From assembly GCA_963565915.1 (NCBI GenBank), contig OY751486.1, forward strand, positions 1,798,001-1,862,000: a DNA stretch of 64,000 nucleotides, given 5' to 3'. Below the pieces are notes generated by a model, which was given only the letters and a program-made list of their open reading frames with translations, was not told where the DNA came from and searched no databases. Positions 1 to 64,000 of the stretch are shown here, piece by piece; within the stretch, counting starts at the first letter, position 1; the number at the start of each line of letters is the position of its first letter. Both the position numbers and the translations under genes were made by a program. Source of the stretch: Entoloma clypeatum. Lineage: Eukaryota > Basidiomycota > Agaricomycetes > Agaricales > Entolomataceae.

Positions 1-64
1 GGTTCTTTCTTCTTGTTCCCCCCATTATCTTTCCGCTTCAAAAACTCTTCCAATAATCCTCAAA

Positions 65-1058
65 ATGTCGGGAAACAAATTCCAAAAAGAATTGGAGGCG
101 CTGCAGGCCAAACTCGCGGAGGTGGAGGCTAAGAAGCGAGTGGCGGAGGAGGAGGCTGCCAAGAAGGCTGAGGAGGAGTGGAGAGCGGAGGAAGAGAGGG
201 CTGCGGAGGCGGCGCGGGTGGCGGAGGAGATGCGGGTAGCGGAGGAGATGCGGGTAGCAGAGGAGACATGTCAGGCGTCGGAGCTGGTGGCTCAGAAGAG
301 GGCCGATGAAGTGGCCGCTGCGCAAGGCGCGTTGAGCAAGGGGTCGGGGGTGCCGCAGGCGGAGAAGAAGAAGAGGGCGACGAAGAAGAGGAAGGGGGAG
401 GAGGTGTCGGCGATGGTCGGAGAGGGGTCGGGAGTCGGGGTCGGGGTCAGCGCCTGCAATAGGTGCATTGTGTAGGGCGTCGAGTGCGAACACAATGAGT
501 GAGTTCTTCTTTGGTTCGTCTTTTTCTGTTTTAACCTTTTGTTTTAGGAATAAGTCGTCCTGCAAGGGTTGTGTCAAAGACAAGAAGAAGTGCGAGGTCG
601 GAGCGTCGGAGGGAAAGTCGGAGGTGAAGGAGGTGAGGAAAACGGTGAAGGTGAATAAGGGGAAGAAAAAGGCGTCGGAGATGCCGTTGGAGAGTGGGTC
701 GGAGGACACTGTCTTGAGTGTCCTCAAGATGATTTTGGCGGAGACCAGGCAGGTGAGGCAACTGCTAACAGCAGTTGAAGACTCGGTGAACACTGAGTAC
801 CGACAAAAGTTGCCGGAGGTGTCGGAGGAGGAGACAGAGTCAGAGATGGATACAAGGGAGGAGATGCATGAATTAAGGCTGGAGAAGAGGATTGCGAGGA
901 GAATAAGGAAGGACATAGTGAATAGGAAGAGGTTGGAGTTGCCGGAGCTGTCGGACGATTCCGACATGTCGATTTCGGAGCCGTCGGAGAAGGCGGAGGA
1001 GGAGGAGGAGGAGGACAAGGAGGAGGGTCTGTCAAACAAGAAACAATGTACTAAGTAG
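65..1058 (+). pseudogene. Antisense coiled-coil/zinc-cluster gene of Gy-A, broken copy
   Basis: This is a host-like gene on the strand opposite to Gy-A pol, ending 28 bp from the pol stop. The ATG at 65 opens an Ala/Glu/Lys-rich coiled coil (residues ~5-80), then basic residues, then the zinc cluster. GTGAGT at 499 and TTTTAG ending at 547 bound a 49-bp intron that joins the two halves in frame. The Cys spacing is C-x2-C-x6-C-x8-C-x2-C-x6-C, as in Gal4-type Zn2Cys6 domains. An in-frame TAG inside the first half (between CNRCIV and GVEC) breaks the protein. The tail after ~950 is acidic. The intact sister is at 35129-35999 with the intron at the same place. DNA binding is inferred from the motif only. 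A fused ORF calling program would see two shorter ORFs here. Confidence 0.75.
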
Positions 1059-1086
1059 ATAGCAATAGTACTTGTTTTTTCTTGTT

Positions 1087-2436
1087 TCAGAGCGACGTGA
1101 GCAGACCCAGTTTGTCAGGATAAGCAGAATGAAAGTCGGAGACAAGCTCCGGGGTGTTTTCCAATTCATTGGCTGGTAGCCAAGAAAATTCTTCATCAGT
1201 GTTTTCATATCCTAACCAACGGACGAAATATAGTAGCTTGCAGCTATGTCGTCGGTCGATCTTTGAGTCGACGATTTCAGCAATCTCATACTCAAGTTCT
1301 TCGTCAATGTCAATCAGAGGAGGTGGAGGTTGGGTCCGATTTGGAATGGTGTTCGGAGTTGCGGGTTCAAGCATGGAGACGTGATAGACAGGGTGAACAC
1401 CGCGGAATGTGTCGGGGAGTCAGAGGGTAAAGGAGTGTGTGCCAGGTTGTGCAATGATCTCATATGGTCCCAAGTACTTTTCTGAGAGTTTCTTGGATGG
1501 GCGTGTTGTGCGGAAGAACTGTGCTTTGACAAAAACCTGTTGTCCAACAGAGAACGTCGGAGCTGCGATCCAATTATTGTCGGACGACTTCTGGTAACGT
1601 CGTTGAGGTCGGAGATGGTGGCTTTCAGTTCTTGGTGAAGTTCGTCTAAGTCGGTCACGAAGGATCGGGCTCGGGAAGAGGCGAGGTCTTGTTCCGGGTG
1701 AACAGTAATGTTTGGATGGTAACCCTTGTTAGCGAAGAAGGGAGATATGCCAGTGGTAGCACTCGGTGCATTGTTGTACGCGAACTCCGCAATCGGAAGG
1801 AGAGTGGAACAGTTATCCTGTTGGTAGTTGCAGAATATCCACAAGTATTGTTTGAGGGTCTGGTTAGTGCGTTCGGTTTGGCCATCGCCTTTGGGGTGGT
1901 AACCGGAGGTGAGGGTCATGTTTAGAGCCTTTCCGAGAGATCGGAAGAATCGGGAGATGAATTCGGGGCCGCGGTCGGAGGTGACATGTTCGGGGACGCC
2001 ATGTTTAGAGAAGACGTGTAATAAGAAGAGTACAGCAAGGTCTTCGGAGGTGCAGTGAATGGTTGTCGGAATGAAGATACTTTGCTTCATTAATCGGTCA
2101 ATGATAACAAGGATGGAATCAAAGTTGTCGGAGGTCGGAAGGGTCTCGATGAAATCCATTGAGATAGAATTCCAAGGACATTCGGGGATCGGAAGCTGTT
2201 TGAGTAGGCCATAAGGCTTGTGTCTTTGTGGCTTCAATCACATGCAAGTGGTACATGACTTGCAATAGTGTTTGACAAAATCTTGTATTCCGGGCCAGGT
2301 GTAATCGCACTGAATGAGACTAAGTGTCTTGTTCTGACCTGGGTGTCCAGCAAGCATATGATCGTGCTTGTGCTGTAGGACTCGGAGTCGGAGGTCGTCG
2401 GAGTTGGGAACGTAAATCCGATTGTCATGTCGGAGG
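1087..2436 (-). pseudogene. Gy-A pol, integrase core and chromodomain
   Basis: This is the 3' part of pol. It shows an HHCC-type region ending in CKSCTTCM, the core from SMDFIETLP with the second catalytic Asp preserved in VTSDRGPEF, and a C-terminal chromodomain (EYEIAEIVDSKIDRR, then YFVRWLGYENTDEEFSWLP) ending at 1087. Chromodomains of this clade direct integration to particular chromatin. Frame changes occur near 1380 and 1600, and the region is cut at ~2436 by the 1.95-kb insertion, so RNase H to integrase continuity is lost. Compared with Gy-E this copy retains ten residues after FDSILV that Gy-E lacks, so the two copies complement each other for reading the ancestral gene. Confidence 0.85.
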
Positions 2437-2654
2437 ATTTAGAGACCGAGACCGAGACCAATTTTTCAGTTCACATGATCTCGAAAAAACTGAACCGGAC
2501 CGATGCAAGACCGGTGCATCAGTTCTGTTTACCTCAAAGAAGTGAGACCGGACTGGTCTCAACCGGTTTAAACCAATATATTACAAGTAAAATAAGACTA
2601 AGGACACGCACACATCATACTCCCTCAATTGGTCCTCTGTGGGCTCAGCCTGGC

Positions 2655-3065
2655 CCCATGTGCTCTGGGGCGTGACTCAACGCCGTTGGGCGTGAAAGGG
2701 GGCTGTTGGGCACGTGTCGTGGCAGGTGCGCAGTGCCGTACGGCGCGAAGGGAGGCCGTTGCGCGGGAAGGAAGGGTGCTGGGTGTGAGTTGATGGCGTT
2801 GGGAACGTGAGGCGGCCGTTGGGCACGAGGACCAGGCAAGCAAGGTGGTCGTTGGGCATTAGAGGGGCCGTGGGGCACTAGTTGGGGCAGTTGGGCAAGA
2901 GGGGCGGCTGTTGGGGACATGAGGCGGCTGTTGGGCGTGAAAGGCGGCCGTTGTGCGTGGGTTGACGGCGTTGAGGGCAAAGGGACGGTGTTGGGGGCAA
3001 AGGGACGGCGTGGTGTGGGTCAATGCGGTGGGCGCAAGTCGGGACCGTTGGGCATGAAAGGAGGC
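2655..3065. repeat. GC-rich minisatellite, ~21-bp unit
   Basis: Degenerate tandem copies of a unit close to GGCCGTTGGGCGTGAAAGGC. Several units are lengthened or scrambled. The reverse complement of the same unit fills the hAT-type element at 25545-26450. Long ORFs here on the minus strand are low-complexity artefacts. Confidence 0.8.
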
Positions 3066-4090
3066 CTTTAGTGCCCAAACCATGGCACCAAAACCCACAA
3101 AAATAATTCTTACCTTATGTAGACATATTTAGAAACTCATAGAAAGTATATATAGAGCTATATACATGAGCTATGGATGGTAGAAAGTTGGTGCTCCAAA
3201 TTGATGTATCAAAACAGAGTGTAAATCATGATCAATAGTGCATCATGGGTTTCCTCAAACACAAAAAACAACATTTCCTGACTTCCTCCTTTCCACAAAC
3301 ATTTTAGTGTACATGTACTGTATACATACTATTGAAACATTGTATCTGAACCCCCTCAGAGTATTCAAATAAAATTAAAGGACTTGATGAGGTGAATATG
3401 AGCAAAATTCTCCTCATTCAGGGGATCTCACAGCACATTTGTTTTTCAAATTTGGCTCATTCATTAGGGAGATATAACACTTTTACTGAAATCTGCACAT
3501 TTCATTATTTCTATCTTATCTGGACTTCTAAAAATTATACAAAGTGCTTCAGAAGGTGAATACATATCTATTTATAAGTTCTATCACTTCCAACTATTAT
3601 TAGACCATGAGGAAGGCACTGCACGTGCCTGCGTGATGCATTTTGCGCATTGTTTACTATTATTTGGTGTAGAGCACGGCACCTCTATGACTTAAAATCT
3701 GTGGCATCATTCCATAAAATCAACACATATTTATTGACATATGATACTCTGCTACATAATTGATATAGTCTGTAAGCTGACTTCCTCCTGTGTAGCCATA
3801 TTAAGGAGAAATGCGATGTTTTTTGAGTTTGTTTACATATATTTGACACATTTGATGCACGCGTCATCCAACGTTGAAACGACGCATCCACCCATTGCTG
3901 ACTCTGCAATGAGGGGCACAGATGCTGAAAAGGCCAGAATATATTTATAGATTTTATTTATAATCTGTCTACTTGTGATCGAGGCAGGAGGGAGCACGCA
4001 CACACACCTTTTGTGTTTTTTTTTAGGTGTGCCTATTTGGGAAGTGGGAAAGTTGTGATGTAGAATGAGTGTGATGCACCAGATATAATG

Positions 4091-4175
4091 GACTTGTGGC
4101 TCAGTTGGTTAGCTAGATGACTGAACTAATGTTCTGTACTATAGAGGTTGTGAGTTCAATTCTTGCAAATGGCAC
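4091..4175 (+). repeat. tRNA-like SINE head with A and B boxes
   Basis: TGGCTCAGTTGG (4097-4108) matches the RNA polymerase III A box, and GAGTTCAATTC (4152-4162) resembles the B box. They lie about 44 bp apart, in the right order and strand. The arms do not fold into a convincing complete tRNA by eye, so this is read as a tRNA-derived SINE head rather than a working tRNA gene. The body downstream (to ~4230) is AT-rich. Confidence 0.5.
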
Positions 4176-4389
4176 AAATTTTGCACTTTGCCATTTCGTG
4201 ATCTTGATTTCTGTTCCTCAGATTGTTCCGTGGAAAAGACTGGTTTAAACCTGTTTGAACTGGTCTTTGGCCGGTCTTTCAAATTCCGAAGTTTGGAGTG
4301 AACCAAGGACCGGCGAGATCCGAAACCTTAAAAACCGAGACCGGCGGTCCGGTCTTTCACCGGTTTGGTTCGATCTGGTCTCAGTCTAA

Positions 4390-6268
4390 TTCACACAAAA
4401 GTAAACTGGACCTTCGAACACTATCCATGATAATAGTTGCACAGAGGACAGGCTCAAGGAGTTGAGTTGCGCGAACTGAAGCGGAGAGCTGTTCTTGCAA
4501 AAAGACTGGTTGGAGGTTGGTCGGATTGATGTCGACATAGTCGCTATTTCCCCCTTTAGGGTAGACATCCCAACGTCTAGTTAGGGAGTCAGGTTTAGTT
4601 CCCAATCGGCTGGGGCGGAATCGGATGACGAGGTTGAACCGAGAAAGGTATTCCAACCATCGGACTTGTTGGCGTGAAAGAACTTTGGTGGTGGCAAAAT
4701 ACTCAAGGTTTTTGTGGTCAGTAACGACATCAATCGGAGTACCGGAGCCTTCGAGATAATGACACCAAATTTTAAATGCTTCGTAGATGGCAAGAAGTTC
4801 CTTATCGTGGGTGTCATAGTTTACTTCGGGGGCCGTGAAGGTGCGGGAATGGAATGCGACGGGGTGGACTTCATTGTCGGAGGTGACTGGTTTCGACAAT
4901 TATTGGAGAGTCGGGGATCCAGTGTGTCAGGATCGGAGCGGTGGTAAATGCCTTTTTCAGGTCATTAAAAGTGGTTCGAGCGTCGTCGGAGAACAGCCAA
5001 GTGGCATGTTTCCTGGTTAAACGAGTGAGTGGAATAGTGATGTTGGAATAGAATGGAATGAAACATCAATAAAAGTTTGTGAAACCTAAAAAGGACTGCA
5101 TGTCCTTCACTCTGCGCGGTTCAGGCCAATCCTGAATAATCTTGACTTTCGCTTCCGACATTTTGAGTCCGTCGGGAGAAAGGATAAATCCAAGATATTC
5201 TACAGTTTCGGCGGAGAAGTCGCACTTGTCGGCGCGGGCGTAAAGACTGTGTTGTCGGAGTCAGAGGAGGACTTCTCGGACATGTTTTTAGTGTTCCTTG
5301 GGGTTGTCGGAGTAGATCAGGATGTCGTCGAGGTAAACGGTAACGCAGTTGTCCAGAAGGTCGGAGAAGATGTCGTTCATGAAACGTTGGAAGGCTGCAG
5401 GTGCGTTAGACAATCCGAATGGCATGACTAACCATTCAAACAATCCATAGCAAGTGCGGAATGCAGTTTTCCATTCACCACCTTCAGTGATGCGGACTAG
5501 GTGGTATGTATGTCAGAGGTCTATGGTGGTATAAACACATGCTTTTCCAGCAGTGGCTAAGAGGTCGGAGATGAGCGGAAGTGGGTATCGGTCCTTCTTT
5601 GTGATTTTGTTCAGGCCTCGGTAGTCGACGCAAAGTCGGAGTGATCCATCTTTCTTTCTGACGAAGAGGATCGGAGTGCCGTGAGGTGAACTAGAAGGTT
5701 TGATGAAACCAATATTGAGATGCTCGTCAATGAAGTCTCAGAGGGATCCAGGTTCGGATTGCAAGAGTGAGTACATTGGACCAATCGGAGGGGAAGTACC
5801 TTCCTCCAAATTGATCTTGAGGTCATAAGGTCGGTGGGGTGCAAGGGTGTCGGCTTTTTTCTTACTGAATACATCAGCAAAATCGTGGTATTCCTCAGGT
5901 ATGCCAGAGAGGTCGGGAGCGTTGTCGGAGACGGATGCGGAAGTGGTGGAGAAGTCAGAGAGGTGAACACGGAAAGTGTATGCCCCAGGAGCTTTACAAG
6001 CATGGAGATATGCGGCTGCATTGACCATGGTAATCTGTGGCGGGTTGGAAATGTTCAGAGTGAGCAGATCGGAGGTACCCATCGGAGAGGGCGGACACTG
6101 CAGAGGTGGCGGAGCTGCCTCAGCAGTCGACGTTGGAGTCGGACTCGGAGTGTCGGGTAACGTAGAACGGAATAAGATACTGCCCAATACCCAGTCAATC
6201 AATGGATTGTAGCGGGTGAGCCAGTTGTGTCCTAGAACCAAACTACAAGATGAATCGAGGGTTGTCAC
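4390..6268 (-). pseudogene. Gy-A pol, reverse transcriptase and RNase H
   Basis: The segment begins past the missing protease core (GHNWLTRYNPLIDWV motif), then runs through the RT palm with [13 protein letters not shown] (YxDD active site, ~5290-5345) and RNase H with the tether NLEYFATTKVL. Several frame changes and stops separate the pieces (around 5730, 5040 and 4900). The order and sequence match Gy-E pol. Catalytic residues visible in RT are intact, but the reading frame is not, so no functional enzyme can be made. Confidence 0.85.
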
Positions 6269-6304
6269 GTAAAAGGCGACGGTCAGAAGTTCATTGGAAG
6301 GGAA

Positions 6305-6426
6305 TCAGAGAGGAAGATCAATAGATTGTGTGATATACATATAGATTGCGTGATATATAGTGTTTCAAGGTCCAGTCTCAAAGACCACAAAGAAGACTGA
6401 GACCAGACTGAACCAGGGGGTGGTCC
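6305..6426. other. Short foreign replacement inside Gy-A
   Basis: About 120 bp replaces roughly 315 bp that Gy-E has at this point (gag-pol junction, frameshift site and protease active site). It holds two copies of a TAGATTGYGTGATATA-like motif and an end with GACTGAGACCAGACTGAACC that resembles the right end of the 2437-4386 insertion. It may be a small deletion derivative of the same transposon. Confidence 0.45.
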
Positions 6427-7440
6427 CCACATGGGCCTTTGCTTTGGCGTTAGAAGATGATTTCTTCGAGCAGTCGGAAGCCCGATGACCAACGTTGCCG
6501 CAAAACATGCATAAATTATTGTCAAATCGTCATTGGCATTCTTGGGGAGTTAATTTCCCATCTTTGCCAAGTTTGTCAAAGAGGGCAGATTTCGGAGAGG
6601 TGGATGACAATTTTTGTTGTTGTTGCGAGTTGGGTTTAGACGATGAGTTGTTATTGGAGGATGATGAAGCGGAGGTCTGTTTCTTGTCGGATTTGTCGGA
6701 TTTTGGAGTAGATTTGTCGGAGGAGCACGATTTCTCGCATTGACGTTCCCAGTAGTGGGCATCGATGTTATGGGCCATTATCTTCAACTTGGCCAGAGTC
6801 TTAGGTTTGGGGTAGGTCCCTAAAACATCTTTGATATGTTCCGCTAAACCAGTGTAGTACCGATATCAGAGCGCGCCATCATCCCACTGCGTGCGAGCGG
6901 AAAGATGTTTGAAGTCCACGTTGTAACGTAGGATCTTCTGATTGTCGCGCATCCAAAGGTGATCCAGACTATCCTCTGCTTCTCTGGTCAGATCGATAGG
7001 TCCAAATTCGGATCGGAGGATGTGTACAAAGGCGTACCAATTGTCCAACCAGACAGAGTCGTCGTCAGACTCTCCCAAGAGGGTGGGCTCAAACCATTCA
7101 AGCGCAGTTCCTCGGAGGTACAACAGAGCAAAACTGACTTTGTTATCATTGTTGTCAAAGGTGGGGTTGTTTCGGAAATATAGTGTGCATTGTGCTAGGA
7201 AACTGGTGAGTTTCCAAGAGTTGGAACCATCAAAAGTGTTGGGTTCCTTCGACTTCTTTTTCGGAGTCTTCAGAGTCTCTCTACGTCGGAGCTCCTCTGT
7301 CATAAGCATGATTGCTTCAGCGAGGTTTGGAGTTTGCTCACAACGGAAAGGTTCATTGTCGTCAAAAGGAGAGGTCGGAGATTTGTGAAAAGGTTCAGGA
7401 ATCGGAGGTCCTTGTGTCTGAGGTGTTTGGAGACAAGGTG
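6427..7440 (-). pseudogene. Gy-A gag remnant
   Basis: Fragments match Gy-E gag: the capsid-like core from PNTFDGSNSWKL (7309-6866), a Ser/Lys-rich linker (6787-6530), and a partial CCHC knuckle near 6480-6510. Compared with Gy-E the N-terminal ~110 residues are shortened and the frame shifts at ~6860. Gag would package element RNA in virus-like particles; this copy is broken. Confidence 0.75.
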
Positions 7441-7705
7441 TCTAAGTTGATATTCAAACTGAAGCTAATACATGATTCTACATAAGTTTAAATACTATGT
7501 CAGAGGATGTGTGGCTTCGTCGGAGTCAGATAACGAGTGGCTGTTGGAGATGCTTAACATAAGTAAAATGGTCGGATGTAAGTAATGTATGTAGTAACGA
7601 GATTCATAACAGTAAGTATGCATAATAAGTATTAGTCAAAAATGTCGGAGGTGTTGGAGGTGTCGGAATTGGTCGGAAATCATCGGAGCTGATCGGAATG
7701 TAACA
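7441..7705 (-). repeat. Gy-A 5' LTR remnant
   Basis: Shares TTGATATTCAAACTGA and the adjacent TTTAAATAC region with the middle of the Gy-E LTR and ends in GGAATGTAACA, parallel to GGATATAACA in Gy-E. The first ~390 bp of the Gy-E LTR and the untranslated leader are missing, so this is a truncated LTR. Confidence 0.65.
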
Positions 7706-7985
7706 GTTGTCAAGAATCTGGTAAACCTATGGATGGGAAATTTAAAGGCCTCGATGACAGAGAAGAAGATTATATTATTCCAAAGAACATTTGGAAGGAG
7801 ATTGGGAATGAAACTGTCGCATCAATGAAGCTTATTCCATCAGCTTTTGTGTGAGCACTTGGCAATTTTACAGAAGACCAATCTTTCTTTACTGCAGAAG
7901 GGTGGTCTTTCTGGTTCATTTATCTTGCACCGATCCTTCTGCAAGATTGCTTTTCGAACATCAAGTACTACAAACATTTTCGAGC
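7706..7985 (+). pseudogene. Plavaka (CACTA-type) transposase remnant, part 1
   Basis: The frame reads GKPMDGKFKGLDDREEDY, then IPKNIWKEIG and IPSAFV, a short intron (~7850-7888), and TAEGWSFWFIYLAPILLQD. These are typical of the C-terminal half of the very common basidiomycete Plavaka transposase. The sequence stops at KYYKHFRAL where a TIR element is inserted, and resumes at 9850 with HFHALVNIMK. The left side was cut by Gy-A. The upstream catalytic part is absent. Confidence 0.7.
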
Positions 7986-8092
7986 CCTAGACGTAGTATT
8001 GATATATCACAGTCCTGTAACCATAGCACAGCTGTGTTACATCTACATCATTAATTACAGGTTCACCAGGTGATATATCACCCATCTGCCTC
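7986..8092 (+). repeat. Left terminal inverted repeat
   Basis: Contains TGATATATCAC twice (about 8000 and 8080) and CATTAATTACAGGT. Pairs with 9735-9846. Confidence 0.65.
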
Positions 8093-9154
8093 ACAAGCTG
8101 GCCCTGCAGGGTTCTTCTGGGGGTTGGTTTGCTGTGATCATGCCATGATCCATCAATACAGCTGCCATTATTCAGTGCGCACTACGTCGCCTGGATGCGG
8201 CTGGCTTGGGCCCTTGGCACGTCGGTGTGGGCCTGGCTGTGCATCAAATCATCAGTTTCTGGGTTCGGTCTCCTTCGCTTGCAAGACCTCCGTGAAAAAC
8301 ATAGTATAACATACTACTTGACCTCCTTTAATTTTCATTTCTGACTGCATAGCTGACATAACAATGATCAAGTAAAGGGATCAATTTGAGCTGCATATTG
8401 TTTGAGGTTTACAGATATGATTTCCTCATGTCAGTCACAAAAAACATAATATGTTGGCAGATCCGTGGTGCAGCTTCCTTTCGTTTCTATTCCCCTTCAA
8501 TTTACACTTGTTTGCAGTGATTTTCGCTGAATGAATAAGGCAGATTCCATGTGTATGACTTGATGAAATAATTCAGAAATGTTGTAAAAAAATCTACAAA
8601 GGCAAAACATACTTGTGTTCTTTGCACTGCAAGGTAATCTAACAAGCTCTCAAGTGTGTCAGGATTCTGGATAGAAAACACTTTGGATGGGAACCAGAGT
8701 GAGGACAACTGTAGTAGCACTTATGTATTTTGTAAGTTTAAGTTGAGATTTGGGCCATTTCTTGCACCTGTCGTCTGACCTTGGACTTCTGCAAGTATCT
8801 CATTTGAAGGAATGTCTCACATATTGCCTATTCCTGTAATATCTAAAAGAACTATCGAGAGGATGGCACACTGCAAGGTAATCTGTGTGTTTTCCGAACC
8901 TCAGATAATGCCGATACTGTAGTCACGTGATCAAAAAGTTCAACTTTCAACACGCACACGCACATCCCGACCATTGATCAATTGATCCCCAGCCTCAGCA
9001 CCCACACCAAAGATCAGAGACGATGGTCAAAGGACCCGTTCCTTCATACCACCACAGCGGACCTTGGTATGAGAGACAGGACAGGATGAGGGACCCGACC
9101 AGACGGGATGCTGTGATAGGATGAGATGAGACGAGAGCTGTAACGGGACAAGAC

Positions 9155-9225
9155 AAGACGTCCACGACCCCACTGTCCACGACCCCACTGTCCATGACCC
9201 CACCGTCCACGACCCCAAACCCGCC
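9155..9225. repeat. Short tandem repeat, 15-bp unit
   Basis: Four to five copies of TCCACGACCCCACTG with single-base variation. No coding role seen. Confidence 0.85.
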
Positions 9226-9734
9226 CACTGCTGTCACCTACCCGTCCACCAATTGGCACGGGAGGTGAAAGCAGTGGCCAGAGGGGAGGGTGTGTGCCGG
9301 GAGGTCCGCGACAGCACGGAGGCGGGCCCACCCATATGTGCGCGTTTTTTGTACCCGTTGAGGGGCCGCACTGCTGTGGAATGGCTGCCCTTACCCCTGA
9401 AGAGGGCGGCAGCGTACATCATGGGGCGCGTGTGGGGAGCGGTGGATGTGGGGCGCATGGGGACGGTGGGGCATGTGCTAGGAACAGCTGAGAGAACACA
9501 GGAATGGCAGGAGGTGCGTGAAAAACGGCACCCGAGATGCAAGAGCGGTGGGCAGGCACACGTGGGGCGTGTGGGGCAGGGGCCAGTCAGGAAGGAATAA
9601 AAATAACTATGCCAACAAACTAAAAATGGAATGGCATGCACACGTGGCCACGGTGCACTATATTAGGCCTACTGACTTATGTTGCATGAACCAAGCCACA
9701 AACACTTCAGGGGAGCCGTGATATATTACACTGA

Positions 9735-9846
9735 GGGTGATATATTACTCATGATGTATTACCCAGCAGACCTGTAATTAATGCTGTACATGCAACACAG
9801 TCATGCTAAGGTGTTAGGATATGATATATCACCCCTACTGACTAGG
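9735..9846 (-). repeat. Right terminal inverted repeat
   Basis: Inverted partner of 7986-8092. It carries ACCTGTAATTAATG and GATATATCACCC and ends in GACTAGG. TTG separates it from the putative target-site copy. Confidence 0.65.
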
Positions 9847-9849
9847 TTG

Positions 9850-11030
9850 CATTTTCATGCTCTTGTCAATATCATGAAGACATGTCTTCAGTTCACAATA
9901 TCCAATTCCGAGATTGATACATTGGAGAAGAAGATTGTTTCGTGGGTTCATAAATATGAAAAGTGCGTAGTTCGCAAGATTTTGAGTTCATTGATGTGAA
10001 TAAGCCAAAGAATATATTATCAATATAACCCAGAGCGTCTCTCCACTTGTACCTTGACAATACATGGTCTTCTGCACCTTTGTGACAATATTTGGTTTTG
10101 CGGGCCCATCTGGACGACATGGACCTTCTGGATGGAGCGCTATTGTGGATATCTTCAATCAGGGCTGCGATCTCGTGTACATCCATGGGCAAATCTGAAC
10201 AATCGCATCCTTCATAAAGCTTATATCGATCAAATCAACATCTATTATGATCTCGATGATGAACTCAAAACAACATCACAGGATATGTCTTGCACCGAAC
10301 ATGTTATTGAGGGATGTATGTTATTTCCAACATCTCTTTGACATATTATTTATCAGGCTGAAATATACTCAGATCCGCTGTCAATTCTTTGCATGCCGTG
10401 TATCAAGTACTTCAAACCCAACAAATCACTTCGATCAAAGATAGCACAGTATTTTAATTTGGTAACAGGAAGGTCTACCTCAGATATCATTTCTCAACTT
10501 CCTAGCATCATGCCATCATGGGGAAAAGTTTGCATTGCAAATTGCGGCGATCATATTTGAGCATCAAGTGCATGTCATAATCCAGACAAGGAAAGAAACA
10601 TGTCATTTGTTTGAGTAAGTATGAATTTGCATTGCAACTTGAAGTTTTCATTTCTAACCATCTGAACCAGTATGAAATCGAAGTAGAAGATTGGTCAAAA
10701 AAGCTTGTATGTGAGATATTTTATGGCGAGTTACAGTCCATTTTGGAGTGCGAGCTGCCAAAGAACAATTTTTGGAGCAAGGAGCTATGGGGAAAGGTTG
10801 TCTTACTTGCAGTTATTATACCGTGCATCATAAATGGTCAAGATGCAATGAAAGGAGTTGTGAAATATTCGAAAACAACAACGGAGGTAGTCACAGATCT
10901 GCAAGTGGTTCAGTGCGTGGTGGGATGGGCATTCACTCGCAAGAGATGGGGAATCATTGACAGGAGTGGAGACTTTTCAAGGACTGAATTTGTTGCGAGT
11001 CAGGGTCATCCGTTTACTGTGCACAATGAT
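9850..11030 (+). pseudogene. Plavaka transposase remnant, part 2 (C-terminal region)
   Basis: The sequence continues from part 1: HFHALVNIMKTCLQFTI, EKKIVSWVHKYEK, intron (~9960-10020), YYQYNPERLSTCTLTIHGLL, WTTWTFWMERYCG, SGLRSRVHPWANLNN, then a later exon with FYGELQSILECELP and RWGIIDRSGDFSRT near 10730-10990. This order is that of Plavaka-type proteins of Agaricomycetes. There are several frame breaks around 10340-10610. Together with 7706-7985 it is one transposase gene split by the TIR element, older than both that element and Gy-A. Confidence 0.7.
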
Positions 11031-11926
11031 GAGGAAATCACATGTACACGATTTGGCCACAAACATCACAATAGGACTGCAGAAAGAGCACTAAGAACAT
11101 CAGAATGTGCCGGCCAGGACTTGCAATTGTCTGCCAAAAATTGGCTCGCATCTGAAAAACATCCTCCTCCTAGTGGTACTGGAGACCGCCATGGTGATAT
11201 GGCGCGTGGTGTGCTGCCCCAGCATTGCCGAGGCTCTGGAAAGCGTTGTTGCTGATGTGAGGGCTCACAGAACGCACCACGACATGGTAGTCATGGCGGA
11301 TGGTGGTGTGGTGGATGAAGGCGGTTGGTGGTCCACGAACAAAGATGCGGGTGCAACAAGAGCACTGGGGCCGGGGCACGTTGGATAATGCCTGCCAATA
11401 GGGATCATGGATGGGGTGTTGGTGTATCGTCAGTGACATTTCCCATGGCACGAGTCGGCGGTATGTGTCATTATGTGTCGTCAGGTGCTGACGGCCTCCC
11501 ATCGTGCAGAGAAACACCCAGAAGTTAGAACGAGCACACTCGCCCCACTTCCGAGAGTGACAAGCCAAGCAGCGCAGCGTCATGCGTCATTGGGTGTTGG
11601 CAGCCTCACATCATACAAGGACACACCGGATGAGCGCGTATCATGTAGCCGCACCGAAAACACCTAGATGAAACAGAGAGGTTGTTAGTAATGGCGCATC
11701 AGAGGCACATACACACCTTGGGATGTTCGAATAACATCCCCTGCTAGCCGTGCCCCTACCCTATTCCGAGCGCCTTTGTTTCCCCACCCCATTGTGCCCA
11801 CAGTCATATATGTGCATGAGTTCACTTACCTTGCCCTACCGGGGCTGAGTTATCCCGCATGGTCAGCCAGCCGACACCAACGAGGATTAAAAGCAGCCTG
11901 AGGAGTGTTCTGACAATGATCAGCCA
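11031..11926. other. No gene identified; diverged tandem repeat
   Basis: I see no supported gene. Two related blocks start at about 11463 and 11577 (GTCATTATGTGTCGTCAGG and GTCATGCGTCATTGGGTG, each followed by a GCAGCCTC/ACGGCCTC-type stretch), suggesting an old duplication of ~115 bp. The last ~150 bp before 12050, with a pyrimidine-rich run (TCTTCTTCTCGCCCCC), look like a fungal promoter and 5' UTR of the next gene. Confidence 0.5.
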
Positions 11927-12049
11927 GTGAATATCGCGGTGTTATTTGGCCATGTGACACGTGACAACCAACGAAATTTCAGAGTCGTGTCGCGTCTTCT
12001 TCTCGCCCCCTACATCTGTCTCTTCTCTCCCTTTCTCATTTACTCCGCT

Positions 12050-13156
12050 ATGCCACAGAAAGACTCAAAAACTCAACAAATTGAGCATCTAAAAGCACAA
12101 CTGGCTCAGACAAAGAAGGAAAATTGTAAGTTCAAGTTGGCACAAGATCTTATTAACTTGAAATTGTTCTAGTCCAGTTAAAGAAAGCAAGAAAATCGAT
12201 GGCCAAAACAGGACATCCGATTTCAAAACCTCATGGTCAAGCGGGACGCACATCAGGCTTCAACCTGAAAGAGGCAATGGGACTTGCGATTGGGCACTAC
12301 AGCCGCATTTTAGTATGTGTTTGTTCAAAATTCACAGCATATACAGAGCTTATATTAGACCAGAGGATTACCAGAAGCTACTGTAATATCCATTTGAATG
12401 CGGAGTACAAAATAAGTGGACAAAATCCTGATGCGTTAAAGTTACTCACCAAAACAGTGCGTATAACTCTTGGGCAAAAAACAATTGATTTTTCACCTGT
12501 GATAGTAGGTCGTCAAACATGTTCCTGTCCTCAGATATTACCAAAAATGCTGGCCAGTACAAGAGATCGCGAAGCAATATCTGGCAAACCACATCAAGCG
12601 ACTTATGAAGGACCTTGGTCTCGAAGGTGATGATCATGAGAAACCAAATAGGAAAGCTATCAAAGCATACAAGAGGTCTCTCAGCACAGCACAATCCGAA
12701 GAAACAGATGAAATGGACAAGGAGGAAGCCAAGCACAATGTTGATGATGAAGAAGAGGTTACTGATGAAATGGATCATGGGGAATCTGAGGAGGAAGTTG
12801 ACAAAGGGAAAGCCAAGGAGGAGCAAGCTGATCAGGAAGAGGACAAGGAAGAGGACAATAATCAGGGAAGTGATGATGAGGACGGTGACAACGACGAGGA
12901 AGATAATGTTGGGCAGGGAAGTGATAGTGAAGAAGAGGACACTAAGCAGGGAAGTGATGACGAGACAGGCGGCGATGGTGAGGAAGATGATGCTGGGCAG
13001 GGAAGTGATGAAGAGGAAGACGAGGAAGATGACAACAAAGCAGGCGATGAGAGTGACATCGACATGGCAAGGAAAGTATTAGGGGACAAGAATAGTAGTA
13101 AGACAAAGAGAAAGGTATCTTTTTCTTTGCACTTTTACTACCGCACCACTTCTTGA
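12050..13156 (+). CDS. Hypothetical basidiomycete protein with highly acidic C-terminus
   Basis: ATG at 12050 (Kozak-like CGCTATGCC) opens a short coiled coil (IEHLKAQLAQTKKEN). GTAAGT at 12126 to CTAG at 12172 gives a 47-bp intron that rejoins in frame to KKARKSMAKTGH. The next exon carries GQAGRTSGFNLKEAMGL and ends near 12312 (GTATGT). A later exon contains YQKCWPVQEIAKQYL, followed by ~150 residues dominated by Asp/Glu with GQGSD repeats (12830-13050). I recall FNLxxxMGL and WPxxxIxxxYL as shared by an expanded family of unknown function in Agaricomycetes. The 3' end is unclear: coding seems to stop at the boundary with LINE sequence, so the gene may be truncated. Middle exons are not resolved. 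Confidence 0.5.
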
Positions 13157-13285
13157 CTTGTTACCACGATGTGCACAGCCACATCTTGGTCGCAGTCTCT
13201 CTCGTTGTTGAGCCCCCCCGCTCCATCGTACTCTCCGATCCTCTTGCTATCGCTTCAATAGGCGAAACACTCGACTCACCGCAAC

Positions 13286-15165
13286 ATGGCTCCAAAGCCA
13301 ATCCCCAGATCGGCTGCGATCACCTCCGACAACCCCAGACCTCCTCCTCAAACGAGGTCATCTACATCTCAGAGATCCGACTGGTCTGCGGCCCCCACTG
13401 TCCCTGTGGGAGCCTCTGCCATGACGGGTCCATACTCTACAGCATCCACAGTCACCGCCCAGGCTGCTGCTGCACTGCCATCTGCTCTTGCTCCTGTTGG
13501 CCCCCCTGGCAGCCGATACAAGAAGACACCCTCCGTCCGCCCATCCTCACCTCAGGATAGCAACATCTCCATGGGATCCACTGGGTCTGTCACCCCTCGC
13601 CCTCCGTCCCCCTCCTCTGACGACTCCGACTCCTCAGATTGCCCCCTCCCCCCTGCCCATGCCGCTCGCATCGACGATCCTATGGAGACCACCCCGGCGG
13701 ACTCTGCAATGAGCGTGGATGCCCCCAGCATGCCGGGAACTCTAGGCTACAACAGTGAACTTGCAGGCCCCTGCATGTTGCAAGGCACCGCAGACACGTT
13801 GTCGTCTGACTTCAACGCTGCCCTCGCTTCCGTCGCCTCTGTCAGGGATCTGGTCACCTGGACCGCCTCCCAGAACCGGTCTGTTGACCAAAACACTGCA
13901 GATAGGCTCTGCACCGCTACAGCCTCCCTCATCCACACGCTTGCGGATGTCGGAGGACTCTCTGAGTATGCTGCGGGGAATGACCCCTCCGGCGCTTGTC
14001 TCACTGGACTTGGCATCTTAATCAATCGCCTCGTCAAGATCCCTGGGGTGTCGGTGTTCACGTCTGCCCCCGAGAATATTTCCGCGGCAAAGGACCCCAA
14101 CAAGCTACCTTCCTTCAAGAAGACAGCTAAACCCACACCACGCATGTCTGCGTCAGCCGGAGCGTCCGACCGCCTGGCTCACGAGAAGGCCGCCAAACTC
14201 CTATCCCACCCTGTCCCTCCGCCTCCAGTGAAGCGACAACCCTCCGGCCTCGCTGGCTCATAGTGGGCTCCCCCGCCCACCATCGTAGCTGCGGCCCAAC
14301 CCTGGACCACCGCGTCTAAAAAACGCAAGTCCGCTGCTGAGTCGCAGCAGGAAACTCTGGTCGCCATGGCCAAAATGTTCCCTCGCCCTACAGCAAGCCA
14401 CGGCTGCCATAAGGCCCACCTCACCCACCGCTTCTCAGGCTCGCCGAAAGAAGCAGAAGTGTTTCACCATGTCAGGATGGTCCCATAAGTCTGTCTCCGT
14501 TTACACCTCCCCCCCCTTCCCATGGGCGGTGGAGACTATCTTCACCCAGATCAACAACCATCTGGACAACACAAAGAGGACGATTCATGTCACTTCTGTC
14601 AAGTCAAACCGGGGGGCCCCCCCCTGACAACCGATGAGGTACCAGACAAGGATGACCTCAAGATCTTCCAAAGCCTTTTCGAGACCCGGCTCGCTGCCAG
14701 CACTCGATCGGCCCCCGACACTGAGCTTTGTGTGGAGGTCCCCACCTCCAAATCAAGCCTCAAAATCTGTGACTTCCCATATTACGGACTCACCCCGCAA
14801 CGCGACCCAAAGTCCGGCCGCCTCGTTCCCCTCTCGGAGAGCCAGGTCGCCAAAATCATGTTGTCTGCCCCCTTTGCCCGTGACTTCTCCTACTACGAGA
14901 ACTTGAAGCCCCGCCTCGCCAGAAACTCCCCGTCGTCTAGCACTGGGACCATCTGGTTCAATATTGAAGACTCCCGAGGGGGTCTCGTTCTCAAGAACCT
15001 CGCCAGAAAGGTCTTCATGTATGGACCCTACCAACTTGTCCTAAACCCCGCTGAGAAGCACGTTGGAGTGCCTCAATGCAACCGATGCTGGCGATTCAGC
15101 CATCCGTCTAATGCACAGATCTGCCCGCTCAAAAGCAAACTCTGCCCCATCTGCGGTGAATCCCT
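13286..15165 (+). pseudogene. LINE (non-LTR retrotransposon) ORF1 gag-like protein, broken
   Basis: ATG at 13286 (CAACATGGC) starts a Pro/Ser/Thr-rich protein. A conserved C-terminal part follows at ~14520-15165: NLARKVFMYGPYQLVLNP, then zinc-knuckle-like CNRCWRFSHPSNAQIC and CPLKSKLCPICGE, as in ORF1 of Tad1-like LINEs. A TAG at 14261 and frame changes near 14395 and 14610 (in C runs) break it. No endonuclease or reverse transcriptase is present. After CPICGE the frame continues for ~35 codons, but that stretch is the antisense of a Tc1 transposase, so the ORF is chimeric. The 5' boundary of the element is not visible; ~130 bp upstream may be its untranslated leader. Confidence 0.65.
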
Positions 15166-15722
15166 ATGTTTCGTGTGTTGGTGGGAGAAAGCTTGGATGG
15201 ACAACCACCAGAAGAGAGATTGCGATGAGGAAGAAGATTCTGAAGCACTCTGGAGACAGTTAGTTGGCTGACACCCAGGTTAGAGGCAATATGACGAGTG
15301 GAGTGACCATTGGAGGCCAGAGAAAGAATATTTTCCTTGTGGGAAGAGGAGATAGGGCGCATGATTAATTATGGAGGCTGTTGAGGTTGGATTCTTCTTA
15401 TACAACTTTCCTTGACAACCCATCAGGGTTCTATTCAAGTTCCATCAGTAAGTCATGACAACTGGTTACCATACAACCAGTGAAGCGTTTGATTCTGATA
15501 ATTGCCACAGGTACTCACAAAACTGATTCAATGAGTTGCTGATTTAATTTAATCATATCTCCATGGATTCTGATCTAAATCATATGATTCCTTTATATTC
15601 TGAAAGCCCTGAAGTAGGGCTTTCAATTATATACCAAAGGTTTAATTCAATTGGTATTCTTTGCAGAGTTATCTTGAAGGTATTCAAAAAGCAACAAACA
15701 TTGAATCAGTTTTGTGAGGCAC
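15166..15722 (-). mobile_element. Tc1/mariner element fragment, transposase N-terminus and right TIR
   Basis: On the minus strand ATG at 15362 starts a helix-turn-helix domain: HKENILSLASNGHSTRHIA, NLGVSQLTVSRVLQNLL, then a basic turn ending KLSP, as in Tc1 transposases binding their TIRs. Coding is lost after ~65 residues at the junction with the LINE (~15166), so the DDE/D catalytic domain is missing. Upstream of the gene an inverted pair, CTCACAAAACTGATTCAATG (15517-15536) and its reverse (15697-15716), gives a subterminal/terminal repeat arrangement. The right end CACTG is followed by TA, the expected target dinucleotide. Confidence 0.6.
15509..15722. repeat. Inverted repeat pair, 214 bp outer span
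   Basis: CAGGTACTCACAAAACTGATTCAATG at the left and its near-perfect inverse ending GAGGCACTG at the right. It is either the IR/DR-type end of the Tc1 fragment or a small MITE of its own. TA follows the right end; the left flank is CA, not TA. Confidence 0.6.
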
Positions 15723-17291
15723 TGTATTGGTAGCAACTGAAGGAGAAAAAGGACACAGTGAAATCGTGGAGGAAATTCTAAAAAGATTACAAGAAAACAA
15801 CTTATTCTTAAAACCAGGAAAATGTTTCTTTGACAGAGACGAAATAGAGTTCTTAGGGTTAATTATTGGGAAAGACGGAATTCGAATGGACCCTTCGAAA
15901 GTAGATGCTATCAAACAATGGCTGAAACCAACGAAAGTCAAGGAAGTCCAGTTGTTCCTAGGATTGGCCAATTTCTATTGGAGATTCGTCAAAGACTTCT
16001 CTAAAGTGGCAGAGCCACTACATAAATTAACAAGGAAGGAAACAATCTGGAATTGGAAAGAGGAACAGGAGGAAGTGTTTGATATGCTAAAGAAATTATT
16101 CACAGAAGCACCCATATTAGTATCCCCCAATCCAGATCGGAAGTTGAGAGTAGAATCAGACGCATTGGACTTTGCCACTGGAGCGATTCTGTCCATGGAA
16201 TGCGAGGATGAGAAATGGAGGCCATGTGCCTTTCTATCTAAAGGATTGAATGATGTTGGACAAAATTACGACGTACATGACAAAGAAATGCTAGGCATAA
16301 TTCGAGTGCTGGAAGCATGGAGACACCACCTTGAAGGAGCCAAACATGAGGTCGAGATCTGGACCGATCATAAAAACCTTGAGTACTTCATGCAGGGACA
16401 AAAGCTTAATTGCAGACAAGCACGCTGAGCGTTGTATCTAACACATTTCAATTTTAAATTAATACACAAGGCCGGCACCTCAATGGGAAAGGCGGATGCT
16501 CTTTCGAGAAGAGTCAATCATAGAAAGGGGGTGGAAAATGACAATGAAGACTTAACTTTATTAAAACCAGAATACTTCCACTTGCGAACAATGGATCGAG
16601 GTCACATACTTATTGATGGGGAAGAAAATAAACTATTAAAGTGCATCAGGGATGCCAAGGAATTTGACGAACAGGTGTTGAAAGCAGTGGAAGAATTAAA
16701 GAAAACAAATACCAAAACATTACATGCAGATGAATAGCACAAGGAGCAGGGCCTCTGGTTACACAGAGGAAAGGTGTACGTTCCAAAGAGTCAGGAACTC
16801 AGGGAGGAAATAATTAAATTACACCACAACAATCACACTTTATCAAAACACATGATGAAGTCTGGAAACTTCATGGACTTCCAGAATCGTTAATGTCAGA
16901 CTGCGGACCACAATTTGCGGCAATATTTATGAAGGAACTGAATAAAATATTGGGGATCACAACTAAATTATCAACGGCATATCATCTACAGACAGACGGA
17001 CAGACGGAACGCATCAACCAGGAGTTGGAGCAATATCTAAGATCGTTTATCTCCCATCGGCAAACAGATTGGCCCGATGGCTGGCAACCGTGGAATTCGC
17101 CTATAATAATAAAATTCACATGGCAACTCAGTTTTCGCTGTTCTATGTAAATTATGGGTTTAACCCTAGGATGGGCATGGAACCCCAGAGGGCGGAAAGG
17201 TCAGAACCGGCCAAAGAATTTGCTGAGCAAATGAAGAAAATCCATGAGGAAGCGGAGGCAGCATTAGTAAAAGTGAGAGAGAAAATGAAAC
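15723..17291 (+). pseudogene. Gy-B pol: RT C-terminus, RNase H and integrase
   Basis: The sequence starts just after the RT active site (VATEGEKGHSEIVEEILKRL) and continues through KPGKCFFDRDEIEFLGLIIG, the RNase H core (RVESDALDFATGAILS, EIWTDHKNLEYF) and, after a TGA where relatives have Trp (RQAR-stop-ALYL), the connection domain. Integrase is seen from [15 protein letters not shown] (second catalytic Asp kept) with [20 protein letters not shown]. It lacks the zinc-binding HHCC region, part of which was deleted near 16850. The frame ends at 17291 where Gy-C is inserted. Confidence 0.85.
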
Positions 17292-17847
17292 TGTTACAGC
17301 GATAGCCTACAATTGGTCCAAGTGTCAAGTCACGTGGGTTCGTACTGTTTCCACACAAGTCCCTCAGTAGGACGACTTGTTCAAGATCAGCGAGTTCCTC
17401 AGAAGGACGACTCGGTTCGGGTCTGGCAGAGCTAAGTCCTCGAAAGGCACTTAGTTGGAGAGCGTTCGAAGAATGGACGAGTAAGTGTTAATTGCCTAGG
17501 TCAAGCTAAGGACCTCTACTATAAGGTTACAAGTCTTATATTGTATATGTTATCCTATGGCTATAAATAAGTAAATGCTGCACAGGAGCTAAATAAGCCA
17601 TTGGTTAGTTATATGTTTCAAGGGGTTGTGGCATAAGAGTCAGAGATAAGGCCTCAAGGCCGTGAGTCAGAGATAACAAGTGAAAATGTATCTAGAAGGA
17701 GAATAGTCCAAGTCAATATGAGTCATAGTGCTGATAGAGGGGAAACATGTCCCAGGGTCATCGGAGTTAAGTGAAACGGGGTTTGATAGGGATCAAGGGT
17801 TGAGGGGTCGTGTGAAGGTGCATAGGAAGAGGGTGAAAAGTGTAACA
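17292..17847 (-). repeat. Gy-C 3' LTR
   Basis: Starts TGTTACAGCGATAG and ends AAGTGTAACA; near-identical to 25013-26478 without the insert. Contains TATAAATAAG-like AT-rich promoter sequence at ~17563. Confidence 0.9.
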
Positions 17848-17888
17848 TTACCCCCCTTCTATGCTTGAAGTCACCGGCTTCAATGTTT

Positions 17889-18806
17889 TCAAGTCGCCAT
17901 GTTATGCACGGTGTCGTCGTCAAATTCATATGGCTCGCCTTCGAGCTCAGCATGGGCTGGTCCTAGGCATTCGTAGTCATAATGCCCAGGCGCTTTCTTC
18001 CAACACTTCTGACACACATAGTGTCCGCATTGACACTCAATGTGTCCATCGGCTCTGGCACAGAGACCACATTTCTGTCCTTTATCAATGTGTGGCCATC
18101 CTGCAGGACGGCGCCAAGGTCCGCTCGGTGAGTGAGCACGTCCATGCATGTCGATTTCATAGCCAATGCAGTCAGGCTTGTCTGATAGGTTGATAGGGTT
18201 TTGTGAGGAGGATCCGTATCCCAGCGGAATGGACATGATAGTGTGTATGGTCTTTCTTCTGGAGTGCTTGGCAACTCCATAGGATGGCTTCTTTCCTTTC
18301 ACGTCCGTCTTGATGCTGGAAAGGCTTCAGTCGCTGTTTAAGGGCGACGTGGATTCGGTGGGGGAAGGGGTATTTGCGGGTTCGGGATTTCTGATGACGA
18401 GGGGAATTGGGTCAGGAATGGGGGTTGGTTCAGGGGTGGCTTTGGGGATGGGGACCACAGGGGTGGGAGATCTAAGGGCAGGATTTATGAGCGAGAGGTC
18501 GGGGTAGTTAGAGCGTGTGGGGAATAGTCTTTCAAAATGTCGGTAGACTCCTCTATCTACCAGGAGGTCGGCGTGACTGTCAATGAGGTGGGCGATAGAG
18601 GCGGAAGTGTTATAATGGTACTCCCGGATAGAGATGAGCCTGTATAACGCATTGACCAGGAACTGGTCTGTCTCATCTTCAAGTCGTCCAAGGACGTTGT
18701 TACCATCTTCGGGGTTGGTGAACAGGTTCAAGAGTCAGGATCGTCTGGTGTGTCTGTCGGTGTTGAAACGTACTTCTTCAGGAGAGGCGATGCGGAGGTT
18801 GGACAT
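17889..18806 (-). pseudogene. Gy-C extra ORF after pol, with C-terminal cysteine-rich zinc-like domain
   Basis: ATG at 18806 (CACTATGTCC) lies 29 bp after the pol stop, in the sense direction. The frame runs 305 codons to 17889, broken by two TGA codons (18735-18737 and 18327-18329), both in places that fit CGA to TGA change. N-terminal: mixed helical (ETDQFLVNALYRLISIREYH). Middle: Pro-rich (EPTPIPDPIPLVIRNPEP). C-terminal: CGLCARADGHIECQCGHYVC, then QKCW and further His/Cys, a B-box or RING-like metal-binding pattern. It is not gag, pol or a known envelope. I do not recognise the family; a nucleic-acid or ubiquitin-related role would be guesswork. Confidence 0.65.
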
Positions 18807-18835
18807 AGTGATGAGAGGATGTGGGTCATTGGGGT

Positions 18836-21800
18836 TCAAAGGTGGTGGGTTTTTTTGTAGTATCCCAGTGTTTCTTGGGCTCTTTTTAAGTTGGATTCTG
18901 GTTCCCACATGTTATCGCTTGATGGGTATCCCATCCACTTGACCAAATATTTGTACCCTCTGCCCTGTCGCTTATGGATAAGGATCGCTTCAACTTTGTA
19001 CTCATGTTCTCCTTCAATTAGATCGGGAGGGGGGTTATGGAAGTTCAGTCTGTGTGTGTCGTTTTCTCAATATGGTGTTAACAAGGAGGCATGGAACACG
19101 GGGTGGATCTTCCATTGTTCTGGGAGTTTCAGTTTGTACGTCAGGGGCCCGAGCACCTTGGAAGTGGTGAAGGGTCCTTCTCTTTTGGGTGCCAGTTTTC
19201 TGGAAGGGTATCCGATTCGGAGATTCTTCCCTTCTAGCCACACTTGTTCTCCTTTCCCAAATGGGGTGAAGCCTTGTGTTGACCTTTCGGCCATCATTTG
19301 ACGGGCTAGTTCGTGCGCTGCTAGCGCTTCATCTCTTGCTTGTTTCAGCTCCTTGAGCCGTTCCTCTATGCTTGGCACATTTGTCTTGTCAAATGCCAAT
19401 GGTATGTCTCTTGGTTCATATCCCATCATTAAGTAGAATGGGGATCGTTTCGTTGTGGAGTGGGTTCTTTGATTGTGACAGAACTCCATTGTTGAATTGT
19501 GATCATGCCATGTTTCAGGATTGTTCAAACAGAACATTCGGAAATAGATCTCAAGTTCCTGATTTGCTCGTTTTGTTTCTCCATCTGTTTGAGGGTGATA
19601 AGCCGTGCTCATCATCAATTTGATCCCTAGGAGTCGTCCTAGTTCTCTGAAGACCTGAGAGGCAAATTTTGGCCCTCTGTCAGACAGTATCGAGTCTGGT
19701 AGTCCGAATCTTTGGTATACTTGGTCCAAATAAAGTTTGGCGGTAAGGGTCGCGTCGGTGGTTTTCGTGCAAGGGATGGAAATTACCCCCTTTGTAGAAC
19801 CATGGGTCTACTACGACCATGATACTGTCAAACCCGTTGCTCTCGGGTAAGTCTGTAATGAAGTTGATTGTTGTCTGGGAGAATGGTCTGGCATCCTTCT
19901 GTGCTTTGATCAGCATTAATCCAGGGTTCGTGGGGTGTGTGTTGACTTTCATTTGTTAGCAGGTTGCACATCCTCCAATATAATTCTTGACAAAGACATA
20001 CATTCCTGGCTACCAATAGTTTTGTCTGACCAATTCCAGGGTTTTTAGATGTCCCAGATGTCCACTTGGTAAGGAGTCATGGTATCGTTTTGTTATTTCC
20101 CGGCGCAGAGTTTCATCTGGCGGTACGTAACACCTGTCACGGAAGAATAATATTCCATCTTCTGTTCTCCATTCTGATAAATGGGATTTGATCGGAGGTG
20201 TGCCAATTCTTTTAGGGCGGTGATGGCTTTCGAGAAGAGCTCATCATTCTTGGTTGCTTTTATATTGTCCCCTTGTAGCTCAAGGTCCACTGTTTTGACA
20301 AAGATGTCATCTGGCAAGACAATAATGTCTTTGTTATCTGTGTCTTCTTCGGGTATATGGTCCGGTTGCCTTGACAACGCGTCAGACTGGATCATCTTTG
20401 ATCCTGGGGTGTGTACTAGTTTGAGTTCAAACTCGGAGAGATACAATCTCCACCGTGCTTGTCATCTGTTCAATTTCTGGGGTTCCCGGTAATACATCAA
20501 GTTCTTGTGATCCGACAGAACAACCGTTGGAAACAGTGACCCGAGGAGGTAATGCCTCCAGGTTTCCAGTGATTGGATGATTCCCAAGAGTTCCCGATCA
20601 TAGATCTCGTAGTTCCGTTCTGCTGCAGAGAATGAGTGCGATATATATCCGCAGGGGTGCCAGTCTCCATTCACATCTTGTTGGTGCAGTACTGCTCCTG
20701 TTGCCCATTTGGATGCATCAGATTCTATGATGAATGGTTTGTCAGTGTTTGGCATTAACAATACCGGTGATTCTGCAAATTTGTCCTTTAATGTGTCAAA
20801 TGCTGTCTGGCAGTCTTCATTCCATTCCCACTCTAGATCCTTTTTGGTCAGATCATTCAGGGGTTTGGCAATGTCCGAGTAGTGTCTGATAAATCTTAAA
20901 TAGAAGTTTCCAAATCCAAGGAAGGATCTGACCTGCTTCACAGTCCCGGGTTCCAGCTATTTTGCTATTCCCAATAACTTAACGGGGTCCATCACGATTT
21001 CGTTTTCTTTGATAATGAGTCCGAGGTATTTGCACTGCCTGACTCCAAATTCCCATTTTTCCAGATTGAGATAGAGATCGTTTTCTATCATTTTCTTGAG
21101 TACGCGGAGTGTTCGTTCAGTGTCGATTTCATCATTGACTGAGAATATGAAGATGTCATCCAAATAAATGAGCAGCCATCCTTCTTCAAGTTCTTCTTTG
21201 AAGACTTCGTTCATCATTGCCTGAAACGTGGGTGGCATGCCTGCCAGCCCAAAGAAGGCAACCAAGGGTTCGTACAACCCTCGATTGGTTTTGAATGCAG
21301 CCTTCCGTTCATCACCAGGTTTGATCTGTATGTTGTTATATCCCCAACACATGTCCAGTTTAGTAAAGACCTTTGCTCCTTTCAGTTTGTCCAGTAAGTC
21401 TCTGACCAAGGGTAACGGGTATGCATTTTTCACTGTCCCTTTGTTCAATCACCAATAATCCTGACAAGGTCTGAGTTTGTCTGAGTCCTTCTTAGCCACG
21501 AAGAAAAAGGGTGACACTATTGGTGATTTCGAGGGTCTGATGTACCCTTTTCGAAGGTTCTCATCAATGAATTCATCCAATTTTGTTTGTTCTTCCAGTG
21601 ACAAAGGATAAACCTTACAGTCTTTTGGGGTGAAGTCCGGTTTCAAGTCAATTGCATGATCCCATGGTTTATGTTCCGGTAATCTCTCAGATGCCATTTT
21701 CTCAAACACCTTCTGATACTGATCGTACCGTTCTGGCAGTTCTTTCTTCGGTTTGTCTGTGGTGTCTGTGTTGTGTGAGAGTTTCTGGGAGATCGAGGTT

Positions 21801-22529
21801 TTGGCTTGGATCCAAATATCCTCAATGGGTTCGTCCATTGTGACATATGTCCTGAATAGGTCAAGGTCATTGTCTGATTCTTCATCTATTCTTTCCAGGA
21901 TAGGTCTGTTTGCCGGTAGAGCCTCTTTTTTCAGTTTAAGGGTCTCTTCATCATCAATTTCTTCTATTGTCACAAAGATCCTGTCTAGGTTCTTCTTTCA
22001 TCCATGCTGCAATAGCAATGGGTTTCTTGTCTTTTGACGCCAAGAGCTCGTCAAACTTCTTCCTCATGACCCCTGCTAGGGTTTTCTTGAACCTGATTGT
22101 TTCAATATCCAAGGTTCCTCTTTCCCAATCAATCTTTGGGTTGTATTGTTTCAACCACGGTAACCCCAAAATGGCGGTTTCCTTTCCAAGTCCGGTGACC
22201 AAGAACCTGATGTCGAGTTCTTTGTCATCAATCCAGATCTTCTTCCATGTGCAATGGGTGATCGTCCCTTCTTTGTTCTTTGTTCCATCCACATTGAACA
22301 CACGAATGGGCTTTAGTAACGGGATAAGCTCCATCTGGTTGGCTGTGGCAAACTTCTGATCCAAGAAGGTTCCTCCTGCTCCTGAGTCTATCAGGGCGTT
22401 TATCTTTAGTCTTCTGTTGATGCTTTCTCCTTCTCCTGATATTGAAATGGGGATCAAAAAAGATTTGTCATTCATGTTGGCTACAATTACAGGTGATAAG
22501 GAGATTGAAAACTGAGCAGGAGCTGACAT
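18836..22529 (-). pseudogene. Gy-C pol: protease, RT, RNase H, integrase, chromodomain
   Basis: Protease with ALIDSGAGGTFLDQ (~22400), RT with LIYLDDIFIFS (YxDD, ~21160), RNase H with [17 protein letters not shown] and [12 protein letters not shown], integrase with [18 protein letters not shown] (second Asp present) and [20 protein letters not shown], and a chromodomain EYKVEAILIHKRQ...YLVKWMGYPSSDNMWEPE just before the stop at 18836. The main frame is interrupted by TGA (19067, 20462, 21449) and by frame changes (about 20950, 19960 and 21960). All enzymatic motifs are recognisable, so the copy is young in sequence but dead in frame. Confidence 0.9.
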
Positions 22530-22543
22530 TGGTACAGGCCGCT

Positions 22544-23760
22544 TTATTGAAAACCCTGTTTCTCCATTTCGGAGATTAAGGCGTCTTGTTCCTTGTTTGG
22601 TAAGTCTTTAAAAATGCCTTGGATATGGGCATATGTGTCGGAAGCTTTCTTGAACATGTTGTTTGCAACTGGGATCTTTCCTCCTTTGTGTGCATCAGCA
22701 CAATGTCCTGCCTGGTGGCAGATGAAGCACAACCCTTTTTTAAAGTGGTTGTCTCTTTCTTCGGCAGTTAGCCAGTCAATGTCCATGGCATTTGGGTCTG
22801 GGGCGAAGTGCGCGTTTCGGGGTGCAGGGTTATAATTAACCTTGAATTTTTTCTTCCCCCATCAGGTCTGAGTCTTTGAGCCACTGCTTTGGCCCTTCTC
22901 CACTGGTTGTCCAGTCTGGACGCCGTGGTGTACCATTCATCAATGGTCGCTGGGACTTTGTCAAGACCCAGTATCTTGTCTCTGAGCGCGTGGGGTAACG
23001 CCTCCATGAAGTAGTCTTTAAGAGACCGATCCTCTGTGATCAGACTCTCTGCGACCCACAACTTGAATTTCTCGACATATTTGTCGGCTGTCATGCCTTC
23101 CATCTTCTGCGTTTTCATCATAGTCAATGTGTCTCCTTCTTTGTCAACTGGGGAGAATGACTTCCTCAGTTTTTTGATAAAGTCCACGTATTTCAGGTAC
23201 ACGGATACTCCGGTGTTGGTGATGTCCCTGTGCCAGGACTCTTTCCACGGTCTGGCAGTTCCTCCTTTCATGTACAAGACAGTGAAGAGGATCTTCTTCT
23301 TATCGGAGTTGTAAATGTCATCGTTCATCTCCAGGTATAAGTTTGCGTCGAACAAAAATTCTGACAGCTTTCTTCTGTCTCCATTGAAGATCGCCGGCGG
23401 GCTGATCTTGATCTCTTTTTCTGGGGTCTTGGCCTGAGAAGTCATTTCTACAGGTGTTGATTTAACTGGGGTGTCTGGGGTCTTTGGTCTGGGTGCAGCA
23501 ACAGCAACAGCTGGCGGTGGTGGGATTCATCTTTGAGAGAGGTAGGAAGGTGATGTGGGGTTGACTGGTATGAAAGAGGAGGTTACTCTTCTGTATGGCG
23601 TCGGCAGTTGTCATGGTATAACGGGTGCGTCAACAAACTCCTGTTCATCTTCTGAGTCAGACGGTGAAACGAAGGAAGTGAGTCTGGGGATGAGCACGAG
23701 CGATATCTCTATCACACACACAAACACCAAACACAACAACGAAGACCGAACAAGTCTCGC
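22544..23760 (-). pseudogene. Gy-C gag
   Basis: ATG at 23445 (MTSQAKTPEKEIKISPPAIF) begins the usual capsid-type gag (FNGDRRKLSEFLFDANLYL, ...KMEGMTADKYVEKFKLWV). The same frame is open upstream to ~23700 with Pro/Val-rich sequence and two TGA codons, so an earlier start is possible. Near 22730 a knuckle reads CFICHQAGHCADAH, i.e. His instead of the usual last Cys. A frame change at ~22780 separates capsid and knuckle. Confidence 0.8.
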
Positions 23761-25012
23761 GATGTGTACTTCTCAATTGATATAGTTTGGGGTGATGAGT
23801 GGGATCACTCAGGATGCGACTCTTCCAAACAACAATTGAATAACTCGTTTAGCGATGGCTCAATAGGTCTCGAACAAGACTTAGAGATAGTTCTCAATAG
23901 ATAATGAACCGAGGTTTGTGATTTCCGGACCAACAAGACTTCGCGAACACGATCTCGACCAAATACAAACACGACAATGACCAATACGACCGATAGATAA
24001 CACAATTTGACAATTGACAAGTTCTCGAACACACAAAACACAATTGCGACTGACTTCCGATGCAAACCAAACGATCTTGAGGCTTCAATGATACTCGCGA
24101 ACAACGACAGATGCACAAGACAAATGCTATCAATTCTGGGGCACAATCTAACCTAACCTATCTACCACGAAACTACGAGATTTTATACATGAGCAGCAAT
24201 AAATATAGAAAAAGGTTGCATGTGGTATCGATAAATACCTTTGCTAGAGTCGTTTCGATGCGCCCATGTGGTGGACAACGCCACAGGTACGCCCCTTTTC
24301 CATATCCAAACCTCTGCCGCACTGGAGAGGCCACTATTTCAATATCTTGGTTTTGCGATGTACCCTGGACGATGCCGATTAGTTACCGTGAGGTATCAGC
24401 TGCATCAATTAAGGGTCGCCTTGATAAGCCACCCATCAGATTCGGTCCCTATCAAAGTTCACCATAAGGTCACATTGACCGCGACGTATCAAACCCGATC
24501 TCGGTCTGTATCATCCGATGTCATTTCGATATTCCTGATATGGACGATTTGGACGTGGAGCACGGCGCACGTTGACCAAACCTCTCGCGAGAATGTCTCC
24601 GGTCAAGCCCCGATGTATGGTAGACAGTGCTAGTGTCATCGATAAATCCAATATAACCCATCTCCTTGTTTCACGCTTCGTCGCGAGAGGCACTCGATAG
24701 TCTTTTCTATCTCGCGAGACGATCCCATAGCTCTCGAGTATCATAGCTAAGCCCATAGTGGTGACCAGTGCTATGTCCTACATTGCCAGGGTCGCTGGTC
24801 TCTCTCTAATGTCGCCACTAAGTCCTCAGAATCGGAGCTCATCTAGGACTCTCTATATCCCTTAGAGATAGTGTGAAAGGGTGCAAAACGCGCAGATTTT
24901 AGGCCTAGACGCATCGCGGCCTTATCAACGGGACTCCAAAGGTTGATCGTCGGGGAGGAATCTTTGCGTCTAAAACCGCGGTGGGTTGACGACGTAGATC
25001 AGCTTGACCTTT
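23761..25012 (-). other. Gy-C 5' leader, 1.25 kb, no gene seen
   Basis: Unusually long sequence between the 5' LTR and gag. I see no ORF with family character. It may include another insertion (a TCTCGCGAGA-like palindromic word recurs at ~24590 and ~24710). The sequence just inside the LTR (complement AAAGGTCAAGCTGATC) is not an obvious tRNA primer site. Confidence 0.5.
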
Positions 25013-25544
25013 TGTTACGGCGATAGCCTACAATCGGTCCAAGTGTCAAGTCATGTGGGTTCGTACTGTTTCCACACAAGTCCCTCAGTAGGACGACTTG
25101 TTCAAGATCAGCGAGTTCCTCAGAAGGACGACTCGGTTTGGGTCTGGCAGGGCTAAGTCCTCGCAAGGCATTTAGTTGGAGAGCATTCGAAGAATGGACG
25201 AGTAAGTGTTAATTGCCTAGGTCAAGCTAAGGACCTCTACTCTAAGGTTACAAGTCTTATATATGTTATCCTATGGCTATAAATAAGTAAATGCTGTGCA
25301 GGAGCTAAATAAGCCATTGGTTAGTTATATGTTTCAAGGGGTTGTGGCATAAGAGTCAGAGATAAGGCCTCAAGGCCGTGAGTCAGAGATAACAAGTGAA
25401 AATGTATCTAGAAGAAGAATAGTCCAAGTCAATATGAGTCATAGCGCTGATAGAGGAGAAACATGTCCCAGGGTCGTTGGAGTTAAGTGAAACGGGGTTT
25501 GATAGGGATTGAGGGTCGAGGGGTCGCGTGAAGGTGCATAGGAA

Positions 25545-26450
25545 TAGGGAATAGCACGGGTATGGGTACCCCGCGCGGGTCACAGGTACGGGTACGGGTC
25601 GTGATTTCGCAACCCGCAACCCGTGACGGTACCCGTCACACGTCACGCTCTGACGTGGCTGCGCACCACCACTGCCGTCTCCACGGCCGCTCCCTCCTGT
25701 CTCCGACGGCTTCAAGTCGAGCCCAACAGCATCCAGTCGAGACCAATGGCCGCTCCCCGTCTCCGACGGCTTCCATTCGAGCCCAACGGCCGTCTCTCGC
25801 CGCCAACGGCCGTCTCTTGCCCCAACGGCCGCCCAACGCCCTCCAGTCGCGTCCAACGGCCACCTCTCGCCCCCAACGCCCCCCAACGGCCCCCACATGC
25901 GCCCAACGGCCGTCTATCGCCACCAACGGCCCCCTCTTGCCGCCAACGCCCTCCACTCACGCCCAACGGCCCCCACATGCGCCCAACGGCCCCCACACGT
26001 GCCCAACGGCCGACTCTTGCGCCCAACGGCCACGACGCGCCCCCTCTCGCTCCCAACCGCCGCCACTCGCTCCCAATGCCCTCGAACAGCCGCCGCTCGC
26101 CACCAACGGGCACCTCTCGCGCCCAACGGCCGCCACTCACCGCCAATGCCCGTGACTCGCGCCCAACGGCCGTCTCTCGGGGAGGGGCTGGGAGGATGGG
26201 GCTGGGGACAACAAGTCCCCAGCAGGGTGTAGTATGACGCGTGCATGCCGCACGCGTCTCGTAGTTTTTTTTTTTGTAGTTTAATTACATTTTTTTTGTC
26301 TACTGCGAACACCCGCGCGGGAACCCGAACCCGTCGCTACCCGCGCGTACCCGCGCTCCATCTACCCGCGGGTCGACGGGTTGCTACCCGTGCGGGTACG
26401 GGTACGGGTTGGCATCGCGGTACCCGCGGGAGTACCCGTGCCATTGCCTA
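25545..26450. mobile_element. 906-bp non-autonomous hAT-type element
   Basis: Perfect 8-bp target duplication CATAGGAA at 25537-25544 and 26451-26458; the empty site is seen in the other Gy-C LTR. Termini: TAGGGAATAGCACGGGTA at left, and the reverse of the right end reads TAGGCAATGGCACGGGTA. Eight-base duplication and YAGGS-type ends are hAT hallmarks. Subterminal GGGTACGGGTACGGG repeats occur at both ends. No transposase; the interior is a minisatellite plus a T-rich stretch (~26265-26300). Confidence 0.85.
25660..26185. repeat. GC-rich minisatellite, CGCCCAACGGCC-type unit
   Basis: About 20-24 bp units based on CTCGCGCCCAACGGCCGC in tandem. It is the complement of the unit at 2655-3065. 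Long ORFs on both strands here are repeat artefacts. Confidence 0.9.
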
Positions 26451-26478
26451 CATAGGAAGAGGGTGAAAAAGTGTAACA

Positions 26479-27053
26479 GGAACAGTATGCAAACTTGAAA
26501 AGAAGTGACGCGCCGGTCTACAAAGTTGGCAACAAAGTCTGGTTATCAACAAAAGACCTAAAATTGAACTGACGGTTAAAGAAACTTGCCGAACGATGGA
26601 TCGGGCCCTATGCCATAACCAAAATTATTTCATTGCATGCCGTGGAACTTAAATTACCGAAAACTTGGAAAATCCACCTGGTTATCAATGTATCAGGGGT
26701 TCGGTTATTTAAAGAGCCACTCTTTAAATCACAAAGGGTGCAAGCACCAAACCCGATAGTTATCAATGGCAAAGAGGAGTACGATGTCGCTAAAGTTATT
26801 GACTCAAGGTTGAAAAGAGGAAAGCTGGAGTATTTAGTGCAATGGGAAGGTCTGACTCTGGATCACAACATGTGGGAACCTGAGGATCATCTAGAACATT
26901 CACAAGAATCAATCAAAGACTTCTATAAATTAAACCCGAATGCTCCCCGGCGCTTGCGCGCAAATATCTTCACAGGATTGGAATTTAAACTTTATAAGAA
27001 CTTCACGGACACCCCTGATGACATCATATCTCGCCTGGAAGTCGAGATCTAGA
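26479..27053 (+). pseudogene. Gy-B pol 3' end: integrase C-terminus and chromodomain
   Basis: VYKVGNKVWLSTKDLKLN, a TGA, then RLKKLAERWIGPYAI, a gap-like region, and a chromodomain EYDVAKVIDSRLKRGKLEYL / VQWEGLTLDHNMWEPEDHLE, ending at 27053 with a TAG. This continues the integrase cut at 17291. Confidence 0.85.
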
Positions 27054-27063
27054 AAGGGGGTAA

Positions 27064-27330
27064 TGTTATGATCGTACTTTCACTTTTCACCTTATCTTAT
27101 CTAATCTTATCCTATCTAATCTACATCTTATCTTCATCATATCATATCTCATCATATCTATGGCTGCACGACACATGTATGCCACATGTATTACAGTATA
27201 TAAGTAGCCCACTTTCAACTGTATTCTTTAGCTTGTTCTCTTGAGATTCCCGCTGGATCTCTTGGCAATACAGCCTTTCATCACTGTTCCATGTTCCTCA
27301 TCTTAAGTTCAACCGTTTGGGCTCGCGACA
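27064..27330 (+). repeat. Gy-B 3' LTR, end tentative
   Basis: Begins TGTTATGATCG after a purine tract; contains pyrimidine-rich TCTTATCTAATC repeats and a TATATAAGTAGCCC promoter-like motif (~27196). I place the end at GCGACA (27330), but with no second LTR this is a guess. Confidence 0.5.
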
Positions 27331-28229
27331 TCTTTTGACTTAGCGTCACCTCATTAGTGACCATTTCTGGAAGTGTTTATCAACCAAGTGTGACCATTAT
27401 GTTATGTTGGGCCAAAAGTGTCTGGTTCATCAGGGTGTGTGACGCATGACTGAACACCCAGTCGTAATAGTACAGTATTTTTCTGGAGAACATGTTTGAT
27501 TTGAACTCTGCACATTGCCACATATTTAGCATCATTTCAAGCGCCAACGGAAAGGCCACATGTCGTGGATCAAGTCCACCATATGGTCTCCCTCACAATG
27601 TCTCATTCACCAAATAAACTCGCTAAATAAACTAGAATTGAGTAGGGCTACTATGCTCTGCCCTGACTTCGGAGGGGCTGTGCAGGCTGTCCTCACTTTG
27701 GAGATAAGCTCATATAGCACCATTTCTCTCTCTAAATATGCTGAATTTTATGATCATTGTCATTTATCCATCTTGTATACTATAATCTAGTATTGAAGCC
27801 AACGAAAGGGCAGAAGAGAACAGCAATTTAGCTTTATCAGTCATTTATTATCAAATTTGGGAGTGTCACTCCTCAAAGTCAAAATCATGGAAATTCAGGT
27901 TGTTCCGTTGTGTTTGTTGCAGTGGATGAAGCCAAAGAAGGACAATTTCACTTGCCCTATTATGCTGCTCCTCTTTCCTCCTGGCATCGTGCCCCACTGT
28001 TATCAGAAGATCAAGTGCATGCTACTTATATTCACGTTCTATGAGTCGATCATCATCCTTCATCCTTCAACCCTCTCACTTTCTGCTAATAGCCAGAGTT
28101 GTTGTTGGTTTAGTGTACTGCGGCCTTACAGGTTAGGGCATATATTTTGCATTACAGGACTGTCCGGGCATTTCCTGTTAGGAGTCCATACAATTAAATA
28201 CCAGCTTATTGAACAAATGAAATGTCACC
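27331..28229. other. Intergenic, no gene supported
   Basis: AT-rich. The plus ORF from 27857 runs through the antisense of a secreted-protein exon and into a Gy-D LTR, so it is spurious. I see nothing else. Confidence 0.5.
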
Positions 28230-28326
28230 TCACTTGTCGGCACTACAAGCTATCAAAACTTCTTCATGTCTTGCCATGTCGAGCAATTCCTTATGCCCAG
28301 CCATGCGGCCCTCCAAGTAAGTGCAC
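28230..28326 (-). CDS. Small secreted protein, last exon
   Basis: Acceptor TGTACAG at 28332-28327, then an exon encoding CTYLEGRMAGHKELLDMARH and a short end with Cys, stop at 28230. Joined to the first exon at 42426 the frame is continuous. The two exons are now ~14 kb apart because Gy-D (with Gy-E inside) sits in the intron. See 42426-42568 for the protein as a whole. Confidence 0.6.
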
Positions 28327-28352
28327 CTGTACAAAGCACAAGTGGCAGAGCT

Positions 28353-28723
28353 TGTTATGCTTAACAAACCGTTCCAAGGTTCGGGCAGAGTATGCAGGAA
28401 AGTGGAAAGGCGAAGAGCAATGTGATTGCTAAATCTAAGGAATCTACTACAGTACAAGAGGTTTATATAGGTACTGACTATAGGCGGTAGCGGATGAGTC
28501 AGTACTGCGGAAGGCAGTGCACATGAGTAAGGCGACTGCGGAAAGCGAGTCAGTGCGGGAGCGAAGTATACTAAAGGGGCTGACGAAGTAAAGGTAGTGA
28601 GTCAGACTGGGAATCGAAGGTTGCGAAAATAGACATTAGACATAGTAAGCTCGTAAGAGGGCACCGAGCCGGGCCGATAAGTAAAAGTGATGACATCGTC
28701 CGCATACCGCAGAGTCCATAACA
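28353..28723 (-). repeat. Gy-D 3' LTR
   Basis: TGTTATGCTTAACAAACC to GAGTCCATAACA; TATA-like GTTTATATAGG at ~28460. Confidence 0.93.
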
Positions 28724-28757
28724 TGTTCCCCTCTTCAAGCTCTGTGTCCTCACAGAG

Positions 28758-29129
28758 TCATTGTCCCCATCCCTCGTTGTTGCCGGGATCGGACCAGTTC
28801 GGACTCTCCTTGAGGCTCCAATCATATATCAACTCCTCATTGATGGCAACGGCGAGTTCGAGGCCTTTGATAGCCAGCCGAATGCATCAATTTTCGATCA
28901 CGAGGGTGCTGGTGTAATTTCCGAGAATTTGTTTTTCCTCGGGACTAGGAGCGACGGGGAGGTTGGACAACGAGTGAAGCCGGATATGCATTTGTCGATG
29001 AAGGAGGTCAGCAAGGGAGGTTTCGAGGGCATGGATTTGGTCTCTCATGGAGAGTGCTTTGTTCATGAGGGCAGCAATGGCGGGGTTGATGTCGGTGGTG
29101 GTGGTGGAGGTAACGGTGGTGGTAGACAT
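28758..29129 (-). pseudogene. Gy-D small downstream ORF
   Basis: After the pol stop (29262) an ATG at 29129 in strong context (GCCGCCATGTC) opens MSTTTVTSTTTTDINPAIAA, then a coiled coil (ALSMRDQIHALETSLADLLH). A TGA at 28887-28889 splits it; the frame continues with AIKGLELAVAINEELIYDWS to a stop at 28758, ~35 bp before the 3' LTR. The read-through product would be ~123 residues. It is in the sense direction, unlike the antisense gene of Gy-E, and has no recognised homologue. Conservation of the frame past the TGA suggests that stop is a recent lesion. Confidence 0.55.
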
Positions 29130-29261
29130 GGCGGCGAGGATGGTTGAGAGATAAAAGAAGAATGGGGAGGCTATATTGGGCAGGGAAAGGACTAGAGCGG
29201 GGAACTCGGTGTGTGGTTGACTGATGAGGTCGATACTGTTATGGATTTCGAACACTGTCTT

Positions 29262-32200
29262 TTATCGTGGGCGAGACGGGTTCTGCCGGTGGAAATCACG
29301 GATCAAATCTTGAGCGTTCTGAACATTAGCTCGAGGTTCCCATGTGTTCTCTTCTGGGCAATATCCTTCCCACTGGACGAGGTACTGGATCTTTCCACGG
29401 AACTTTCGAGAGTCTAGGATTGTGGCCACATGATACTCTTCTCGTCCTCCAATGATGATCGGATCAGGGGCTGGTTTCTTCTTCTGGATGGCGTACTTCG
29501 GGGTTTCGTAAGGTGACAACAGGGTCTCGTTGAACACAGGGTGAATCATTTTCCAAGTCTTTGGAAGATCAGGAAGGTACGCGCTAGCCCCTTTCTTCTC
29601 TAGGACCTTGAATGGTCCATGTCGGAGTGCGTCAAGTTTCTTCGAGGGACGGTTAGTCCTGATGTTAGTCCCTTCCAGCCACACCTTGTCTCCGATGCGG
29701 TAGTTCCAAGACAGACTCCATCGTGTGTCAACTGTCTTCTTCATCTGATCCTGTGCCTGTTTCAGCGCTGCATTGGCTTCTTCTCATGCTTGTTTGAGTT
29801 TTTCCAAGAAGCTGTTGGCAGCCGGGTTGGTGTCTTCCAACACAAGTTCTCCCTTCCAAGGATGCAAGCCATAGTTGAGGTAGAATGGTGTGTGCTTCGT
29901 CCCCTGATGTTCTTTATCATTGTACTGGAATTCAGCAATTGCGATCCACTCAGCCCAATCATCTTGTAGATGGTTGACAAAGTTTCGTAAGAACACTTCT
30001 GTTTCCTGATGTGATCGTTTGGCCTGTCCATCAGTCTGTGGATGGTATGCGATGGACAGATTCCTTTTGATCCCTAACATGCGGCAAAGTATCTCCATGA
30101 ACTTCGCAGCAAACTGTGGTCCCCTGTCACTGATGATCTTCTTGGGGATCCCATGAAGCTTCCATATCTGATCCTGATAGATCTTGGCTAATCCTTCAGC
30201 CGATAATTCCACGGTTGTCGGAATGAGATGGAGCATCTTCAAATGTCTATCCATGATGACCAGAATCGCATTCTTTCCCTCGGACTCTGGTATTGGTCCC
30301 ACAACGTCAATCCCTATGTCTTCCCATGAATGACTTGGTGCTGCATGGGGGTGTAGCGGAGCATGTCATTTCTGTCTGTTGATCTTGTTGCATTGACAGG
30401 TGTCGCAACCTTTACGTACTTCTTCACATCATGCAAGATGGTAGGCCACCAGTAGGTGCGAGTGAGGAGTTCGTGTGTTCGATACTGTCCTGGATGTCCA
30501 GCCACTGGTGCATCGTGTGACTCAAACATCAGTTCTTGACGCAGTTGTGGGTCCGGTGGAACATAGACTCATTCGCCTGCATATGTGATGCCGTTTTCCT
30601 GTTGATACCAATGAGGATTCTTCTTTAGACCCTGGGCTACTTCTGTCTCCATGCGGTTTGAACCCTTGATGCGTGCGATCCATGGATTTTTGATGGTTGT
30701 GACATTTTCAATCTTGATGGAATCAGATGTTTCACCCCCTTCAAAGAATTGTTCCTCCATGAATATCTCCATTTGTACCACATCTTCTGATTCCAATCAT
30801 TTCAAGAATAGTCCCTCCTTGAGCATTGGTCACTGTCTTGTGGTTCAAGTTCCGTTTCATACCAGGGTAAGCGCAACAGGATGTCCGCTTTTGCATTTGT
30901 CTTGCCAGGCACATGCCGTAATTCGAAGTCATAGTCTTGTAACTTCATCTTCCAGTGCCTTTGTCATTGATTTAGGTCCTGAGGACGGCGGAAATACTCC
31001 AGGTTCTTGTGATCAGTTAAGATCTCAAAGTGTTCCCTGGCTTCAAGTAGATAGTGTCTCCAATCTTTCAGTGCTTCCATGACTGCCAAGAGTTCTTTGT
31101 CGTATATCTCGTAATTTTGTTCAGCCGCGGACATGGTCCGTGACAAGAACGCAATAGGATGCCATTTGTCGTCCTGTTTTTGAGAGAGTACAGCCCCAAT
31201 TGCATAGCCCGATGCATCGGTTTCGACCCTGAACTGTCCATCTGGTTTTGGTAATGCCAAGACTGGTGCCGATGTGATCGCCTGTATGAGACCTTCAAAT
31301 GCCTTTTGTTCCGTTGGTCCCCAAGTAAACGCAGTGCCGCCTGTGAGCGCAGTAACTGGTTTCGCGATGTTTGAGTATCCTTCAATGAAGTGCCAATAGA
31401 AGTTAGCAAACCCAAGGAACTTCTGGACTTCCTTCTTTGATGTGGGTGCTTGCCAGTTTCGGATTGTGTCCACCTTCTCGGTTTCCATCTCGACACGTCC
31501 TTCACCAACAACATATCCCAATATGGGGCATTTTGTTACTTCCCAGAAACACTTCTTTTCCTTCAGGAACAAGTCATTGTCCGATAGGATCTGCAGAATT
31601 TCTTCGGTGTTTCGCGCGAGTTCTTCCTTGGTTTTACCAATAACCACAATGTCATCCATGTAGATCACGCAGATGCGTCGGCGGATCTGGTCCTGGAATA
31701 GACTAGCCATCATTCGAGAGAACTTTCCTGGGGAGTTGCAAAGGCCAAAAAACATGACCAATGGTTCAAACAATCCTCGACTGGTGAGGAAGGCAGCCTT
31801 CCATTCATCGCCTTCCTTAATCCGGACATTGTTGTAACCCCACATGATGTCCATCTTATTGAAGTAGACTGCATCTTTCAGCACGTCCAAGAGATCAGAG
31901 ATGCGCGGGAGTGGGAACTTGTCTTTGACCGTAAATTTGTTGACCATGCGGTAATCTTGTACCAATCGTTTGGAACCATCCTTCTTGTTGATGAAGAAGC
32001 AAGGGGAAGCATAAGGGGATTTGGACGGGCAGATCTTTCCAGTTGCTAGACCTTCATCAATGAATGCGTCCAATTCCTCTTGTTCCTTTTGTGTCATGGG
32101 ATATGTATTTCCCCCTAGTTCCTTTGGTGCATCCGGTGTAAGTTCAATACCATGGTCCCATTCCCTTTCCTTCAGGATTTTATCAAAGTTCTCCTTCTCG

Positions 32201-32900
32201 AAGAGGTGAGTAAAATGATCAACATATGAGGGTCGTTTGGTTGTGGGAGGTGGTGTGGGAGCGACAGCTTCCAATATAGGGTCTCCAGGCTTCCATTTCT
32301 GATCCGACTTCTTGGGTGCATCTTTGTCGCGCACCTCAACCATGCGAACCCGGTGTTTGCGACCATCAAGGTTAACCCTGAAATCTGAATGTTTGGTTCG
32401 GCATGTTGTTGGGCACCGGTTGAACGTTACAGCGCCGGTTGTCCAATTGATCGTAGGGTTGTGGTGTACCAACCAGTCATGTCCCAAGAGCATGTCTGTT
32501 CTCCCAATGTCCAGTACCATTGCTTCCATGGTTTCCTGATGTGTTCCCAGATCCAGCTTGACTTCGGCAAGTTGGTTCGCTTTTTGTTGTCGATTTGGTG
32601 ATCCATCCGCATTTAGAATTGCTATGGGCGGTATTCCTCGCGTGGGGAGGTTCTGTTCGCGTACTATTCTGGGATGGATGCATGTGCGTTCACATCTGCT
32701 ATCAACCTCAGGTCGAATGACCTTTGGTCCTCGTCGTGTTTTGAGCTGAGCTAACAGCCTGATCTCTCATCGTTTCAGAGGTTTGTCTCCCTTCACAATC
32801 TTAGTCGACGCAGCGGCTCGCTTGGCGGGGATGACATAGGTTCTATTGTCTGCAGTCATACAAGGCAAGCAAGTCCGTTTAATAGATAAGGGTCGCGACT
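29262..32900 (-). pseudogene. Gy-D pol: protease to chromodomain
   Basis: Protease-RT linker with DMLLGHDWLVHHNPTINW, RT with VIYMDDIVVIGKTKEEL (YMDD), RNase H (RVETDASGYAIGAVLSQ, EILTDHKNLEYF), integrase with IISDRGPQFAAKFMEIL and YHPQTDGQAKRSHQETE, and chromodomain EYHVATILDSRKFRG / YLVQWEGYCPEENTWEP, stop 29262. TGA codons at 30964 and 29784 and frame changes near 30800 and 30330 inactivate it. In the HHCC region one Cys pair is scrambled by a frame change. Confidence 0.9.
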
Positions 32901-32909
32901 TAGTGTCGT

Positions 32910-33776
32910 TTAATCGGACCCTTCGGGAAAATCCTTCTCGTCGGCTTCTAAGATTGTGGTTTCATCATTCTCGGCATCTTCCTCAGACACCTTCCTAACC
33001 CTTCCAGAGTTCTTCTTTGGCTTGCGGCAGTTGCACGCAATATGGCCTTCTTGGTCGCAGTTGAAACACTTGCGACCATCTTTCTTCTTTGGAGTGCTGC
33101 AGTCTTTAGCAAGGTGACCAAAGCGTTGACAGTTGTAGCAACGGGCCACTCCTGCTTTGTCGATCTCCATGGCCTTGCCTTGACCACCATAAGTGGTGCC
33201 TGATCCGGTGCGCATGTCGCCGCCACCTCGGATGACCAGTGCATGTCCCTCCATCTGTCGTCCCTTGTTTCGGATCTCCTTTGCGTACTCAGAGTACGTC
33301 TTATCCTCACTTGCCACTTGTTCAGAGATTCTGCGGTTAACTTTCTTTTCCAGGATGTATTTCCCAGTTTCCTCACCAAGGTTTGACAGCTTCAAGAGCT
33401 CTTCAAATTCGTCCAAGAATTCGTCAACGGTGCGTTTTTCCTGTCTCAGGACTTTGAGTCTCGCTTTGGCAGCGACTGACTTGTTGGCGACAGAGAATCA
33501 TGTTGCAATATCCTCTGAGAATCCTAGCCAGGTGATGTTCTCATTGTCGACGGCAAGAGTGTCTAACTTGTTACTGGCCCAGTGCTTGCCGGACCCTTCC
33601 ATCATGTGGGATAGCACCGCAAGAATCTTCTGATCGTCTGTTAGGCTCTTTTGGAACCTGATGTATAGTTTGGTGGCTTTCCACCACTCGTCAAAGGTGT
33701 GTCTGTCCTTGAACATCCCAGGATCCTTGATGATCTTGGATGTATCCATCGTTTGTACTGCTGGAGCTTCTGCCAT
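32910..33776 (-). pseudogene. Gy-D gag with two CCHC knuckles
   Basis: ATG at 33776 (MAEAPAVQTMDTSKIIKDPG). Capsid-like region KDRHTFDEWWKATKLYIRFQ, one TGA at 33498, then EFLDEFEELLKLSNLGEETG and two zinc knuckles CYNCQRFGHLAKDC and CFNCDQEGHIACNC. Acidic end. Only the single TGA stops an otherwise intact ~288-residue protein. Confidence 0.85.
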
Positions 33777-34296
33777 GTCTAGAGTCTGCGGAGAAGGAGA
33801 GGGGTCGGGTTGTTGGGATGAAGATGGGGTTCGGGATACAGGTAAGGGTTGAAAATGAGTCCCTGTTCTAGGCGTCTGTTCGATATCTGACTGCGCGGAG
33901 TCAAAAGCAAATTCGTCAGGGGACTCGTCGGCGGAATCAGTGGCAAAACGTTCGGGGTATTTCCTCTGTAGATCTCTAAGGAATCTCTGTTCCTGCGCGT
34001 CTGTCGGTTGTGAGAAGGGGTCAAGTCTCTCGTTTCGTGCCCAACGACCGTACTCGGTCTGTTGTTTGGTGGTTGTAAAGTGGGCGTAGATCTGTTGCTT
34101 TGAGTATGACGTGATAATGTGGCTCTGGGACGTCTCGATGTGAGCGTCCTAATCAATCTTCTGATAACGGTTGTCTGGACACCGATAAACTCTCTGATCT
34201 CTGTGATCCGACCTGTCTGAGGTCCTTCTTGAACGCAAAAGCTTTCGAGTTCCTTCTGTCAGGCGTTGTAACGCGTGATCTGGTGTTGTCGAGCAA

Positions 34297-35009
34297 TGTT
34301 AAGTAGGTGAAACGTCGGAGCTTCGTCGGAGTCTGTCGGAGGTCGGACGTAAGACTGAGCCCGGAGCGGAACTCCGGAAATGCGGAGGAACGACGAAGGG
34401 GAGGGACGTGGCTTCAACGTATGTGTTGCGCCGCCGTTTGTTGGATAAGGTGTCCCAATTTCAAGAGGTCGGAGGAGGGGTCGGAGGTGCGGAGGTCCTC
34501 GGAGAGATCTCGGTGAGAGACACGTTGACGTGGAAATGGTCGGACGACGTCGGAGTTGTGACTCGGACACAGTACTGAGCTCGTCGAAGGGTAACGATGG
34601 AGGAAGAGCAGTAGATGATGATGTCGTCGGCGTATTGTACCACGGCGAGAATCTCTGGCATGAAACGAGAGTAGAGGAGTGAACTTTGTTGATATTCAAA
34701 CTGAGGAACTACAGGTATGGTACAAGCTTAAATACCTAGATGTGATTACTTTACGGAGATGGTCGGAGTAGGTCCGGAGTTGTGGCGCAAGTTGCCAGCG
34801 ACTGTAACAAACATCGGAGATGTCGGTCAACGGACCATGCGGAAAAGGCGATGCATAAGTAAACGGGAATATGAATATGAAATGCATAAAGGCATGGAGT
34901 TATGAATATGAAATGTACGATGGCAACGTGTGGAGATGCGGAGGTAACGGATGTCCGGAATGTCGGAGGACTATCGGAGTGGATCGGAGATTCAGAGACG
35001 GATATAACA
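34297..35009 (-). repeat. Gy-E 3' LTR
   Basis: 713 bp. Has one copy of the 31-bp unit GGCATGGAGTTATGAATATG... where the 5' LTR has two. Contains 18 CGGAG on the plus strand and one CTCCG. Confidence 0.95.
34937..35003 (+). promoter_or_regulatory. Cluster of seven direct CGG triplets upstream of the antisense gene
   Basis: Direct CGG triplets spaced 5-11 bp apart (period 8-14), e.g. CGGATGTCCGGAATGTCGG, lie at the LTR edge 126-192 bp before the antisense ATG. Zn2Cys6 proteins commonly bind CGG triplets in pairs. A role in the promoter of the antisense gene is inference. Confidence 0.35.
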
Positions 35010-35128
35010 GTATTCCCCTCTTAGGTCTGACACCCATGGAAGACCGCGAGAAAATAAACAAGGTCATGTGGTCTCGGTTATTTAACGGAGATGAGCGGCT
35101 TCAAGGGTTTCTTCCAGTTACCACCAAC

Positions 35129-35999
35129 ATGCCCCAAGGCTCGAGCACGCAGCCCACCCGATCCAACGCCAACCTAGACGACTCCGAAGAGGAGCTCCTG
35201 CGCCGTCTGGCGCAGATATGCAAGGAGAAAGAGGAGGCGGAGGCAAGGAAGAAGGCGGAGGCCAAGAGGAGGGCGAGGGAGGCAGAGGCGAAGGAAAAGG
35301 CAGAGGCAGATGCAAAGGCGGAGGCGGAGAAAATTGCGGAGGTGGAGAAGAAGAGGGCAAAAAAGGCTGGGAAGCAGAGGGCGGAGAGCGGAGCGGAGGA
35401 GTCGGAGGTCCGGGGGGAGGCGTGTCAGGCCTGTGCGCAGGCGAAGGTGGAATGCAAGTGGGCGTTGTGAGTACCCACTTCTCCATTCTCTTTTTCTTAC
35501 TGACAATCTCCTTAGGCAGGGGAAGGGCACCGCATGCCAGCGGTGCAAGGACAGCAAACGGGTATGCCTGAAGGCCGGCGAGACGCGGGCGAAGCGGAAA
35601 CGGGGAAAAACGGAGGAGGCCGTCGCGGAGGTTGCGGGCCCGAGCGGGGCGAAAGGCTGCTGCGGCGCAGGGGTCGCGGAGGAGCTCCGGGAGGCTCTGG
35701 AGGAGAGAGAGGAGTGGTCGGCGAGGGTCGGTTGGGCGCTGCTCCGGCAGCTGCAAATTTTAAACAACCACCTCGCCTACCGGAACTTCTTGCTGGAGGC
35801 GGCGGCTCCGGAGTCGGAGGATGATGGAGGGGAGGCGAAAAGTGCGGAAGAGGACGAGGAAGAGGACGAGGAGAAGGACGAGGGGTTGGATGAGGGGGAG
35901 CTTGCGGAACTGCAAGCGGAGAAACAGGAGGTGGAGGGAGAAACGGAGGATGAGTCGGAGGATGACGGTCCGCCGGCCAAGAAGGCCAAAACCCAGTAG
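35129..35999 (+). CDS. Antisense coiled-coil/Zn2Cys6-like protein carried by Gy-E
   Basis: Spliced CDS 35129-35466 and 35516-35999 (822 bp, 273 aa, no stop). Intron 49 bp, GTGAGT...CTTAG, inside the zinc cluster, as in the Gy-A copy. Residues ~15-95: Ala/Glu/Lys coiled coil. ~98-135: CQACAQAKVEC, then CQRCKDSKRVC (C-x2-C-x6-C twice, ten residues apart), a binuclear zinc-cluster pattern. ~135-150: basic stretch (RAKRKRGK), a possible nuclear signal. ~165-200: second helical part. ~205-273: Glu/Asp-rich, ending KKAKTQ. Located 58 bp from the pol stop on the other strand and 120 bp from the LTR. The intron shows that it is transcribed from the plus strand, not the retroelement RNA. Function unknown; a transcription regulator is the obvious reading. 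Confidence 0.8.
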
Positions 36000-36057
36000 C
36001 CCCTCCCCCTCTAGTTTCTTTTTATTATTTTTTGCAATATGAGAGTCTTGCGTGGTT

Positions 36058-39000
36058 CTATAGGCGTGATAAGGGGCCCGGTTTCTCCGGATACGCGGAG
36101 TGGAAGTCCGCGACTAAGTCCGTCGCGTGTTCGAGTTCCGTGGCGGGTAGCCAGGACTGTTCCTCATCAGTTCCTTCATAGCCTAGCCAACGGACTAGGT
36201 AGAGCAGTTTGCAAGAACGTCGCTGATCCAGTTTGGTGTCAAGGATTTCGGCGATTTCGTATTCCAGTTCTCCTTCAACGTCGATCGGAGGAGGCGGAGT
36301 TACTGTCCGGTTCGGAATGTCATTTGGAACAGATGGCTCTAGCATGGAGATGTGGAATACGGGGTGAACACCGCGGATGGTGTCCAGAAGTCGGAGGGTA
36401 TAAGAGTGTGTACCATTCCTGGCAAGGATGTCAAAGGGGCCAAGGTACTTTTCAGACAGCTTTTTGGAGGGTCGCGTAGTGCGGAAAAACTTGGCCTTCA
36501 CAAAGGCTTGCTGTCCTACTTCGAGCGGAGGAGGCGGAGCACGCCGGAGATCGGCGGGGCCTTGATAACGTCGTTGAGCTTCTAGGATTGTAGATTTGAG
36601 CTCTTGGTGGAGCTCGTCCAGGTCTACGACGAATTGTCGGGCACGGGCGGATGCGAGGTCGCGCTCCGGATGGACGGAGAGGTTCGGATGATAACCTTTA
36701 TTGGCGAAGAAGGGCGAGATCCCGGTCGTAGCACTCGGAGCATTGTTGTACGCGAACTCCGCAAGCGGAAGTAGTTCGGACCAGTTGTCCTGTTGATAGT
36801 TACAGAAAATGCGGAGGTACTGTTCCAAGGTTTGGTTGGTACGTTCGGTTTGACCGTCGCCTTCAGGATGGTAGCCAGAGGTGAAGTGCAGAGTCATGTT
36901 GAGGGCTTTTCCGAGGGAGCGGAAAAAGCGGGAGACAAACTCCGGGCCTCGGTTGGAGGTGACATGTTCCGGTACTCCGTGCTTGGAGAACACATGCAAG
37001 ATGAACAAGGTGGCTAGATCTTCGGAGGTGCAGTGGATCGTAGTTGGAACAAAAATGAGGATTGCGTCAAAACCACTGGAGGTCGGAAGTGTCTCGATGA
37101 AGTCCATGGATATGGAGTTCCACGGAAGGTTCGGAACTGGGAGTTGCTTCAGCATACCATAGGGCTTGTGGCGTTGAGGTTTAGAGCGCATGCAAGTGGT
37201 GCAGGATTTGCAGTACTTTTTGACAAAGTCTCGAACACCAGGCCAAGTATAATCTCGTTGAATGAGACTAACTGTCTTGTTCTGTCCGGGGTGTCCGGAG
37301 AGAATATGGTTGTGCTTGTTGCGGAGGATGCGGAGTCGGAGGTCATTGGAGTCGGGAACATAGATGCGACCACTATGACGGAGGAAACCATCGGGGTCTA
37401 CGGACCAGTGCGGTTTGGGCTCCTTGAGATGGTCGGCATAGGTTGGGTTGGATGGGAGTGAACGGAGGATGTCGGAGTGTAACTGTTCAATGTCCATTAT
37501 GACTGTGGCGCGGAGAACAGGGGTGAACAACTCCGTAGCTCGGAGAGATGCGGACAGCTGTTCTTGGGAAAAGACTGGTCGGAAGTTGCTTGGGTTTACC
37601 GACGCATAGTCGCTATTCCCCTCTTTGGGATAGACGTCCCATCGTCTAGTCAAAGAGTCCGGCTTGGTACCGAGACGTCCGGGGCGGAAGCGAATCAAGA
37701 GATTGAACTGAGAGAGGAACTCGGACCACCGGGCCTGTCGGCGGGTGAGAACCTTTGTAGTGGCGAAGTACTCCAGGTTCTTGTGGTCCGTGACAACGTC
37801 GATCGGAGCATCGGAGCCTTCAAGGTAATGTCGCCATACTTTGAATGCTTCATGGATAGCAAGTAACTCCTTGTCGTGCGTGTCGTAGTTGAGTTCCGGG
37901 GCGGTGAAGGTGCGGGAGTGGAACGCTACTGGGTGTATCTCCTCGTCGGAGGTCCGGATGGACAAAATAGCACCAAGTGCGTAGTCGGAGGCGTCCGTCT
38001 CGATGATAATAGGCCGGTCAGGAATCCAATGAGTGAGGACCGGTGCTTTGGTAAAAGCGAGTTTCAACTCGTTGAACGCACTCCGTGCGGAGTCGGAGAA
38101 ACGGAACGGGGTACCCTTCCGGGTGAGTCGGGTGAGCGGAACAACGATGTCCGAATAACCGTGAATGAAACGTCAATAGAAATTCGCGAATCCAAGGAAA
38201 GACTGTACGTCCTTCACTTTTCGAGGTTTGGGCCACTCTTGGATGGTCTTCACCTTGGTTTCGGACATGCGGAGACTGGAGGGAGAAAGGATGAAACCAA
38301 GATATTCGACTGTGTCGACAGAAAATTCGCACTTGTCGGAGCGGACGTAAAGTCCGTTCTTGCGGAGACGTCGGAGAACTTCCTTGACATCGTCGGGGTG
38401 CTTGGCGGGGTCGTTGGAGTAAATGAGAATGTCGTCGAGGTAGACCACCACTGTAACATCGAGGAGGTCACTGAAGATATCATTCACAAATCGCTGAAAA
38501 GCGGCAGGGGCGTTGGATAGTCCAAAAGGCATAACAAGCCATTCAAACGATCCGTAATGAGTGCGGAAAGCGGTTTTCCATTCATCTCCGTCGGCAATGC
38601 GGACAAGATGATATGCATGCCGGAGATCGAGAGTGGTATAAACACGCGCTTTTCCAGCAGTGGAAAGGAGGTCGGAGATGAGCGGAAGAGGGTATCGATC
38701 CTTCTTGGTAACTTTGTTCAGGCCCCGATAGTCGACGCACAGGCGGAGGGAACCGTCCTTCTTTCGGACAAAGAGGACCGGAGCACCGTGTAGAGAGCGA
38801 GAGGGGCAAATGAAACCAATGGCCAAATGTTCGTCTATGAAGTTTCGCAGGGCAGATAGTTCGGATTGTGAAATGGAGTACATAGGGCCAATAGGGGGAG
38901 TCGATCCGTCTTCTAACTCGATGCGGAGGTCATACGGACGATGCGGAGCGAGGGTGTCTGCTTTTGTCTTGCTAAAAACATCGGCAAAATCGTGATAATC

Positions 39001-39732
39001 CTCTGGGATATGGGAGAGGTCCGGAGGTTCCTCGGACATGGAAACGGATTGGGCGGAGATCGTGTGGTCGGAGAGGTGAATTCGGAAAGATTGGGCACCC
39101 GGAAGTTTGCAAGCGCGCACGAATGCGGCTGCATTTATCAATGCAATATTCGGAACAACGTCCGGAGTTGCAGCGGTTATGCCGGAGTTGGAGGTCGGAG
39201 TATCGGGAGAGGTCTGCGGAGGTAGCGGAGCTGACCTGGCAGAAGACGTCAAGGTCGGAGACTCCTTCAAGAGCTGTGGACGGAAAGTAATACTGCCCAA
39301 TACCCAGTCAATCATAGGATTGTAGCGGGTGAGCCAGTTGTATCCAAGAACCATAGAACAGGAGGAATCGAGCGGAGTCACGTAGGCTGTAATGGCCATA
39401 TATTCACCAGAGGAAAAGTATACAGGGAGATCAACTGCCTGAGTAATGACGGAGTTGGACGTTCCATCAAATAATTTAAGTTCGATCGGAGGTATGGAGG
39501 TGAAAGGGAGTTTATAGGATGAAGCGTAACGAGAGTCAATAAAACAATGAGTAGAGCCGGAGTCCACGAGGGCGGCTATCAGAGAAGAATCGGAGATAAG
39601 CGGAGATGTAAGTCGGACACGGAGGGAATTGGGATCGGAAAGAGCGGAAGCATTGAGTAGAGCGGTAGTATGGATGGGTTCAACGCAGTCCTCAGGCCGT
39701 ACAGAGTCCTGTGGACTGCCCGCTAATTTTTT
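36058..39732 (-). pseudogene. Gy-E pol polyprotein, one nonsense codon
   Basis: Entered by -1 frameshift. Protease ALVDSGSTHCFID (~39570), RT with [14 protein letters not shown] (~38430), TGA at 38173-38175 (NFY-stop-RFIHGY, relatives Arg), RNase H IIETDASDYALGAILS, tether NLEYFATTKVL, HHCC zinc motif (HNHILSGHPG ... CKSCTTCMRSK), integ­rase core SMDFIETLP. The second catalytic Asp is Asn here (VTSNRGPEF, Gy-A has VTSDRGPEF) and ten residues after FDAILI are missing. Chromodomain EYEIAEILDTKLDQRR / YLVRWLGYEGTDEEQSWLP, stop 36058. About 1225 codons; otherwise open throughout. Confidence 0.93.
39723..39732 (-). promoter_or_regulatory. -1 ribosomal frameshift site between gag and pol
   Basis: The last gag codons read ACA AAA AAT TAG. 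The heptamer A AAA AAT fits the X XXY YYZ rule, sits directly before the gag stop, and slipping back one base opens the pol frame (AAA TTA GCG GGC). I did not fold the downstream stimulator. Confidence 0.75.
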
Positions 39733-40904
39733 GTTTCGTCCGTGGTCTTGGCTTGGGCAGTGCGCGCCTTAGCCTTAGAGGCGGAGGACGAAGACTTCAG
39801 GCAATCTTTCGCGACGTGTCCAGCTTTGCCACAAAACATACAGAGGTTGTTGTCAAAACGGCGTTTGCGTTCCTCCGGAGTTAACTTTCCGTCTTTTCCG
39901 AGTTTGTCGGAGATGTCGGACTTGGGAGCGGAGGAAGGCTTCGACTGTTTGCCCTGGTTCTGTGTCTGCGGTTTGGCTTTGGAGTTTTTATCGGAGTTTG
40001 CGGAGGGGGTTTTAGCTTCGGATTTGTCGGATTTGGATGCGGATTTGTTGGAGCGGGATTTCTCGCGCTGACGTTCCCAGTGGCGAGCATCAATGGTTTG
40101 TGCTAGCTCCCTAAGTGCTGGTAACGTGCTTGGCTTTACTTGAGTCCCAAGGACATCTTTAATCCGCTCCGCCAACCTGGAGTAGTACTGGTGATGCAGG
40201 GCGGAGCTGTCCCAGTGCGTTTTGGCAGCAAGGCGTGTGAACTCGACATTATACTTGAGAATGTGTTGATTTTCGCGCATTTTGAGATTGTCCAGAGAGT
40301 CGGCAGCATCCGCAACGGGGTCAATGACCCCGAATTCTGAGCGGAGTGTGCGGAGGAACTCGGACCAATCTTCGTACCAGTCCGGGGGGTTGTCCGGGTC
40401 CGGTTCGATGATGAAATGCTCGAAATAATCGAGAGCTGTGCCTCGGAGGAAAGAGATGGCGAGAGTGATTTTGGCAGAGTCATCGTCATACTCGGAGTTG
40501 TCGCGGAAAAACAATGTGCATTGGAGGATGAACTGGTTCAGTTTCCGGGGATCGGAACCGTCGAAGGTGTCCGGATCCTTAGCCTTTTTGTGATGCTTGT
40601 GACCTTTGCTGCGTTTGAGTTCATTGGTCATTAAGACGAAAGCATCCGCAAAGGCTTGTGGGCCAAAAATATTCTGAGGAGACGGGGGTGCGGATTGTAT
40701 GGGGGAAGTGGGGATCGGAATATTATGCGGAGGTGTGATGGGCCGAAAACCCGGAGGTGTGATGGGCTGAAAACCCGGAGGTGTCGGAGTAGTCGGAGTT
40801 ATGGGGGATAGTTCTGTTAAACGTTGTTCAACATTTTGTAGAACTTGCTGCCTAGAAGTGCCAGCTTCTGCGGCTTTTGCTGTCTTGGTGTTTCGGAGTG
40901 CCAT
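39723..40904 (-). CDS. Gy-E gag
   Basis: 393 residues, intact. ATG 40 bp from the 5' LTR. Order: Pro/Thr-rich N-terminus with GFRPITPPHNIPIPTSP-type repeats (~40-80), capsid-like domain (~110-260; PDTFDGSDPRKLNQFILQCT, HHQYYSRLAERIKDVLG), Ser/Lys-rich linker (~275-335) and one CCHC knuckle CMFCGKAGHVAKDC (~360). Gag forms the particle and binds RNA. It ends in TAG within the frameshift site. Because gag is intact while pol is damaged, this copy could still supply Gag. Confidence 0.92.
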   Translation of the reverse strand: MALRNTKTAKAAEAGTSRQQVLQNVEQRLTELSPITPTTPTPPGFQPITPPGFRPITPPHNIPIPTSPIQSAPPSPQNIFGPQAFADAFVLMTNELKRSKGHKHHKKAKDPDTFDGSDPRKLNQFILQCTLFFRDNSEYDDDSAKITLAISFLRGTALDYFEHFIIEPDPDNPPDWYEDWSEFLRTLRSEFGVIDPVADAADSLDNLKMRENQHILKYNVEFTRLAAKTHWDSSALHHQYYSRLAERIKDVLGTQVKPSTLPALRELAQTIDARHWERQREKSRSNKSASKSDKSEAKTPSANSDKNSKAKPQTQNQGKQSKPSSAPKSDISDKLGKDGKLTPEERKRRFDNNLCMFCGKAGHVAKDCLKSSSSASKAKARTAQAKTTDETKN

Positions 40905-40944
40905 GACTAGCAGGAATCCAAAAACGGTTTGAGTTCGAATATAC

Positions 40945-41688
40945 TGTTAAGTAGGTGAAACGTCGGAGCTTCGTCGGAGTCCGTCGGAGGTCGGACGTAA
41001 GACTGAGCCCGGAGCGGAACTCCAGAAATGCGGAGGAACGACGAAGGGGAGGGACGTGGCTTCAACGTATGTGTTGCGCCGCCGTTTGTTGGATAAGGTG
41101 TCCCAATTTCAAGAGGTCGGAGGAGGGGTCGGAGGTGCGGAGGTCCTCGGAGAGATCTCGGTGAGAGACACGTTGACGTGGAAATGGTCGGACGACGTCG
41201 GAGTTGTGACTCGGACACAGTACTGAGCTCGTCGAAGGGTAACGATGGAGGAAGAGCAGTAGATGATGGTGTCGTCGGCATATTGTACCACGGCGAGAAT
41301 CTCTGGCATGAAACGAGAGTAGAGGAGTGAACTTTGTTGATATTCAAACTGAGGAACTACAGGTATGGTACGAGCTTAAATACCTAGATGTGATTACTTT
41401 ACGGAGATGGTCGGAGTAGGTCCGGAGTTGTGGCGCAAGTTGCCAGCGACTGTAACGAACATCGGAGATGTCGGTCAACAGACCATGCGGAAAAGGCGAT
41501 GCATAAGTAAACAGGAATATGAATATGAAATGCATAAAGGCATGGAGTTATGAATATGAAATGCACAAAGGCATGGAGTTATGAATATGAAATGTACGAT
41601 GGCAACGTGCGGAGATGCGGAGGTAACGGATGTCCGGAATGTCGGAGGACTATCGGAGTGGATCGGAGATTCGGAGACGGATATAACA
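40945..41688 (-). repeat. Gy-E 5' LTR
   Basis: 744 bp, with two tandem copies of the 31-bp unit (41530-41591) against one in the 3' LTR. Confidence 0.95.
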
Positions 41689-41964
41689 AGCAAGATGGAT
41701 GCTCTCTGCTATCTCGCCGTGGGGGCGATGCTCGTCGTTGTCTAGTTCTTCGTCAAGCACCTGCTGTAGGATGCGACGGATCTCCGATTCGATGTACTGC
41801 TGGATGAGTGTAAAATCGATACTGTCTCGAGGACTTAGCTCCTCCTGTCAGGCTTCTGGTGAGGCGAATGGGTTACTGGTGAAGTCTTCAAAGAAGTGCG
41901 ACGTCTTGACTCGTCTGGTAGTTGCTCTCTTCGCTCTGGGCGAACCTAACGAGATTTAGCAACT

Positions 41965-42336
41965 TGTTATGCTTAACAAACCATTCCAAGGTTCGGGCAG
42001 AGTATGCAGGAAAGTGGAAAGGCGAAGAGCAATGTGATTGCTAAATCTAAGGAATCTACTACAGTACAAGAGGTTTATATAGGTACTGACTATAGGCGGT
42101 AGCGGATGAGTCAGTACTGCGGAAGGCTATGTACAATAAGTAAGCTGACTGCGGAAAGCGAGTCAGCACGGGAGCGAAGTATACTAAAGGGGCTGACGAA
42201 GTAAAGGTAGTGAGTCAGACTGGGAATCGAAGGTTGCAAAAGTAGACATTAGACATAGTAAGCTTGTAAGAGGGCACCGAGCCGGGCCGATAAGTAAAAG
42301 TGATGACGTCGTCCGCATACCGCAGAGTCCGTAACA
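41965..42336 (-). repeat. Gy-D 5' LTR
   Basis: Matches 28353-28723. Sequence just inside (complement AGTTGCTAAATCTCGTTAGG) is the presumed primer site region; tRNA not identified. Confidence 0.93.
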
Positions 42337-42425
42337 GAGCTTAAGTCAACATTTGTATAAAGGAAGTCAAGACTTACTGCCTATTAAAGAGTGAAACTCA
42401 TATATCAGAGTAAATACATATACAC

Positions 42426-42568
42426 CAATGATGAGCCACCCACTCAATTGCATTGACAATATCAAGCCCGAGGGTGCGTGGAAAAGACTGAGTGACAAAC
42501 TGCCCAGGATGATTCGCCGAAACAGCTGCAGCAAGGATTGCAATTGTGATGAGACCTTGGAACTTCAT
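42426..42568 (-). CDS. Small secreted protein, first exon with signal peptide
   Basis: ATG at 42568 gives MKFQGLITIAILAAAVSA, a signal peptide with a likely AxA-type cut, then NHPGQFVTQSFPRTLGLDIV and NAIEWVAHHW. A TATA box lies 72-78 bp upstream. The donor GTGTAT at 42425 leads into an intron; its original length is ~110 bp after removing Gy-D. Joining to 28326 (TG + GTGCACTT) keeps the frame and gives 79 residues. An alternative uses a 3-base exon (42380-42378) between GTGTAT...AATAG and GTAAGT...TACAG, adding one Gln. Expected to be secreted; sequence unfamiliar, two or three Cys in the mature part. With a ~14-kb intron the gene may be silenced or mis-spliced. Confidence 0.6.
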
Positions 42569-42639
42569 GTTGTGGATGACACCAAGGTTTTGGTGAAAGA
42601 GGTGAGACCAGCTGACGAGTTATTGCCTCGACACCCTGC

Positions 42640-42646
42640 TTTTATA
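42640..42646 (-). promoter_or_regulatory. TATA box of the secreted-protein gene
   Basis: TATAAAA on the minus strand in GGACTATAAAAGCAGGG, 72 bp or more before the ATG at 42568. Confidence 0.65.
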
Positions 42647-43144
42647 GTCCACTGGCATGTTTGACCATGACCCGGTGAGTAGCATACACACGTGAAATTG
42701 GGCAAGGCACCAACATGGGATTGCCGGACCAATGTTCCTCTCGTGAACATAGTGAACAAAGGATGATGTAATATAGTATTCTTTATCTTGATAAATGATG
42801 TGAACATTGATTGATGTATTTTATATAAGCGCTTCATCATCACGAATCTAACATGGGAATGACAAAGGTTTAACAATGATTATCAAGTTCCTCATTTGTA
42901 AAATAAGTATCGTTCTTGCAAAACAGATGATAATATCAGATATAGGACAGTGAGACTGACGGTTTCCGCCAATGTCGGCGGACTGAAGTTGCAAGGTCAG
43001 ATGCATAATGACGGTGATTTATGATAGATTTTGGCCAGGTGTTTCGTCGTTGATCAGAATAGTCCACCCTGCCATTATTATGTCAATCGTCAAACAGATA
43101 ATCTTAGGCTTTGCATTATAATGGACAACGAACTTTGCATAATC

Positions 43145-43460
43145 AACCAGGTATCTCAACATGAAACACTTTGGCCAGGATAACAACTCAGGACATATTC
43201 TGCACTGGCCATCATTTTGCAAACCGCCTCATACAGATTTTGGATTATGGGTGTTTGCGAAATCAATCAGGTGTCTCGACATGGAGCGCATTGTCTCAGA
43301 TAACAGCTCGCGATGTATTGGCTTCTTGGTCAGAGCACCACGCTTCGTCATTCTTCTAAAATTCGCTCATTCACATATACTACATCTTCCATTATAATGA
43401 ATGGAAGACTTCACAGAATAAATGAGATGTCTCGATACGGGACATATTGTACAGGATCGC
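43145..43460 (-). repeat. Three diverged tandem repeats
   Basis: Blocks starting at 43145, 43265 and 43421 each read AAYSAGRTRTCTCRAYA followed by an ACA/GCA-TTGT...GATAAC/GATCGC stretch (120 and 156 bp apart). On the minus strand short open frames cross them (e.g. 43698-43411) but I recognise no protein. The rest of 42880-43950 holds nothing I can support. Confidence 0.45.
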
Positions 43461-43956
43461 AAGCCGCTGCATCCCGAGGGTAAAACCCATCAGAACCTCC
43501 ATACCCATCAAATATGCGTTCGGTGAAGCAGGGCAGCCACAGCCTATAGCGTAGGGCGCATATTGCAATGTTTACTATCACGAGACAGGTGTGACCAAAA
43601 TCAAACCAACGGAAAACTCTGGGCTTCTTGAACAGAACTGCTGTTGGCGGTAGCTCTGACCATGATGAATGTCCTCCACCAGGTACGTGGACAGACAAAC
43701 AATTATTATTTTAATATGTGGATAAATGATTGATACAATATGATACATTATGTCGCAGAACTGAGAAATATTCATGGGCGATCAATGTGAAGGGGGCTGG
43801 TTATCTTGAATGGTTGCTAAAACTTTCCGCCGATGGGCCTTGAATCTGTTCATTAATGTTCCTTTCTTTGGCCGCTTTCCAGAAGTCAGATAGGTTGGAA
43901 AAATCTGACTGTTTGTGATGTGTCAGTACAACTTTGCTGAGCAAAGAGAAAGTAGA

Positions 43957-44708
43957 TTAGTCACCGATTCCATCAACATCGGGCTTTTCCTCTACTGCGT
44001 CGAGGAGCTCCATAAGACTCGCATAAAAGCCCTCGGAGTCTGTGACTTTGTCGGTTCGTGAAAAGACTGAGGACGAACTCAACGCAAATCGTATCTATCT
44101 CAATGTTGTTAGAAACTAAAAGACATACAGGTTCAGTGGATAACAACCTGGGTGGCAACATACGCAATTGAAGCAGGAGTGACTCTTGTCATGCCGTGAA
44201 TCCGAGCATTGCCAGACCTCGTAGCTTTAGGTTCCCTTTCAACAGAGCTTGGCGAGGTGAAGATATGTTTAAAACCCTGGGCACATGCATCAGTAGCTTC
44301 ACACAAGGGTTGAACAAGTAGATTTACATGTATCAATAAGCGATTCTCGAGAAATCCGTCCCAAGGATCTTCAACATTGTGCCTGCAATTGGCATACAGA
44401 AAAATGGGCCACTGGTCTCCTGGAACTTCCATCTCTCCGCTGCGTAGCTGTTCCTTGATTCTGAAGCAAATTATTTGTAAGCACCTCCCTTGTAGTGAAA
44501 CATGAGCTGACATTGGATTCGCCCAATCAAGCTCTGCTGGGCAGAGCAGAGATCCAGTTACATCATGTTGAAAGCCTCGATCTGATTTGATGTTGCGCGC
44601 GAGAGGTGGGCGCAGCGGTTGGTCGCGGGGGGTGATCCAATCGATAATTGGTCCTTTGAGACTCTTGGTGTCGTCCGACCTAGCACTTGTAGCACCTTTC
44701 TGAATCTT
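43957..44708 (-). CDS. DUF6698-type hypothetical protein
   Basis: Reading the minus strand from ~44708: TKSLKGPIIDWITPRDQPL, RPPLARNIKSDRGFQHDVTG, CPAELDW; intron; KEQLRSGEMEVPGDQWPIFL; HNVEDPWDGFL; intron; FKHIFTSPSSVEREPKATRS; GNARIHGMTRVTPASIAYVA; intron (GTTGTT...GATAG); RFALSSSSVFSRTDKVTDSE; stop at 43957. The order and motifs match, from memory, a protein expanded in Agaricomycetes with a DUF6698 domain and no known function. The C-terminus is short, lacking the usual WW/N-rich end, and the N-terminal exon is not identified, so the gene may be partial. Confidence 0.6.
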
Positions 44709-45390
44709 TTGAGGGAATCATTCTACTAATACATAAGCACAGACTCGGAGTGTGAGGACAAACCATCTCAGCAATATGGACTATGTCGTCTTCAACCCCG
44801 TTCACGATGCGATCCTCTAGGCCAGGAACGAGGAGGAGGAGGTCTTGGAATACACGAAATTCTCTTCGTTGTCTACACCTGAGATGAGGGAGTGCAACAA
44901 TGGCGAAGAGATTTAGACCTTACTGGAATGTAAAGTGTTCTTCTGGTTCATCGGCAAGCTCTCCCATACGAAGGAGACCATTCATAATTAAAGGGTGAAC
45001 ATTGCAAAGAGCATGGATGGTTCTTCCAAAGTGCCGGCCATGGTGGACCAATGGGTCTGCAATGCGGCTGTGGTCTCGTGAGTGTGTATCATATGGAGAG
45101 GCGTGTTTCAGCATATGGCTTTTTTCTTGGCCCTGGTGCAAGGACATCATCTTCCAGGCGGCGGCGAGATCCAGTGTTGGTGATAGGAACCTGTGATAGG
45201 TGAACTTCCATGAGAAATGAGGGGCGTTGCAGCGTGATACATGGTGGGTGATGCCAAAATATAAGGATGCGATGTTGAATGCGTCCAATCGAAACCTGGG
45301 AACTACGAACCTGGTGGGAATTTTGTGAAAAACCCACGACGTAGGAATATTCCCACATACTAGACGGTGATCTATTAGGCTACAAGACAT

Positions 45391-45397
45391 TATAAAA
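45391..45397 (+). promoter_or_regulatory. TATA box
   Basis: TATAAAA 55 bp before the ATG at 45452, in CATTATAAAAGGTCAACG. Confidence 0.6.
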
Positions 45398-45451
45398 GGT
45401 CAACGAGAGGATGGTCTCCTCCACACAAAACCTCCCACCTCCCTTCGAAGC

Positions 45452-46519
45452 ATGCCAATCTCGCCAGCTCTAACAGAACCATTCCTATTGGATTCCAGCC
45501 CTATCCTGGAGGTCTGGCTCAAACCCCCCACAAGTTCGATCGCTGTGAGCAGTCGCGGAAACCGTTATCTCCGCCAAATTTACAGCTCTCGGCATCAAGT
45601 CCTTGAATATGACCTTGACACGGGGTTGTTAGTCCCTTGGAAGTGGTGTGACTCCTCTTTGGCTCTGTCAATCCCCGGAGTGCTCACTTGCCATAAACTT
45701 GTTGCTAGGCCCACAACTGACGCGGGACAATGGCTGTCGCCGGCGCAATTACCCGATCATTGCATTAATCATCACCTCTCTGGACCTCGCTGCCTCTGTC
45801 AACTTGAAACTGAGGATAATCAGACCGCTTTGAAAGCCGAAGCATTGTTGCTTCGATTGACCAACAATGGGCCCCATTTTGGGGAGTACGTTGCAAAGTG
45901 CTTCACTTGTGGTTATTTTGGTTAGTCCAGAAGTTTCAAAGGTTTCCGAAACTCAATGCCGAATCTGTTCAGCACCGTTGGAGAGGATTTTTTGCCAGAA
46001 ATTGGGTTGCATCAGACCTCTTTCCTATCAACCGAATAGAGGTGCGTATCTGCTTCCTCTGAATGTGAGCCCCTTTGATTTACTGGCTTCACGGCGATTC
46101 TCTCAGCACATGACAGTCAAGGCGCTTCACAGCCGCGTTGCAACCCTTCCAACAGGCGGGGTCTCAAGAGGACCTACACACAACTCGGTGAGTATCATCT
46201 ATCCCATTCAAGTGGAAGAAAGCTTACACGTCGCTAACTTAAAGACCTTACGGAAACCTTCAATATACCAATGCGCCATCCACCCGCCCAACATCCGGCA
46301 TCAGAATCAGAAATCCTTCTCAAGTTGGACGACTATATGCAGCCTGGTTTATACGACGACGAGTTTAGAGCGCTGCTGAACAGATTGGCGAAATGCCCGT
46401 GTGGCTTGATCATGGCTCAACGAGTGTTCAAACAACACCGATGTCATCATAGATCTACTTTTCTCCGACCTCGTAAGAAAGCAAGATGTAGCAAAGCACC
46501 TTGGGAGGATTTAGTATAA
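45452..46519 (+). CDS. Hypothetical multi-exon protein with terminal Cys/His motif
   Basis: ATG at 45452 (AAGCATGCC). First exon ~150 residues (LKPPTSSIAVSSRGNRYLRQ). The next exon frame reads KFQRFPKLNAESVQHRWRGF and ARNWVASDLFPINRIE; then an intron 46044-46106; then RRGLKRTYTQL; intron (GTGAGT...TAAAG, ~46189-46245); then LTETFNIPMRHP and ESEILLKLDDYMQPGLYDDE, ending with CPCGLIMAQRVFKQHRCHHR, a possible zinc-binding end, stop 46519. Not all splice junctions keep frame in my hands (around 45890-45930 and 46040), so the model is approximate and frameshifts are possible. Function unknown. Divergent from the DUF6698 gene. Confidence 0.5.
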
Positions 46520-47236
46520 GCTAGGGTTTCAATAGTACGGAGCGTCTATTATGTTACTCGTCGATCATGCATTAGATTGGTTTTGCATCCTAAGTGCTTC
46601 GGCCTCATCTTGTCCCTATTGGCAGCATGCTTTTGCCCCTCTCTGCTCTTTCTCGACAATACAAAATTGTTGCTGAGGATGGAGCGTCTGTCGTAGTCTG
46701 GCATATCTGGATCTCATTTCACGAGTTTGGCCAAGGGAAAAGAAAAAGGAAACAGGGACATGACAATCGAGATTCTGACAGGTTAGAGTCTGCATCATTC
46801 GTTCACAGGTTTATAAAGCCTATGTACTGTTGTGCACCTCAAAGGCATCTTAACGCCCGTCGCCCGATGACCCTTTCTCGCCATCTTTGACCCGCCTGCA
46901 TGGGCAGAGCACAACAAACCTGATTTCCTTGAGGAGCTACCCCAGTGGAGCCGACAGAGTTTCCCGAGAGGCCGAGGTGGCGGCGCAATTTCTCCACTCG
47001 TGCCGGACCCAATCTCTCTGTTACTGGCCGGCGCCTTGAGTTTCGTCCTCGATGTCAAGCAGGGGGGTGGTTGCTCCTGATACTTTAGCACCCAGACTAC
47101 CGTGACTCAGGAGGCAACCTAGCCCAAGATATCAGGATTTGAGGCCCAGTGGGACCATGTACACGCTACCTTCTGGGTTGTGGACGACTCGGGCGGCGCG
47201 CTGCGGTTTTGCGGATACGTTAGAAATTTCATGAAA
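46520..47236. other. Intergenic, nothing supported
   Basis: No ORF with family character on either strand; it includes the 3' flanks of the converging 45452 and selenoprotein-O genes. Confidence 0.5.
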
Positions 47237-49875
<2,639 letters not shown>

Positions 49876-49959
49876 CGTCTGAACTGGTGGCCTAATATCA
49901 GTGGCTGTGTTGACCTCTTTCCACTGCCCGTTACCGTTACGTCCCCCTCCCCAATCTAG

Positions 49960-50251
49960 ATACCGAGCGCGAGTTGGACGACGCCTTCGACCCTCCTGAT
50001 AATGACGACGACGCAGATGAGGACACTCGCAACACCGTACCCACCCCCGTTCCTGGTATGACTTTGAGCGCAAATACGATTATCCGCCCCCAGGCTGTCC
50101 GCCATGCCCCACTTCACGAGTCCTTCCCAACGACCACGGCAACTCCAATGGTCTTCTGCCCACAGCTCCTCCAGCTGCTCCGTCTGCCCCAAGACCATCT
50201 GCCTCTCGTCGTGCTGTCGGCGCACTCCTTTACGTCCGCGTCCCGATCTGA
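49960..50251 (+). pseudogene. N-terminal remnant of an unidentified conserved host protein
   Basis: After an acceptor CTAG (49959) the frame reads ELDDAFDPPDNDDDADEDTR then VPTPVPG; after a one-base shift it continues YDFERKYDYPPPGCPPCP, PNDHGNSNGLLPTAPPAAP and AVGALLYVRVPI, stop 50249. Acidic then Pro-rich and Tyr-rich, typical of a cytoplasmic N-terminus of a membrane protein, but I cannot name it. The frame change and the missing continuation point to a remnant. Opposite-strand frames here are weaker. Confidence 0.4.
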
Positions 50252-50412
50252 CGGTGGGGAGACAGACCAGAGTAAAAGCCTGCTACGTCAAGGATAGGGA
50301 ATAGATGTGGGATCGCATTCATCCTTGAGGCGCGCGTCTCAGCCGAGATCAATATCGTATATGTACTCTCCGACTCCAACAACCAGTCCTGTGGACGCCA
50401 GTCAGTGCTAGG

Positions 50413-51114
50413 GCGGTGGATCCGTGTCATTGCGCCCATCTTCATCCAAACAAGGAACATATGAGTTCGTCCGGGTAAACCGGCCCAAGATGTCGCCGCC
50501 ACAGACTCCAAACAAGGAACGTGCTCAACCTTATGTTCCTGAAGCTCGTTCAGGATCTCGGACTCCTTTCCAAGGCCGCGTGCGCGCCACGTATCCTTCA
50601 AGGAGTACCTCCATCGAGTCTTGATTTTGTATACAGGGCATGTACGCGTTGCTCGTCCAGTCAATGAGCGGGCATCGGCCATGCAGCCCCAAGCGATGAA
50701 CTCCCACTCTTCCAGTTTATCGTCCCACACCTTCAGCGCGCTGATAGGACGCACCTCGCTGTTCTGATACTCGGAGAGGCATTCCTCTGCAAGCTTGGTC
50801 TCCTCAGACGTCGCCGTGCGCACGGTGGGATCACGGCCACGATGGGCAGCATCGAGATATACGAGAAGCGCCAGAGAAATTCGACGAGATAGTGGCCCTC
50901 TTTGCCATACTTGAAGCTGCGTGAGGCCATGGCGCCAACGTGGTCCCACCGGATGAACCTGGCGGTGCTGGCGCGTGCACCACTCAGTGGCATAGCTCGT
51001 TCGCAGTACAACGCCAGCAACACTCCTCGTTGTCAACACCCACCCCTTCAACATCGTCTGATACGGTGAGCCCCGTACCATCATGCCAAGCCTGAAACAC
51101 TGACCGTTGAACAC
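50413..51114 (-). pseudogene. FunK1-type fungal kinase fragment
   Basis: Minus-strand pieces in two frames: ARFIRWDHVGAMASRSFKYG and LVEFLWRFSYIS, then DPTVRTATSEETKLAEECL, MADARSLTGRATRTCPVYK, YSLKDTWRARGLGKESEIL, and VCGGDILGRF. These match the N-terminal half of FunK1 kinases, an Agaricomycete-specific family. The LKDTW motif is present, but the catalytic loop (HRD-type) is not found before the sequence decays at ~50400. The frame change near 50860 and missing C-terminus make this a fragment. Confidence 0.65.
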
Positions 51115-51155
51115 AATCTTGTTCCACAGACCCGCACGTTCTTCCTGTTACCACC

Positions 51156-51800
51156 ATGTTCGCCTAAACGCACTGGGTCTCCCCCAAACCTCATCACCTA
51201 ACTCGCCTCCCATCCAACTAGGTCTGAACCTTACGACCCATATGTTCCCCGAAACGGCGCCGGCTCGAACCAGCAGGCAAAGACAGCAGCGATACAGGCG
51301 TGCGGATAGCCGATACTGTTGGGATCATGAAAGAGAACATCACGAAGGTGGCGGAACCAGGCGAAAGGCTGAATTCACTGCAAGACAAGACCGGTGAGTT
51401 TTCCAGAGCACAGGGAAGCGCTCAGCTTTCTTGTCGTGCACTGCGCGTTTGGTCAAGCCCATGACTGACGATCACTCAACTTAGACAATCCGCACAAGGG
51501 TTCCGTCGTGGTGCAAATCGAGTACGCAAGGTAAGATATCTTCTATACAGTTCTTACAGCATGACTGATCTGTGTCACTTCCAGAATATGTGGTAAGCTT
51601 TCATGTCGATATTTGTTCCCCGCACTATGTAATTTTTCATTTGCCTCAAGGTGGAAGGACATGAAGGTATGTTGATTTGAAAAACTTGAAACTTGAGCTT
51701 CCTCTGAAAGACATACTAGATGCGTATTATCATTGGTGTAGTTGTCGCAGTCATCATTGCCATCATAGTCATCTCCATTGTGAAGGCGACAGGAAAATAA
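51156..51800 (+). pseudogene. Synaptobrevin/VAMP-type R-SNARE, frameshifted
   Basis: Six exons: 51156-51157 (AT), 51222-51393, 51485-51530, 51585-51592, 51651-51666, 51720-51800. The start codon is split by the first intron (AT|G TCT GAA CCT). Order: [26 protein letters not shown] motif [46 protein letters not shown], and the tail anchor MRIIIGVVVAVIIAIIVISI with VKATGK and a stop. The vesicle SNARE that drives exocytosis is tail-anchored like this. Two faults: a one-base shift before VRIADT (~51300) and loss of ten bases in exon 3 (DN...AQGF). Splice sites all look canonical, so this is a recently damaged copy or has sequence errors. Confidence 0.85.
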
Positions 51801-51869
51801 TCCGCCGTTACCCACAGCGCCACCCTCCGACCACCTCATTCTCCTGTGTTGTATCTATGCATCATACTA

Positions 51870-52592
51870 CTCTAATTCTCTGCCCCTCTGCATGTCGCTG
51901 TCCGCGGCACTCGGTTTGCTTGTGGCTGTTGTCGTTCTCGAACACCCAGGAAGCGAGTTTATCAGGCGTGGCAGGGGCATCAGGGTCCCGAAACGGATCG
52001 GACGAATCATCGGGTTTGAACCCAAGGTGGAGCTTGAGTTCCCCGAACTGCGTCTTCTTTTCGCGTCCGTGTTCACGGTGTTGAGGTACATGATTGGGGC
52101 GGGCTTGATTTTATGACCCTTGTAGGAGTCGTGATCCGGGCAGTCCGCTAAGATTGGTGGAGAACGGTCTCACGAAACGTGGATACATGTGCTTCTCGTT
52201 GGAACTGCGTCGAAAGCATCGGAGGGAACGCTGGGCGTTGGCACGGTGGCTGGCGGCAAGATCATCGAGGAACTGTTGTACAGGCATGGCTCCCACCCCT
52301 CCCACCCCTCCCACCCCAAGACGTCGAAGAGAATCAGCCATTCTTCGGCGGGTTCCCTCAGCACTTTGTATGCTCTTTTCGTAGCCGCACAAGGTCGCTG
52401 CTTTGGGGGAGAACGATTGATTGAGACCTCTAAAAGTGGGGCAAGGATTGCCTTTGTCAGAGGGCTTCTGTGATGACAATGGTGTGTAGATTCAGTCGTG
52501 TTCGCCCCTGTGCCGCGGATGTTGGGAACAACCTCGGATGGGCTCTTACGAGCTGGAAGTACAGTGATTGAAAGAGAGATATTACTATGCAT
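51870..52592 (-). pseudogene. Conserved-looking host gene, unidentified, with stop and frame change
   Basis: Minus frame: RAYKVLREPAEEWLILFDVL, then YNSSSMILPPATVPTPSVPS, DAFDAVPTRSTCIHVS, a TGA at ~52170, SPPILADCPDHDSYKGHKIK, MYLNTVNTDA, then in another frame FGELKLHLGFKPDDSSDPFR and PDAPATPDKLASWVFEND. The protein-like text in consecutive frames suggests one gene with a nonsense codon and an indel. A 9-bp tandem (CCCACCCCT x3, 52289-52316) lies inside. Family not recognised. Confidence 0.4.
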
Positions 52593-52824
52593 ACTTGCTG
52601 ATGCTAGTCATCAGAACGTCGTCTGCTGTAACACTAATTTGCGTCTGCAATTGTCTCCCGGGTTTGCGAATTTGAGCCACGAGGTTTTCAAATCCTTTTC
52701 CCTCCCTATCTCTTCTTTTGTAGCTTTTATAGTTCACATGCGTGCCAGTTAAGGGGCGCGCACTGCCCAGCGCATACCCAATAAACTCTCTCTGATACAT
52801 ATATATTGATGCAGGTCGAGTCTA

Positions 52825-53085
52825 CTACCAAGAAAGGGTGCGAGATTGATCAATGAAGCGAGGAGGATCATAGCTACTCTCGTCTGAAGAACTATTGGAT
52901 ATGAGGGATGCTATATCTGATGGGTTCGATGGATCATGCCCCTGCTCTTCCTTCAGTTTTAAGCGCGTAAGTCGGGCAATCTGTCGCTCAATGTCCTCAT
53001 ATTCCTTATTGGCACGGTGTAATGCTCTCTGGGAATGAACAAATGCCTCCTGCGTTGTCTGTGCTCTTGCAAACTGATCCTGCAT
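52825..53085 (-). CDS. Coiled-coil hypothetical protein, C-terminal part
   Basis: 86 codons with MQDQFARAQTTQEAFVHSQR and NKEYEDIERQIARLTRLKLK, a coiled coil, followed by a Ser/Asp-rich end. Open upstream to ~53110 (RQAKEKE). A first exon probably lies further right but is not resolved. Confidence 0.4.
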   Translation of the reverse strand: MQDQFARAQTTQEAFVHSQRALHRANKEYEDIERQIARLTRLKLKEEQGHDPSNPSDIASLISNSSSDESSYDPPRFIDQSRTLSW

Positions 53086-53099
53086 CTCTTTCTCCTTGG

Positions 53100-54640
53100 C
53101 CTGTCTGTGATTGGAAATATGTTCTCTTCAACGATGAGCGACTGACAAGAGTTCGTCTATGGGTGAGGTATGTGTTATGTGAGGACCAGCAGTCGCATCA
53201 AATAGTACTGGAATCTTGAGCAGGTTGGCTAGATCCATGAGGAACAGGGTGATAGTAGAATGCTCACCTTTTTGTGAGGCGGGGTGGGTAAACATGCCGC
53301 GGGCGGCCGCACATCAGCTTGTGGATCCGTTGAAACCTTGATAGATAACAAAGCTGTAGATGAGTGTATAAATGTAATAAATCATCGACATACATTTACT
53401 GGAGAGCTACAAGTACCTTTTTAAATAGTCGTGGAGGTCAGGGGACTCGGAGCCTTGATATGTACCATCAGACTAAGGGCTGACATAAATCAATGCTTAT
53501 ATTGGGGGGACATACCTGTTGAACATGGGTATCTTCAGGCCAGCAGGGGCCCGTGGTTGGAGTGGGAGGTTTTCCCGGGGTCTTCAGTGGCATTCAAATC
53601 AGTGAAGAATACATTTCCGTCTTCATGGAGCACCAGACTGACCGTGCGTTTATTTGGCTTCAGAGGCAGGATGCGGTTCAAAAATAATTTGAAATTGAAG
53701 GGTGCTGATTCCATTGAGGGAAAGAACAGACTGAGAAAGTTAAGTAAAGCGGCGTTCACTTGTCAAGAAACTGCCACTTGTGCATCTTCAATTCTCGGAG
53801 ACGAAGCCCACCATGTGCATATAATCCGGGAATTTCCGAGACCATGATGTTGGACGCAGGCCTTCAGCACTTGTTAAAGTTCGGTTCGACATCAGTTCAT
53901 CCCTTCTCGTGATACATTCAACTATCATCACAACCCCATCTGAATGGCGCAGTATGCTTCAAAATCGGGGCGCTGTCAACGAATCTGTCACTCGCCAGGC
54001 CCTAAGAACATACAACAATCCGATGTAATCCAGGAAACCCAAATTTATCATCTCATGTGTTTCATTGCAGTGAAACAGCCCCACTGATCAGGCATAATTT
54101 GGGCTTTTCCAAGTAGAACAACCGAGAATTCAAGCCACCGCAACCTCCATCTTCCATAGGTGTGTCTGATATGCCAGCTTCACACTTCCCACCGTGCTTC
54201 CTTTCTTCAATATCTGTCGAAGTTTGTTGGATTTGACATCTCTCAGGCTTCCGTCCGACTTCCTTATGATAGATCTGATGCCGTCAACCATTCACTTTTC
54301 TGTCATTAAACGACTGCATGCCGTCCTCGAGGTGGACGAATGGCAAAGCTTAATAATCCATACTTGGACTAACCTGTCGGAACATGGGGGGCCTCTACAT
54401 ACTTGACCATGCAATCGTCTTTGCCGAAGTACATTATTCAAGTAAGTCTTATGTTCTTCTTGCCTTTCTCCATGGCCAATAACCTGAATGTATCTCATGA
54501 TGCCACGCTTCCAGGTCATGGGTTGGTTCAGTGAGAAGCTTGACACCTGGAATAGGTATAGTACCATCGAGACAAAGATTCATTAAACTGGGTCATTTGG
54601 GCAAATCTTGTGGAGGATCTGATGTGGCCGCAACCGTCGC
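53100..54640. other. No gene supported
   Basis: Short ORFs exist (e.g. plus 53431-53847, minus 53759-53535), but none has family character or splice support. CCAT-rich and pyrimidine-rich stretches at ~53880-54130. Confidence 0.4.
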
Positions 54641-54730
54641 GTCTTGCATAATGATGCATCCAACCAACCCATAGATCGTCCACTTAAAAACCGCCGCGAG
54701 CGAAGTTTCCAGGTTTCAGAACCCCATATC

Positions 54731-56570
54731 ATGTCCATTGACGGCGGCCCAGTCGCTATGCATCCTGCAGGTGCAGACTTCTGTCCATCTGACCCCAGGC
54801 TGGGACCCACCATCGTCTCATATGCAAACTATGCAGCTGCGATCCACAACCAGGACACCCGCGATACTCTCCATGCAAGATTTCCCAACTTGCAGCAGGA
54901 ACCCCCTGCACTTCCAGCTTGGGCCGAGAGCCCCATCTCTCCCAATCCCGATGCCAACACCCTCGCTGCTATCTGCAGTCCATCAGACTCCACCATTGCT
55001 CTCTCCCACCCACTCCCTTCATTCATCGTACCATCAACTGCTAACTTTGGCGACATTTTTGATTTCTCAGCCATCCCGGAGATCTTGGATCTGGACATAG
55101 AGATGGCATTCGATGTCATGCTCCCTGATACGTCTGACATAGACAGAATGGCAATTGATTTCCCCCTGGAGCTGGTTGCGCCTCACAAGCCTGCCCATGT
55201 GGCCATCCTGACCCACCATTTTCTTGATATTGTACGGGCGCCTGACAATGACCACGAGAAAGCCGAGGTGATCAGCACTTTTTTTGACTCTCTGGATGCT
55301 TTAAGCAAAGACGCGCGCTACCTTCATGGCATGGCAAACCTCGTAAAACTTTCTCTAGTTCTAACAACTTTCGACAAGCCTTATCTTGGCTGGGAATCAT
55401 CATCCACTGTCAACATCCCTGCTTGGCAAACCTTAGTGATAGAACGATTTTCGCCCTGCTATAACTTTCGGCTTGAACAGCTGAGTGCGTATTCCGCCGC
55501 TACAGGCAAAAATACCCAGAAGTTCCATCCCGAATTTTGTGAGTTGCACCTTGGTTAATGTACAATATTGCCTCATTTCCCATTGTCAGGCACGATCGAT
55601 AGCCTTTCTACGACCATCTTTCTTTTGTGCCTTGCGCCGTCCCGCTTCCATGCTAGCATCCTGAACGCGGTCAGGCAGGATGTCATTTCAGATGCCTGGC
55701 TAGCTCAAGGGGTAGAGACTTCGCTTGGTGTGATGCTCCCTTCCAGTTGCCCCAACGAGATGACGAGAAAACGTGTCCTTGACGTGTCGCTAGCTATCAT
55801 TGATAAGCTCGAGCATTTCAAAAACAATCCGAGATCAGCACTGAAGAACGTATGTCTCCCCTTTCGCAGGCCCCCTGGCTGCCTCAGAATTGTCTGCTAA
55901 TAATGATCCCAGGACTCAGGAAGCTTCGCCGTTGATCCTATGCACCGGCAACTTATCGCAATATACCGGCGATTATTTTGGAACAGTGCAGTAGAGGACT
56001 TTTCTAAGCCTGTTGCCTCGCATGTACAAGACCTGGCCAAGGCCTGGCCAAGAGCTCTACCAGTCGGAATACCATGGCCATTTGTGGAATATGTACCTGT
56101 AGAGAGCTATTTGCTCGTGGTCGTGGCAGTAGGTGCCGTTTTGCGCACAGATGGATTTTTTCTGATTGGTGCAACACTTCTGGCAGGCATATGCAGCGCT
56201 CCAGGAAGTTGTTACGTGGTTGAACAACCAGAGCGACAAGAATCTCAACAAGCCTATAGACCTGCTAAAATTATTATCGAGGAAGGCTATCCGCCACGAC
56301 TTCGAGGATTACTCTACCTGGTATCGCACACTACAGAAGTCAATCATTGCATGCCCCGATGTAACTGCGGATATCATCTGTTATATCTCGCAATATATTT
56401 CCATCTCGTGCGTTTTCTCTACAACATGAGTCTGAGATTTTTAACATTGAATGAACAGCAATGAGAGTGATACGGAGCCTGATATTTCTGAAGCTGAAGA
56501 TGATGGCCCTGTTTACACTACTGTAGCCCATCTCCTCCATCACTGGGTTGAACCACGGGTTCCAGTCTAA
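54731..56570 (+). CDS. Multi-exon hypothetical protein
   Basis: ATG at 54731 (MSIDGGPVAMHPAGADFCPS), first exon to 55538; intron GTGAGT...GTCAG (55539-55589) rejoins in frame (EFCTIDSLSTTIFLLCLAPS). A further exon follows to KNNPRSALKN; intron GTATGT...CCCAG; then DPMHRQLIAIYRRLFWNSAV and DFSKPVASHVQDLA. Later in another frame FWQAYAALQEVVTWLNNQSD, DFEDYSTWYRTLQ and PDVTADIICYISQYIS, a last intron, and ESDTEPDISEAEDDGPVY, stop 56568. The segment 56030-56160 does not read well in any frame, so a frameshift or unresolved intron is likely there. I recall similar ISQYIS / SRKAIRHDF text in expanded Agaricomycete families, function unknown. Confidence 0.55.
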
Positions 56571-57660
56571 GTGTGGGTCAAGAAAAAGTGACATTCCATG
56601 TTTTGCAACAACATCAAGAGTAGTTACCAATGTGCATTGTATTTGTATTTGTGTTGAAAATAGTTCTGAGTCCAGCAACTGAGATTGACCCATACATTGC
56701 ACCAACCCTCCACCGTAACTGTACAAACTTGCCAAGTCCTTGACGTTTCCTACAGCATTGCAGCCTGGATTCATGAACTGTCAGGGATTGTACCCAATGA
56801 GCACCTTCAGTGTCGACCTGAGCGTAGCATATTGAACATATTCAGCTCATGCTTGATGTAAAACGGCTCTATAACGCGACTTACAACTGGCGACTTCGGA
56901 AGTACTATTAGGCATGAGCAACATAGTCAAGTCAGGCGTTCGAATCGTCGCGGCAATGTGCAGTGCTTTTCTTTTTTGACCAATCTGTCCGAAGACGCAT
57001 GAGCTATGTAGAAGCAAGACGGGTCAAGTGCGGACAAGAGCCCATCCCAGGCCCGTACCCTGTAGACTTCCTTCACATTATACTCGAAGAAATAGACATA
57101 TATATCGCACACCTCAAGCTGAGTTTCGCAGCAAGACAACCCCAGGGCGATGTGGCACGATTTTGCTGGGAAGTGACAGATTAGAGCGCATATAGTGAAG
57201 ACCGAAATAAACACACCATTTTACGGCCAGAGAACACCTCGTATTATCGGTGGAACATGTGCAATTAACTTTGAGGGGCTGGAGATAGGGGCTGTGTCGT
57301 AGGATAGAAATGCGGGAGGCGGGAAAATCGCTGGCGGGACGGGAATGATGGTGGGAAGAGGAATACGGGAGGGGGAAAGGAAGAATACACGATGCGGCGG
57401 GACGGGCTTCAGAGTAGGCACGAGTGACTTGGGTATGAAAGGACGTTCGTTGCTGAGAGGAACTTTTCTGCGCACGTCGAACTTTGTCCGATGATCTTGT
57501 TGGCCCACAGAAGCAGCTTGGCCATAGCTCGAGGGCACAGCTCATTTCGTTTTCACTAGGCGCTTGAAATTTTCGTCTCTTGCATGGGGACGACGTGGAT
57601 AGCGAGGTGGGGGCGACAGTTAGAAGATCAGATCCAACCATCGTCACATGTCACGCTTGA
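56571..57660. other. No gene firmly supported
   Basis: A minus ORF from ATG 57647 (MTMVGSDLLTVAPTSLSTSS, then RRKFQAPSE) changes frame near 57500 into a Pro-rich stretch (PPAIFPPPAFLSYDTAPISS) ending 57221. It could be a small gene; evidence is weak. Confidence 0.3.
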
Positions 57661-59038
57661 TTGTCGGTTGAGTCGGTATCTCCGAGTCCTCTACCAGTAA
57701 GTAACCTCTGCTGCTTGGACTTTTCCTGTTCCGGTGACAATGGTCAAGCACTTAGTCTGAACTTGGTAGGGGCGGGTATGGGAGTGGGCCCATCACAGGA
57801 TCGGACTGCTCCACCTTTTGTCATCGCTCCCATCCAACATCAATTCTGCAGTCCTGACTTAACTCGCGATATTTCCGTGCTGGGTGGTCAGCTGCGCCAA
57901 GGCCTTTCATGATTGAGGTTGGCTACTTCACAGAGGAGATTCTGGTGCGGGGAAGACTGAGAGTACACATCTTTCATCAGCACGCCTACATCTGCCCCGT
58001 CACATTCAATGGCAAGCTCCAATCCACTTTGACAGCGCGGCCGCCTTTTCGCTGGGTGGGATCGCAGCTCTTGCGGCTGTCGTCTTTGGTCTGCTTGCTG
58101 TTGCGCTTCGCAGCGCTCGCAAGGTTCGTTTTTCTTCTTCTTGTACTTCTGTCAGTCATCAATGTTCATTGATTCTGTGTCTAGCATCGGTTGCCTTCTC
58201 ACACTGTGCCCATGGTGGAAGATGCCTTTATTCGGGTTGATAACGTGAGAATCCATACTATCCTTTGTTGCTGGCTGTGTTTTGACATCTCTCATTTGCA
58301 GGCCGACCAACCTCTGCTGGGTTGTCGGAAACCAACAGGGCAAGTATACTACTGTCGTTGTACATATTTTTTACTTCAAGATATTTACCTCTCCCACCCC
58401 AGTGTCCCCAGTCGAGCACAAAGACATCCTGGTCGCCGATCTTCACCCAATCCCGCACAACCCAACTATCGAAGCATCGGAGATGACGGATAGTAGTTCT
58501 CCGGATCCCTTGTCTTTGGACTCGACGTCCTTGTCATCTGCCACCCCGACACCAGACACCCCCTTACGACTAGAGTCGGCGCCGCAACCTGTCGCTTCGC
58601 CCCAGGTATCTCCCTCGCCCCCAAGCGCCAACCTCCCCGGAAGTTCCACCCTCCCCATAAGTACTGACATTTGGCCCAGCGTCGAGCCCGAACACACCGA
58701 CACACCAACCGTCATCGTCTCCTCTTCCTCTTCCTCCGATCTGTCTCCTGTGGCTCACCTTGCAACGAGCGTTAAGCTCAGTGCAGGCAAGTAACGTGAG
58801 AACGCAAAGGAGGACGAGGAGCAAAGCGAAGGGGGTCTGGAGGCGCCACGCTGGACAACAAAGATGGGAGAGGGATGGGAAAGAGGAAAAAGTGACGAAG
58901 AAGGGGCAGAAGATGAAGGAGCAGAAGCACCGGGCGAAAAGGAGGAGGAAGCGGCGTGGTTCCCTCCCCCTCATTACGGTGAACGGCTCCACCGCCATCA
59001 CCAAGAAAGAATCAACAGAAACCAAAGTTGAAAGATGA
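57661..59038 (+). CDS. Probable single-pass membrane protein, multi-exon
   Basis: One exon (~58026-58124) encodes AAFSLGGIAALAAVVFGLLA followed by VALRSARK, a transmembrane helix with basic stop-transfer. Following small exons, each with GT/AG borders, read HRLPSHTVPMVEDAFIRVDN (58187-58246) and ADQPLLGCRKPTGQ (58303-58344); then a Ser/Pro/Thr-rich tail (SSSPDPLSLDSTSLSSATPT). In another frame a very basic end follows (KMKEQKHRAKRRRKRRGS) to 59036. The ectodomain upstream (57660-58020) is not resolved. The layout resembles basidiomycete proteins with an ectodomain, one TM helix and a disordered tail. Whether the basic end belongs to it is open. Confidence 0.4.
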
Positions 59039-59039
59039 T

Positions 59040-59942
59040 CACCTGTATGATGGAGAAACCGTGAAATTGGTTGACTTTATTTGTGCGGCTACATCCTGAG
59101 GTCAGTCCACAGGTACGCACGCCTGCGCCAACGATAGTGGTCTTTGATCTCATCTTGTTGCAGTGCTATCATTCTTCGACCTATTCAACTAGTATCTCCA
59201 ACTAGTATCTCCCGCCATTTGCACCCTAAGGCGCTGTCAGCGAGGACACATCAAATTATCTGAAATAATTTGGGTATGCTCGCACAAAAATGGACAGAGA
59301 AGAGTTACTCAAGCGCGCAACATCGTACATCAAAAATTCGGACAACGAGCCCAGGGTAGACACCGCCATCCAATGATTTAAGGACCTATTGTCCTATGTC
59401 TCTGCTAGCTACGATGTTTTTGCCGCATTCGACGTGCTCAACAAACATCTCGGAGTGGAATGGTGTGAATCTTTGAGCGCTTGTGGCAGAGGCACAGGGA
59501 TGAAGTGAGGGCGAAATTCCTGATTATTTATGACGTCAACAGATTAACCATGATCCTCTGTGGCTATAGGTTCCAGTAGCTGCTGTGGCCGCTAGCAAAG
59601 TTCAAGTCCTGAGCAGGCTGCCATCTGCACAAGGCTTTATCTTACAATTAGAATAGTAGGGCTCGGTTGCCCCCGGGCCAGAGTGCGCCCTCTTCGGACC
59701 CACGGCCCTGGTAATGCCACATCACATGAAACATGGCGTCAACGCTTACCGTCATGGTGACTAGTACTATCTGCCGAGAACTTTTGCCCACCCATCTCCA
59801 ATACTTAACAACGGCGGTCGGTTTGGGCTTCTGAATCGGAGTCGTGTCGGAGGGCCCCCTTTTATTGCCGGCTGCTTCTACATAACCCGACAAAGCGCGT
59901 TCACATTTTTCCTGGGCGTTTGTCCAATCACCATCATGCTGA
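59040..59942. other. Intergenic or 5' part of the Plavaka element
   Basis: Short duplication CAACTAGTATCTCC near 59187-59214. No gene seen; a minus ORF (59956-59648) has no support. A CACTA-type TIR was looked for without success. Confidence 0.4.
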
Positions 59943-62900
59943 ATGTTTGCAGACATTCAAGAAAACACTTATCTTTGTGTCTGTGAACGCTCATTTGCTC
60001 GGGAAAGTGCCCTGACCAACCACAGGAGGACATGTAAGAAGGCTAAAACAAGGTTATCCAGTGCTCTCAATAGTGCGAAAGAAGCCTGGTTGCCTTGCCG
60101 GAAAAGACCTCGCATTGGGGGCCTTGTCCCTGCTGGCGCCGACACTGGTGCAGTTGCAACCCATGCCGAGCTGGGCATTCGAACGAATTTGGAGCCTGCA
60201 ATAGAGGTGGAAGGTCTGCTCGATGTACATGTAGGATTTCATTTACTTCTGCCAGACGTTGATTCTAATGGGATGGTGCTCGTAGATGCTTTCTGCAGAA
60301 GCAGACGCGGATACGGAGAACTTGGATCTTCCTATCGCGACACGAAAACCACGAAGGGTGATAATCAGGCCTAAACGATATCAAGACAATCTTCCCGAAT
60401 CCGCGCCATCACTCCCTCCTGCCCCTGCTGCGAGCGATGGCCCACGACAGAAACTTCAGACCATTCACACTCCGCAGAACATATTTGGCTTGTCAAGGAG
60501 ATATACTAGACCTCAACTCTTGCTTCGGGATCCAGAGGCGTTGCTGCAGTTGGAGGACCTTTGCGAACCGGCTTCCTTTTTTACTCTGCGCAATCCTCCG
60601 CAGTCTGCTGTGGTCCCCTCTACAGCTCCCTCTACTGGCTCCCAGAATGTGTTCCACCCATATCCTAATAAGACTTCGATGCTTCTTGGGCATTGGTATT
60701 GGTGCGGCGGTCCGCAGAAGTCTCAGAAAAGCTTTCAAGATCTTCTCAAAATTATCGGCGCCTCCAATTTCAACCCGGCCGACATTTGTAATACTCCTTG
60801 GGCTCCCATTGACAAAATTCTTGGAGAGGGATCTGATAAGGAGGAGTGGGAGTGGGAGGATGATTGCCATTGGAAGCACTCATCTGTGACCATTAGCGTC
60901 CCATTCCAGAGCAACTGGGGTCGACCTGGTCCATTGGATTACACAGTCGACGATTTTTTCCATCGATCCATAATTGCCGTCCTCCGCGAAACTGTATCCA
61001 ACCCAGATGCTGATCAATACTTCTATTATGAACCCTTTGAGCTTTATTGGAGGTCTCAAGGTGGGAACAAAGAGGTCCGCGTGTACGGGGAGCTCTATAC
61101 ATCCCCCGAGTTTATCAGAGTCCACCAAGAGATTCAGGAAGGTCCGGGGGAAAAGGGGTGCAAGCTACCTCGGGTTGTAGCTGCTCTGATGTTCTGGTCA
61201 GATGTAACCCATCTAACTTCATTTGGTACCGCCAAGTTATGGCCATTATACATGGGATTCGGGAATGAATCCAAGTACTGACGTTGCCAACCCTCTCTTA
61301 ATCTTCTCAATCATATCGCCTACTTCCAAACGGTACGCTCGAACATCTTTTAGAGAGTCATACTTTTGGTATTCATATTCAAGTATTTAAACAGCTTCCA
61401 GATGATTTCAAGGATTTTGCTATGGAGTATGCAGGCGGAAAAGGTCCAAGGGAAGCTTTCTTCACTCATTGTCATCGTGAGCTTCTACATGGACAGTGGA
61501 AAACTATCTTGGACGATGAATTTATCAATGCCTATTATCATGGCGTTGTTATCACTTGCTCTGATGGGCTGGATCGTCGTTTTTATCCCCGCATTTTCAC
61601 ATACTCGGCCGATTATAGAGAAAAGCAAGTGCCTGCGTAAACGATCTCTTCCAACCTCTTCTGAAAACATTTCAACAGAATCATCCTTGCCACTATTCAT
61701 AATCTCGGAGCTTGTCCTTGTCCCCGATGTCTGATTCCCTTGGCCCGTGTTGACCAGCTTGGCATGGCCAAGGACCGAAAGGAACGCCAGGAACTGGTCC
61801 GTGTTGACGACATCCAGCGTGCTAATGCAATACAACTTGCGCGATCCTACATTTATGAGCGGAATGCTCCTATAACTGGTGTTGATGTCGAAACGATCCT
61901 GCAGCCAGCATCTCTAGTGCCCACTGAGGTGAGCCATTATCACAGCTTGCAGGAGTGAAGTGACCCATTCCTCTTACAGAATGCATTCTCTGCAAAGTTA
62001 CTCCCTTTCGGCTTCAATATGTTTAGTATGTTTGTTGGCGATGAATTACATGAATGGTCTCTGGGAACATGGAGAGGAACATTTGTACATCTCATTCGGA
62101 TCTTGCGGGCTGCTGATATAGGCCTTGTTCATGAACTGGACAGGCGGTGAGCTCTTTGACCTGAACATATCTCTTGCTCTTAATGATTCCCCCCCCCCCC
62201 CTCTCCTCACACCCCAGATACCGCGAAATGCCAACATTCGGATGGGATACAATTCGGCGGTTCTCAGTAAATTCGTCAGAAATGAAAAGGTTAGCAGCCC
62301 GCGACTTTGATGATCTACTCCAAGTCTGTCTAAATTTCTGGATAACTACCTGATCAGCTTTGCTAACAAGTTTTCAGTGTGCTATCCCTGTCTTTGAGCA
62401 TCTTCTACCTGAACCACAGAACACAATTATCATGGACCTTCTTTTTACAATGGCACACTGGCAAGGACTCGCCAAACTCAGACTACATACAGATTCCACA
62501 CTCGCTATTCTTGACGACGCCACATCCCAATTGGGCAAGCAGCTCCGCCGGTTCCGTGACGAGCTATGTACAGCTTTCAAGACACATGAACTTCCACGAG
62601 AAATCGAAGCCCGCAAACGCCGGAGTGCTGTGGTGGCAGAGAATGCAAAAGGAAGGACCAGGAAAGACAAGCACACAAAGAACAACAGCGCAACTGGAAA
62701 CAAAGGTGACACCCAAACCGAGAACGAAAATGGAAGGGGAAGTGGAAATCGTGATGGGGCGTGTGGCGGAAACACAAACAGCAACGAGAACAAGTTGTCT
62801 CATGATGGAAATATTGATGGAAAGAAAGATGGCAGGGCTGCGGCAGCTAAAAGTGGAAGCGGCGAGAAAGTTAAGAAGTTCAGCATGCGAACTTTCAAGC

Positions 62901-64000
62901 TGCACGCCCACGGCCATGTCGTCGAAGATATCCGTCGGTTTGGAACGACTGATTTATATTCCACAGAACCAGTGAGTATTACCCTGATTTTTCAATGCCA
63001 CATGACACAGTTATCGAACAGGGAGAAAGGGAGCATCGGAAACCCAAAGCAAGATATACGAGAACTAGCCGAAAGGACTATGTTGCGCAGATAACCTGTA
63101 TTGAAAGACGGGAAGCTCGCCTTTCCCAGCTCAGAGCCCGCATCGTTGGTTCAAAACAAACCTCAGTGGACGATCGAGAGGCCCTGTCCCCTCAAAACCA
63201 CCACTATATTGGCAAGACACAGAATGAATATGATCATATTGGAACCTTTCTCGCAGCTAATTCGGATGATCCGGCCATGAAGGTAGGCTATATTATGCTT
63301 GGTTTGGTATTTGCTCTTGGAAGGTTGATTGTCACCAGAATTTTCTACCTCAGTTGAAAAGCCACCTTCTTCCCCGCATCAAGGACGCAATTCGTTATGA
63401 TCATGCTAATAACAACATACCCCTACTTGATCTCAACTTTGAGCCCGATAGCGACAACTTGCTCTTCAAGAACGACCGCCTGTATAAACATCGGATTTTC
63501 CGGGTCAATTATACAACTTATGACGTCCGGCGCGAACAAGGTGTCATCAATCCCCACACCTCACACAGCGATGTCATGGTCTTGAATGACATTGATTTCG
63601 ACCATTCAGGAGCCAGGTTTTCATATGCCCGCGTTCTTGGTATATACCATGCTGACGTGATCTATGCCAACGCTCATGGTGTTTATCAATCTCTTCAACC
63701 ACGAAGGCTGGAATTTCTTTGGGTCCGCTGGTTCCAACTCATTAAAAGCACCTCCTCTGCTGCACCAACGTGGAATACCCTCCGCTTAGACAGTCTCACC
63801 TTCCCCCCCGTTGCAAGTGATGGGGCGTTTGGCTTTCTTGATCCTGCAGATGTTATTCGCCCCTGCTATATTATGCCCAGAGTAGCTTTGGGCAGGGTCC
63901 ACGAAGACGGAATGAGCATCTCGCGGTTTGCCAATGACAGTGCAGATTGGGAAAGATACTATATTAACCGGTATGGAGACTACAATCATTATCATTTTGT
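59943..64000 (+). pseudogene. Plavaka (CACTA-type) transposase, incomplete at window end
   Basis: ATG at 59943; N-terminal C2HC finger CVCERSFARESALTNHRRTC. Exons 59943-60224, 60286-61332, 61396-61628, from 61679 and further. Typical order: YPNKTSMLLGHWYWCGGPQK, DDFFHRSIIAVLRE, RVYGELYTSPEFIRVH, LPRVVAALMFWSDVTHLTSF, LWPLYMGFGNESKY, FFTHCHRELLHGQW, DGLDRRFYPRIFTYSADY, IHNLGACPCPRCLIPLARVD, CAIPVFEHLLPEPQNT, FNRTF-like KFSMRTFKLHAHGHVVEDIR and RFGTTDLYSTEP. A TGA at 61279 (ESKY-stop-RCQ) replaces a probable Arg codon CGA. A Lys/Asn/Gly-rich low-complexity stretch (62640-62880) lies before the last conserved block. Catalysis by an RNase H-like domain is expected. Same family as the remnant at 7706-11030. 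Coding is nearly intact, so it is fairly young. Confidence 0.8.

What the first reader, a model, noticed from the sequence alone, without database searches (positions are those of the whole stretch)
35129..35999. Retrotransposon carries a spliced antisense zinc-cluster gene
Seen directly: in two separate copies of one Gypsy family (Gy-A 65-1058, Gy-E 35129-35999) a gene lies on the opposite strand between the pol stop and the 3' LTR. Both have the same layout (coiled coil, C-x2-C-x6-C twice, acidic tail) and a 49-bp intron at the same codon phase within the zinc cluster. The intron can only be removed from plus-strand RNA, so this gene has its own transcript, antisense to the element. Known: Zn2Cys6 proteins are fungal transcription regulators. 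Inference: a captured host regulator used by the element, for example to control its own expression or that of its host.
Basis: partly seen in the sequence, partly recalled or inferred. Interest (0 to 1): 0.88.

Follow-up and report, generated by a model that had tools for sequence, protein, structure and literature searches.

The report
Retrotransposon's own antisense DNA-binding regulator
Jumping genes in a fungal genome carry on their opposite strand a conserved protein gene, with a predicted intron, whose product is predicted to bind a short DNA word that stands about ten to twenty times in one orientation in each element's own control region, which would let the element recognise and regulate itself.

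Summary
The gene is real and conserved. The window's Gypsy element (34297-41688, minus strand, target-site duplication AGCAA) carries a plus-strand gene at 35129-35999, between pol and the 3' LTR, with a predicted 49-bp intron. I read 60 copies from three related families (A, C, E). All 60 keep six cysteines spaced as in a Zn2Cys6 cluster and a phase-2 intron inside it. Intron length varies (47-64 bp in A/E) while exons stay in frame. Pooled pN/pS is 0.29-0.30. The Gy-A copy is broken by an in-frame TAG.

In one LTR per family TCGGA counts are 15:0 (E), 20:0 (A) and 10:0 (C), gene strand to other strand. The bias continues through gag-pol, in all three frames, beyond codon usage (0 of 500 shuffles). 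Two more distant Gypsys in the window show neither an intact gene nor the motif arrays.

Best reading: a self-encoded antisense DNA-binding protein that would bind arrays of CGG sites in its own element and control it. Binding, splicing and the direction of regulation are untested. A family without the gene (D) has the motif in both orientations, so the link is not exclusive. No host donor was found.

The parts
34297..41688 (-). Gypsy (Ty3) chromovirus element, family E
   Evidence: LTR pair, 5-bp duplication AGCAA at 34292-34296 and 41689-41693, LTRs 98.6% identical over 713 aligned bases, 10 of 10 differences transitions
34297..35009 (-). 3' LTR, TGTTA...TAACA; on the plus strand (gene strand) 18 CGGAG and 15 TCGGA, against 1 and 0 on the other strand
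40945..41688 (-). 5' LTR; 20 CGGAG on the plus strand, 0 on the minus strand
35129..35466 (+). antisense gene, exon 1: coil-like stretch and first half of the zinc cluster
35467..35515 (+). predicted 49-bp intron, phase 2, GTGAGT...CTTAG, branch-point-like CTGAC
35516..35999 (+). antisense gene, exon 2: second half of the cluster, acidic tail, C-terminal basic end KKAKTQ
35423..35567 (+). six-cysteine cluster CQACAQAKVECKWALQGKGTACQRCKDSKRVC, split by the intron
36058..38067 (-). pol: RNase H, integrase, SH3_Tf2-1, chromodomain
   Evidence: Pfam
38173..39567 (-). pol: protease, reverse transcriptase
   Evidence: Pfam
39723..40904 (-). gag with a CCHC knuckle (Pfam scores below the cut-offs)
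   Evidence: Pfam
65..1058 (+). family A antisense gene, broken copy (in-frame TAG 473-475), intron 499-547

Best explanation
A lineage of fungal Gypsy chromoviruses (families A, C, E) carries on its antisense strand, beside the 3' LTR, a conserved gene for a zinc-cluster-like protein that likely binds the (T)CGGA(G) word arrayed in one orientation through the element's own LTRs and body, and so would act as the element's own regulator. Shown: position and strand, six cysteines and a phase-2 intron in 60 of 60 copies read, purifying selection, the one-strand motif arrays in all three families, and their excess in gag-pol beyond codon usage. Inferred: transcription from the plus strand of the 3' LTR region, splicing, entry into the nucleus (C-terminal basic end), dimerisation by the long N-terminal helix, and binding to CGGA. 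Most likely effect (inferred): the protein keeps its LTRs open and active against silencing, as VANC does for VANDAL elements; a brake like HBZ is the main alternative.
For: Conservation: 50 of 50 A/E copies, 8 of 8 C copies and 2 of 2 further copies; two of the 60 (L031, L059) have a stop inside the cluster. A/E introns of 47-64 bp fall in all three remainders of 3 (21, 19, 10), so only splicing keeps the frame. Pooled pN/pS 0.29 (E) and 0.30 (A); corrected dN/dS 0.17-0.45 in the pairs with pS above 0.10. Variable columns by codon position 32/25/65 (E) and 43/63/101 (A). Motif in LTRs: CGGA on the gene strand against the other strand is 25-30 against 3-5 (25 E LTRs), 10-25 against 0 (17 A), 16-23 against 0-2 (8 C). 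CGGAG or TCGGA is the top 5-mer in E and A, and both are among the top four in C, where AGCGG leads. In open frames of gag-pol TCCGA is 38, 32 and 20 against 19.0, 10.7 and 10.2 expected (E, A, C), 0 of 500 synonymous shuffles reach it, other strand 2, 2, 3. Aligned E and A share 15 CGGAG sites, with 33 and 20 private. Genome-wide, pairs of GTCGGAG 1-12 bp apart number 2452 against 793 for the reversed pattern. Two more distant Gypsys in the window: no excess of TCCGA (6 vs 4.9; 8 vs 7.9), LTRs with 1 and 0 TCGGA, no intact gene. In one E LTR, spacings of 10, 11 or 20-22 bp: 12 pairs against 2.2, p 2e-4, classes chosen after seeing the spacings. Precedents: Zn2Cys6 proteins typically read CGG triplets, and Pho7 reads an asymmetric TCG(G/C)(A/T)xxTTxAA site (PMC5559640, passages); VANC21 sits on motifs arrayed densely in one orientation (PMC5735166, section read).
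Against: Family D has CGGA motifs above codon expectation, in both orientations (22 vs 10.7, other strand 16; LTR 5:2), and in the one copy checked (L057) about 14 bp separate the pol frame from the LTR, so there is no room for the gene. So the motif is not tied to the gene alone, and a host factor or an RNA-level cause stays possible. One control Gypsy has some excess of CTCCG (6 vs 2.9, 25 of 500 shuffles). Pfam Zn_clus is not reached (9.5 and 7.1 bits; none for E and P0121). In C the strongest LTR 5-mer is AGCGG. The ~10-bp spacing of E is not shared by A (7-9, 16, 24). CpGs in the motif decay after insertion like other CpGs. Slower change at non-CpG motif columns holds in E (p 0.0017) but not in A (p 0.40). 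Inside the antisense gene itself the motif is mostly one frame of Ala-Glu codons, with a smaller excess (17 vs 11.3, 21 vs 13.7). No binding or RNA data.
Confidence: 0.5

Rival explanations
1. The antisense protein is a brake: it would bind its own LTR sites to repress sense transcription or limit copy number, as HBZ represses the HTLV-1 5' LTR.
For: Anatomy resembles HBZ: antisense, beside the 3' LTR, with an intron, transcription-factor type (PMC10186651, passages). The same motif data apply.
Against: All three families reached at least 40 scored places. A brake does not obviously explain selection for motifs throughout gag and pol.
Confidence: 0.2
2. The motif and the gene are independent: (T)CGGA(G) is selected for something else, such as binding of the sense RNA (CUCCG) by Gag, or a host DNA-binding factor, and the antisense protein acts elsewhere.
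For: The strict one-strand bias would be natural for an RNA signal; family D has the motif without the gene.
Against: D has it on both strands, unlike an RNA signal. In A/C/E the CGG core matches the usual half-site of this protein class, and the array fills the LTR beside the gene. E spacing follows the DNA turn, A spacing does not.
Confidence: 0.25
3. The antisense RNA, not the protein, is the function: convergent transcription would make double-stranded RNA and silence or time the element.
For: The plant review raises this role for antisense transcripts of LTR elements (PMC7264820, passages).
Against: Purifying selection on the protein frame across an intron is not expected for an RNA-only role.
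Confidence: 0.05

Closest known systems
Antisense additional ORFs between pol and 3' LTR (plant Grande gene23, RIRE2, Retand/TRP28; Botrytis Boty brtn)
   Same: Position and strand, presence in many or most copies; nuclear location or DNA binding shown or proposed for some (PMC7264820 and PMC11963269, passages)
   Different: Here a chromodomain (chromovirus) lineage, a six-Cys zinc-cluster-like domain, an intron in the cluster, and a matching element-wide motif array. The brtn paper is not held; I saw only its title and a mention, so its position and domain content are unknown to me.
HTLV-1 HBZ
   Same: Antisense gene expressed from the 3' LTR, spliced form, product of transcription-factor type (PMC10186651, passages)
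   Different: bZIP in a retrovirus; here zinc-cluster-like in a fungal retrotransposon, with dense candidate sites in the element; promoter and splicing not shown here
VANC proteins of Arabidopsis VANDAL transposons
   Same: Element-encoded; short motif dense, in one orientation and enriched in the family; motif number varies through tandem repeats (PMC5735166, abstract and sections 8 and 9)
   Different: VANDAL are DNA transposons (recalled) with an unrelated protein; their motif lies mainly in non-coding regions, here it also fills gag-pol
Zn2Cys6 (Gal4-type) fungal transcription factors
   Same: Six-Cys spacing; Lys four residues after the fifth Cys in 50 of 50 A/E copies
   Different: Below the Pfam cut-off; long helical stretch N-terminal to the cluster; the recognition-like half appears to be the second one (inference)

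Membership tests
Zn2Cys6 binuclear cluster (PF00172) | C-x2-C-x6-C-x5-12-C-x2-C-x6-8-C (spacing recalled) | tested here: met
   E x10, A x8, C x11 between Cys3 and Cys4; 60 of 60 copies, two of them with a stop inside the cluster
Zn2Cys6 binuclear cluster (PF00172) | score over Pfam gathering cut-off (21 bits) | tested here: not met
   C 9.5 bits (second half only), A 7.1, E and P0121 none; so I call it Zn2Cys6-like
Zn2Cys6 binuclear cluster (PF00172) | binuclear cluster fold | tested here: inconclusive
   P0121 single-sequence model: cluster pLDDT about 68; no PDB match at E <= 0.001
Zn2Cys6 binuclear cluster (PF00172) | binds CGG sites | not testable with these tools
   only the motif arrays support it
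Ty3/Gypsy chromovirus | PR-RT-RNaseH-IN order, chromodomain, LTRs, 5-bp duplication | tested here: met
   window element E
[quoted passage not shown]
   LTR end (TAACA) at position 1430 of the oriented locus in 30 of 30 E and at 1317-1343 in 20 of 20 A copies; pol side checked by similarity only for the window E and A copies, L058, L067 and L068
Plant Retand TRP28 antisense ORF | TRP28 domain (PF04195) | tested here: not met
   no such Pfam hit up to E 10
HBZ-type | bZIP domain | tested here: not met
   no bZIP Pfam hit up to E 10
HBZ-type | antisense transcript starting in the 3' LTR, spliced | not testable with these tools
   no RNA data; GT-AG intron with branch-point-like site
VANC-type | dense same-orientation motif enriched in own family | tested here: met
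   but family D also has the motif, in both orientations
VANC-type | VANC protein domains (DUF1985, DUF287) | tested here: not met
   no such Pfam hit up to E 10

The most novel reading that the evidence does not exclude
An LTR-retrotransposon lineage has written a one-orientation DNA barcode, (T)CGGA(G), across its whole length, LTRs and coding regions alike, and encodes on its antisense strand the zinc-cluster protein that reads it: a self-recognition and anti-silencing system of an LTR retrotransposon, with gene-less family D possibly exploiting it in trans.
Probability: 0.35. Interest if true: 0.88.

Novelty: new variant of a known kind. Interest (0 to 1): 0.76.

Why it matters
Antisense accessory genes of LTR retrotransposons have been described in plants since the 1990s, and a 2020 review still calls their roles undetermined (PMC7264820, passages). 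Here one has a recognisable DNA-binding-type domain, strong conservation and a candidate target inside the same element. The question 'what do these genes do?' thus becomes a simple binding and reporter test. If true, LTR retrotransposons have evolved VANC- or HBZ-like self-regulation independently in fungi, and synonymous sites of gag-pol serve as a binding platform.

Tried and rejected
Chance ORF: rejected (60 of 60 copies, frame kept by splicing, pN/pS about 0.3). Motif as a by-product of codon usage or amino acids: rejected for A, C and E by synonymous shuffles. Motif as a general genome feature: the window outside A and E has mostly 0-3 CGGAG per kb and strand, but the motif is also raised in D, met in one of three random stretches (L052; three of the six stretches asked for did not exist). 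Helical spacing as a general rule: E only. Homologues elsewhere: E region 90-215 gave none of 460 candidates at E <= 0.01; the E+A profile gave one of 7988 scored, P0121 (E 1.8e-3, ENA source, 1300-bp contig), with the same layout and read straight across the place where genomic copies have the intron. No relatives of pol in viral contigs. Fold search on P0121 uninformative. PDB sequence search with the C protein matched only its coil. Paper searches on fungal or basidiomycete antisense Gypsy genes and zinc clusters listed none that I recognised as describing a zinc-cluster antisense gene in a retrotransposon; I judged from titles, abstract starts and term counts. Botrytis brtn is the nearest fungal case and its paper is not held. 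Dropped rows: dN/dS used 21 distinct E and 13 A frames. Left out: E copies L007 and L020 (broken), L026-L030 (open, but the start filter missed them) and two duplicates; A copies L031, L039, L045, L048, L049 (broken or short), L034 and L040 (start filter). LTR counts used 25 of 30 E, 17 of 20 A and 8 of 8 C; C stretches of 797 and 964 bases include extra sequence. One search took the longest open stretches (120 codons or more) in each region, not curated genes, and for C only L055.

Full report
WHAT IS THERE. The window is C2:1798001-1862000 of a 60.08-Mb, 20-contig genome. Among the 120 listed pol relatives the named ones include Trametes, Coprinellus, Leucocoprinus, Pisolithus and Pleurotus, so the host is likely a mushroom-type basidiomycete (inference). 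The element E (34297-41688, minus strand) has LTRs of 713 and 744 bp, 98.6% identical over 713 aligned bases, all 10 differences transitions, with a 5-bp duplication AGCAA. Its pol has RNase H, integrase, SH3 and chromodomain. On the other strand, between pol stop and 3' LTR, lies the gene 35129-35999 with intron 35467-35515; the spliced product is 273 aa. Family A (65-1058) has the same layout and intron phase, but the window copy is broken by a TAG.

CONSERVATION. Genome searches scored 40 places per family out of 152 (E), 186 (A) and 135 (C) first-look candidates, so copy numbers are lower bounds and lean towards intact copies. I read 30 E, 20 A, 8 C and 2 more (L067 E-like, L068 C-like). 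All 60 keep six cysteines and a phase-2 intron, though L031 and L059 have a stop inside the cluster; the intron splits the fourth codon after Cys3 in A and E and the fifth in C. Frames are open from an ATG ahead of the coil to the usual end in 28 of 30 E, 15 of 20 A (300 aa or more) and 7 of 8 C copies. A/E intron lengths run from 47 to 64 in all three remainders of 3, mostly through different poly-T lengths. A branch-point-like YTNAY stands near the 3' splice site in 50 of 50. Pooled pN/pS is 0.29 (21 distinct E) and 0.30 (13 A); medians of pairs with pS above 0.02 are 0.24 and 0.30, maxima 0.61 and 0.46. No pol dN/dS was computed for comparison.

AGE AND ORIGIN. Against E, integrase-region proteins of A and C are 73-79% identical, while D and the two control Gypsys are 35-38%; for the RT region A is 69%, C 57%, the others 33-43%. 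The antisense proteins of the families are only about 26-30% identical, but share the N-terminal coil-like stretch, the cluster and a C-terminal basic end (KKAKTQ, KKQRTK, KKQRK). So the gene likely predates the A/C/E split and evolves faster than pol. One further protein, P0121, from an ENA source, has the same plan and runs straight through the intron place. It may come from a spliced RNA or an intronless relative; this is not decided. The host genome holds 18 clear Zn_clus places, none at the element-gene places listed; that search cannot see a cluster split by an intron. No donor gene was found.

THE PROTEIN. The six-Cys spacing fits Zn2Cys6, but Pfam scores stay at 9.5 bits or less, hence 'Zn2Cys6-like'. 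In C the weak Pfam match lies on the second half, aligned to the profile's first positions. The Lys four residues after Cys5 is invariant (50 of 50 A/E copies); in Gal4 the matching position is Lys18, a DNA contact (recalled). The P0121 model is one long N-terminal helix (residues 4-106, pLDDT mostly above 90) followed by a poorly modelled cluster (about 68); the PDB search gave nothing.

THE MOTIF. In the window, CGGAG stands mostly at 0-3 per kb and strand outside the A and E elements, and at 10-21 per kb on the plus strand across E (bins 34000-41999: 125 plus, 16 minus). One LTR per family gives TCGGA 15:0 (E), 20:0 (A), 10:0 (C), D 5:2, controls 1:0 and 0:0; across copies the bias holds in every E, A and C LTR counted. 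In gag-pol open frames, synonymous-codon shuffles that keep protein and codon usage give about half or less of the observed sites in E, A and C (0 of 500), in all three frames, with few on the other strand; controls show no excess of TCCGA, though one has CTCCG 6 vs 2.9 (25 of 500) (earlier run for E). Aligned E and A share 15 CGGAG sites and have 33 and 20 private ones, so sites turn over while density stays. Four A-family LTRs shown differ in the number of short tandem units such as TGTCGGAGG, much as VANC targets do (PMC5735166). Genome-wide, close pairs of GTCGGAG number 2452 against 793 for the reversed pattern. CpGs mutate more than other positions both inside and outside the motif (A 9.9% and 10.3% against about 1%), consistent with cytosine methylation of these elements (inference).

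AGAINST. Family D, met in a random stretch (L052, extended as L057) and at motif clusters (L056), has the motif in both orientations and, in L057, no room for the gene. The motif therefore cannot be read as proof of this protein's site; D could use the A/C/E protein in trans, or a host factor could read both. The ~10.5-bp spacing was tested in one E LTR with classes chosen after looking, and A does not share it. Slower change of non-CpG motif positions is seen in E, not in A.

MECHANISM. The likeliest model: the plus strand of the 3' LTR region would drive a short spliced mRNA; its protein would enter the nucleus, dimerise through the coil, and coat CGGA arrays in every copy of its lineage. 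I favour activation or protection from silencing, because the sites cover the whole element. Repression, as for HBZ, is possible. Every step after the sequence facts is inferred.

PLACE AMONG KNOWN THINGS. Antisense accessory genes in this place are known in plants, with roles undetermined in the review I read in passages, and an antisense gene, brtn, is known in Botrytis Boty elements by title and mention only. A zinc-cluster-like member with a matching element-wide motif did not turn up in the searches named in Tried and rejected; subscription papers are not covered.

Noticed in passing
window 28351-42336: Element E sits inside another Gypsy whose LTRs are at 28351-28723 and 41963-42336: a nested insertion.
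   Followed up: partly
L052, L056, L057 (family D): A Gypsy family (LTR TGTAAGGGCG..., 444 bp in L057) with CGGA motifs in both orientations beyond codon expectation and, in L057, no antisense gene.
   Followed up: partly
A and E LTRs (17 and 25 copies): CpG positions differ about 4 to 15 times more often than other positions; the window E LTR pair differs by transitions only (10 of 10).
   Followed up: partly
L001, L002, L026-L030 (E copies): The antisense frame is open upstream into the LTR, with extra ATGs (357-364 aa in all).
   Followed up: no
P0121 (ENA source, 1300-bp contig): A relative that runs uninterrupted over the intron place; possibly a spliced RNA.
   Followed up: partly
window 25702-26181: About 20-bp tandem repeats of the CCCAACGGCC type.
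   Followed up: no
window 60286-61281: ORF with a Plavaka transposase match.
   Followed up: no
window 41490-41688: The 5' LTR of E carries a 31-bp duplication that its 3' LTR lacks.
   Followed up: no
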